Below, piece after piece: positions 1 to 64,000 of a stretch of DNA of 64,000 bases. Source of the DNA: Lycium barbarum (taxonomy: Eukaryota > Streptophyta > Magnoliopsida > Solanales > Solanaceae); the NCBI RefSeq assembly GCF_019175385.1, contig NC_083342.1:122202376-122266375 (forward strand). Direction: 5' to 3'. How positions within the stretch are numbered: position 1 is the stretch's first letter; every line of letters starts with the position of its first letter. Both the position numbers and the translations under genes were made by a program. Below the pieces are notes generated by a model. The model ran no database searches. It saw only the letters and a program-made list of their open reading frames with translations, and was not told the DNA's origin.

Positions 1-66
1 ATAAGAGATATCAGACAAACAGCAGAATTAAAGGACTCAGAGAGATTATACAGCCAAAGAACAAAC

Positions 67-3000
67 CTAATCTGGTCATTGGATCCTCCAGAGGTAGCAT
101 TTGAGATAGCCCATGCTGCCTCCTTCTTAATGTCAAATTCTGCATTTTGCAATAGGTGTACCAAGGGAAGAATAATATTCGCCTCAATAACAGCCTGTTT
201 AAAAGAAAATAAACAAGTGCAAGTGCATTAGTAGCAAGAGTAATAAAGGAAAAGAATATTTTGAAATTCCTGAATCAATTCATTTCATCGTTGAAAGGGA
301 AAATGGAAAGCAAAAAAATCGGCAAAAAAGTTGACAAAAAGGAAGCGAGCTTCTCTTGAAATAACTTCGTAGTACAAAAATATCTTCCCATCGCATAACA
401 CTCCGGTGGCACTTTTTCATTTCAACAATCATATTCTAATCATGTGCTACATTTTCATTTATCATATCATTCTCTGGAAAGTCAAGCCTAAATATCTACT
501 TGTGTATATTTATGTAGCACAATCCTGTTTAGTCTCACCCAGTTTCACTCTTTTTATGATACCTAAACTTGCAGCGCAGATATTGCTTCTTCTTATCCAA
601 ATACCTTATTGTCTAACGTGCTTCTTAGTAGTTTAAGCTTTTTGGTTGATACTCCCACTATACTACGAGACCTCATCCTGTGTACTGTTAGTTAGCTCAT
701 TCATATTTAGGATAAACAAAGACAGGTCCACTGCGGATCCTTGGTGTAAAGCCATTATTGCGGAAACTTTTGTTGTATATCCTACGATTATTCTAACGCT
801 TGTAATAGTTCCCTCATACGTATCCTCTCTTTTTTTCACAAGGAAAATTAGTTCCTTTGTACATATCCTTAAATAATAATTACCTTGTCCAAATAATTAT
901 TATTTATGCTTATGTTTAGTTTTCTCGCATTACATATATTTTTTTTAACTCTCAAGAAACGCATCATGATCATAATATGCCTATTTACTATAGTTTAAAA
1001 ACCTTTCTTCTCTTCTCTCTCCTCTCCCCCTCTACCCTCAACGGTAACATTGCCTCTCCCCCCCCCCCCCCCACCCCACCTGCCACCACGTCCGGCGACC
1101 AGGTAACTCCGGCGATCAGGTAACGCTGGCCACTTTTCCGGCCAAGTTTACTTTTTCTCCTTCCCTTTTCTTCATCTCCTATTCTTCTTCTCTTCTCCTT
1201 TTTTTCCCCTTTTCTCTCCTTTTTTCTTTCCTAGCTGCTGTTGGCGCTGCAAGAACTCAGTCGCGCCATCGCCGGAGAATTTTCCGGCAGCCCCCTCTTT
1301 TTCCCTACTGTTTTTTTTTTTTTCTTTTCCTGTTCATTTTTTTTTTCTTTCGCCCCCCTCTTCTCTTCTCCTGTTCCAGCCAGGTATTTGGGAACAGTAA
1401 TTCAACAGTGAACAGTAACTCGGACGTTGAACAGTGTTTTCCGGCGGCGACCAGGTTCAGTTCAACTGGAGTTGGTACCTCCGGTTGCTATATCCATTAT
1501 TTGTCCATACATTCGTAGTAACATTTTGCTAACTTTAGACTTTTGAATTTATTAGTTCATACTCTTTCTTGTGGCTTTGCTTAGTGATGGTAGACTAGGG
1601 TCATGTTCTCGTTCGGGGACGGGGGCGAGGGTTAGGAGGGGTAAGTGGGTTAAAGGAGCGTCTAGGTTGAGAGTAGGTTCTTGGAACATTGGGGCGTTAA
1701 CGGGAAAGTCCATAGAGCTAGTTAAGAAGCTAGTTAAGATTCTTAAGAAGAGGAACATTAATATAGCTTGTATCCAAGAGACCAAATGGGTAGGTCCTAA
1801 AGCTAAGGAGGTAGACGGGTATAAGCTATGGTTCTCTGGTAGGTCGAAGTATAGAAATGGGGTGGGCATTTTAGTGGATAGTGAATTAAGGGATTATTAG
1901 TGCATATGCGCCGCAAGCGGGCTTAGGCGAGGAGGAGAAGAGGCGCTTTTGGGAGGATTTGGACGAGTTAGTGGGAGGCATACCGCCTACTGAGAAGCTA
2001 TTCGTGGGAGGCGATTTCAATGGACACATCGGGCCTATTTCGGGAGGTTATGATGATGTGCATGGAGGCTTTGGCTTCGGGGACAGAAATGGAGGAGGAG
2101 TCTCACTTTTGGATTTTGCAAGAGCTTTTGGGTTGGTGATAGCCAATTCGAGTTTTCCAAAGAAGGAGGAACACTTGGTAACCTTCCGTAGTTCGGTGGC
2201 TAAAACTCAGATAGACTTTTTACTCCTTCGGAAGGATGATAAAGGTCTGTGCAAAGATTGTAAGGTCATTCCGAGCGACTATCTTACAACCCGACATAAG
2301 CTCTTGGTGATGAATTTAGGGATCAAGAGGACGAGGAAGAAGAGGGTCGTGGACGACCGACCTAGGATCAGATGGGGTAGTTTGACCACGATTAGTGCAC
2401 TGGAGATGGGAGAGAAATTGAAGGATATGGGGGCCTGGGATAGTAGTGGGGATGCGATCAGTATGTGGGACAAGACGGCTAGTTACATTAGGGTGGTAGC
2501 AAGGGAAGTGTTTGGGGTCTCGACACTCCACCCTCCCCAGACCCCACGATGTGGGATTTCACTGGGTTGTTGTTGTTGTTGTCTCAAGAAACGCATCATA
2601 CGGTGAGCCTATTTGCATCAAAGAGAGCAAGATAAAATAAAGGAAATTGCAATAACTACAAACAGGAGCTCCCTGTGTCCAGGCAAAACCTAGAAAAGAA
2701 AGGAAAAAGTGCATGCACATTGAAGCCGTTAACCTGTTTCCCGTGAAAATAACATCAGTATTCAGTAAAAATCAAAACTAAGCTGCAGGTGTACAAGAAA
2801 AGCACGCAATGACGGAAAAAATTCACAGAAATACCATATGTTGTAGTAATTAAGGACTCTCTTCTTTCTTCTGTGCCTTTATAACAGTGGTACATTAAAT
2901 TCATCATAAATAAATGTGTTATATTAAATATTATGCTAATATGTGACCCCCATTAAATCACCACGAGAAGAGGAAAGTGCAATAACAAAACCACCCCAAC

Positions 3001-6000
3001 TCAATGCCCTACAGACCCTCAGAAAAGGTAAGGGACAAACACAGGTGTAAAGCATAGTCTGTAAACTACTTCTGGAAGGTCCTTGAATAAAAATATGGAA
3101 CTATATTTTAAACAAAACAGAACTACCTGACAGAGCAAAAACTCACGACTATGTCTAGCATCTACAAGACGATAACGCGGAGCTTGAAAGCCAGGGTGGA
3201 AACAAGAGAGGATGAGCAAGGCAATAGTTAGCATTATCAGAGTACTTTCTCAATCCCAAAAGATTTTAGGTACTTAGCTTCTGTTCAAACAGCTTAAAAA
3301 CAGCATTTGATGTAGTATTGCTATGTATAGACCTTATTTCCACTTTAGATAACAAAACAGTAGTTTATGGGATTTAATGAGCCAAAAAAGTGCAAACTAC
3401 TCCATGTAGAAATATGACCTGGCAGCAGACTAATAAAATCAGAAGCACTTAAGTGGAATGGAGATATACCTGTATTTGGGCTCTGTTTCCAGCAGTGATG
3501 TTAGAGATAGTCCAACATGCTTCCTTCTTGATGCTTTTCTTGTGATTTTGAGTTAACAATTGATACAGACATGGCAAGACTTGGTTGTCAATCACATACT
3601 GAAATATGAATACCAGTAAGTCATGTGAAAATAGAGCAAAAGTAAGCAAAGAGAAGAACACTTAAATCCATATCCATGTAGCAGCAGAGGTGATATTAGC
3701 AGAATTTTCCAATCTTTCTGATTATAAAGATTATATACACAAGTTTATCCTGAAAGACAAAGTGCATAATAAATTTCTTGCGATACGTTACTTAGAACTT
3801 TTGTTTTGCTCAATAAACAAATTCGCATGATGTTAAACATGGATAACATAATAACTGCATAACAATTTTCATATCATTTTGATTTTTGATGTGGAGATAG
3901 AGTGACCTGAAAGGCAAAGTGCAAAGATAACTTGAACACTATAAAGGTAATACTACAGCATTGATTCGGACAGAGGATGACGTCGCAGTACCTGTGTTTG
4001 AGCATCATCACCAGTAACAATATTTCCCGCGGTACGGAGAGCAGGTATGAGAACAGTAGGCGATGGATGACTTCATAGGACGAGGAGGGGAAAAGGCAAG
4101 GTTAGCATCAAATCAGCTGGATTTTTATAAAAATTCCAAGTATAAAGTTGGATGTCAAGAGCAATCTCCAACCCCCTAGACGCATAGATGCTGACTAATT
4201 TAAAGCAAAACAATGATTGTAGAAATATTTGGAACTTACAGAAGAAGCTCCACTAGTCGTGGACAGACACCTGCCTCGATTACAGCCTGAATCTTATCAT
4301 TTGGGCCATCAGATAAATAAGAAAGAGCCCAGCAAGCATCTGTCAAGACTTCTTCATCATTCGTGTGGATAAGTTGTTGAAGAACGGGCAATGCAGGTTT
4401 GACCTATAACATAAACTGTCAGCCAATTATTTCTGAAATAAATCTTTAACTATCTAGACAGATTCGGAAACAGCACAATAAATAAGACACAAAAATGTGC
4501 TCATTAAAAAGGAAGCATAATTTAAGCCCACTTACTGCCTCAAATGGTGTTGGTGGTTTGCCTCGACAAAAGTTAGAAAGAGTCCATGTTGCATTTCTTA
4601 GCATTGAAAGCTTTGACTGTTCATTCAACTGAGCTAGCAATGGCATCAACGCACCCTGATTTAGAACAAGATCTCTACAACTTGGGGAATCACCAGCAAC
4701 ATTGCCCAAAGCCCAGACTGCCTGTTTGGTAAATTGGTGTCAAGACAGAATTGTTGTCAGAATTTTTAGAAAGAACCAACAATTATTAAAAACAACTGTT
4801 TACTTTGTTAAAGGGACATGCACTTTTTTTAGAATTTGGACACAAAATTCTTTGAAGAAAACACAGGATCACCAACACAAATAGCAGAAGCAAAATCTGG
4901 AAAACTTTCAGACCTCCTATACCGCTAGGCTCTCACTTAATATTAAACTCCCCGACAATGGCACTATACAACTCATTAATCCCTTAACAAAGTGCAAAAT
5001 GCATCCCGCAGTTATCTACTTGGAAATTTAAACTTAGTTAGCCAAATTATTATCTTTTGTTTCACATTTTCATTGCTTTTTCGTCTCTACATCCAATTGC
5101 ACATCAAGAAAAAAAATGTTATTCCTTTAATTATTTCTACATGATTCTGCTATTTTAAGCAAAATCAAATTTTAACTTATGGAATAATTGTTTTCCTTAT
5201 CAAGGTTTCTTGACGTATATTGACTTTAATTTAAAGCTCACGAACACTGCATTATGTTTTAGGTTACGTAGCAAATTGCAAAGTCGTTCCTATTCCACAT
5301 ACCGAAGATATTTGTGCAACAGGTGACATAGTTTAAACTCTAACACTCACTAGGAAACTATTGAAATTCACGTCCAACAATCGGGTGCATAAATAAAAAT
5401 AAATTCAAATAATGAAACAAGATTACCTGTTCACGGACATCATCACTGGCTGAGCTAAGAAGTTGTACAAACATAGGAACAGCTCCATGGTCAATCACAA
5501 CACGAGTATGTTCTGATGTCCCAGATGCAACATTTGTCAACGCCCAGGCAGCTTCAAACTTCAGACATAGTAAAGATCAAGGCCAATTCAGGATGGTTGC
5601 TGCATCTTGAGTAAAGGCAACCTAACAGGAAAAGAAGGAAGAATAGGTAACACTCACTTGAAGCTGAGGTAGGTCATGCCGACCAAGGAATTCTACGAAT
5701 CGAGGGATAACTCCAGCTTTAATTACCTCATCAATTGGAGGGCTGCGCTCTACAGTAAACAAAACTATAGTCAGCAGAAAATAATTTAAGAAAGCTAGAT
5801 CCGAAAATGACGGAACAAATGAATACCAATCGACAAAAGCTTCCTAAAATGTGTAGTTGCTTCGATTTGCACTGCGGGATCTTCTGACCATACTCCTTGG
5901 ACCATAACAGGAATACTTTCCAGCTGTTAGAAAACACAAAAAGATATTAGAAGTGGCCCTTAATTATAGTAAAAGTTTTGGCAAAGGAAAGGATTAGAGT

Positions 6001-9000
6001 GTCATCTTTAATCTCTCAAATAAACTCCCACTTGTCCTTATTCTAAATGTTTGACAGTTCCATAATAAATAAATAAATCTGTAAACCTTTGCCGTGTTCA
6101 AGAATCCACGTCCGTCAAGTATTTTTTTGGAAAATGAAATCCACGTCCGTCAAGCATTCATAGCATGATATGATATTTCCTTCTAAACTAATTCTACCTT
6201 CACAGAAGGAGGAAAAGGTTAAACGCTTTAACCTCTTCGCAATAGTACGGAGCGGAGGAACTTACTTATTTCCGTTCTTCTTAATTTCAAGAAGAAAACT
6301 TGTTAAATTTTACATTTGTGTTTGTGCTTATGCTAGCATCATTCATATTTTGTTCTCATGTCTTTCTACAATTCCTCAGTTCTGTTTCCTCATTATGCGA
6401 CTATTACTGAAATTTGAAGCCAAGTTTCTATTGAAATTCATGTCTGTAACGATATTATGTGACTCTATTAATATTATGCTGAAAATTGAAGCTAATATTC
6501 TACACTAATTCTTAGTGTTTCTACCATATTGTATGTTCAGATTGTAAGTCCTTGACCTTTCTTAAGTTAAAAACGGTATTTTAAAGCGAAAAGCACCAAA
6601 AACGACAAGGTTCACGAGGCTGGAAGCAAAAAGCAAAAAGTATAGTGCACCCTTCTTTGAAGTGACGTGTACAATTCAGAAAAAGTTAAAAAAAAAGACC
6701 AAACCGTAAATTTAGTAGTATAATAATCAAATTGCAAATGAAATAATTAATTTCAGCATCCATTGTACAATAGAACACATATTAATCCAACTCCTCAAAG
6801 TTGAGATTCAAAGAACCGACTGCCTATAGTTTGGAACTCTTTGCTCGTCATTGTTTGAAAGGTACACTTCTCTGAAGCGCAATAACCTCTCGCTTTGTAT
6901 CACTTTAAGCAGCGAAGGCATGGCTTTTAACAAAAATGTAATCACTTGGTCAAGTTTAATGAATTTCTGAATATAAAGAGTATCTTAATTCTGTTACAAA
7001 AACTTTCACATTTTCTAACCCAGATGACATTTATTTTGAAGAAGCATGCACCTCGTTTGAAGTGTGCGCTTCATTTCTCATCAAAGACAATAATATTATC
7101 AAACTGAGTTTTGCTTTTCGGTTTTCATCACACGAGCACGATTATCAAAACATTTCATTCCAGAAAGAATAGGTTACTGATGATATGTTACCAAATGGAC
7201 ACTCTCGTTGCATGGAGCCTCATAAGGTAAGAGTTCCTTTTGGGTCTTGACATAAGTCCAGCTAATTATTTCCCCAGATCAATTATGGTTCATTAAATAA
7301 TTAAAGATATATAAACCTGATATAAATAATGACAGACACATTAATCCATGATTTCAACTTGTCTTTTTCACACTTGTTAAAAATGCCATATACACAGAAA
7401 GATGTGAAAGAAAGGGCTAAAAACAAGAACTCAATTGGACAAACGAAGTTAGCTGACTTAGCTCTAATTATGATTATCTGAGATTACAAAGGACTTACTG
7501 AGTAATTTTGTTGATTTGTTTAAAATTGCCGTGGCACGCCATTTGTAAAGTATGGGTTTCCTTTTTAACTCTTTCTAAATTCTAAGTCTTCCCAGTGCTC
7601 CATTCCAACCTCACCGCTACTAATTAACCTACTCGGTCAACCACTCCCTCAATTTGATCAGCATATTGAAATTTGGCAAATAGTTTAATATTTCTATAGC
7701 TTATCAATTGGTATTTTTCTCAAATTTGAATTGGAATGAAGTTCAAACTTCTTAACATTTTAATATTTAAAATGAGAAATTTTATAGTTACTGCTCCTGC
7801 TAGCATAGCTTATTCCAATAGTGGTTTCTTCCCCCTATTTTTGTTGATGATTATTAGCTCTACTTATGATTATCAAGTTTTTCTTATATTGGACCTTATA
7901 TTTGTGTTGAATGAAATTATGACATAATAAAAGAATCTTAATCAATGATATTGTCTCTAATTCAATTTGTTTTGTTATTCTTTATTTATCGTAGTCAAAC
8001 GCGCACTGCGGCCACTAATACTAGTTTCTAATAAATCAAGAGATAATTTCATTGATTTCATACTAGGATGGTGCATAACTATGTACAAGCGATCGAGTGT
8101 GGTATCCACCATATATCACTGTCCTAATAACCTATACATACAAGCATTCTCTCTTTACACCAAAAAGAATCAAGCTTTTCATTTATATAAATTAGCCAAA
8201 TTTGTTAAGTATAAGATTATAAGGAGTTCATTTGTTGATCCCACTGGTAATCAATGGCTGCACAGCTTTAAAAAAGTATCGTAACGGAGCAAATCCGTAC
8301 ATTATTCTCTGCAGTGCCAAAAAAGATATAATCAAAGTCCAAATATCTGGCGTTTCTCACTTGTTGCTAAAACATATACAAGCAATTAATCACGATCTCA
8401 ATAAGAACGCACAAATAAAAGGTAGACTATTAAGTGTAGTCAACTTCAGCAACAACAAAATAAATAAAAAATCAGAGTTCCATTAATTCACCTCGATCAG
8501 TAAATTCAAATACCCAATCCGTAAATAGTCGAAAGATAAAAGCAAAAGTACAAACTTTTTGTCCAGTTTCAAAGAAATCGACCAATCAAATCAATAATCA
8601 ATCACCTATCGCTAATCTCTAAGATAAAAACTTTTAGACACTCCGCGCTATCCACCATATAACAGTCCAAATAACTTATATATATACTAGCATTCTATCT
8701 TTACACCAAAAAGAATCAAGTTTTTCATTTATATTAGTAATTAGTCAAATTTGTTAAGTATAAGATTTTAAGAGTTCATTTGTTGATCCCAGTTGTAATC
8801 AAGGGCTGCACAGCTTTAAAAAGGTATTGTGATGGAGCAAATCCGCACATAATTCTCTGCCACACCAAAAAAATATATATTCAAAGTCCAAATATTTGGC
8901 GTTTCTTGCTTATAGCTAAAATATTTCCAAGCAATTAATCACGATCTCAATAATAACACATAAATTAAAGGTGGACTATTAAGTGGAGTCAACTTCAGCA

Positions 9001-10012
9001 ACAACAGAATAAAAAATCCAGGTTCCATTATATTCAAAATACCCAACCCCTAAATAGCCGAAAAATAAAATAAAAGCAAAAAGACACAAACTTTTTGTCC
9101 AATTTCAAAGTAATTGACCAATCAAATCAATAATCAACCACCCATCGCTAATCGCTAAAATCATAACTTTTAGACACTCTGTGGCATCCACCATATAACA
9201 CTGTCCTAATAACCTATACATACTAGCATTCTCTCTTTGCACCAAAAAGAATCAAGATTTTCATTTATATTAGCAATTAGTCAAATTTGTTAAGTATAAG
9301 ATTATAAGAAGTTCATTTGTTGATCCCACAGGAATCAAGGGATGCACGGCTTTAAAAAAGTATCATATGGGAGCAAATCCGCACATAATTCTCTGCCGCG
9401 CCAAAAAAGATATAATCAAAGTCTAAATATCTAGCGTCTCTTACTTATCGCTAAAATATTTCCAAGCAATTAATCAGGATCTCAATAATAACACATCTAG
9501 TAAGTGGATTCAACTTAAGCAACATCAAAATAAAAAAAAAAATCAGAATTCCATTAATTCACCTCAATCAGTAAATTCAAAATACCCAACCCTTAATTAG
9601 TCAAAATATAAACACAAAAGTACAAACTTTTTATCCAGAAAGTAATCAACCAATCAAATCAAGAATCACCCCATCACTAAAGATCAAAACTTTACCTACT
9701 CGGTGGCATCAATAACAAGATCAGTTAAACATAAAACACAAAAGGGTGTATAAAAATCATTATCAAGACTTCAAAAATTACAAAGAATTATACCCTTTTT
9801 TCAATAGCAGCAGGTGTTTGAGCAGCATCAGGTAATTGTTGAGACTGAAGAAGAAGACCTTCTCTACGCTTCTTAAGTAGATTATCCTCACGTTTATTCT
9901 TTCTGATCTCAACCAAATTGTCTTCTCTTCTTCTACGGGCTTCATCTGCATCAACCCCAATTTTGTAAGATTTCTTACGAACTTCAGTGCGAGTGTTGGG
10001 TCTAAGCGACAT
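67..10012 (-). CDS. IMPA4: Importin subunit alpha (IMPA4-like), 5' two thirds, 9 exons
   Basis: Nuclear import adaptor: it binds nuclear localisation signals through armadillo repeats and importin beta through an N-terminal IBB domain. Exons (minus strand, transcript order): 9794-10012, 5827-5923, 5658-5749, 5427-5558, 4536-4721, 4240-4403, 3992-4070, 3470-3598, 67-194, all with GT-AG borders and keeping one frame through about 408 codons. Exon 1 encodes the complete IBB (residues 1-73, basic clusters EARRRRED and LLKKRR, ending AAIEKR). Exons 2-9 encode armadillo repeats with hallmarks such as [61 protein letters not shown] and [16 protein letters not shown]. The last ~120 residues (late ARM repeats and acidic C-terminus) lie beyond the left edge; bases 1-66 are intron. 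Introns 1 (3.9 kb) and 8 (3.3 kb) are expanded by repeats. The family is certain; the IMPA4 assignment rests on remembered similarity and on the neighbouring STR6, ICP55 and DUF538 genes. Confidence 0.93.
951..967. repeat. LINE target-site duplication, left copy
   Basis: The 17-mer ctcaagaaacgcatcat is repeated exactly at 2583-2599, flanking the LINE derivative. Weaker similarity (gcctattt) continues beyond both copies, so the true 5' junction could lie a few tens of bases further in. Confidence 0.85.
968..2582 (+). mobile_element. Internally deleted RTE-type LINE
   Basis: Non-LTR retrotransposon remnant in intron 8 of the importin-alpha gene, antisense to it. It starts with a pyrimidine- and GC-rich leader with a C tract near 1059, followed by an apurinic/apyrimidinic endonuclease region. 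Frame 1571-1900 carries [14 protein letters not shown] and [10 protein letters not shown]; frame 1959-2606 carries GGDFNGHIG and [14 protein letters not shown]. The two frames are separated by a small deletion, and a large deletion removes the reverse transcriptase: just after REVFGVS the sequence jumps to the usual 3' end (tgtgggatttcactgg then TTG repeats). A perfect 17-bp target duplication brackets it (951-967 and 2583-2599). Without RT it cannot move by itself; a relative would have to supply enzymes in trans. The same endonuclease type is often mis-annotated in plants as 'craniofacial development protein 2-like'. Confidence 0.88.
2583..2599. repeat. LINE target-site duplication, right copy
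   Basis: Perfect match to 951-967, directly after the TTG-repeat tail, as expected for target-primed reverse transcription. Confidence 0.85.
8095..9715. repeat. Three-copy ~540-bp tandem repeat in IMPA4 intron 1
   Basis: Three imperfect direct repeats. The landmark ccaccatat recurs at 8107, 8652 and 9188 (periods 545 and 536), and each is followed by the same order of blocks: cattct(c/a)tcttt, ccaaaaagaatcaag, ttgttaagtataagat, a stretch with gagcaaatccg, and aaccaatcaaatca-like ends. The array ends about 80 bases before exon 1 (IBB) in genome coordinates, that is, at the 5' part of the first intron in transcript order. I see no reading frame shared by all three copies. Confidence 0.85.
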
Positions 10013-10170
10013 TTTGTGAAAATTGAGGGGTGAGATTGAAGAATGTCTCTTCTCTCTCTCACACAAAGTGTAGAAGAAAATTAAGGAAACTGGAGACTGA
10101 GATTGAGAGAAGAGGAATTTTTTTTTTGAGGGGTGAGATTTGAAGAATAAAAAAGGAGGAAGGGAAAGTA

Positions 10171-10203
<33 letters not shown>

Positions 10204-10893
10204 AGTAGGAATGGGCTGTGAGTTTTCTCACTCTTGTTTTTGCTTTTAAGACACGTTATGGAAAATAATACAAAGGGGTCTTTTTGTTAAAGACTTATGA
10301 CTCACTAGTTTTCTATTATATTAAAAATCAGGAAAAACAAGAAATTGTGGTTATAGTGAAGGGGAAATGAGGGAAGTAAAATGTGAATAGATTGAAGTGT
10401 GTCATACGAATACATTCTGCAAAGCAAAATATTTGTATTTGCATGCATGAATGGTATGTTCGGTTAAGGAGGAAAACAATTTTTAGTTGATGTTTTTTAA
10501 TTATCTCATGTTTGGTGGGTTAAATTTTTTAAAAAATATTATTTTTCCTTAAAACTGAAAAAAATAGATCCAATGGAAATAGGAAAAACGAGTCTACAAG
10601 CAACATTTCATATTAATTGTCTCTTCCCTACCCTCGAACTCACACCACTCTCCACACCCACCCCACGACCCCATTGGCGGGTTGCTTTCTTTTGAAAAGA
10701 TTTCACCCTTTCCGGCTTCTCCTACATGCTTCAATTGCCGATGCCCTGATTCTGAGTCTTCATCGAGTTATAAGAAAGGGAACCCTTTTAGACAATGGAT
10801 ATAGACCTATCCACCCACCACCCACTACCCCTACCCTCCAACCCACCACCCACCACCCCTTACCCCTTCACCTGACTACCCATCACCCACAAC
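10013..10893. other. Importin-alpha leader and intergenic spacer, degenerate MITE-like arm
   Basis: Bases 10013 to roughly 10240 are the probable importin-alpha leader and promoter (pyrimidine-rich on the sense strand). From about 10455 the segment gtatgttcggttaaggagga resembles, in inverted form, the sequence near 11820-11850 (ending ccaaacacaccc), suggesting an old foldback element of about 1.4 kb into which the hAT element at 10894 inserted. The C-rich stretch 10800-10893 is low complexity. No gene seen. Confidence 0.4.
10171..10201. repeat. 31-base G homopolymer near the IMPA4 5' end
   Basis: Uninterrupted run of G on the plus strand (C on the importin-alpha sense strand), about 160 bases upstream of the importin-alpha ATG, within its likely 5' UTR or core promoter. 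The adjoining bases are purine-rich. Length in such tracts is unreliable in assemblies. Confidence 0.8.
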
Positions 10894-11583
10894 TAGGGCT
10901 GGGCGTTCGGTATTCGGTTCGGTAATTGAAAGTATATACCAAATACCGAACTTTCAAACTTCGGTTCAATAATTCGGGAATCGGTAAATCAAATTTCTGT
11001 TCGGTACGGTATTCGGTAATACCATTTTTTTGCAGCAAAGTGCATTGGCAACCAAATAAGATCCGCTTAAATAAGACTGCGAAGTGAAGATTGGACATCA
11101 AATTGATTTAAGGCTTCAACAGTCCATAAACCAACAATAGCTTCAACATTATTTCTAGCTTTCTTTCCGCAAGATTGGACATCAAATTGATTTAAGGCTG
11201 AAACAATATGATCAATGATAAATATTTGACACATAGAAGGTATTGTAGAAGTGAAATGAAATGACAATATACTATGCAGTTTATAAAGAATTCACAGAAT
11301 ATGAAAAGATTGTGAAACGAATGGACTTGAAATGTTTGGGCTGCTGGACTTGAAATGTTTGGGCTGGACTACTGGACCTGAAATGTTTTAGCCCTTTACT
11401 CCTTTAGGCTGTACACATATTGGTATTAATTTCGGTATTCGGTATTTACCGAATTACCGAACTGTATAATTATAAATACCGAATACCGAAATCGAAATAT
11501 TAAATTTTATATTTTAGTACCGAATACCGAAATAGCCGATTCGGTTTGGTAATTCGGTTTTCGGTATTTTATGCCCAGCCCTA
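10894..11583. mobile_element. Non-autonomous hAT element, 690 bp
   Basis: Ends are tagggctgggc and its complement gcccagcccta, flanked by an exact 8-bp duplication cccacaac at 10886-10893 and 11584-11591, diagnostic of hAT transposition. Subterminal regions are dense in inverted copies of the motif ttcggtattcgg. Internally, ttggacatcaaattgattta occurs twice (11089 and 11175 areas) and ggacttgaaatgtttgggct-type units are tandem near 11325-11390. No transposase is present. Confidence 0.88.
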
Positions 11584-12153
11584 CCCACAACCCCTCACCC
11601 CATCATCCACTAAGAATATTTTTTTTCTATTTTTTATAATTTTTTTATAAAAGTAAAATAAAATATAGTATAAAATAGAAATTTGGGGGTGTGAGGGTTG
11701 GTATGAGTTTGGGTAGAGGTGGGGATGCTTGGCAGTAGATATTTTTTGAAAAATGTTTTTCACTAACCAACCGAAAATGAGAAAATAAATTCACTTATTT
11801 TTTCAAAAACACATTTTTCATGAAAAACATTTTCCTCAATACCAAACACACCCAAAATATGTTTCAAAAAAAAAAAAAAGAGTTTAGTGAAGATAGCTTT
11901 TGGTCTATGGTTATGGGGATATTAGTTATGTTAAAAAGAAAAATTGAATCAACCAATCAAACGAATATTTTATAAGTTATATACGCCGTTTATCAGGGTA
12001 AATCCGGAACCAAACATCTCCCAAGATCTGCAAATGCTACAACAAAATAGAGGGGGCTAATTCGCAATAAACCAAAGAAGAAGGACCTTAAGGGGACGAT
12101 CACGAACCACAAAGGGTTTAAGCAAATCACGAGAAGCGAGACTGAAAGCATCA
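11584..12153. other. Spacer upstream of STR6
   Basis: Contains the right 8-bp hAT duplication, a C-rich low-complexity stretch, an AT-rich stretch and the probable right arm of the older foldback element (to about 11860). The last ~150 bases before the ATG at 12154 are the likely STR6 promoter and 5' UTR. No other gene seen. Confidence 0.5.
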
Positions 12154-19380
<7,227 letters not shown>

Positions 19381-20016
19381 GTTAGCTTTGCCTAAGGTAA
19401 CTCGGGCTTCTTGATATAGACCATCTTTTGCTGTAAAAGATGGGGGATTTTATGCTTAGCTTGTACCCTATGTTATAATTTGTAAACTATTAATCAGAGT
19501 CCCTTTTCCAAAGGTGCGTAATTTTGTTCTCAAGATCACATCATTCATCTACTAAGCAAAGTTGTAGTAGTTTATAAAAATGTTTCTTTTTTGTTAATTT
19601 AATGAGATTGGATAATGGGCCTGCCCCTTTATCATTCTCCACTGGAGTGTACCAGACTTTTGTCGGTTCAAAACTTGTGACATGTGCTTAACTCACACAT
19701 CATGTGTTGCGCTCTTACCATTAGACCAAAGTCTTAGTATACCATTACATTGCCGTCAAGATCATATCGTCCTTTGATTTTTGCATCCTTAACCAAGTTT
19801 TTAGTTTGAAAGAAAAAGATTGTTACTTCAAAAATACGTATAGAAGCAACCGCGATTCATAGTAAATAGCTCGAATGCTTTTCTAGAATTTTGTGAAAAA
19901 TGTATGAAAATTCTTTTCCTTCTTTCTTTCAATGACTTGATATGACAATAATAGTTTATATCTAGAAGTGAAAACTGATTTGTACTAAAATTACGAAGCA
20001 AAAGACAGTTAAGTCA
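19381..20016. other. STR6 3' UTR and spacer with an antisense SINE piece
   Basis: Follows the STR6 stop codon; the transcript probably ends within the first 150-200 bases. Read on the minus strand, 19736-19610 shows a tRNA-like A box (tctaatggtaagagcgc) and a later ttttgaacc, as in tRNA-derived SINEs. The remainder is AT-rich with no gene. Confidence 0.5.
19610..19736 (-). mobile_element. tRNA-derived SINE fragment
   Basis: On the minus strand, ctttggtctaatggtaagag looks like a tRNA D-arm/A box. About 45 bases on, gttttgaaccgac is a plausible degenerate B box. It lies just 3' of STR6, in antisense. No clear tail or target duplication. Confidence 0.55.
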
Positions 20017-20479
20017 TATTTAAAACGGAAAAGGTCCAAAAATACCCTTAAACTATTGAAAAAGGCTCATAAATACCCTCCTTCCATCTTTTGGTTTAAA
20101 AATACCCTTCCATCCACCTTTTAGGTCTAAATATACCCTTAAGGTTTGTTTTTGGTTCAAATATACCCTTTAAACTAACAGAATATGTTTTTTTATTTTT
20201 TTTTATCGGAAAAGGTCCAAAAATACCCTTAATCTATTGAAAAAGGCTCATAAATACCCCCTTCCACCTTTTGGTCTAAAAAAATATGAACGAAATAAGT
20301 TTTTTTTTTGGGTTTTTTTTTGCATTTCATGAATAAAAAAACGAAATAGGAAATTATAATTTTTTTTTTGCATTTCGTGTATTAAAAAACAAAATAGGAA
20401 ATTATATTTTTTTTTTTGCATTTCGTGTATTAAAAAAAAATAGGATAAAAAAAAAATCGTTCATATAAAAACGAAATTG

Positions 20480-20536
<57 letters not shown>

Positions 20537-21031
20537 TATTTCGTTGGTATATATATTTTCCAAGTTCGTTTTTATATGAACGAAATTATTTTTTTTTATC
20601 CTATTCGTTTTTTAATACACGAAATGAAAAAAAAAATTATAATTTCCTATTTTGTTTTTTAATACACGAAATGTAAAAAAAAAAATTATAATTTCCTATT
20701 TCATTTTTTTATTCATGAAATGCAAAAAAAACCCAAAAAAAAAAAACATATTTCGTTCATATTTTTTTAGACCAAAAAGTGGAAGGAGGGTATTTATGAG
20801 CCTTTTTCAATAGATTAAGGGTATTTTTGGACCTTTTCCGAAAAAAAAAAAACAAAAAAACATATTCTGTTAGTTTAAAGGGTATATTTGAGCCAAAAAC
20901 AAACCTTAAGGGTATATTTAGACCTAAAAGGTGGATGGAAGGGTATTTTTAGACCAAAAGATAGAAGGAGGGTATTTATGAGCCTTTTTCAATAGTTTAA
21001 GGGTATTTTTGGACCTTTTCCGTATTTAAAA
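20017..21031. mobile_element. Foldback Mutator-like element, 997 bp, with 9-bp TSD
   Basis: A near-palindrome from 20026 to 21022. The left end cggaaaaggtcc is mirrored by ggaccttttccg, and inverted similarity covers almost the whole element to a central (AT)n tract at 20482-20532. It is flanked by the exact 9-bp duplication tatttaaaa (20017-20025 and 21023-21031), as made by Mutator-type transposases. The arms hold repeated units of the type 'aatacccttaa' and then several blocks of gcatttcgtg / cgaaatagg, the same TTTCGT palindrome motif that fills the ends of the larger PMD-carrying element at 33989-38619. No coding capacity. Confidence 0.87.
20482..20532. repeat. (AT)n microsatellite at palindrome centre
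   Basis: About 25 AT dinucleotides at the symmetry axis of the foldback element. Confidence 0.9.
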
Positions 21032-21271
21032 TACCCTCCCCCAAAAGAAAAAGAAAGAAAAGGAAAAAGGGGGTTGTGGATGTGGGGGAACAAATCTGAA
21101 ATAGCAAAATTATTAGGACGACATACATAATAAGTGGGTGGGTGCTGCAAATATAAGAACTCATAGGGACCTTAAACCCCAAAGGCAGAAAAGTCAAGAA
21201 ACAAGAACCCCAAGTTCAGTTCTGTACCTAAGACGAACACGAACCAAAGAGTAAAGGCAACAAGCAACAGC

Positions 21272-24200
21272 ATGCAGGTTTTCAGAAGAAACCCACTTAA
21301 CAGAATCTCCTCAAGATTCCTTAATCAGGTTCGTTATCTTTTCTCTTCCTCTGAACCTTGTCTGTTTCAGTTCCAAAATTAGAGCGAGCTTCTCAATTGT
21401 TGTTTATATTTTCATTTATCTTAGCAGTGTAATATATATTGTGGGATATTGCATATGTCTTGAGGTTCACTGCAAGCTTGTTGTATTTCTAAAATGGGGT
21501 TGAACATGTGGTCCAATACTGTTCATAAGGACTTATATGAGGGCATTGAATTACTGCAGATATTCAAAACTTTCACCCCATTTTCCTCCTGTTTTGTAAT
21601 TTCTTTTCCAAGTACGTTAGTTGTGGTGATTGAGTGGAATCTTTCCCATTTCTTAGGTCAAACTATCATTTTTTTTTTAAGTTTAAAGTTGATTTGTGAT
21701 GTCTAAATTTAGTAAGTCTTTTTTTTCTAATTCAATTTATTTTGGTTTGCTGCTGATATCTTATGAATTGGATATGATAGGTAATCAAAAGCAATGCATA
21801 TTCTACCAAGAAAATTTATGATGCTGGACAGCCGACTCCTGCCACTCACCCTCAGGTACTTCTACACTGCATATATAGCATTAGTATTTGGTAACATGAA
21901 AGTAGGGCTGTACGTAAGAATTGAATAAAATATAAAATCTTGTTTTGGTGGGGTTCTTTTATTGTATGAGATATGCCCGCCTTTCTAGGGAACCCTGTTA
22001 GGAATTGTATGTAAAATTTTATGTCATTTCATGCAGTTAATGAAGGAAGGGGATATTACTCCTGGCATTACCAGTGAAGAATATATGCAGAGAAGGAAGA
22101 AATTATTGGAGTTTCTTCCGGAAAATAGTTTAGCTATTGTTGCAGCGGCTCCCACAAAAATGATGACTGATGTTGTACCTTACAATTTTAGGCAGGATGC
22201 TGACTATTTATACATCACCGGATGCCAACAACCTGGTGGTATCGCAGTTCTAGGGCATGACTGTGGTTTATGCATGTTCATGCCAGAACCAACCCTCCAG
22301 GTACTTCAGGAACCATTCACTTGCTTCGTTCTTGTTGACAGAAGCTGTTAATACGTGAAAAGCTTTGTCCTATTTATAGAACAAATTATCTCAATTTAGT
22401 GACATTTTCTTTAGTTTCAGCTGTTACTATGGTATTATGGTTAGTATACATTGTAGCAAGTTAAAGATTGCTTCCATTCTAAAAGTTAAAAGTATTCTTA
22501 GGATGTTCTTTGGCAAGGAGAAGTGGCTGGAGTTGATGCAGCTCTACAGATATTCAAGGCTGACCTTGCTTACCCTATTAGCAGATTGCCTGAGGTAATT
22601 TTTCTAAAGATCATATCTCCAACTGCAAATAAGTTTGAGATTCTTGTTAGAAGAAAATGCCTCTCGCGCTGATAAGTATAACGGCATAGGTAACATCCCT
22701 TCTGTTAGTCCTTTCAATAGGACAATAGGGTACTTTATCAAAGGGAATGGAAACCCTATTGTTACCTTTCTGAAACCAAAAAAATTAAGGTAATGGAAAC
22801 CCTATTTATCTTCTTTCCTCTGGATTATAGTTAGAGTATCGACCTAAGAAAAATGGCTTATAGATTCCTTTTTTTTTGAGAAAGTAACAGTTGTATGTAT
22901 TTGACTAAATCAGTACATAGGTTGTACTGAAAACCATATTTACATCATAGCAAAAATCAGGAAACTAGTCCATAAAGAAATGGCTCAGAATTGCATCAAT
23001 AGTCAAAGAGAATCAATAGTCAATAGATTCTCTTTGACTATTGATGCAATTCTGAGAATCACCTCCTTCAAAACACCCTCTTTTTCTCTTCTCTTGCCTG
23101 GAAAAGAAATATTTTTCCTCCTTTAATATGTGTAAAAGGTATAGAGGGAACAAAATGGACAGGCATGTCAAAGTGTTCACATATATAGGAGTCAGGCTTG
23201 CCTTATTACTATAACTTCATGTTTGATAGGACCTATCACTGGATGTAGCTTTTCCCCATAATATTGGAAATCAAGCAGGCATCATGTTAGGATGCGTTGA
23301 GAACAGACACGAATCTAGGATTTCTGGAGCATGGGTTCACCACTAAAAAAAAAAAAAAAAAAAGAAGAAAAAAATGTATTAAGCGGGAATTGATCCCTAG
23401 TCCCCTAGGTAAATAACTTAACTTTCAACCAAGTGCACCATTTAGTCTTTTGTAGTATGTGTTCCGGTAGGTAGTATTATACTAATTTTAGAAAACCTAT
23501 ACATAAAATACCTAGTTTTACGGGGAGACCATGTGTTCACGTGCTCCAAAAATAGAGCCTAAAATCGCCCCTGGTTGAAAATATAATATTATGAGCATGA
23601 AATTGAAGAGTGAAGGTTAACACTTTGCGCCAATGAAGTGGGCACTATTTTCCAAATGGAACTAGGATGATTTAGGCAGAGGGAATAGTTGTTGGTTGGC
23701 TGTATTTAGCTGTCAGGTTAACCGCTTAGACTACATAATGACAGTTAATATTTAAATTGACAACACAGAGTACAGCGAAGGAGATATATATATATATAAC
23801 TGAGTGTTATTTGTAGAGAACCATATTATGGTGTAGGTTCTCTACTTATTGTATACCACATGCATATGAGAGCTTAAATCCAGAAAAATCGATAAATTCT
23901 TACCTTATAAAAAAGACCAGGAAATGAAGATGTGATGCCCGTATCATCATTATCTCTATGTCGGCAAGGAAAGTCTGTCAACTATTTCCTTCTAAGCTGT
24001 CTTTCCTGTACATGGCTTCAGTGTAGTGACTTTATTTCACTTGCTCCATGTTACAATTTCTCTGTTCTCTAATTTTTGCGGGACTTGTCAGATGCTCTCC
24101 AGGATGATAGAAAGTTCTTCCACTGTGTTCCATAATGTGAAGACGAGGATTTCATCTTACATGGAATTAGAGGCCTACAAAAAAGCAGTCAACAATTGCA

Positions 24201-27200
24201 AAGTGAAAGATTTCTCTGTTTACACTCATGAAGCCCGATTGGTGAAGTCTCCTGCAGAGCTTAAATTGATGAGAGATTCTGCATCAATGGCCTGTCAGGT
24301 AATGGTAATTCTTTCATTTTTGTCAGGTTTTTGGGTGAGAGTGGTAGTTCTTTCTCACGGAGGTTCATTTTCTGATTGGACACGGAAAAGTAGTCTCTGA
24401 GTGTACAGCTGACTTTACTTTTGTATGTATTTGTCTTCTTTTGAAGTTGATACTCTTCACACAGTTAACAGGTGACTAAGGTATTGAGATATGACCGAGC
24501 TTTTTTCAAAATTATAAAAAGCATTGTTTGCATATCAGCTGATAGCATCATAACTGAAATGTTTGTCATTTTGTTGTATGACAAATTTTCTTTAAAGGTA
24601 AAATAGGTGTTTGCATTTCCCTTTATTTCCTCTTCTTTCATGTCAAGGGTGGTGTCTTCAGGTTGAAGATACTACATTCCGAAGATCCAGAAGCTATTCA
24701 CAAAAGGAAAAAGGGTACAGATAAAAGGATAGATCACCAGTCTAAAATAAGACGGTTCTTGATATTCCAAAAAATTGGAGTCTGTACTTGCTTATTTGCA
24801 TCAACATATTTTTTCTCTAATTGTGAAGGAACTGTTCTTGCATGTACAATCCTTTCTTTGATAATGTGCTTCTGTGTTAAGTGGGTCAGAAGCTCTAGAC
24901 ATGCTGAAAGAAAAGATGTGTGTATACTACCCATTCGTCTAATTTCTCAATCATGATTTGCATGTTTACTTATGAGAGACTGGTCTGGAAAATGTTTCTT
25001 CCTATTCCTGAAATTTGTATGCAGTTGTCTAGCCATATAGTTGGGAGTTATATGGGAGTGTAGATATTTTCCTTTCACTAGTTCAGTCCTTATTTATACT
25101 GTATAAAAGATAAGTTTTTGTTTCTTGATGTTCTAATGTATATGTTTTTGGTAGGCGCTTATCCAGACCATGTTATACTCAAAGTTGTTTCCTGATGAAG
25201 GGATGCTGTCAGCCAAATTCGAATATGAATGCAGAGTTAGAGGTGCCCAAAGAATGGCGTAAGTTTTTTCTTGTATTATCTTTGGAATTTTGTATGTGGA
25301 GAGGGGAGCGACTCGCAATTTTTAAGTATTTTAATCAAACATGGGCTGCAGCAGAGTGAATCAAAATGCCTTTAAAGCCTCATGTCTAAACCTGCAATTG
25401 ATTTTCTTTTTCCTATGTTCTCTGAGTTTCTGATAGTTTCATTGTTTTTTCCTGACTGTTTTCCTTTTTGGTCATACTTCTGGCGGAGATCATTTCAAGG
25501 ATTATTCATTTTTCTTTTCTTGTTCCACAGGTTTAACCCTGTCGTTGGTGGCGGACCTAATGGCAGTGTCATTCATTATTCTCGTAATGACCAGAAAGTA
25601 AGTTTAGTATCTTCAAGCGCAGTTAGATTTGAATATCAAGCATATTAAATACTAGTATCTAATTTGTTGTTTTAACAGATTGAAGATGGGGACTTTGTTG
25701 TTTTAACAGATTGAAGATGGTAACCTTGTCTTGATGGATGTTGGATGCGAGCTCCACGGCTATGTCAGTGATTTTACTCGTACTTGGCCACCCTTTGGCA
25801 AATTTTCTCCTGTTCATGTAAGTATAAAATCCACGATTATCTTCAGTTTTTTCCCCTTGCAAACTTAGACTGTTGACATCTCCAAATGTTTTCAAGATTA
25901 TGGTTATCAAGTACTTTACTACTAGGGCAATATATGATAGTCCCTGGTAAAGTGAAAAATTGAATGCGACTCTCTACTTGTTAACTTCTTTCATCAAATT
26001 TCGTAGTCAATGGAAAAAAATCACAGCTTAAACCATAACAGACACGTTCCAGATATTTTTAACCGTTCTATTATTTTTACTAGTTAAGCTCTCTAACCCT
26101 CGAGTTATCTTGCTGATAAATATTAAGAGCTTCTGATAATGGTTCTTTAACTGGCTTCATGTTTTACTAACAATTATAACCAACCTTTTTTTTTTTTCTC
26201 ATTGTGGAGAGATGTCCATGAATTTTCGAAAGATTTTCTTTTCATCCGTTTCACACTATGTGAAGATGCTGAAATTGTTTAGATCAAGGGTAGTAATGAA
26301 GAGGAGCTTATGCAGGTAAATCTATAAATGGCTCTGCGTACCACCCATTGCTTCAATCCTGAGCTCTGAGTTTAGTGAAGTCCACCCAGAATAACTAGGT
26401 ATATCTTCTCAGTCTGGATCCTGAGATTCTGCTTTCTATATGTAGTAGATGTATCCATGGACCCCTTTTCACTCTTAGCGCCGGTACTAACCTAGCACCC
26501 CGCAAGCAAACTTCTTACCTGGTCTGAATGTCCAGCTAGAGTGTTTTGCTTAAGTGTAGGCTTGCTCCAAATTTGTAACATCTATGTCTATCACCAATTC
26601 TGAAGTGTGAAGCACCATTACTCTAGGAGAGAAAAAATCTGTCCAGGTTGTGTTCCTCTCATGAGAATTTGTCCATCATATGTCCATTGACAGCCAGTGA
26701 ATTTTGGGCACTTAGGATGCAATGTTTGGGCGCCAAGACTTATCCACCTTGATTCAAATATGTTGGAACCCTTGCTGCACATTGAAGGCTTTCAAAAGCT
26801 AGATATTGATTTCCAGCACTTCGATTGGTGGTATCAATTCTGAATCTAAATTCCAGATCCTAAATGGCCTTGCTGATCTGGATGTGAAGAATGAGAATGA
26901 TAATAAAATTCATCTTATTGAAAAACAAAATCTTGATTTTACTTCTTCGCTACAGATTGGTCACTACCCAGTGTAATCCCACAATAGTGGGGTCTGGGGA
27001 GGGTAAGATGTACGCAGCCTTACCCCTACCTGGGTAGGGAGGCTGTTTCCGATTGACCCTCGGCAACCCTCCTCCTTTATCCGGGCTTGGGACCGGCAAT
27101 GTGAGCGAGCTCACACAGGTTATGTTTGAGAAATAAACTCTTCCCTTGATACGGTTTTCGATTGCTAGTTTTCTGTAATATAATCTCTATACACATTTGT

Positions 27201-29619
27201 TGTTTCTGGAACTTGGTGATAAGCTCCAAGACTTGATCTGTTCCTTTCAGGAGGAACTTTATGATCTTATTTTGGAGACAAACAAGGAATGCGTGGAGAT
27301 GTGCAGACCTGGCACAAGCATCCGAGAAATACACCACTACTCGGTACTATTTTAGTTAATCCATCTCGTAATTTCTTTTGGTTTATAATCCTGGGGTAGG
27401 TGGGACCAGGAATTTAATTTATCCTCTTTTCTTGCCTTTCAACTTTCACAGTCTTAGACCCAGTTATATTGCCAAGTTACATTGGTATTCCAGTCTCAGT
27501 ATTTTGGGTACAGTTTTTGAGACCATAATTTTTTTCGTGTTTTGCATAATTGTCTAGTTACACTGACTTCCACCTCCTGTTGCGAATAGCAATGAAGCTT
27601 CGAGGTTTTCATTTGCATGAGCTGAGGGAAATGAGGCTTGATGATATTTTCGAAGTTATGGGCAAAGATTTAATTCCTTTTAAGACTTTGAGTTTAGTGA
27701 TGTTGGGGAGAGACAGATGCCTTTTGGTTGCCTCTCACTTGATCTGAAAATAGTATTTGTTCGCCCATTTCTTCATATATGATGAACGGTAATGCTATGG
27801 TAAAGATAAGCCTGTGCTTAGAGGTGTCTAATTAATGTAGTGTGCTTTGTTAACTGATTCTCTATGAAGGGTAGCATTACTTGGATAATGCAAATAATGG
27901 TTTAACTTTATCACAGAAGGGTCATTCTTTGCGTTTGTTGTTAGGGAAGCTGTTATAGGTCTTATTACTGTTCAAGATATGGGGGTATATGATATACATT
28001 CTGTAGTGAGTAATTGCCCCATACCAGCATACTCCTTTCTTTAGATACTTTAAGGAGTGCCAAGGTCTCATTCTTGTTTTTCTTTTATGATGTGGGATAG
28101 GTAGAAAAGCTGCGAAGAGGATACAAGGAGATTGGGATACTAAAAAATGATCGGCGTGGGAGATATGAAATGTTAAATCCTACGAATATAGGTTATTCCT
28201 TTTACCCCTTACTCTTCCGCTGCAGATATAAGACAATGCATGTGCAATAGAAACAGAAACTTGCTCCCTTTTAATTGGCCTCTCAATTGCTATTCCTATT
28301 GTGTTATTTGCTGAAAAGATAAATGATTTCTTGTTCCACTGCAAGTCTGCGACCATCTCTGAGTGAATTTGGTTTGTCAATATATTTCCAGGTCACTTTC
28401 TAGGAATGGACGTTCATGATTCTTCTACAATTGGATATGATCGACCTCTGAAACCTGGTGTAGTAAGTTTCCTCCCTTACTGATGATTGCTTTGATTTCT
28501 GAAAATAATTAGGGAACCGCAAGGTGTGCTGAAGAAATTGGTTGTCATTCTTTTGAAATCCTCCTCGCAATGAGCATCAGTGACTTGTTCATTCGAAAAC
28601 AAATGAGATTTGCTATAATGCATCATTCTCTTTCAGCAATTCACGATGAGTTTTTCCCCAACGAATAGTTCAAACATTCTCTCCTTGCTTCTTGACTGAA
28701 TTAAAATATAAACCAAGTAACCATGCTTATGCTTTTAGAGCCATATGGTCAAATTTCCCTTTTCCTTCCCTTTCTCAGTTTTATAGAAATGCCAAGGATT
28801 AAAATAGAAAATTGCTTGATGATAAGTATGCATATTTTCTTTACTGATTTTGTCATATGATCCTCTTTGGTCCTATTGCGTCTAATTTCATCACAGATAA
28901 AGTGAATTTCAGAAATGAAGTTGGTAGAAGGTTGTTTACGTCAGGGTAGGATGCATTTGCATAATAATGATTTTTGAAATCTCTGACGGTCTAATTAAGC
29001 AGAAAGATCAAAATATCTTTTGCTTTTCTCTCTAGGTTTGTTTTCTTTCTTGTATATCTTGTCAGTCTGAGTTGCAGGGAATGTTTATTTCTGCGAAACA
29101 TGTAATGTTATATGCAATTGCAGTAAAAAAGATTTAGTAGCTCGTCCATCTTGATTTCATGTTGGTAGTACAAACTGTTCTTATATTTCATGTCATTTCA
29201 TGACAAGTACCTCACTCCTGTGAAAGGTACTTAAGTCCAACACACTTGCTTCCATGTAGGAAAAAATAGTAGTTATCCCATTGTTTTCCTTTTCCCTCAT
29301 TCATCGAATCATAGTAAAGTGTAATATGCTCCCAACCTGTCTGATATGACGAGAAAAACATACACAATATATATCATGCTATGTGCAAAACTACTGAATG
29401 TAACTGTAATGATAAACTAATTGGTGTAGGTGGTAGATTTAAGTTACGGAAAAGGGTCAAATATACCCCTCGTTATACTTTGGGTTCAAATATACCCCTA
29501 CCGTTATACTTTGGGCACAAATATACCCCTCCACCGTTAAAATTGACCAAGGTGGAGCCCAATCCCACATGGCATTAATATTATAATGCCACCTCACTAA
29601 CCAAACCTAATTTTAACAC

Positions 29620-29650
<31 letters not shown>

Positions 29651-31749
29651 AAACCAAAAGAAAACCCCCCATATCAATTTCACCATTAGCTGGTCAGTCT
29701 GTTAAATTCTCTGATGTTTCCATTCTGCATTGCCTCAAAATTCTATAAGCAAGAAAAAAAGTTACTCTGACTCCCTGTTTAGGCAAAGCACAGATTGTAT
29801 CATCCCATTATTGAAAGTTGATTGTGCTGTTGTTTGATGAGTCTTTGGTTGATCATTTATTTTGCTGCAAAAAGCAGGCACAAAAATAAGATACGGTTCT
29901 GAATAACAAGAATAGGAACTAGTAATGACATCCTAGTTCCAGCTGTTTGACGCCACATATGCAATCAGAGTTCGGGCAGATTTCAATCAATAAGTCATAT
30001 GAGAAAGAGTAGGCCTACAACATATAGCTTAAATTGCTTAAAAACTTATTAATGCACTGTAAGAATTCATTTTTGTTAATATGGTACAATGCCTTGTTCA
30101 TCTGATGCTACATGGCTACATAATTAATAATTGGAGGGAGGGTTTCAGGTACCATCTGTTAAAATAGAAGAAGCAATCCAATTATAGTTTTCTTTTAGGA
30201 CAAATACTGATCCACGCATCAGCGGTTCGAAAGACTTCTGTAATGGTTAAATTGATGTGGAGAGGGGGTGGGGTGGGGTTTAAATTTGGGCTTGGTTAGT
30301 GATGTGGCACGCCACATGGTATTTATTTTATTAAATATTAATGTCATGTTGAATTGGGCTCCACCTTAGTCAACTTTAACGGTAGAGGGGTATATTTGTA
30401 CCGAAAGTATAACTGTAGGGGTATATTTGGGCCCAAAGTATAACGAGGGGTATATTTGGGCCTTTTCCGTTTAAGTTATTTATGCTTTAACTGAGGTCTA
30501 TATTGCCAGTGATATCTGCATCTATGCAGGTGTTTTTAGTCCAATTGTGAAACATGCTTTACACTTTTCTAAAAAATGATGACGGAGACGCATATACCTC
30601 AGAATGATCAGATGAAATTAGACAAAGCTAATAGTCTTGGATGAAATAGCCTGGTCATTATTTAGACATTTGTTGTAAGCTCGTGCTCCATCTGGTGGTT
30701 TCTACATTTAACCTTGATGAAGCGGTGATTGATAAGAGGAATTCCTGGCCACAAAAAAAGACGAGTCCTTTTGATGTTAGCTTCTAATTACTTGTGATTT
30801 CTGCAAGAGCCAATCATTGACTTTTATATGTAGGTCATCACAATTGAACCAGGAGTATACATCCCTTCGTGCTTTGATTGTCCAGAAAGGTATACTTGTT
30901 ACTTCATCAAACTAATGTTCCTTTTGACATGCATTCAGATTACTGTATCTTTGATCATCCTCGAGCTCCTTAGAGATTCTCGTTTTATTAAACTGGTTCT
31001 ATCTGCCAAATTATGTTCTGATGGATGGACGAAGAGTTGCTCTTTTATGTACAAAAGATAGAGAGAACCGTATAACAATGTCTTTTCTAGGTTGGTCCTC
31101 AAAAGAAATATTCCATATAGAAATGGCACTTTCAGGTTGTCCCATTCAAGGGGAAGTGGTTGCTTTTGTCATAAATATTGGGGAGAAAGGATAATTGCTC
31201 AGTTGAACTAAGTAGCTGTCAAATCTACATTTCTATTGTCTGGCGATTCATCTGTAGTTAAGGAGCTACATTATTCTCTTACCCCCATTAAGGAAAAAAA
31301 GGCGCACTTGTTTCTTTAGAATTCTTTATTTTATACTTACTTCTATATGCTTAATCTCATCGTCTATAATCACTTCTGTCATTCAGGTTCCGAGGCATTG
31401 GGATTAGGATTGAAGATGAAGTCCTTATTACAGAATCAGGTTATGAGGTATGTTTACAGAAATCGCTCAATTGGTTTTAGTACCAGTCCATATTACTTCT
31501 GACCCTATGATCATGTCCGAAACTTATTAGCACTCAACTACCTAATTAAGTTGGTTTTATAGCATTGCAAGCAGAGGTCAGATACTCAAATGAATCTTTA
31601 GCCATAGGTCTGACCATTATGCCAATTTTCTACCTCACTGGATACAGGTACTTACTGCTTCCATACCAAAGGAAACTAAACACCTTGAGTCCTTGTTGAA
31701 CAACTTTGGCAGTGGAAGGGGAACAGAAACTAGAGCTGCTCTCAGTTAG
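21272..31749 (+). CDS. ICP55: Mitochondrial M24B Xaa-Pro aminopeptidase (ICP55-like), 14 exons
   Basis: Exons: 21272-21328, 21781-21855, 22037-22300, 22502-22594, 24092-24298, 25155-25258, 25531-25597, 25710-25817, 27251-27343, 28101-28191, 28392-28462, 30834-30889, 31387-31447, 31648-31749; 1,449 nt, 482 aa, all GT-AG. Family role: after MPP removes the presequence, ICP55 trims a destabilising residue from mitochondrial proteins. The first ~25 residues (MQVFRRNPLNRISSRF) are basic and Ser/Arg-rich, as in a mitochondrial presequence. Residues ~55-230 form the aminopeptidase-P N-domain (FRQDADYLYITGCQQP). The C-domain keeps all five di-metal ligands: Asp299 (LMDVG), Asp310 (SDFTR), His388 (GHFLG), Glu415 (TIEPG) and Glu445 (ITESG). 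Introns 8 and 11 contain transposons, and intron 7 has a duplicated 3' splice site. Catalytically intact by inspection. Confidence 0.94.
22984..23056. repeat. 31-bp perfect inverted repeat, 11-nt loop
   Basis: Arms 22984-23014 and 23026-23056 are exactly complementary around a loop that repeats part of the arm (aatagtcaata). It lies in ICP55 intron 4. It is too short and isolated to be an obvious MITE. Confidence 0.85.
23310..23580. repeat. Possible old foldback transposon in ICP55 intron 4
   Basis: tggagcatgggttcac near 23327 is mirrored by gtgttcacgtgctcc near 23530, enclosing an A-rich tract and a stretch (gggaattgatccctagtccc) that looks like common dispersed Solanaceae repeats. No duplication found. 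Confidence 0.35.
25663..25720 (+). repeat. 31-bp tandem duplication of a 3' splice site and exon start
   Basis: The segment tttgttgttttaacagattg and the seven following bases (to ...gatgg) occurs at 25663-25689 and again at 25694-25720. Each copy supplies a complete acceptor and the first codons Ile-Glu-Asp-Gly. Using the upstream acceptor (exon from 25679) adds 31 nt, shifts the frame and meets TGA after 11 codons. Using the downstream acceptor (25710) keeps the M24 metal-binding exon in frame. Confidence 0.9.
26962..27117 (-). mobile_element. RTE LINE or SINE 3'-end fragment
   Basis: Contains tgtaatcccacaatagtggg, ggtctggggagggtaagatg and gtacgcagccttacccctac, the widespread Solanaceae LINE/SINE terminal sequence. 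It is in reverse orientation relative to the LINE at 968-2582, whose own tail carries the related tgtgggatttcactgg. It lies in ICP55 intron 8. Ends are not sharply defined. Confidence 0.65.
29438..30478. mobile_element. Mutator-like MITE, 1,023 bp, with 9-bp TSD
   Basis: Element 29447-30469 in ICP55 intron 11. It begins cggaaaagggtcaaatatac and ends with the inverted ggtatatttgggccttttcc plus g. It is flanked by the exact 9-bp duplication tttaagtta (29438-29446 and 30470-30478). A C run followed by an A run sits at about 29620-29653. End sequence and TSD length place it with the foldback element at 20026-21022. No coding region. Confidence 0.87.
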
Positions 31750-32634
31750 TTTTGAAATCTCCGAGCTTCGACACCATCAATCAAATAACAGCTCCGGAAT
31801 CCGAGCTTCTATATCGTAGGCTGTCTACATCACACCCCTTGGGGTGCGGCCCTTCCCCGAACCCTACTAACACAGGATGCTTTGTGGACCGGACTGCCGT
31901 TTTAATCTGAGCGATTATCATGCTTGTCTTCTTCAGAACTTTATGTGCGCTCCTTATTCTTTTCAGAGCCTCTACTCTAATAGCTAGAACGTGTTGAAAT
32001 TTGATGTTTTTAGTGTTGAATAATAATTTATGTTATTAGTTATGATTTTCTAATGAGAACAGTTGCATTGAATTATACTCCTAGAGAGTAAGTAGCATAA
32101 GTTGAAGGGTCATTTGGAAGCATTTCTTTGTCATACAGTTGTCGTTTTGTAGTCCAATATTTTCAAAATATTACTAACCAAGGGCTTTTGTAGTCCTCAC
32201 AAAAATTTCCAAATTAATGTTGAATTTTTCAATTAATTACTTTTAGGTCCAATTTTTTTTTTTTTTTAAAAAGTCAAATTTACTTCTTTTTTTAAAAATA
32301 AAATAAAATTATTACATAGAGGTAGGGGAAGGGGAAATGTGGGAGGGATTACAACATGTGATTAAAACCCTCACCAATAATGTGAAAGTTCAAGTAGTCA
32401 ACCAACTGAGCTACTAGATCCCTACGTCAACTTTGTTTTTGTTCTTATAGTCTACTTTTTAAAAGCCATCGAACACCTACCTTATTTCTTCTTTCACTTT
32501 CTTCTATTGATCTTATATATTACCCTAAAAAATAATCATTTCTTCGTTAGATATTCGTGCTTCTTGTCGCTCTCTCGTTTTTTCTTTTTCATTTGTTGCT
32601 TATTATCCTCCAAAAAAAATATATGTAAAAAAAT
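31750..32634. other. ICP55 3' UTR with a SINE piece, then AT-rich spacer
   Basis: Begins just after the ICP55 stop codon. It contains a SINE-like fragment (31817-31904) and T-rich low-complexity sequence around 32250-32310. No gene seen. Confidence 0.5.
31817..31904 (+). mobile_element. SINE 3' fragment in the ICP55 3' region
   Basis: The strings ggggtgcggcccttccccga and ggatgctttgtggaccggac match, from memory, the conserved body of tRNA-derived SINEs common in Solanaceae. Only about 70 bases after the stop codon, so it may form part of the 3' UTR. Confidence 0.55.
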
Positions 32635-33758
32635 ATATAGGTTAACCCTTTCCAACTACTCGACTACATATGGATGGTTGCTAGGAGCCTAGGAGTAATG
32701 GTTACTCCTTCCAACTGCATTTTTAATTCTGCATTTAATGTATACAACCCCCGACATTTTAATATTCAATTTTTAGCACACCCTTCCATCCAATTCCCAT
32801 ATTGTAGGACCATTCTCTTTCAATGCTCTGATCACCTTTTTCGAATCTTTGGTGGACTACCAAGTTAATTGCCTTCACACAATTTGGGAAAAAAGATAAA
32901 GAAGTACTCCCTCCGGATAAAAAAAAAATTCACTTAGCTATTTGCATACCCCTTAAGAAACTATTCACTCCAAAAAAACTATATGTAAATTAACTAAACT
33001 ACCCCAAATTAAATAGGCATTAAAATTTGATTACATAACACTTAATAGGGATAAATCTGAAAAGATAAGGTTAATAGTTTCTTGGTTTAATAAGTGAACA
33101 CTTTTTTTGACCCAAGAAAAAAAATCTAAGTGGACACTTTTTTTTTTACCGGAGGGAGTATTTGTTAAACTGTAGTACTCAATAATTAAACACACATTTT
33201 CAGATTCTAAACTCTGACGTGTCATTTTATCTATCAAAATAAAATATTAATTATTACTCTAATTGTTTTTTCTACGTATGTGCTTATTAAAATTGTATTT
33301 CATAAAAAGATCGGGACAAAAATACGCTTTGTATATATAGATATATATACTGGCATATATAAAGATAAGTGTTTAATTAGATGATTATTAAATTAATTAT
33401 CGATTATTTTACCTAAATAATTTTCTCATACTGTACATACACTGGGTTTGTTTGAACGTCAAAATTGTTTCTAGTCGTCCCTTAATAGAATTGAGCCTTT
33501 CAGTTGGACGGTGGTTGAATAGTCGTGTAAAATTAACAACCATTGGTGTATTATATGCACAAGTTCATACATTTTTCATGTTTAATGAGAGTACCAAGTT
33601 TTTGATGTACTCTTAACAAATTGAAAAAATTTCACACCAAATAAAAAGTCTTGTTTAATCTTGATCATAATGGCATTTGAGAAATTTGACCCAAACCCAA
33701 GGGTCAACTCTCATATTCCCATCTATATATTAGAAGCCCTTTTACCGATCCATCTCAT
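32635..33758 (+). repeat. Orphan copy of the DUF538 gene promoter (1,124 bp)
   Basis: Nearly identical over its full length to 40535-41658, and the two copies have the same length. Sequence shared from atataggttaaccctttcc to ttttaccgatccatctcat, including a Stowaway MITE and the TATA box (ctatatat at about 33723). Similarity stops abruptly on both sides. The right-hand copy abuts the DUF538 gene; here no gene follows, only ~230 bases of unrelated sequence and then the PMD-carrying Mutator-like element. Scattered single-base and small indel differences show that the copies have diverged slightly. The short ORF shared by both copies (about 64 codons from 32674) is unlikely to be coding. Confidence 0.88.
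32907..33158. mobile_element. Stowaway-like MITE inside the orphan promoter copy
   Basis: Ends ctccctccgg and ccggagggag, flanked by TA on both sides; 252 bp. The same insertion sits at 40808-41058 in the other promoter copy, so it preceded the duplication. Confidence 0.8.
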
Positions 33759-34012
33759 GCTAAACTTTCTCAATTCTCCTGTAGGATTCTTTGTAAAGTG
33801 TTAATAACTAGTAACTGATATGTTCAAGGAGATAAAACTGGAGTTGTAACTAATTTGGACAAATATAGGCTTTCTCAAGTGTGGTGCAAAAATCTTGAAA
33901 GATAGGTAATTAATATTGGACCGGAGGTAGTAGTATTTCAGAGTCCGGCGCCAAAATGGCTTGTTTGTGAAGTTAATAGACAAAAATAGGATGTGTTTTT
34001 TTTTAATACCAA

Positions 34013-34540
34013 AATGGGTATTTCGTTGGTTATCCAACGAAATACCTACACTCAATACTGTTCTGGTTCGGATTGTTGCATTTCGCTATACTTGTAGCGA
34101 AATGTAACAAATAATTTTTTTTTTGCATTTCGTTTGTATTCCAACGAAATAGGATTTTTTTTTTCATATATTTCGTTTATAAAAAAACGAACTATGAATT
34201 TTTTTTTTATTTCGTTCATATAAAAACGAAATAGGAAAATATAATTTTTTTTTTTGTATTTCGTTGGTATATGGACGAAATAGGATAAAATTTTTTTTGT
34301 ATTTTGTTTATAAAAAAATGAAATAATTTTTTTTTATTTCGTTTATATAAAAACGAAATAGGAAAATATAATTTTTTTTTTTGTATTTCGTTGGTATATG
34401 AACGAAATAGGATTTTTTTTTTTTTTTGTATTTCGTTTATATAAAACCGAAATAGGATTTTTTTTTTTTTTTTTTGCATTTCTTTTATATTCCAACGAAA
34501 TAGGATTTTTTTTTTTTATTTCGTTCATATACCCTTTTTC
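34013..34540. repeat. Left array of TTTCGTT/AACGAAA palindromic units
   Basis: Roughly ten short palindromes of the form tttcgtt...aacgaaa separated by T-rich tracts. Each can fold on itself, and as a whole the array pairs with 37975-38605. Length differences in T runs make unit lengths vary. Confidence 0.85.
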
Positions 34541-35629
34541 TGCTCTCCACTTTTACCCTAAATTATTTTACCTTATCCTCTTCATTCTCCATTCTCCGTT
34601 CTTCCTCTACCTCCATTCTTCCTCTTCTTCCGTTCTTCATTCTTTTCTTCTTTTTCTACTAATCCTATTACAAAGATTCCTCAACTTTTGCTCCATAATC
34701 TTCTTCAAATTGAGGTAGTTTATTAATTTTATAAGTTTTTACATATATTTTTTTATTTAGTCATTATAAATTAGTTCACATTTATTTTTTTGATTTATTT
34801 ATATCTTATACTTAGTGTAGTAGACTATAATAAAGAAAACAAAAGTTACAAGTTTAATTAATCAATAGTTGGTAATTTCAGTCGTTGCTTCAATTAAAAA
34901 AACTTTAAAAATGTTAGTAGATTTTATTGGTCAACAAACTACAATTAAAATACTAAAAAGATCGTCGAAGCTACTGATTAAAAAGGTATAAATTTATATT
35001 ATAAAATGTTCTTTTAGTTAGTCATTTTCATAGAACAACAGTTAAAAAAAAGATGAAGAAATTGTGAGGAAAGTAAGATTGTTAAATATAGCATAAAGAT
35101 ATTTGTATCATTTGTTGGGTCATTTTCTATGTTCAAATTGTGACTAGTCATTGGAGTTTATTTTCTGTTGATAAGCATTAAGAATTTTTACTTTTCAAAT
35201 TAAAAGTATAAGATCAAGAAACTGTGAGGAAGTTGGACTTGGTTTTGAAGCTAATAGATAATTTTTTTTTTTAATACCAAAATGGGTATTTCGTTGGATA
35301 ACTAACGAAATACTGTTCCGATCCGGTAAAAAAAAATATTAACTTTCCTTGCATCCCCTCTCCAGTCATATGGTTTGTTTTAAATAGAAAAGAAGTAGTT
35401 ATATGTAAGATGAATACTACTATGACAATTAATTATGAGCTTAACCAAAAGTTTAATTACATTTCGTTGACCACATAGGGAACTGCAATTATTTTTTTAT
35501 AGTTGTACTCTTATTATTTTTTTTTCTTTTCTCACGTGATAATATATCTTATAGTTTGACCTTTGTTGACTTTCCTATTGAATATATAGTAAATAATTGT
35601 GTAATGTGTTGTAAATTATTCTAACAGCA
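34541..35629. other. AT-rich internal part of the Mutator-like element
   Basis: A pyrimidine-rich stretch (34541-34700) is followed by AT-rich DNA. At about 35255-35325 there is a broken copy of the element terminus (taccaaaatgggtatttcgt), perhaps from an earlier insertion or rearrangement. No coding potential; may contain the promoter of the PMD frame. Confidence 0.5.
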
Positions 35630-35656
35630 GTGGCTTGGTGTTGCAATGTTATAGTT

Positions 35657-36358
35657 ATGGATCGCCTCAAAGTCACTGTACATCCAGGTCTAGAAAACTA
35701 TGATTTATTAATACTCCAGCAACAGCATCGATCTCAGGCTATGTGGGATGGAAAATTGACTGGACAGAACGCGTGTTTAACTATACGTCGTGCGAATCAT
35801 GAATTCTGGAATCACGTGAGGCAATACCCTTTACATAATCGCATCCTTAATTACTTTGAGAGGTGTGGATTTAGGGGAGTTTTAGCAGTAGGTAATGTGC
35901 AGTATGATGAAGGAATCATCACTGTACTTATTGAAAGATGGCGTCCAGAGACGCATACATTTCATATGCGGACTGGCGAATGTGCCATCACACTGCAGGA
36001 TGTCGAGGTGTTATATGACATTCCCGTGGATGGCCACCCATTGGTGCAGAGAAATGTTAAAAATATAACTAAATCAACGTGGCGGGAATTGATGTACGAC
36101 CTTACTGGTTGGTTGCCCGGAGAAGAAGCAATTATAGGTAATAGCTTGTTGGTAATAACACAATTATCTAATCATTTGGAAACCTTGATTGCCAAGAATG
36201 ATATTATTGATGAACACACTAATGAGGCTGAGGTGCAAAAGAGGGTCAGGTTGTACCTGCTTTGGTTGATTGGTGGCACTATGTTCCCTGATAATACTGG
36301 TTCAAAGCTTAGTTTACACTTTTTGCTTGACATAATTCCTCATGCCGCTTGCAAATAA
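35657..36358 (+). CDS. Plant mobile domain (PMD, MAIN-like) protein, truncated
   Basis: 233 codons from the ATG at 35657 (MDRLKVTVHPGLENYD), a typical PMD opening. The frame stays open upstream to a GTG at 35630, but the ATG fits the family better. Typical PMD features follow in order: QQQHRSQAMWDG, a helix ending LNYFERCGFRGVL, LIERWRPETHTFHM, GECAITLQDVEVLYDIPVDG, and later RLYLLWLIGGTMFPD. PMD proteins occur as cellular genes (MAIN and MAIL1, needed for silencing and meristem integrity in Arabidopsis) and inside Gypsy and Mutator-type transposons. This frame stops about 230 residues into the domain, shorter than the usual 350-400, so it is probably truncated or lacks a downstream exon. It has no in-frame stops or frameshifts. 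It faces the transposase remnant at 36567-37659. Confidence 0.85.
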   Translation: MDRLKVTVHPGLENYDLLILQQQHRSQAMWDGKLTGQNACLTIRRANHEFWNHVRQYPLHNRILNYFERCGFRGVLAVGNVQYDEGIITVLIERWRPETHTFHMRTGECAITLQDVEVLYDIPVDGHPLVQRNVKNITKSTWRELMYDLTGWLPGEEAIIGNSLLVITQLSNHLETLIAKNDIIDEHTNEAEVQKRVRLYLLWLIGGTMFPDNTGSKLSLHFLLDIIPHAACK

Positions 36359-36566
36359 CCTTCCAAAATGTACCTTTGGCTTGATCTGTTTTAAATTGTT
36401 TTTTGTGGGCTATATTATAGAGTCTCACTGCACCTTTCATTTGCTTCTTGCTGTGAAATAACATACCTATTTGCATGTACAAGAAAAAATATCAACTCCT
36501 AATTACACCAATTAAAATCACAGAATTCAAAAATAATATATTATTAAAAAAATTAGTCGCACCAAA
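36359..36566. other. Gap between the converging PMD and transposase frames
   Basis: No recognisable coding sequence. The missing PMD C-terminus and MuDR catalytic core would be expected here, so this is the likely site of the large deletion. Confidence 0.5.
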
Positions 36567-37659
36567 CTAACCTGATTTGATAACTTTAGGATTACTGGAA
36601 TTCCAAAGTGCAGCCCGAACAGACCCGTTATCTCTCATGTATGCAAAATCTTCCGGTTCTACTTCTTCTGTATTATCCAAATATGGGATCAAATTTGAAT
36701 GATAATTAACACTAACATTACTGGGGGCCGCAACATCTTCATCAGAATCGTCACCGTCGGTAGACGATTGATCACCGTCCGTCCCTTCATGATCTAATGG
36801 ACTATCGCTATCCGACTCATTTATTATATCATTAGCTAAATCGTTATTGCTCACAATTTGTGTGAGTTGAGTCAATGTGGGGTTATCTTCAAAATCGTTA
36901 TGCCTATAAATAAGAAAAATTCATAGAATTTACAAGTCAAACACAATTATACAATCCATGAATAAAGTGAATAAAATATGATTATATTTACGTATCACTG
37001 TCCAATTCACTTGGACCAAGATATGAAGCGTGTCGTACATTACAATTCAAATTATGCAACTGCGTAGTAGCATTACTTGGTCCACCCGTCTCACGATTCT
37101 ATCCACTCCAATCAAAGTTATGATAGTGCGTTGAAGCCATACGACCATACTGTGTACCATAATTAGTTGTATCATTTGACTAACTACCAAATGCTACAAT
37201 TGTTTGTTGTTGAACTACACCCCTTGAAAAACCAATATTCAAACTTGGGAGATAGGTAGTACCTCCAAAATCGAACTCATTGTCGGTCGGTACTTCGACC
37301 TCGGTAGAGCGTTGAACTGTAGCATACATGTCAAGCGCCGCTATGCATATGTGATTTTTAAAAATCTCAGGACAACGAAGAAGTGACGATAAAGATTCAT
37401 CGTCTGTAATTGGCATCTCACCATAAATTGGTGAACCATCGGCTGTAAATGAACTTGGACATCGTCCGGTTATAACCACCGATGGTTCAGGATCATTTTC
37501 GAACATTTTACTCCTTAAGACGTATTGCAGACGATCATATTTTAGGGAAATTGGAAACCTTTGCCCTATTTCAGGACCACGGCTGTATCTAACCGAACCT
37601 GCTTCATACACAACTTCACCACCCCAAAATAAATACACTTTAACATGAGTTTCCGTCAT
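36567..37659 (-). pseudogene. MuDR-type transposase, N-terminal remnant
   Basis: Exon 1 (37659-36992) starts MTETHVKVYLFWGGEV, the beta-rich N-terminal domain of plant MuDR transposases. An 88-bp GT-AG intron (36991-36904) follows, then exon 2 (36903-36567) with an acidic linker (SDSDSPLDHEGTDGD) and the segment VRAALWNSSNPKVIKSG that normally precedes the MuDR DNA-binding and DDE catalytic region. That region is missing altogether. Exon 1 also has two in-frame TAG codons (37177-37179 and 37099-37101). No functional transposase can be made, so the element depends on others for movement. Confidence 0.82.
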
Positions 37660-37974
37660 CTTTTATGAAATATATGAGAGAAAAAATAAAAGTTGAAGGA
37701 TATGAAACAGATAAGAGAAAAACAATAAATGAAAGATATGAGATGGATAAAAGAAAATTGAAAGACGAAGGATATACCATAGGTAAAGATAGGACAATAT
37801 TTATAAATGGAGAAAAGTAAAAAAATTCGCAAATTAAGTCACCAAATGTAAAAGATATTATTTTGACAGCTATTCAATGCTCGTCTGAAACTGATTGAAC
37901 CAACAGAAATGAACAAAAAAAAAAAAAATTAAAACCATAGCGATATGGAGAGCAGAAAAACAGTAAAAAAAAAG

Positions 37975-38605
37975 GGTTTTTCGTTATATACGTTGTGAAA
38001 TGGAACAAAACATTTCGTTGGTATATAAACGGGAAAAAAATATTTTCCTATTTCGTTTTTATATAAATGAAATACAAAAAAAAAAAATATTTATCCTATT
38101 TCATTGGTATATGAATGAAATACAAAAAAAAAAATATTTATCCTATTTCGTTTTTATATAAACGAAATAAAAAAAATATTTTCCTATTTCGTTTTTATAT
38201 AAACGAAATACAAAAAAAATATTATCCTATTTCGTTCATATACCAACGAAATACAAAAAAAATATATATATTTTCCTATTTCGTTTTTTTATAAACGAAA
38301 TACAAAAAAAAAATTATCCTATTTCGTTCATATACCAACGAAATACAAAAAATAATAATTATATTTTCCTATTTCGTTTTTATATGAACGAAATTAAAAA
38401 AATATTTTCATATTTCATTTTTTTATAAACGAAATACAAAAAAAAAAAAACCTTATTTCGTTGGAATACAAACGAAATGCAAAAATAAATAAAAAATTAT
38501 TTGTTACATTTCGCTACAAGTGTAGCGAAATGCAACAATCTGGACCGGAACAGTGTTGATTGTGGGTATTTCGTTGGATAACCAACGAAATACCCATTTT
38601 GGTAT
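37975..38605. repeat. Right array of TTTCGTT/AACGAAA palindromic units
   Basis: Inverted counterpart of 34013-34540, with about a dozen short palindromes separated by A-rich tracts, closing with gcgaaatgcaac and aacgaaatacccattttggt. Confidence 0.85.
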
Positions 38606-38619
38606 AAAAAAACGTATCC

Positions 38620-40534
38620 GTCTCTCCTGGGCCCCTCTTGCATGCCGTGTAAATTAAAGACCACCGCTTAATTTATCTTTTGTATGCTTTGTTAAAATAG
38701 CAAAAACGTGCTTGTTATATAGTATTTCTTTTCTAGGATAAGTGTTTGAAGGTTGATTTATTCTTTAAAGTGGTTTTAATTGAATTATAAGGTTGGAAAC
38801 TATTTGTATACGCTAAAAATCGGATTTATGCTAGACCGGTGAGACCGGGAATCGAGGAAGAAAGAAACAAGCACGAGCATGAAGACTTTCTTTCGGACCG
38901 GAGGTATTGCACTAGAAGTGGTTGATCAGAAGAAAGCGGAGGAAATCGTTTGGTCCGGTTTCTCCATGGCCGAGTTGATCGTGGCCGTTAGTCCGGTTTC
39001 TCCATGGCCGAGTTGATCGTGGCCATTAGTCCGGGTGATCAGTTACAATATTTCCACGCGTCAAGACCGTTCTGCCACATTGTACTGCCAATTGTACGGG
39101 TGTCAGACTGTACGACCCAACCTTATCCTTTTAGGGTTTTCTTTATTCTAAAGGGGCTTTATGTTGTGGCAAGGCTCATAAGGCAAAACTATAAATAGGA
39201 GGCATTTCCCTACTTTTAAGGGTTAGCTTTTCAAGATCAAGAACATTGTAATAGAAAATATATTGAAGCTCTCTCTCTCTTTTAGTCCGGATCTGTGGAG
39301 TATTATTGTTTAGCTTCATTCTTCTAATATCACTATACTTAATCATCCATAGAAACATATGCGACGCATGTATTCAAGTTATTAACGCATACATTCATAT
39401 CTACAAACCATTGTACACGAATCCATATATATATATATATATATATATATTCCCTCAAAAATCAACAAAGATTAAAGTTTGCCCACATATCCTATACCTC
39501 ACTTACAAATTCAATTGATTACCTAATTTCGGAATAAACAGTATTTCATATCAATGACATTATAATATCTATGTTACTGTGTACTACTACTATAATAGTT
39601 AGAGAACATAAGATGAAGGAAAATGTAAAAGAGGAAACCATATGTTAAACCAAAACCTCAAACAACTTTGTAGTATAAAACAATTTCGTGAACTTAACAT
39701 TTTTTTCCCAAAAGTACAAGAGGAGAGGTGTAAAAAATTATTAGCACTTCGCTGGTAGGCCTACTTAGATTAGGGTTCCAAACCTCATTGCTTATACCAC
39801 CCTCTAGTGTGTAATCTACATTCTTTTAGTTAGAATTCGGTCGTATGAGAATCATTGATTCTCTTTGCTGTTAATTTCTAATCCATTTTCTTCAGCTAGT
39901 GCCCAGTAAATGCATATCCAGTAAATGCATACATGTGTCTTTATATAAATTCCTAATATTTAATCATGATTAACTGATAGTACTTTCTCCGTCTCAAATC
40001 ATTTGTCATGTTTCTCTTTTACATATCCCTTGAAAACACATTAATTAGGAGTTTTTATAAAATAAAATAAAAAATTACCCTTATTTATGTCTTAAAATAT
40101 AATCCCTCTTTATTGAATATTTATTTTATTTATGTGTCATAGTTAATGTATTTATAGTCTTCAAGAACAGTTACTACGAAGGATAAAATGAAAAAAATAA
40201 TTAATTTTATCTTGAACCTCTAAAATAATAAATAATTAAATAACTATTTTTAGAAATCATAACAAATAATTTGAGGCCAAGGGAGTATACATCTTCACTT
40301 CACTTTAATCACTTTAACTGTATTAAATTAATATGATTTGATATAACTATTGAGTATGAGAAAGTATTTATGGGGTTCGCTAGCTTGGAGGGTGCAGATG
40401 TTTTGATTTGGTTCTTGGTGTGAATGTGGTGGTTGGCATTGATTGGTCTGATAAGATTAGGCATTGTCTTAATAATTTGCTGCTTCTGAGGAAACGATGG
40501 GCTAGAAAAATAATTTGGGATTCTTCCAGCCGAA
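38620..40534. other. Intergenic spacer with a possible LTR-like stretch and a MITE
   Basis: 38830-39350 has a promoter-like organisation (ctataaatagg at about 39190, then a CT repeat near 39270) that could be an LTR fragment, but I found no paired copy. (AT)n at about 39426-39450. A Stowaway-like MITE lies at 39983-40285. No credible gene. Confidence 0.45.
39983..40285. mobile_element. Stowaway-like MITE
   Basis: Left end ctttctccgtctcaaatcat and right end atttgaggccaagggag are imperfect inverted repeats; TA flanks both sides. Confidence 0.65.
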
Positions 40535-40807
40535 ATATAGGTTAACCCTTTCCAACTACTCAGACTACATATGGATGGTTGCTAGGAGCCTAGGAGTAAT
40601 GGTTACTCCTTCCAACTGCATTTTTAATTCTGCATTAAATGTATACAACCCCCGACATTTTAATATTCAATTTTTAGCACACCCTTCCATCCAATTCCCA
40701 TATTGTAGGACCATTCTCTTTCAATGCTCTGATCACCTTTTTCGAATCTTTGGTGGACTACCAAGTTAATTGCCTTCACACAATTTGGGAAAAAAGATAA
40801 AGAAGTA

Positions 40808-41058
40808 CTCCCTCCGGATAAAAAAAAGAGTCCACTTAGCTATTTGCATACCCCTTAAGAAATTATTACTTCAAAAAAAATATATGTAAATTGATTAAAC
40901 TACCCCAAATTAAATAGGCATTAAAATTTGATTACATAACACTTAATAGGGATAAATCTGAAAAGATAAGGTTAATAGTTTCTTGGTTTAATAAGTGAAC
41001 ACTTTTTTTGACCCAAGAAAAAAAATCTAAGTGGACACTTTTTTTTGATCGGAGGGAG
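40808..41058. mobile_element. Stowaway-like MITE in the DUF538 promoter
   Basis: Ends ctccctccgg and tcggagggag with TA on both sides; 251 bp. Orthologous to the MITE at 32907-33158. Confidence 0.8.
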
Positions 41059-41622
41059 TATTTGTTAAACTGTAGTACTCAATAATTAAACACACATTTT
41101 CAGATTCTAAACTCTGACGTGTCATTTTATCTATCAAAATAAAATATTAATTATTACTCTAATTGTTTTTTCTACGTATGTGCTTATTAAAATTGTATTT
41201 CATAAAAAGATCGGGACAAAAATACGCTTTGTATATATAGATATATATACTGGTATATATAAAGATAAGTGTTTAATTAGATGATTATTAAATTAATTAT
41301 CGATTATTTTACCTAAATAATTTTCTGATACTGTACATATACTGGGATTGTTTAAACGCCAAAATTGTTTCTAGTCGTCCCTTAATAGAATTGAGCCTTT
41401 CAGTTGGGCGGTGGTTGAATAGTCGTGTAAAATTAACAACCATTGGTGTATTATATGCACAAGTTCATACATTTTTCATGTTTAATGAGAGTACCAAGTT
41501 TTTGATGTACTCTTAACAAATTGAAAAAATTTCACACCAAATAAAAAGTCTTGTTTAATCTTGATCATAATGGCATTTGAGAGATTTGACCCAAACCCAA
41601 GGGTCAACTCTCATATTCCCAT

Positions 41623-41630
41623 CTATATAT
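41623..41630 (+). promoter_or_regulatory. TATA box of the DUF538 gene
   Basis: ctatatat about 100 bases upstream of the ATG at 41729; predicts a start near 41655 and a leader of about 70 bases. Confidence 0.65.
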
Positions 41631-41728
41631 TAGAAGCCCTTTTACCGATCCATCTCATTCCACAACATTTCTTTCATTACAAATATTGTAAGCCAAAAAT
41701 CCAAGTTTAATTTTCCAGTGCAAAAAAA

Positions 41729-42241
41729 ATGTCTCTAGTGACAGATGAGATCAGGGCCAGTGCAACTGAATTCTACACTGGAAATGATATCTGCCAAGAG
41801 AAATCCAAGTTCTTGTTAACTGAAATGGGCCTCCCTAATGGCCTACTCCCTTTGCAAGACATGCTAGAATGTGGCTATGTCAAGGACACAGGCTTTGTTT
41901 GGCTCAAATCCAAGAAAAAAACTGAGCACAAGTTTGAGAAAATTGGGAGATTCGTCCAATATGCAACTGAAGTCACAGCCTATGTTGAGCTCCACAAGAT
42001 CAAGAAACTTACTGGGGTCAAAGCCAAAGAGCTACTAATTTGGCTCACACTTACTGAAATTTGTGTTGATGATCGACCAACTGGGAAAATCCATTTCAAG
42101 ACTCCAACTGGACTTTCTAGGACTTTCCCTGTATCAGCTTTTGAACTCGATGAGCCCAAAAAAGAAGTCCAAGAAGAGGTCAAAGAAGAAGTCAAAGAAA
42201 AGAGTGCTGCTGTTGCTGCAGGGGAAGTGAAAGAGGTGTAA
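41729..42241 (+). CDS. DUF538 family protein
   Basis: Intronless, 170 aa, ATG in a good plant context (aaaaaaatgtct). The DUF538 core is clear: MGLPNGLLPLQDMLECGYV, GFVWLKSKKKTEHKFEKIGR, VTAYVELHKIKKLTGVKAKE and a segment with GKIHFKTPTGLSRTFPVSAFE. Unlike many DUF538 proteins, it has no N-terminal signal peptide. The last ~28 residues are a Lys/Glu-rich tail with KEEVKEEVKE. Members of the family include SVB, linked to trichome size in Arabidopsis; lipid- or chlorophyll-related activities have been proposed, but the biochemical role is unsettled. It sits next to ICP55, as the DUF538 gene At1g09310 does in Arabidopsis (from memory). Its promoter is duplicated 7.9 kb upstream. Confidence 0.92.
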   Translation: MSLVTDEIRASATEFYTGNDICQEKSKFLLTEMGLPNGLLPLQDMLECGYVKDTGFVWLKSKKKTEHKFEKIGRFVQYATEVTAYVELHKIKKLTGVKAKELLIWLTLTEICVDDRPTGKIHFKTPTGLSRTFPVSAFELDEPKKEVQEEVKEEVKEKSAAVAAGEVKEV

Positions 42242-43291
42242 GAATAATGCTTGGCCTAATATAATTATTCTAATCTTTGCTTATTATTGAGGAAAAAAAA
42301 GTTTTATTTTGATCAAAAAAGTTGTTGTACTACTTAAGTTGAGGATGATGATCATCTATCCATCTTGATGTACTCATCAAGTGGCTAATTATATCATCTC
42401 TTCCTTGAATTTAGTGACATTATTAATAAACTTAATTAAATCAAGCGTTTATTTTCGGGAGTCTTGGTCATATTTCCTTATCATGATGCTTATTTGGGAA
42501 TCTCTTAATTTATGCTTAATTTCAACTTTATGTATTTTGTTGATTACTATGACCTTCCCAGTTTGTCGTGTTTATGTAGTATGAATGAATTTCTCAAATG
42601 ATCATTCAACTTGATGAATTTATCCAAGTCACTTTTCTTTGTTCTGTATCAATAAAGTCACTTAACTAGATCAGTTGTTTCTCTAAAAATCAATCACGCC
42701 GGAAAGTCAAAAGTAACCACCGAAAAACTACCTTGTTTAATAACTTGTTGCCATTGAGATTGAAACTAGCTTGTAAGACTCGGAAATGAAGGGAAGTAAA
42801 GCTGATGAAAAGAGCCTGAGAGGTCTGCATCTGAAAGATTGATCTCAGAAATTGTTCTACCAATATTGCAGAAAATAGCTGTCCGATTACACAAAGTCTC
42901 TCAGATTGGAAATAGACCATGAATTCAAGAAAGAACACTACTAAAGAAATCACTAGTTTTCTACTGAAAAATGTTCGGTGGCTATTTCTCACTGAATGTC
43001 GGTGGCAAAAAATCTAAATAGTAGTGTTTTCACATGAAAAAATAAAAAAAATTATTTCTCAACTTTTCAATATGAACGTGTTTTCTCACCATACGTTTTT
43101 CCATTGATATTGTTCGATGGGAATGAGGTGAAAAAATTATATTTTATAGTATAAATTTACCATTGATGTTGACAGGAAAAACCTAGCTCTGTTTCTAGTA
43201 GTGGCACTAGAAGATAAGTTAATCTTCCATTGGACAAGAGCTTCAGCTTCAATTGTTATTGATGATGTGGTCCGCAATTATAATTATGAAA
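42242..43291. other. DUF538 3' region and a CACTA-like fragment
   Basis: The 3' UTR probably ends within 200-300 bases. 42936-43203 starts cactactaaagaaatcac and ends tttctagtagtg, the inverted ends typical of CACTA (CMC) transposons. No gene seen. Confidence 0.5.
42936..43203. mobile_element. CACTA-like non-autonomous element
   Basis: Begins cactacta and ends tagtagtg, with subterminal copies of the string tcggtggc. The flanking triplets are gaa and gca, so a 3-bp duplication is only partly supported. Confidence 0.5.
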
Positions 43292-44920
43292 ATTACACCC
43301 CATGTCAATTAGGGTAGCAATGCTATCAAAATTGACTCATTTTTTAAAATCTTACAAAAAATGCCCCACTCCCCCCTCCTCCTCCTCCCCTCTCTGCACT
43401 CACTCTCACCTTCATCGCCGTCACTGCCCCACCGATCTAACTCCGGTGAAGCAAGCCATCTCCGGCCAAACAACGTCCAACGATCTGACTGGATTTGCTT
43501 TTTAATGCCGTCACCGATTTAACTCCGGCGAAGCAAGCCATCTCCGATCAGATCTATATTGTTACAGATCTGATCAGATTCTTTTTTTTAACGTCGTCAC
43601 CAGTGACTTTTTGTTTTTGTTTAAATGTTAATTGTATTGTTACAGATCTGACCAGATTCGCGTTTTTCCGGCGACCTCCATGAACACCGGCGAGTGCCCT
43701 TTTGGTGTATGTGGTGGTATATGGGTGTATATGGTGGTATATTGGTGTATATGGTGTTTATGTATATAGGTGTATAAATATGGTGGTTGGTGTTGCTCCA
43801 GCGTGATCTCCGGCGATGACTGGTCGCAGGTGTATATGGGTTAGTTATAATATTGTATATGGGTGTATATGGGTATATGGGTTATAATATTGTATAAAAT
43901 TGTATATGGGTGTATATGGATGTATGGGTGTGCATATGGGTTATAATATTGTACTCTAATAGGGGTCGTTTGGTTTAAGGTATAAGCTGGGTTATCCCAG
44001 CACTAATTTTTATACCATGTTTGGTATAAGGTATAAATTAGTGCTGGGATAAATTTATACCTTGTACCAAACATGGTATAAAAATTAGTGTTGGGATAAC
44101 CCAGCTTATACCTTCTTAACCCACTTATACTGGGATTATTTTATACCATCTTTTATATGGTATAAAATAATCCCAATAGATGGGATAATATAATCCCGGG
44201 ACTAATGAGTCCTTAAACCAAACGACCCCTATGGGTGCATATGGGTATATGGGTTATGATATTGTAATGTATATGGGTTAAAGCTTTGGAACGTAAGTTT
44301 TGGGCTATTTTTTTCCAATGGAAGTGACCAAATTGTATATTTATGAAATTTCCCCATTATTATATAAGAATGTGAAAAAAAGGAAGGGGGAAATTTCAAA
44401 AATATAAAATTTGCACACTTACATTGCAAAAAAATAGCCCAAAACTTACATTGTAAAGTTTTAGTCCAAAAACACTTTTATATAGAGTTATACACTTATA
44501 TACAAAAGACAGGTACATTATATATATAAGCGTTTGAAGGTGCATAATGTGTATGTATACACACTAAAATATATAATGATACACGAAAATACGAACGTAT
44601 ACACAATTATACAAATATTGTATAATGTGTAGATATATATACTAGAAAATATAATTATACAATATTATACACGAAAATACGAACGTATTCACAATTATAC
44701 AAATATTGTATAATGTGTAGGTATATACACTACTATACAATTTTATACATGAAAATACGCGCGTATACACAATGATTCAAAAATCTGGTTTATATTATTA
44801 TACACATGATATACAACATTACAAAACTCAGATTTTTTTCACAACAATGTTTAAAAACCCAATATACAACATGAGTCAATTTTGGTATCATTGTTACCCT
44901 AATTAACATGGGGGTGTAAT
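43292..44920. mobile_element. 1.6-kb non-autonomous TIR element with GT-rich and AC-rich halves
   Basis: About 50-bp imperfect inverted ends: left attaccacccc-type sequence (attacaccccatgtcaatta) and right taattaacatgggggtgtaa. The left half carries a tandem minisatellite of gtatatgggt units (43700-43950); the right half carries tatacacgaaaatacgaacg-type repeats (44575-44770). A 268-bp MITE is inserted near the middle. No clear target duplication, so the superfamily is undecided (Mutator-like possible). Confidence 0.6.
43962..44229. mobile_element. 268-bp MITE nested in the TIR element
   Basis: Ends ggggtcgtttggtttaagg and ccttaaaccaaacgacccc are perfect inverted repeats, flanked by TA (43960-43961 and 44230-44231). 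Internally it has further palindromes around gctgggttatcccagc and ataaaataatccca. A weaker relative lies at 46661-46875. Confidence 0.82.
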
Positions 44921-45760
44921 TATTCCAAAAAGAAATACCACATGCAGAATGTAAAGTACGCTACTATGAGAAGTCATGTCTACTAGTAATAGAATTATTT
45001 ATGTTAATAAAGTACGTAAGAAGAGTAAATTTTCCTTTGGTTTTATAAAGAGTAAGTTATTAATAACAGTTTTTCGGTTGCTGTATTTAAGTTTTTGCCG
45101 TGATTCAGGGCGGATCTAGAGTGTTGCCTGCGAGTTCACGCGAATCAGTAACTTATGTATTAAAATATTCACCAAATATCTATAAATATTTGAATGTGAA
45201 CTCAATTATTATTGTATATTAACTTAAAGTTGATAAAGGAACCTATAAACTTTAACTCTTGAATCCGCTTCGTAATTGACTTTTAGAAAACAATTGAATA
45301 GTTAAGTGACATTATTGATACAAAAAAAAAAAAAATTACTAGATAAATCTATCGAATTGAATGACCATTTGAGAAATTTTAATTTAGGTACTCATTCACT
45401 ATGCTGTCATTTAGGGCTCTACTTATTAAACTTTCCCTTATTTTATACTAGTACTAGTAGGGAACTAATCCGCGCTTCACGCGGTCATAAATACATCAAT
45501 ATTTTACTAATTATAATATAGATAGAAAAGGTGGAACTGGTTTTTATAAATGGACTATATTGTAAAGGTAATATGTATTTCTTAATCAATCATCTACGGT
45601 CAGACCATTCTATAAAAGTTTCGGTTGTTCTGATTTTTTTGACTTTTATAACAATATTTGCCCTTTAAATATTATTTGGCTGTTATAGGAAAAAATTATC
45701 CAAAAATTATTTTCTTTTCATTTCTTAAAGTCATAAGAAGATACAAAAATTATTTAAATT

Positions 45761-46180
45761 TAAAATCTCAAATATATGCATAGTTCACTAATTAATAATT
45801 AAAAATAGTTCAAAACTGAAATTTTGAAAAAATAATATAAATCATACACTTTAATAGTACTATAAATTTACTCCTATACAAGAAACGAAAAAAAAGTAAG
45901 AAACACTGTAGAAGATAATAACTTTTTTTTTTTTAAATGTAAGTACTGTACTAATAAAAATCTCAAATACATGCATACTTCACTAATTAATAATTAAAAA
46001 TAGTTCAAAACTGAAATTTTGAAAAAATAATAGTAATCATACACTTTATATTAAACAGAAAAGTGGTGTATAGTAGAGTGCTATAAATTTACTCCTATTT
46101 AAGAAATGAAAAAACAATAAGAAAGAACTGTAGAAGATAAAAAAAATGTAAGTACTGTACTAATAAAAACTTCTAAGAAT
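45761..46180. repeat. Two-copy ~195-bp direct repeat
   Basis: Blocks starting aaaatctcaaata and running through ttcactaattaataattaaa and caaaactgaaattttgaaaa to gtaagtactgtactaataaa occur at about 45763 and again at about 45956, adjacent and in the same orientation; the second copy has a ~25-bp insertion. Confidence 0.8.
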
Positions 46181-46660
46181 ACAGCTTCAACCACTATTTC
46201 CTCGTAACTCACCCAGCACTATATTGAAATAAGGAAATAGAGTACAAATCACTACATTTTTTTCTAGAAAGATAAAAAAGAGATATTATATATCCTGTCA
46301 TAGTCCAAAAATAGGAATGGTGCAGCAACAAAGAGCACCATTTTCTCGATCATCTCTTCCTTGTTCATAATTTTTCAATACACCAAAACAACATATAGTC
46401 AATGGACCAACTATGTAATATAAAATCTCGAAATACTAATTTAGAAAATTCAAGTATATCATTACCGTAACAACAACTAAAAGTAGGACATAATTAACAG
46501 AAAAGATCATATATGTCTAATTAATTATGATGTACGATCGAAGAAACCAAGCATATTTAATTGAATTATTGTAGTTCTCGGGCTCTTTTTGATCCTCATC
46601 CCAAACCTATCAAATCTTTTGAGGTCCTCTATGTTTGACGCAAGGAATCATAAAGACTTT

Positions 46661-46875
46661 GGGTCGTTTGGTATGACAGATGGAATAAGCAAGGATATCT
46701 CATGAAAATTTATCCTACCTTATATATGGGATAGTACTTTTACCATTTTAGTACAAATGGTGGGATAAAATAATCCCGGGACCAAGTTAATACTTATTAT
46801 CAAACAGGGAATAAACAATCTCACATATTATTCCTGAATTATTATCCTTATCCCACCAACTAAACGGTACAACGT
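46661..46875. mobile_element. MITE-like sequence related to the 43962 element
   Basis: Starts gggtcgtttggta and shares gggataaaataatcccggga with the element at 43962-44229; the right end (ccaactaaacggtac) is a poor inverted match. Confidence 0.4.
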
Positions 46876-47796
46876 ATGGATGCCAACCACAATCAGATAG
46901 AGCAATCTTGAATTCGTAATAGCACAAAACACACCTGAAAATGAAGAATATTATTCCCCTACATCGCCGGAAGATAAAATTAACATTGAGCTACTCTATC
47001 TTACTCTATGTTATTCATGATTTAATTGGAAGAGAAGGATCCTGCTGGCAACCTTCTTTTTCTAAACTTACATAATGGATGAACCTCAATAACCAAAATG
47101 GAAGAATGCTTCTGTGTTTTGTTGACTAAGAAAAGGAAAAGGTTACAAACTTTATTAGGGAAGGCTAATGCAAACAAACAATTGCCACTGACTTTATTAT
47201 GGAAAAAAAACAGCCAGGGATATTAGTAGACATACTGTGGCTTTTAAATACAATAATTGAGCAAAATATGGAGAAAGGAAAATTTACAATGAGAAAGCAA
47301 AGGGACGTGCATGAGGGTTATTAAAGAGCTTTTAAGATCTAATCAATATGAAATAAACTATTCAACATTGAATGGATAAAATGAGTGAATTAGAAGAAAA
47401 ACAGGGGAAAATAGAGAAAAGGCCAAAAAAAAGGAGAAAAAAGATAAATAGGAATGAAGGTGATAGAGAGGTGTCACATCACCTTATCTATGCCTAGTTT
47501 TATGTTACATATAGATTAATTAAAGGTAGCTATGATGGTGCTGAATTGTTGTAAAACTTATTTCTTATGCAAATGGAGTAGTACAAAAGTAAATATTACA
47601 CACTGTTGCAATAGGGTGCTGACCACCGTATCGCTGCCTCAAAACTGAGCAAGTCTTTCTTTTCTTTATATTGGAATCTAAAAACAAAAAGGTTGTAAAA
47701 GTTTACCCTAGTTTTTGAATAAATAACTACACTAATAGTGTAAAAATCGTCCACACTCCGCACTATGAGTGTATATAATTCAAATCCTAAAAGAAA

Positions 47797-49320
47797 TCAG
47801 AGCGAGCCCTGATTTAGTAGGGCGTTGGTATGGTCTTGTATCACTTTCCAAGCTATGTCAACATGCCTATAATCTGTAAGAGAAGCACCAATGGCAAATC
47901 GAATAATATAAGTGCCTCCAACAACTCCATGAGTCAAATAGAGTTGACTAGATGAATTAATAGACTCCACCAACTTAGTGTTAAACTTGTTCACTTCTTC
48001 CTCATGATCAAATTTGGTTGAAATTACTGATGGGGAAATCCTAAAACACACCATAGCAAATTTTCTAGGCACAAAGATTTCAAACCTTGTGTCCATAGCT
48101 ATAAGCCCTTCAAAATGCTTAGCCATGTTCACATGACTTCTTATCAAGTTTCTGAGATTAGTTACCCCATAACTTCTCAAAACTAACCATAGCTTCAATG
48201 CTCTAAATCTCCTGCTCAATGCAATTTGCCAGTCCTTATAATCAATCACTTGATTTAACTCTGTGGCCTTGTTTCTTAAGCACTCAGGATTAGTCGATAA
48301 AGCTTTTGTAAGTGCACTTGGATCCTTAACCCAAAGGCAGCAACAATCCAACGTGGAAAAGAACCATTTGTGTGCATTGAGACTGAAAGAATTTGCATTT
48401 TCAACACCATCAAGAAAGCGCTGAAACTCAGGGCAAATACAAGCACTTCCTGCATAGGCTGCATCCACATGTACCCAAATGCCAAATTCCTTAGCAATTT
48501 CACAGAGAGCACGCAATGGATCAACAGAAGTTGTTGAAGTTGTCCCAATGGTCACGCACAAGAATAAGGGAACCTTCCCTTCTTTAATGTCATTCAAGAT
48601 TGCTAAACGTAGCGATTTTGGGTACAAGGTAAACTCATCAACCTTTGTTGTTGGGATAACTCGAAAATTCTCGGGGTCTATCCCAGCTATGTGGGCAGCT
48701 TTCTTGAGAGAAAAATGTGTCTGATCAGATGCATAAACCACCAATTTGCCAAAATTCTCTCTACCAAATTTCCTCAGCATTTGGTCTCTAGCTGCCACTA
48801 TAGTGCACAACATGGCTTCACAAGTTGTACCTTGTAGTACACCTCCGCCGCCACCGGAGAATAGGAAATGATTGGGAAGATTTAGCATTTTCCCAAACCA
48901 ATCCATCACAATGCTCTCAAGTTCAGTGGCAGCAGGGGATGATATCCAATTGAACCCTACAACATTAAATCCAACGCTTAACATTTCACCTAGGAATCCA
49001 GCAGTACTTCCCGAAGAAGGAAAATAAGCAAAAAAATTAGGACTTTGCCAATGAGTTATCCCTGGAATAATATCCCTTTTGACATCTTGAAGAATTTTTT
49101 CGAGTGGCTCGGGGTCACTAGGGGCAGAATTTGGTACAAGTTTTTGGAGATAGCCTGGATTGACTTGGCTACAAACTGGATATTGTTCAATGTTTTGGTA
49201 GTAATCAGCAAGGAAATTCACAATCCTGTGACCTTGCCTTCTAAATTCTTCAGGATCCAAAGGGTTTATGTTGTTGAAAATTTGGTCATCAAGTTCATGG
49301 TTGATGTTGAGGGTACCCAT
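47797..49320 (-). CDS. Aromatic L-amino acid decarboxylase, tyrosine-decarboxylase type
   Basis: Intronless, 507 aa, PLP-dependent group II decarboxylase of full family length. It would convert Tyr/Phe/DOPA to the amine, or to an aldehyde in the AAS variants, in the cytosol. Visible motifs: [17 protein letters not shown], active-site His202 ([10 protein letters not shown]), Asp286 ([17 protein letters not shown]) and the PLP lysine Lys318 in NAHKWFF. Substrate marker: Ser369 in QIALSRRFR, where tryptophan decarboxylases have Gly, so a phenolic substrate is predicted. Oddity: the mobile catalytic-loop position that is Tyr in decarboxylases and Phe in aldehyde synthases is Cys347 (TNPECLRNK; codon TGC at 48280-48282, one transition from the Tyr codon TAC). 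All other key residues are present and there is no frameshift. The class is certain; the reaction performed is open. Confidence 0.95.
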
Positions 49321-50110
49321 TTTTTCAATTTGTGTGTGTTGTCCTGCCAGAAAAAGTAATGGTTGGTTTTATAGACATAAAGAACTAAATTATTTTGCCA
49401 TAAATGTTCTAGCAGCTTGAGATTATTTTTGCGGGCTATAGTTGGCCATGTATCTAACTCTTGAAGAAGTTGGTTTTAAGTATGTGCCAACGGAGCCCGC
49501 AGTTTAATGGTCACCCACTAACTAATTAGTTCACTTTCTAAGTTCTAATTATGATGTGTTTGAATGTTCAGCTTTCAATTTCTCTCGAGGATATGTAATA
49601 ACCCCATCGAGATGCAAATCTTTTTGAGTTGTGTGGAATCAATAATCCTAAATTGTTATACTGTAACAAAGATGATTACCTTTGAGGATCAATAATAAAG
49701 AAGTGCCTGTCGATCGGTACTAGTTGTGACTTGTGACAGATATAACCAATGACATTAATTTAAACTACGGGTTCTATCTCTTCTCCAACTTATTCGGCTT
49801 GCAGGGAAATTAATAAATGGGGCCGAATTTTGAGATGACGGATCAAGTTAACATATTTATTACAGAAGAAAAATAAATTAATAATCGTAATAAAAAAAAT
49901 ACTTCTAAGAATTTTCATTCAATATAAATATTGCTGGGGAACTCTTAGAGAGTCGATGAGTCGAGAACGCACAATTTCTGCTGCCCTGAAAAAGTTGAGT
50001 TTGGTAAGAAATTTTTAAAAAAATAGTGCACGGGATTCCAATAGTGTGGAATAGAAAAAAAGAAAGATAGATTACGTTTGACAAGAACAGAAAAAAAAAA
50101 AAAAAAAAAA
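49321..50110. other. Decarboxylase promoter and spacer
   Basis: Holds a short leader and a TATA box for the minus-strand decarboxylase gene, then AT-rich sequence without recognisable genes. Confidence 0.5.
49367..49373 (-). promoter_or_regulatory. TATA box of the decarboxylase gene
   Basis: On the minus strand ctataaaacc lies about 47 bases upstream of the ATG at 49320, giving a predicted start near 49340 and a leader of only about 20 bases. Confidence 0.65.
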
Positions 50111-50982
50111 GGGTCAAATATACACCTATACTTTTATAAATTAGCTATTTTGATCCTCCGTTACAAGTTGGAGCCAAATCTACCCCTCCCCTTACAAGTT
50201 AGGGCCAAATATAATCCTATCGTTAGCAAAGTTTCAAAAATACTCTCATTTCTAACATATTCCCACATAGCAAGCCTAGTCATTAGAATTGGGTGACATG
50301 GACGCCACATGACATTTAACTTATTATATTTGGTGTCTACTTGGAATTTTTTTAATAAAAAATCTAGAAAAAATGGCTTTTATTAAAATTCTGAAACTTT
50401 TTTGATTTTATAAAACCCGTTTTAAAAAAATATATTGTCAAAAATTGGATTTTTTTTGAAAAACTGTAAAGTATTTTTTTTTTTTAAAAGTGACCTAAAT
50501 ATCTTTTTTTTTTTTTAAATCTGGATTAATTTTAAAAAAAATTGAAAAAACTGATTTAAAAAAAATCATTTTCAGATTTTTTAATTAAAAAATCCAATTT
50601 TCTAGATTTTTTTTTAAGAACTGGGTTTTATAAAGTCAAAAAAAAAATCATATTTTTAATAAAAGCCATTTTTTCCATATTTATTTATTTTTAAAAAAAT
50701 AATTTTTCAGATTGTTTCTAAAAAGTTTGTCACATAGGCATTAGGCACCACATATAATAAATTAAATGTCATGTGGCGTCCATGTCACCTAATTCTAATG
50801 ACTAGGCTTGCTTATGTGGGAATATATATTAGAAATGAGGGGTATTTTTGAAACTTTACTAATGTTAGGGGTATATCTGGCTCCAACTTGTAACGGGAGG
50901 GGTAGATTTGACCCCAACTTGTAATGGAGGGTAAAAGTTGTCAATTTATAGAAATAGAGGGGTATTTTTAACCCTTTTCCCC
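50111..50982. mobile_element. Foldback Mutator-like MITE
   Basis: Left end aaagggtcaaatatacacc and right end ggggtatttttaaccctttt are inverted. A long inner inverted repeat pairs the region of catagcaagcctagtcatta (about 50266) with taatgactaggcttgcttat (about 50797). The centre is T/A-rich with further palindromes. Same style as the 20026 and 29447 elements, but no clean 9-bp duplication was found. Confidence 0.65.
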
Positions 50983-51529
50983 AAAAAAATGGTTTAGACT
51001 CAAGTAGATGTCCTGATTAAATATTCATCACGTAACAATTATTAATTTGTACGTAACTCATTAAGACATGAGCAATGATCAGTATGTGAAGAAATAAAGT
51101 TGATTTTTGGGAAAATACATAACCCCCCCCCCCCCCCCCCCCCAAACGTATAGCCAGATTAATTATGACGCACCCAACCTTTGCGGGCGACCTATTACCC
51201 CACAGTCTTAATTTTTCAGTATCTTAGTACCATTTTCGACTGACATGGCAAAAAAAATAAATTATGGCGAGTGAATTGAAAAAAATGAAATGTTGCAACT
51301 CAGATGCTTAAAATTGAGAAAGAAGACATTGAAGACACCTTCCATTCCTCTCTTCCACATTTCAATTGTTAAATGCAATTTATTTTTCTCTTTCTTCTTC
51401 TTTCTCCTTTTTCTCTTTCTTCTTCTTTCTCCTCAACCACCAACACCGCCGCCATACCGCCGCCGCCACATCGCCGCCTCCTCCTCCGCAGCAGCAGCAG
51501 CAACAACAAGAGGTACAAAAAATATTAAA

Positions 51530-51894
51530 AATGGGTTGAAGAAAATGGTTAAAAATATTTTGGTGTTTGATTTGCCTTCAAATGAATGTGTATGTTAATA
51601 GAGGAAGAAAATTGGTTGAATGTGTGTGTGTTAATGGAGGAAGAAAATGAGTTTTAATGGAGGAAGAAAATGGGTTGAATGTTTCTTGAAAATAAGCTCT
51701 TTATAATTGATGATTAAATTGAATGTGTATGTTAATGGAGGAAGAGAATGGGTTGAATGTTTGTGTGTTAATGGAGGAAGAAAATGGGTTGAAAAAAATG
51801 GGTTGAATGTGTGTTGTTAATAGAGGAAGAAAATGGGTTAAATGTGTGTGTGTGTGTTAATGGAGGAAAAAAATGGGTTGAATGTGTGTGTCCT
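51530..51894. repeat. gaagaaaatgggttgaatgt minisatellite
   Basis: Imperfect tandem units of about 30-45 bp (ttaatggaggaagaaaatgg, gttgaatgtgtgtgt). One more unit follows the inserted LTR at 55119-55160, showing that the array was split by it. Confidence 0.75.
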
Positions 51895-54800
51895 TGTCAC
51901 GACCCAATTTCGCGAGTCGTGGTGGCACCTACACTATCCCTCCGAGTAGGCGAACCACATTACTAATAACAAGTTAAATAAGCGAAAAATTAATTTAAGA
52001 ATAAGTTATCAAGTCTTAAATACTTATCATAACTAGAAATGTCACGACAACCCCAAAAATCTGGTCAAAGGGTACAAGAGCGCTAACATATTACCGAATA
52101 GAAGTCTGAAAATGCCAGAAGGCTACATATTGTCTGTAGAATACAAAAACAGAATAAATAGAGGAGGTCCTTCAGGGGCCACGGATGACCAAGTAGCTCA
52201 CCCTGAATGACTGAAAGATGTCACCCTCGCGTATCAGCCACGGGGTGTAGAACTGGAACCTGGATCGTACTCTGCACTCAACAATAGTGCAGCAAGAGTA
52301 GTATCAGTACAACACTTGTACCGGTAAGCATCACAGGCCGACAATGATTAGATAACGCATGAAGAAGTCGAAACCAACAAGTAGCACATAGAGCAAACAG
52401 GTATGGTCACGTATCATATACAAGTAAGGTGTAAAGGAATCATGAAATCAACCAAGACAGATATAATTCACCAAATGATCAGTCAAGTATATGAGTGGAT
52501 GAATGCAATACAATACAATAGTCACCTCTCTCACTCCACTCTCGTACACACATGCTAAGGGCAGTGCCTCAAAGCCATGACCCATGGGGGACCCGCGAAG
52601 TCCATGTACCACTCGTGCTCTCCGGCAGAAACCTCGGAGGCTTTCAATCACTCTCAATCTCCGGCAAAGACCTCGGAGTCCCTCTGTCACTCTCAATCTC
52701 CGGCAAAAACCTCGGAGTCTCTCAATCACTTAACTCACCATCATCCCAAGAATAATATGAAAGGTATGTCATGCATGATATTAGTCTCAATAATAATACT
52801 AATAGACAATCAACAAATACAAGTCATATTAATGTTACCATTCCTTTTCATATGATGAGTGAGCTAGTATGTGACAGAGATACAAACAGGTGATAATCAG
52901 AGAAAATAACACATATGGCGACAAACCCACATAACAGCTGACAGAGCCAACCTAATTGGAATCCACCTCCACTTCATGCCCGAAGGCCTATATGCTATCC
53001 CCGTCACTTTCTACAACTACATGCGATTCTCTAATCAGAGTCTAACTAAAGTAGACTGTAACCTACCTCAATGTCGAGCGGGTGCCACAAACAATCAAAC
53101 TAATGTCTTCCCTTTGCATAGAGCCTCTGAACGATCAAAATCTATAAAATATGCGATCTACGTTAGAATACGAATCTAATGACACCCATATTGCTATATT
53201 TCGAAGCCCAAAAACGCACCCCAAAAGTGGCCTTGGGCCCACAAGGGCAAGATTGGAATTTTATTTGAAAAATAATTTCGCCCATTATCTAAGGATTATA
53301 TATTATTAAAATTGGTCAATTTCATCCATAAATATACTATTCAATCATTAATTCTCCTTTCTTAGGAATAAGACTCGAAACCTTTAATTACTCCAATATC
53401 TTTAACTTCGGACAAAATCTGACTTTTCGTAATTCAAATACCATGATTCCGAAGGTATTCATATTATTCACTACCAAAATATTCAATTACATATACCTTA
53501 TGTATTTAAAATTAAAGCGGCAAACTAATAACACAAAGACAAAATTCAAAAATGGAAGTGAAATAATGAAGCCGAGGACCTTCAGCAAAAGAATACGAAC
53601 AGAATTAAACATAAGACTTAGTATGTAAGGATTTAAATATTGGCAAGACAAACATAAATGACACTTTCTAAAGCAAAAGCAAATCTGAAAATTCCCTACA
53701 AAAGCATACAAAAACGTGTGAAGTAATCATTTCATTTTTTTTTAAAGATGACAATGAGGAAAAGAGAACAAGACAAAACTTGTTAATTCTCTGTACCCTC
53801 ATTCTCAATTCTATAAAAACCAGAAGCTTTTAATAAGTAGCCACTTGTATTATTTTATTTTTATAATCACTTGTATCATCATACCTATTTATAGCACAGG
53901 TGAGGACATCATTATGACATCCACTAACTTTCACCTAATTTTAATACCAAAAAACGTGAGATTGGTCTAACTGAAATCAAATTGCATCCCATGTGCACAA
54001 AATGGAATTCTAACGTACATATATATCATCCAAGAAATACAACATCAATACTCAGTTATATTTCACACGATATTAAACAATTGGAATATATAATATGAAC
54101 TAAACCCAAGTAAAAGAAATGGACCTTTAATTATATTTTAACTTCATTTTCATATTTCTAACAACTACCTTGATCATTAATTTATTAAATCCTTATCAAT
54201 TCTTAGTGTACAAACATTTTTAAATAAACCACTAAATCATTTAATGGTTGGGAAGAAAAAGTGACCATCATTACAGATGTGATGATTTTCTCTAAGTTCA
54301 TGTATGGTTCACTTGGGCTCTATAATAGTTATTGTCTTCTAACATATCCTTATCAAGCTAAATAAAGAACCAATTTTTATAATGACTAAATCATGGGCCA
54401 CTTTTCAAAGCTTGTAGAAAGCTGGAAATTGCTACGGTGTATTCAAGAAAAGCAAGAAAATGTGAGTCATAGATTGCCATAACTACCATACTAAACTAAA
54501 CTTCCTGCAACATATTCTCTTGTAGGAGTGTATAAAACTAATTGTACCATACCTGATTGCCTTTGTATTTTGTGGAAATAAAATAAAGCTTCACTGCTCC
54601 TTCAACATTAATTGACAAAGCTCCTTCTGTTCGTCCTTTTTCTCCCCTCTAGGTTAGAAATAAGTGAATAATTTTTCCTTCTATTTTTTCCTCTTTATTT
54701 CGTAATATATCTTGCACAGAACAATATTTTTCCTTCTACTTTTTTCCTCCTTTTGGAATATAACGTGCACAACACAAGGTTATGATGACTAAATGCACAA

Positions 54801-55118
54801 AACAAGGGATGCATAAAACAAGGAATGGTGGGCTAGCCTACTTTATTATTATTTTTTTATTTCAAATGCCACTCATTCCTGGCATCATAATGAAAGTGGC
54901 CTTCTTTATTTATTTTTCCTTTTACATATCAAATGTCTTCCTAAGACATCAATTGCCCTTTCACCGGATGAAATATATCATTAGTCCTCAGATTACTTCG
55001 CTCTATTCATCATCTCATATAAACTATAACATGTATTCAAATCATATAAATAAACATAATATAGTCCCATACCCTTTTCATAGTTTTAAAGTGCTAAACG
55101 ACCAAACGGGTCGTTACA
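51895..55118 (+). mobile_element. Solo-LTR-like segment, 3.2 kb, inserted in the Mutator-like element
   Basis: Begins tgtcacgaccc and ends gggtcgttaca (TG...CA with short inverted ends), flanked by the exact 5-bp duplication gtcct (51890-51894 and 55119-55123). No pol or gag similarity was seen inside, so a large solo LTR, probably of Gypsy type by its cacgaccc start, is the simplest reading; a short non-autonomous element is the alternative. A ctataaaaacc at about 53811 could be its TATA box. Confidence 0.75.
52618..52735. repeat. Three-copy minisatellite in the solo-LTR-like segment
   Basis: About 37-bp units around ctctcaatctccggcaaaga and cctcggagtc, three copies in tandem. Confidence 0.8.
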
Positions 55119-55945
55119 GTCCTAATGGAGGAAGAAAATGAATTGATGGATTTCTTGAAATGAAGAAGAAGAAGAGTTTAGTGATGAAGAAGACAAAATT
55201 AATGGTTTAATAGTTAATTAGAGGTTAATTAGTGTAAATGTAATTAATAAAAGAAAAATCAAATGAAAAAAAAAGGAAAAGTGGCAGTGACGTGGTAGTG
55301 ACGTGTCAGTGACGTGGCAGCAGCGTGGCACCAATGTGGCGGAGAGTGTGCAATACTCTCCACTGTGCAACTGGGCTTCAATTTTTTTTTGCCACGTCAG
55401 TCAGAAAATAGTACCAAAATACTGAAAAATTAAGACTGGGGGGGGGGGGGGGGGGGTAATAGGTCGCCCGCAAAGGTTGGGTGCGTCATAATTAATTTGG
55501 CTATACGTTGGGGGGGGGGGTTTATGTATTTTCCCTTGATTTTTTGGAGGTACAAAAAATCCTAGATATTTAGTAAGGAATCTAGAATAGTCTAGTGTAA
55601 GATCTTGGATAATTATCCTAAAGAAAAATCTAGATATTCTAGAGTAGTGGTAGAAGATAAAGTTTACTAGATTTTTCTTGTAGCTGTAGCTAGAATAATT
55701 TCTAGAGCCACCCTACACAAGTATAAATAGGGATGGCCTTAGTCATTTGTAACCAACTCAAGTTAACCCATACAAAACTCAATTGTAACTCAATTCAAGC
55801 CAATTCAAGAGAGTCTTCTTCTATTACAAAGTTCTCCTTTCCAAAGCTTCCTCTTCTTTAGTTGAATCTTCCGATCTCAGTTAACGATCTTGGGCTAGCA
55901 GAAGGTCTCCGCGATTTACTTTTTCTTCTGCTATATTTATCTACA

Positions 55946-55958
55946 TGGTATCAGAGCC
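55946..55958 (+). promoter_or_regulatory. Primer-binding site of Copia element A
   Basis: tggtatcagagcc directly after the LTR end, complementary to the 3' end of plant initiator tRNA-Met. Confidence 0.85.
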
Positions 55959-56028
55959 ATAACCATACGTTGGCTGCTGGGTTTTGTTTCAAGATCGGGT
56001 TAGTGGTAGATTCAACTGATTTCTCTAA

Positions 56029-57603
56029 ATGGATTTGAGCGGTAGTGTTAATGGACTGGGGATGGAGTTGTTGAATCAGTCCAATTACAAGGTATGGAAG
56101 ACATGTATAGAGTCATACCTTGTGGGCGAGGATTTGTGGGATGTTGTTAATGGGAGTGACACAAATCCTCCTATTGACGCAATTCCCCGCCCGATAAGAC
56201 TGATCGGACCGGAAAATAGCAGTGCATACAAGAATGGGAAGCAAATTAATGCGAAGGCGGAGTTCATCCTGAAGAGGTCCATCTCTCACAACTTGTTTGA
56301 TCATATTATAAGGTGCAAATCAGCTCATGAGATATCGAGGACCCTTGATCGTTTGTTCAACAAGAAGGATGAAGCCCGGCTATAAATACTGGAGAATGAA
56401 TTGGCGAACACCACTCAAGGTAATCTTTCTATTGCCGAGTACTTTTTGAGGATTAAGAACTTATGTTCAGAAATGTCTTTATTAAATCCGGACGAAGCTA
56501 TCTCCGAAGCACGAATGAGAAGAACTATCTTTCGTGGTTTGAAGTCAGAATATATTCCTTTTGTTACATCAATTCAAGGATGGGCTCAACAACCATCCTT
56601 GGAGGAGTTTGAGAATTCGTTGTCATCACAGGAGCTATTATCCAAACAGATGGCTGGTGTATCGATCAAAGAAGGGGAAGGAAATGCTCTTGCAGCTAAC
56701 CGAAGGAATCTTAAAGTAAGGCAAAAGCAAAGTGGCTCAAGAGAGATGGCGTATTCTCAATTCCAAGAGGGTTCAAGCTCTCCAAGACAGAAGGAGAAGT
56801 CTTCTAATTATGGTAAGAAGACTATTAAATGTTATCGATGTGGTAAAATAGGACACATAAAAAGATATTGCCGAACAAAAGAGAGCAACATGGCTCAAGT
56901 TGTTGAGAAAACTGCTGAAGAAGAAGAGGACTAGATAAGGTGCTTCGTAGCTGAGGCTCGAGTAGTAGATGCCCTGGCTTCCTTCAATTTCGAAAGAAAC
57001 TGGATCATGGATTCAAGGGATAATACGGTCCATCACGTGGAGAAGGAAGGCATTAGTGTCATCAACAAAAAGCAAGAAGATTCCAAAGACGTTCAGACTA
57101 GTGACGTGGTAGCTGCTATCGAGGAAATCAACGAAGCAGATCCTGAAACTAGTAATAAAAGTCTGGACGTGGAGGATGTTGAAGTAGATCCTGAGCATGA
57201 AGTTTCTGAAACTATATATGACAATGGTGACCATTCCGGAGAAAGTATTGAGGGAGTCGTAGTGGAAATTGAAGTCTCTGGTCAATCATTTGTCGTATCA
57301 AAGTCAATCACTAAGTCAGATCAAATACTGAAAGCAGATGGAAAAGCCGGCGATCAAATAAATGAAGAGGTTGACCTTGAAGGCTCAATTTCATATGGAG
57401 ATACAAGCAGTATGATTTTTGAAAGCTCTGAAGTTGCCAAACAATTTATTGAGGAGCTGGAAAGGGAATGTATTGGTGGATCCTATGTTGGTGTTGAGTC
57501 TTCGAAGGGTATCCATGGTCAGATCATCATCGACTCAGATGGTTCTCCAGATAACACAATTGTCAAAGAGCTAAGAGAAAGAGGGAGTCTGGAAACTCAA
57601 TAA
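56029..57603 (+). pseudogene. Copia gag-derived frame of element A, broken
   Basis: Starts MDLSGSVNGLGMELLNQSNY, a Copia gag (UBN2/DUF4219 type), with zinc knuckle CYRCGKIGHIKRYC. Compared with the intact copy at 59044-60819, it has TAA at 56383-56385, TAG at 56932-56934 and TAA at 57601-57603, plus a 12-codon extra stretch near codon 45. The long acidic C-terminal part is present up to the third stop. Confidence 0.85.
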
Positions 57604-57876
57604 CGTAAAACTCAGCATGGAGATGATTCACGTGGTTCGCAAAGGCCAAAAAGAAATATTGTTAAGATAGCTCGCTATAACAATGAAAAATTTACCGGTA
57701 CGTATTCATGCTTCTTTGCGGGCCCAATTAATGGCAGAAAACCTTCGTCATTTGAAGAAGCAAGAGGAGACAGGAAAGTATGTCTGAGATCTTCACCAAG
57801 GCACACCTAAAAGCTTCGTCTGAGTTCTTCTGCAACAAGCTCGGGGTAGTTTCCAAAAAATCGCTTTAAGGTGGAG

Positions 57877-58292
57877 TGTGAAGAAATAAAGTTAATTTTT
57901 TGGAGGTACAAAAAATCCCAGATATTTAGTAAGGAATCTAGAATAGTCTAGTGTAGGATCTTGGATAATTATCTTAAAGAAAAATCTAGATATTCTAGAG
58001 TAGTTGTAGAAGATAAAGTTTACTAGATTTTTCTTGTAGATGTAGCTAGAATAATTTCTAGAACCATCCCTACACAAGTATAAATAGGGATGGCCTTAGT
58101 CATTTGTAACCAACCCAAGTTAACCCATACAACCCCAATTGTAAGCTAATACTACCAATACAAGCCAAATCAAGTAAACTTTTCCTTTCCATAGCTTCCT
58201 CTTCTTTAGTTGAATCTTCTGATCTTAGTTAACGATCTTGGGCTAGCAGAAGGTCTTCCCGATTTACCTTTCTTCTGCTATATTTCTCTACA
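57877..58292 (+). repeat. Right LTR of Copia element A
   Basis: 416 bp, tgtgaagaaa to ctctaca, preceded by a purine tract; highly similar to the reassembled left LTR and to the LTR of element B. Contains ctctagat-type repeats and a TATA-like gtataaatagg at about 58077. Confidence 0.85.
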
Positions 58293-58563
58293 GGAGCATT
58301 TCTACGGCTATGGCTCTAATACCATTTACAACATCCCACAAATCCTCTCCCACAAGGTATGACTCCATACATGTCTTTCATACCTTGTAATTGGACTGAT
58401 TCAAAAACTCCATCCCCAGTCCATTAACACAGCCGCTCAAATCCATTTAGAGAAACCAGTTGAATCTCCCACAAACCCGATCTTGAAATAAAATCCAGAA
58501 GCCAACTTGTGGCTATGGCTCTGAATTTTTGGTCTAGTTCCAAAAATTCACTTTAAGGGGGAG
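58293..58563 (-). repeat. Inverted copy of the Copia leader and gag start between elements A and B
   Basis: Read on the minus strand, 58515 down to 58293 gives the leader (gccatagccacaagttgg), the gag start (aaatggatttgagcggct) and about 110 bases of gag, ending with a second PBS-like tggtattagagcc. It ends at a short piece with the purine tract of element B (58549-58563). It arose by template switching or inversion. Confidence 0.75.
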
Positions 58564-60957
58564 TGTGAAATCATAAAGTAGATTTTTTGGAACTACAAAA
58601 AATCCTAGATATTTAGTAATGATTCTAGAATAGCCTAGTATAGTATCTTGGATAATTATCTTATAGAAATATCTAGATGCTCTAGAGTATTACTAGAAGA
58701 TAAAGGTTGCTAGAATTTTCTTGTAGATATATCTAGAAGAGTATCTAGAATCATCCATAGACAACTATAAATATGGATGATCTTATACATTTCTAATCAA
58801 CCCCAATTGTAAGCTAATACTACCAATACAAGCCAATTCAAGTAAACTTTTCCTTTCCATAGCTTCCTCTTCTTTAGTTGAATCTTCTGATCTTAGTTAA
58901 CGATCTTGGGCTAGCAGAAGGTCTTCTCGATTTACCTTTCTTCTGCTATATTTCTCTACATGGTATCCGAGCCATAGCCACAGGTTGGCTTCTAGATTTT
59001 GTTTCAAGATCGGGTTAGTGGTAGATTCAACTGGTTTCTCTAAATGGATTTAAGCGGCCGTGTTAATGGATTGGGGATGAAGTTGTTGAATCAGTCTAAT
59101 TACAAGGTATGGAAGACATATATGGAGTCATACCTTGTGGGAGAGGATTTGTGGGATGTTGTTAATGGTAGTTACACAAGTCCTCCTACTGACGGACCGA
59201 AAAATAGCAGCGCATACAAGAAGTGGAAGCAGATTAATGTAAAGGCGGAGTTCATCCTGAAGAGGTCCATCTCTCACAACTTGTTTGATCATATTATAAG
59301 GTGCAAATCAGCTCATGAAATTTGGAGGACCCTTGATCGTTTGTTCAATAAGAAGGATGAAGCGCGGCTACAGATCTTGGAGAATGAATTGGCTAACACC
59401 ATTCAAGGTAATCTTTCTATTGCCGAATATTTTTTGAAGATTAAGAGCTTATGTTCAGAGATCTCATTATTAAATCCAGATGAGGCTATCTCTGAAGCAC
59501 GAATGAGAAGAATGATCATTTGTGGTTTGAAGAAAGAATATATTTATTTTGTTACATCAATTCAAGGATGGGCTCAACAACCATCCTTGGACGAGTTTGA
59601 GAATTTGTTGTCATCACAGGAGCTACTAGCCAAACAGATGGCTAGTGTATGTTTTAAAGAAGGGGAAGGAAATGCTCTTGTAGCTGACAAGAGGACCTTC
59701 AAAGGAAAAACATTCACAGATACGCCACCCTCCCGATTTCAAAGTGTTTCCAGCTCACCAGAAAAAGAGGGAGAGTCTACTAATAACTATAAGAAGACTC
59801 TGAAGTGTTACAGGTGTGATAAAATAGGACACATAAAAAGATATTGCCGAACAAAAGAGAGCAACATGGCTCAAGTTGAGAAAGCTGCTAAAGAAGAAGA
59901 GGACTGGGGAAGGTGCTTCGTAGCTGAGGCTCGAGTAGTGGATGCCCTGGCTTCCTTCAATTTCGAAAGAGACGGGATCATGGATTCAGGAGATAATGCA
60001 GTCCATCATGTGGAGAAAGAACACATTGGTGTCATTAACAAAATAAAAGAAGATTCTGAAGATGTTCATACTGGTGACGTGGTAGCTGCCATCGAGGAAG
60101 TCAACGAAGTAGATCCTGAAATTGGTAATAAAAGTCTGGTCGTGGAGGATGTTGAAATAGATCCTGAGCATGAAGTTTCGGAAACTATATATGACAATGG
60201 TGACCATTCTGGAGAAAGCATTGAGGGAGTTGTAGTGAAAGTTGAAGTCTCTGGTCAATCTTCTGCCATATCAGAGTCAATCACCAGCTCAGATCAAATA
60301 CTGGAAGCAGATGGAGAAGCTGACGGTCAAATAAATGAAGAGGTTGACCTTGAAGGCTCAATTTCATATGGAGAGACAGATAATATGGTTCTCGGATGCT
60401 CTGAAGCTGACAAACAGTTCATTGAGAAGCTGAAAAGGGAATCTGGTGGTGGATCCTACGGTAGTGAGTCTTCGCAGGAAATTAATGGTCAGATCGTCAC
60501 CGACTCAGGTGCTTCTTCAAATAACACAATTGTTAAGAAGCTAAGAGAAAAGGGGAGTCTGGAAACTCAAGAATGTGAAACTCAGCATGAAGATGATTCA
60601 CGTGGTTCGCAAAGGCCAAAAAGAAATATTGTCAAGTCTGGCCGTAACAGAGATGAAAATTTTATCAAGACGTATTCATGTTTCTTTGGAGGCCCAATTA
60701 TTAGCGGAAAATCATCATCATTTGAAGAAGGAAGAAGTGTTGAGAAAATATTGTTGAGATCTTTACCATGGCACGCTCAAAAGCTTCGCATGAGTTCTTC
60801 CACAACAAGTTCAGGGTAGCTTCCAAAAAATTACTTTAAGGGGGAGTGAAATATTAAAGTTAATTTTTTGGAAGAATAATATCATAGATATTTAGAAAAA
60901 TATCTAGAATGGTCTAGTGTAGCATCTTGAATAATTATCTTATAGAAATATCTAGAT
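58564..60957 (+). mobile_element. Copia-type retrotransposon B, gag-only, 3' LTR truncated
   Basis: Left LTR 58564-58960 (397 bp), PBS-like tggtatccgagcc from 58961, gag-derived ORF 59044-60819, purine tract aagggggag at about 60838, then the first ~110 bases of a 3' LTR (from 60847), which is cut off and followed by a misplaced piece of leader (ggcttctggattttatttca). It is organised like the gag-only 'TR-GAG' class of non-autonomous LTR elements. Confidence 0.82.
59044..60819 (+). CDS. Copia gag-derived polyprotein with acidic tail (element B), intact ORF
   Basis: 591 aa. Residues 1-~215 are a Copia gag (MDLSGRVNGLGMKLLNQSNY, YFVTSIQGWAQQPSLDEFE), then zinc knuckle C255-C258-H263-C268 (CYRCDKIGHIKRYC), which binds RNA during packaging. 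After EEEDWGRCFVAEARVVDA the string IMDSGDNAVHHV looks like a decayed Copia protease start. About 200 acidic residues follow without a recognised domain, then SQRPKRNIVK, as in the integrase-RT linker of Copia pol. The last ~25 residues read the RNase H C-terminus in a shifted frame. So the ORF joins gag to remnants either side of a large pol deletion. The same joined structure in copy A argues that the deletion came before the copies multiplied. Confidence 0.85.
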   Translation: MDLSGRVNGLGMKLLNQSNYKVWKTYMESYLVGEDLWDVVNGSYTSPPTDGPKNSSAYKKWKQINVKAEFILKRSISHNLFDHIIRCKSAHEIWRTLDRLFNKKDEARLQILENELANTIQGNLSIAEYFLKIKSLCSEISLLNPDEAISEARMRRMIICGLKKEYIYFVTSIQGWAQQPSLDEFENLLSSQELLAKQMASVCFKEGEGNALVADKRTFKGKTFTDTPPSRFQSVSSSPEKEGESTNNYKKTLKCYRCDKIGHIKRYCRTKESNMAQVEKAAKEEEDWGRCFVAEARVVDALASFNFERDGIMDSGDNAVHHVEKEHIGVINKIKEDSEDVHTGDVVAAIEEVNEVDPEIGNKSLVVEDVEIDPEHEVSETIYDNGDHSGESIEGVVVKVEVSGQSSAISESITSSDQILEADGEADGQINEEVDLEGSISYGETDNMVLGCSEADKQFIEKLKRESGGGSYGSESSQEINGQIVTDSGASSNNTIVKKLREKGSLETQECETQHEDDSRGSQRPKRNIVKSGRNRDENFIKTYSCFFGGPIISGKSSSFEEGRSVEKILLRSLPWHAQKLRMSSSTTSSG

Positions 60958-61433
60958 GGCTTCTGGATTTTATTTCAAGATACCATTTAGCAGAAGAAAA
61001 AGTTGATTTTTCTTGTTGGAAAATACCAACACGTACACTTTTTTGTTTGTACTTTATCAATCTGCCACGTTTCTTGTTGTCCCAGAATTCAGCAACTTCC
61101 TGAATTGGACTACTCTTGGTTGTTGAGAAGTAATGTCAACTGCGTGATAGTTCAATTTGACTTAATTTTCGGGATGCAACGTTTAGCTAATTTGGGCTAA
61201 GCTCTCGTAATTAATCAAGATTTCATGATCAAAGTTGTTAGCTGGTGAGATGTAATATATTGGTAGCCTGTCATTTTTCAATCGATATGCATTATTAGCA
61301 AGTAATTTTCTTGGTTATAATTGTTCTATTGACTCCTGAGTTCACATCTTCAAAGAGAGAAATTTAAACATGATATTACATACGAAAGAAAAACGTCATA
61401 CTCATTTTCAGTAATAATCTCAATGGCTATATA
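60820..61433. other. Copia B remnants and spacer
   Basis: Truncated LTR to about 60957, a displaced leader fragment (60958-60985), then AT-rich sequence with no gene. Confidence 0.5.
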
Positions 61434-61970
61434 TAGGGGTGTCAAATGGGCGGGTTGGACTGAAGTTGGAGATTTTTTTTGTGCGGATTGCCCTTCATTT
61501 GGGGTGGTCTTTAATTTTTTTCCTTCAAATTGGTGGTCTTTAAGTTTTGCCCCTCGTCTAACACCCTGAGGTTGTGGGTTCAAACCCCAGCTCAGTAAAA
61601 AAAAAAAAAAAATTGCAATTTCTGCCTGAGGTAGAATTTTGCAAATCTGCCATGCAAGTTCTGCCTATTTGGGCCTTAAGGCAGAATTTGCATGGGCACA
61701 GGCAGAATTTCTGCCCATGCAAATTCTGCCTGTGCCAAATAAATTTTGCCTGAAGGATAAAATTTAAAGACCACCATTTTGAGGGGTAAAAATTAAAGAC
61801 CACTCCCAACGAAGGGTAATCCTGCAAATTGCCCGTTGGAGATCACTTTAAAATGAGTTATGTTGGGTTGGGCTAAAATCAGCCCAATATGAAAATATCT
61901 TGAGCCCAACCCATAAAATTTTGGGCGGGTCATCACCTTTTGGGCCAAATTTAACACCCCTAGCTATATA
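61426..61970. mobile_element. hAT MITE containing a nested Mutator-like MITE
   Basis: hAT element 61434-61962: ends taggggtgtcaaatgggc and gggccaaatttaacacccct plus a, flanked by the exact 8-bp duplication gctatata (61426-61433 and 61963-61970). Inside it lies a second element at 61474-61834 with its own 9-bp duplication. No coding. Confidence 0.86.
61465..61843. mobile_element. Mutator-like MITE nested in the hAT MITE
   Basis: Element 61474-61834: the left subterminal sequence gcggattgcccttcatttgg and ggtggtctttaattttt is mirrored by aaattaaagaccactcccaa and gaagggtaatcctgcaaatt at the right. It is flanked by the exact 9-bp duplication gttggagat (61465-61473 and 61835-61843). The centre has tandem and inverted gcagaattt units and a B-box-like gggttcaaacccc. 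Confidence 0.83.
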
Positions 61971-62065
61971 TCAAGCTCAAGTCACGTTATACTCATTTTT
62001 AGTAATAATCTCAATGGCTATATATCAAGCTCAAGTCAACCAGCTTTCGAGAAAGATACTACTTA

Positions 62066-62603
62066 GAGCCCGTTTGGATTGGCTTATAAGTTGCTGAAAA
62101 CAGCTTATGAGCCCGTTTGGATTGGCTTATAAGTTGTTTTCAGCTTTTTTGAGTGTTTGGCTGGCCAGCTTAAAGTCATTTTGTGCTTAAAATAAGCTCA
62201 AAAAAATAATTGGGCCCATTTGACTTAGCTTATCTAAAGCAGCTTATAAGCTGAAAATAACTTATAAGCAAAAAAAAAATAAGTTAGATTATCCCAACTT
62301 ATTTTTTTTAGCTTATAAGCTGTTTGCAGCTTATAGGCATAAGCCCATCCAAACAGGCTCTATAAGCTGTTTTCAGCTTTTTTGAATGTTTGGCTGGCCA
62401 GCTTATAAGCCATTTTGTGCTTAAAATAAGCCCAAAAAAATAAGTTGACCTGTTTGGCTGGGCTTTTTCTAAGCAGCTCATAAGCTGAAAACAGCTTATA
62501 AGCCAAAAAAAAATAAGTTGGCCTACCCCAACTTATTTTTTTTTTGGCTTATAAGTATTTTGAGCTTATAAGCTGCTTAAAAAAAGCTCATCCAAACAGG
62601 CTC
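62066..62603. mobile_element. Tourist-like MITE interrupted by a second copy
   Basis: Outer ends gagcccgtttggattggc and catccaaacaggctc, flanked by TTA (62063-62065 and 62604-62606), as made by PIF/Harbinger elements. A related 252-bp copy (62109-62360, ends gagcccgtttgga and tccaaacaggctc, flanks TAT at 62106-62108 and 62361-62363) is inserted near its left end. Both are full of gcttataagc palindromes. Confidence 0.8.
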
Positions 62604-62606
62604 TTA

Positions 62607-63379
62607 GTTTAAATACTTGGTTTCAAATTGTACTCCGATCCCTTCTATTTTAAAAATTAGTCATTTTTCAAATTTACCCTTATTGTTTCAATAAGTTAAG
62701 TATTAATTAAGTGAGATATTTCATGCTAGATAAAAAGTAATTTAGATAAATGTTCTTATGATTAAAACTATTAAATATCTTCGTTAAGGAGTGTAAAAAC
62801 TTAAAAGACACATAACTTGACCGGAAATAGGGCAAAAACATAGAGTTCGGAGCCAAAAAATCAAAAGAGATTGTGGAATTTGGGATAAACCAAAGGGATT
62901 TATCGCATACCCCTCTACGACTTGCAGCAACTTTAACGACCCACACCAAACGACGTTTGATCTGTGGGCCCCTTTTCTTTTCTTCTAAATTATCTTTATA
63001 ACTCGTGGTTCACTCCACGAGTCTTTTTGGATTGGTATACTCCTTGATACGGTTCTTTTTTTAAGAAATTAATTAATAACTCGTGGAGACCAACACGAGT
63101 TACAACTTAATTATAACTCGTGTCTTCTTCATTCTTTTGCTCTTTACTTTCTCGATTTTCTTTTTTTTTTATTTAAAATAGAAAGAATCTTCCCCGTATT
63201 TCATATGTGGAAACATATAATCTACTCTAGTTGTTAGAAATTTCAAATAGTTTCAAAAAAGAAAGTAGATATTGTGTTTTAAATATACATGTATCTATTT
63301 TAATAGTTTATAAGTCGTGTACAAGGCTACGAGTTGCAAATATGTTCCTCAATTTTGCGACTGAGACCAAATATACTCT
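62607..63379. other. Spacer with ACGAGT palindromes
   Basis: AT-rich; 62998-63125 has several inverted copies of aactcgtg / cacgagtt. No gene seen. Confidence 0.5.
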
Positions 63380-63815
63380 TCGCCAAAAAATATACTCCTG
63401 TCGTTACACAAATGACGCAAATATATCTTTTTCACTGACGGAAATTTTAAAAAAAATTCATTTAGATTGTTTTTAAATTAAACAAATGTGACGTGGCTTT
63501 AAAAAATTAGTCTACCCATTTTTTAAATGAACATGACAGTTTTTCGAAAACGTCCCGTCTAAATATTTTATAAAAAAATGTAAGTCTGTCCTAGTACACG
63601 ACTTATTAAATATGTTTTTTAAAACGAGAAAAGATGCAAACATATCCCTCGTTAAAAAAGTGATGTATCTATACCCCTGCCGTTTAACAAATGTGAAAAT
63701 ATACCCCTTGCGCTGATGAATTTTTAAAAAATAAATCATTTAGCTTATCTTTTAATTAAAAAAATGTCACGTAGCTTTAGAAAAATAAGTCTACCCATAT
63801 TGTTTGAGTGGAATT
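63380..63815. repeat. Two-copy direct repeat (~270-bp spacing)
   Basis: The region 63385-63530 (tatactcctgtcgtt, aaatgtgacgtggcttt, agtctacccat) reappears in diverged form at 63670-63810 (tatacccctgccgtt, aaatgtcacgtagcttt, agtctacccat). The sequence style (atataccccttgc) suggests the inner part of a Mutator-like MITE family as at 29447. Confidence 0.65.
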
Positions 63816-63818
63816 ACT

Positions 63819-64000
63819 GTTATACCCCATTTAAACGGGTTAAAATAGAGTACAACATATTGGAGATTCCTAAATTGCTTTGTTTTAAGGAGTCGCCACC
63901 TAATTAATTTTAAAGGTGAATTAGGACACCTAAATATTAACTAAGGCAAAGTTAAAACTAAACCTCCATTAATAGTCTACTTAATCAGTGTGATTCTAGG
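63819..64000 (+). mobile_element. Start of a Gypsy-like LTR, cut by the window edge
   Basis: Starts tgttataccccatttaaacg and contains aaggagtcgccacctaatta and ggtgaattaggacacctaa, sequence I associate with Tat/Ogre-type LTRs in Solanaceae. The end lies outside the window. Confidence 0.55.

Follow-up and report, generated by a model that had tools for sequence, protein, structure and literature searches.

A deleted copy of a two-gene Mutator-like family in Lycium barbarum, with a plant mobile domain gene that appears to be under constraint in the lineage as its second gene

Does a plant mobile domain (PMD) frame inside a decayed Mutator-like element (MULE) belong to the element, or is it passenger DNA? 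The question is raised by a locus of Lycium barbarum in the window, the 64-kb stretch of DNA analysed here. An earlier note on this stretch had proposed that the PMD frame is being kept while the transposase (MURA) decays, and that it may help the element. We find that the region 33941..38619 is a defunct copy, with an internal deletion, of a two-gene MULE family of Lycium (family A), and as such an ordinary relic. At the level of the lineage, PMD appears to be a second gene under constraint, similar to that on MURA, as judged from sequence divergence. It is highly probable, in our assessment, that the window holds a deleted family A copy and that PMD is a constrained second gene of a MULE lineage rather than a passenger, most likely with a helper or counter-silencing role.

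Alignment with family copies places the left terminus, GAGTCCGG, at 33941, and the boundaries first proposed (33989-38619) were dropped, the left one being corrected from 33989 and the right terminus being lost. At the right end, the copy leaves family sequence after 38612 by alignment, or after 38619 by eye. The PMD-side terminal inverted repeat (33941..34549, plus strand) begins with the terminus GAGTCCGGCGCC and continues as an array of 22-bp TTTCGTT..AACGAAA palindromes; its terminus was set from other copies and its inner limit by eye. The MURA-side repeat (37947..38619, minus strand, limits by eye) also carries a palindrome array; missing from it are the outermost stretch, the terminus and the target duplication. 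Because the right terminus is missing, no target duplication is found at the ends of this copy; the decamer of the left flank has a one-mismatch match at 38720, among 13 matches in total where 10.2 are expected. Long mirrored ends are evident. The best arm pairs are 33999-34124 with 38487-38612 (126 nt, 93% identity) and 34199-34325 with 38185-38311 (127 nt, 91% identity), and identity falls to about 71% in the remaining inverted pairs between the two arms. Long terminal inverted repeats, a mark of MULEs, are thus present in the window copy, as they are in the relative L020.

In exact form, the small palindromes that make up these ends are confined to the element. All 18 TTTCG..CGAAA units in the window lie within 33989-38619, and dinucleotide shuffling of that interval (n=200) yields 0.3 on average and 3 at most, in agreement with the first description of the ends. 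When up to three mismatches are allowed, the window has 42 palindromes, of which the element accounts for 27; in the two arms there are 25, compared with a mean of 0.22 and a maximum of 2 in 50 mononucleotide shuffles. A partial copy of the terminal repeat (35238..35313, plus strand), with an extra terminal motif at 35274, lies about 1.27 kb inside the left end in the same orientation, and is seen again in other PMD-side ends. A nested second element at 35274 was considered and rejected because same-orientation end pairs recur in the family, 1.2-1.4 kb apart in five other listed places and 2.0 kb apart in one.

Between the ends, the frame 35657-36358 (plus strand) is open, as first described, and matches Pfam PMD (E 6.6e-28). 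The match covers only positions 1-137 of 347 of the PF10536 model, and the gene is reduced to a truncated first coding exon (35657..36336). Relatives that reach 36336 carry on with PMD where the window frame stops, and the final 22 nt of the frame (36337-36358) are antisense MURA DNA. No relatives of PMD were found in the PDB at E 1. On the minus strand, three exons separated by GT-AG introns can be read in the MURA remnant: exon 1 (37659-36992), exon 2 (36903-36572) and the start of exon 3 (36466-36337). As was noted at the outset, this transposase N-terminus has two stops and no catalytic core; the in-frame TAG codons are at 160 and 187 of exon 1, and the former is also present in the relative L006. 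In exon 3, the junction cuts through the MuDR DNA-binding domain and leaves its first part (PF03108 positions 7-48 of 67), which at 20 bits (E 0.00055) falls short of the curated cut-off of 25.

The two stumps meet at 36336..36337 with a 1-bp overlap. A single deletion at 36336 has cost each gene its 3´ part and brought the remainders together; along with the MURA core, it took most of the PMD domain from this copy. The junction occurs at one place in the 1.67-Gb genome at up to three mismatches, and amplification of the deleted form was rejected on these grounds. The PMD product of the window copy would probably be useless, and the copy itself is presumably immobile, as expected from the deletion, the missing right terminus and the two MURA stops.

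What the intact element may have looked like can be read from other copies. The exact end motif of family A occurs at 139 places in the genome. Target duplications of 9-10 bp, in line with the about 9-11 bp typical of MULEs, flank 9 of the 11 copies that have both termini, eight of them perfectly and one with a single mismatch; L017 and L025 have both termini and no duplication, and the mispaired control gave 0/110. These copies come from 16 elements, five of which have no terminus at one or both sides, in four cases because an inner end had been taken for it. L020 combines both termini with a perfect 10-bp duplication. In L028, no inverted pair of at least 60 nt was found; the locus opens on the left with the inner end, and its outer repeat therefore falls outside. 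Parts of both genes are present in 8 of 20 fetched loci (L009, L011, L018, L020, L021, L023, L025 and L028), and they face each other in all eight, which bears out the original picture of a Mutator-like element with foldback-type ends and facing genes. Among these, L011 and L018 have a common flank and deletion, L021 is without the MURA core and L025 without most of exon 1. Fuller relatives carry PMD running inward from one end and MURA from the other, between palindrome-built ends starting GAGTCCGG.

The association of PMD with MURA extends to a sister family, B, separated from A by identity to the query. Linkage was scored on the best 117 of 3209 PMD candidates and the best 95 of 5054 MURA candidates, one row per place (84 PMD-A, 33 PMD-B, 45 MURA-A and 50 MURA-B). 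Among these listed places, MURA-A lies within 15 kb of 29/84 PMD-A (0-1 in five shifted controls) and MURA-B within 15 kb of 18/33 PMD-B (0-2 in five shifted controls), and pairs that cross between families number 0/84 and 0/33. The possibility that PMD is a stray piece of an unrelated Gypsy insertion, raised at the outset, was rejected on the family A figure. Linked A places are convergent in 20 cases and on the same strand with MURA first in 9, and all 18 linked B places have both genes on the same strand with PMD first. In family B, the frames score above cut-off for the PMD and MULE domains: PF10551 exceeds it in L061 and L062, and PF03108 in L062 but not in L061, such that these frames combine a MULE transposase with a MuDR DNA-binding domain. 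As an observation that runs against a second gene kept together with MURA, 55/84 PMD-A and 15/33 PMD-B listed places lack any listed MURA at a distance of 15 kb or less.

Selection was assessed at two depths. Among present copies of family A, both genes seem to change neutrally, and PMD is therefore not being kept while MURA decays. In 43 PMD copies, including the window copy (at least 70% coverage, identical rows removed), the observed N:S is 0.91 of the spectrum-matched neutral expectation (p 0.46), and 21 stops are observed against 21.3 expected. By the dN/dS comparison that the earlier note itself proposed, its claim of retention fails. The rows were drawn from the 30 best-scoring loci and from places with exact end motifs, a choice that over-represents intact frames (20/43 have neither stop nor indel); L011 and L018, with their common flank, are counted twice, and weak constraint may be hidden because the neutral spectrum was drawn from the same sites. 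For MURA exons 1, 2 and 3 the corresponding ratios are 1.06, 0.87 and 1.46 (p 0.90, 0.70 and 0.13), from 8, 9 and 6 rows, the majority sequence of exon 3 itself carrying a stop. Between families, the picture is one of constraint. From a single copy each of family B and, for MURA, of family A (L028), omega is 0.32 for PMD (263 codons), compared with 0.30 for the exon 3 part (224 codons) and 0.35 for exon 1 (200 codons) of MURA. The suggestion that PMD is kept finds support for the lineage, in omega and linkage, and none in the truncated window copy.

An alternative that we consider unlikely is that A and B captured PMD separately from host genes, with PMD a passenger in both and its low omega older than either capture. 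The unlike gene order, mostly convergent in A and same-strand in B, could mean just this, and dS is higher for PMD (1.03) than for MURA (0.65 and 0.78). Present copies of both genes drift, the low omega could date from the time of PMD as a host gene, and two captures of PMD by MULEs elsewhere have been inferred (Ikeda et al., 2017; PMC5418596). However, the A, B and Capsicum PMDs form one clade (support 0.996, midpoint root) in a tree of 37 of 120 listed matches and three sequences of our own, from which host MAIN/MAIL genes were left out. Partners never cross between families among listed places, and the matched parts of family B are stop-free in 29/33 (PMD) and 39/50 (MURA core) listed places.

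In favour of a constrained second gene, PMD adjoins the MURA of its own family and has diverged between A and B under constraint equal to that on MURA. Its protein would most likely help the element or counter its silencing, on the model of VANC in the Arabidopsis VANDAL elements. Counter-silencing by transposon-borne PMD has been suggested earlier (Ikeda et al., 2017; PMC5418596; reviewed in PMC8616336). A more specific version, put forward by analogy and doubtful as it stands, is that the free-standing PMD, related to the silencing proteins MAIN/MAIL of the host, interferes with that pathway, possibly via the end arrays, and that arrays and PMD change together in the manner of VANC and the repeats it targets. 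PMD and MURA are both retained in family B, but L061, which is without a right end, shows 0 TTTCGTT palindromes at up to two mismatches; other inverted repeats are present.

The arrays could also act mainly as RNA, their transcripts forming hairpins that supply siRNAs for the silencing of the family, a reading to which we give rather little credence. One arm folds as RNA at -163.6 kcal/mol against a shuffle mean of -85.2 (z -13.3), better than 100/100 shuffles, but equal folding would be expected of DNA dyads bound by a dimeric protein, and the element in the window reaches the threshold of no Rfam family. L012 is a PMD/PMD inverted duplicate, a layout comparable to that described for Mu killer of maize (PMC3440606), and PMD genes of tea are described as giving phasiRNAs (175 PHAS loci; PMC10673657). 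Finally, selective maintenance of the PMD frame in the window copy itself, suggested by a frame without stops beside a MURA exon 1 with two, is very improbable given a domain that ends at 137/347 fused to antisense MURA, a junction found once in the genome, neutral family copies, and eight private changes that do not avoid conserved columns (0.65 vs 0.57, not significant).

PMD inside MULEs is already known, and its countering of silencing has been proposed in print (PMC5418596; PMC8616336); in the literature searched, we found no earlier description of separate PMD genes in Solanaceae MULEs. What would be new, if true, is a free-standing, co-inherited PMD gene and its tie to end arrays. In this dicot lineage PMD is a gene by itself, with linkage to MURA at 47 or more listed places, with partners from its own family, and with constraint similar to that on the transposase across the split between A and B. 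The counter-silencing idea would thereby become testable on a free-standing gene, the earlier MULE case being transposase fusions in grasses and Amborella, and the second-gene position of MuDR-like elements gains a candidate with host relatives in a known pathway.

By description, the ends resemble those of the foldback elements FARE of Arabidopsis and SoFT of Solanum, which have long inverted ends of short repeats. In layout, family A resembles maize MuDR, in which two convergently transcribed genes, mudrA and mudrB, lie between long terminal inverted repeats and one encodes the transposase (PMC3440606). The likeness holds for 8/8 fetched two-gene loci and 20/29 linked A places and is one of layout: the second gene here is identified by its PMD match, the ends are palindrome arrays with an extra inner end on the PMD side, and family B has both genes on one strand (convergent in 0/18 linked places). 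The first description of PMD accompanied that of a rice MULE (Babu et al., 2006, cited in PMC5418596 and PMC9289625). In the PMD-MULEs of grasses and Amborella, PMD and transposase are likewise carried together, but fused (Ikeda et al., 2017; PMC5418596); no such fusion is seen in families A and B of this Solanaceae species, where the genes are separate, more often on opposite strands and otherwise apart on one strand. Multiple-TIR MULEs, described as mostly non-autonomous, share the extra same-orientation terminal copy inside one end, found here in several copies, and are defined by inner/outer similarity across 100 bp or more (Ferguson and Jiang, 2012; PMC3310237). In the window, the inner copy gives a gapped alignment of 76-86 bp, the inner end of L020 matches its opposite end over 72 nt ungapped, and family A encodes MURA. 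Arabidopsis VANDAL21, with VANA, VANB and VANC, is also a DNA transposon in which the transposase has an accessory gene as its neighbour and the non-coding parts hold changing tandem repeats (PMC5735166); PMD is another domain, with a putative part in countering silencing.

The inverted arms of the window element, a Mutator-like element (MULE), are real, as a comparison of the arms within the window demonstrated. All 18 of the 22-bp palindromes of the form TTTCG..CGAAA lie inside the element, far above the chance level given by 200 dinucleotide shuffles (mean 0.3, maximum 3), which bears out the mirrored, palindrome-built ends described in the earlier note. The left boundary, placed there at 33989, must be moved to 33941, where comparison with other copies, read outwards, puts the element start GAGTCCGGAGCCAAAATGG. 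The note had also proposed looking for further copies with the same ends and for 9-bp duplications, and both were found. The end motif ATACCAAAATGGGTATTTCGTTGG occurs at 139 exact places genome-wide (66 on the plus and 73 on the minus strand; none for the backwards control), and in a set of 16 elements, window included, 11 have a terminus on both sides. Nine of these 11 have flanking duplications of 9 or 10 bp (8 perfect, 1 with a single mismatch), against 0/110 for mispaired flanks; at L017 and L025, with both termini present, no target duplication was found. The window copy lacks one because its right terminus is missing. Among the five elements without both termini, L009, L011, L012 and L028 were delimited at an inner end, and the corresponding inner end at 35274 is a feature of the family. 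Same-orientation end pairs 1.2-1.4 kb apart occur at five further places among the matches listed, with similar sequence upstream.

The left terminus adjoins GGACCGGAGGTA (about 33919-33940), present again to the right of the element at about 38895-38910; by eye it resembles a small-transposon end. Host genes in the window encode an FSH1 serine hydrolase (18664-19380, plus), a DUF538 protein (41729-42241, plus) and a tyrosine/DOPA decarboxylase-like protein (47797-49320, minus). At 56401-60819 (plus), two open frames that contain CX2CX4HX4C knuckles are similar to each other and resemble, by eye, a duplicated Copia-type gag.

The plant mobile domain (PMD) frame at 35657-36358 (plus) matches PF10536 (E 6.6e-28), as the earlier note had it, at model positions 1-137 of 347 only, so that the domain is partial. 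The minus-strand transposase N-terminus with two stops was likewise recovered: exon 1 of MURA, the Mutator-type transposase (37659-36992), contains two in-frame TAG and is followed, with GT-AG introns, by exon 2 (36903-36572) and exon 3 (from 36466). The first part of the MuDR DNA-binding domain lies in exon 3 (PF03108 positions 7-48 of 67, E 0.00055; 20 bits, below the curated cut-off of 25). Where the window has the two TAG codons, the MURA relatives P0121 and P0123 both encode glutamine, and the stop at codon 160 is common to the window and L006. A single deletion truncated both genes, because, compared with intact copies, PMD letters run up to 36336 and MURA letters start from 36336, with one base in common; the final 22 nt of the PMD frame are therefore antisense MURA. 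Lycium PMD relatives that reach the break continue with DLDAIGGKAWGA, tblastn alignments of three of them stop at 36337, and the MURA relatives P0125 and P0130 continue beyond it with GCSWMIRFSLIGSGMWKAGK. The junction is absent from all 62 loci compared (closest: 13 mismatches of 40), and a 27-bp junction pattern has one place at up to 3 mismatches in the genome of 1.67 Gb and 164 contigs (backwards control 0).

Parts of both genes of this family, here family A, are present, always convergent, in 8 of 20 loci (L009, L011, L018, L020, L021, L023, L025, L028). In L020, which measures 7.8 kb from terminus to terminus, the genes converge and a 10-bp duplication flanks the element. The MURA core is absent from L021, and most of MURA exon 1 from L025. 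L011 and L018, on different chromosomes (C7 and C1), have in common an internal deletion different from that of the window and, as far as read, the left flank, which would point to duplication of the stretch or to an artefact of the assembly. L012 (G000:C2:15227402-15232067), without MURA, has two mutually inverted copies of PMD flanked by PMD-side inner ends, a layout reminiscent of Mu killer that could yield PMD hairpin RNA. Extra open frames lie between PMD and MURA at L024:4847-5320 and 7740-8249, with similar ones in L027 and L059; a Pfam search with the two L024 frames gave no match. At L062 (G000:C3:136325400-136334400) and 8 other places, family A has MURA first and PMD on the same strand at a distance of 2.8-4.3 kb, so that this rearranged form recurs.

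Linkage was scored on the best-scoring matches only (best 117 PMD and best 95 MURA places); unlinked PMD counts are upper bounds because the best candidates alone were scored, and the window copy, having lost its MURA core, is tallied among the unlinked. MURA of family A lies within 15 kb of 29 of the 84 listed PMD places of that family; the genes converge at 20 of them and share a strand, with MURA leading, at 9. In a sister family, B, 18 of 33 listed PMD places have the family's own MURA, all same strand with PMD first, the order also seen in L060 and L061. With one list shifted by 0.5-2 Mb, 0-1 places were linked for A and 0-2 for B, and cross-family pairs were not found among the matches listed (PMD-A near MURA-B 0/84; PMD-B near MURA-A 0/33). 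Family B has a terminus of the A type, represented at L061:1531 by GAGTCCGGAGCC, which departs from it at two of 19 positions. In its frames PMD, split over model positions 1-181 and 239-347 (of 347), and the MULE domain score above cut-off; the MuDR binding and SWIM domains fall below cut-off. The 33 PMD and 50 MURA places of B among the matches listed have closely similar scores, and stops are absent from the matched PMD part in 29/33 and from the MURA core in 39/50, which suggests recent amplification.

The earlier proposal that PMD is preserved as MURA decays does not hold for present copies. Over 43 copies, the PMD exon shows 242 nonsynonymous and 93 synonymous changes and 21 stops, where the same mutation spectrum and context, applied to this sequence, predict 247.7, 86.9 and 21.3 (ratio 0.91, p 0.46); the raw Nei-Gojobori omega of 0.78 is misleading without this control. 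MURA exons 1, 2 and 3 give 1.06 (p 0.90, 8 copies), 0.87 (p 0.70, 9 copies) and 1.46 (p 0.13, 6 copies). Constraint is thus visible on neither gene, and weak constraint could be hidden. Between families, omega for PMD is 0.32 (A majority letters against L060; dN 0.331, dS 1.03, 263 codons), and for MURA (L028 against L060) 0.30 in exon 3 (224 codons) and 0.35 in exon 1 (200 codons). These similar values suggest that PMD was preserved in these MULEs, or before entry, about as strictly as the transposase. The main rival is that the two families may have taken PMD from host genes separately. A midpoint-rooted tree of 40 sequences places A and related Lycium proteins in one clade with B, P0020 and three proteins of Capsicum (0.996), within which B groups with P0020 and Capsicum (0.96).

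Building on the ends, target duplications, gene content and deletion demonstrated for this MULE family, we propose that MURA would mobilise elements bearing the family's ends, and that promoters in or near these ends may drive PMD and MURA inward, as in MuDR (PMC3440606, in part). PMD may assist the element, possibly by countering silencing. MAIN and MAIL1, PMD proteins of Arabidopsis, have a role in silencing, and Ikeda et al. suggested captured PMD as a tool of MULEs against it (PMC5418596, available part); the part of PMC8616336 available makes the same suggestion for transposons in general. In the available portions, detail on PMD within MULEs is found, as fusions, in PMC5418596 only, but not in PMC8616336, PMC10673657, PMC9289625, PMC11152179, PMC4583175 or PMC6123737; where MULEs are concerned, PMC9289625 refers to Babu et al. 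2006. A search of one literature collection combining Lycium, Mutator-like and transposable found no paper. The predicted RNA fold of one array arm is strong (z -13.3), as expected of any palindrome array, which says nothing for small RNAs.

Among described kinds, the inner end comes nearest to MULEs that carry an additional TIR, although the window's inner copy is shorter than the similarity criterion in the available part of that description (PMC3310237). For the proposed pairing of palindrome arrays with an accessory protein, the model is VANC of VANDAL21, which, according to the part of PMC5735166 available, causes methylation loss and has targets that are often arranged as tandem repeats.
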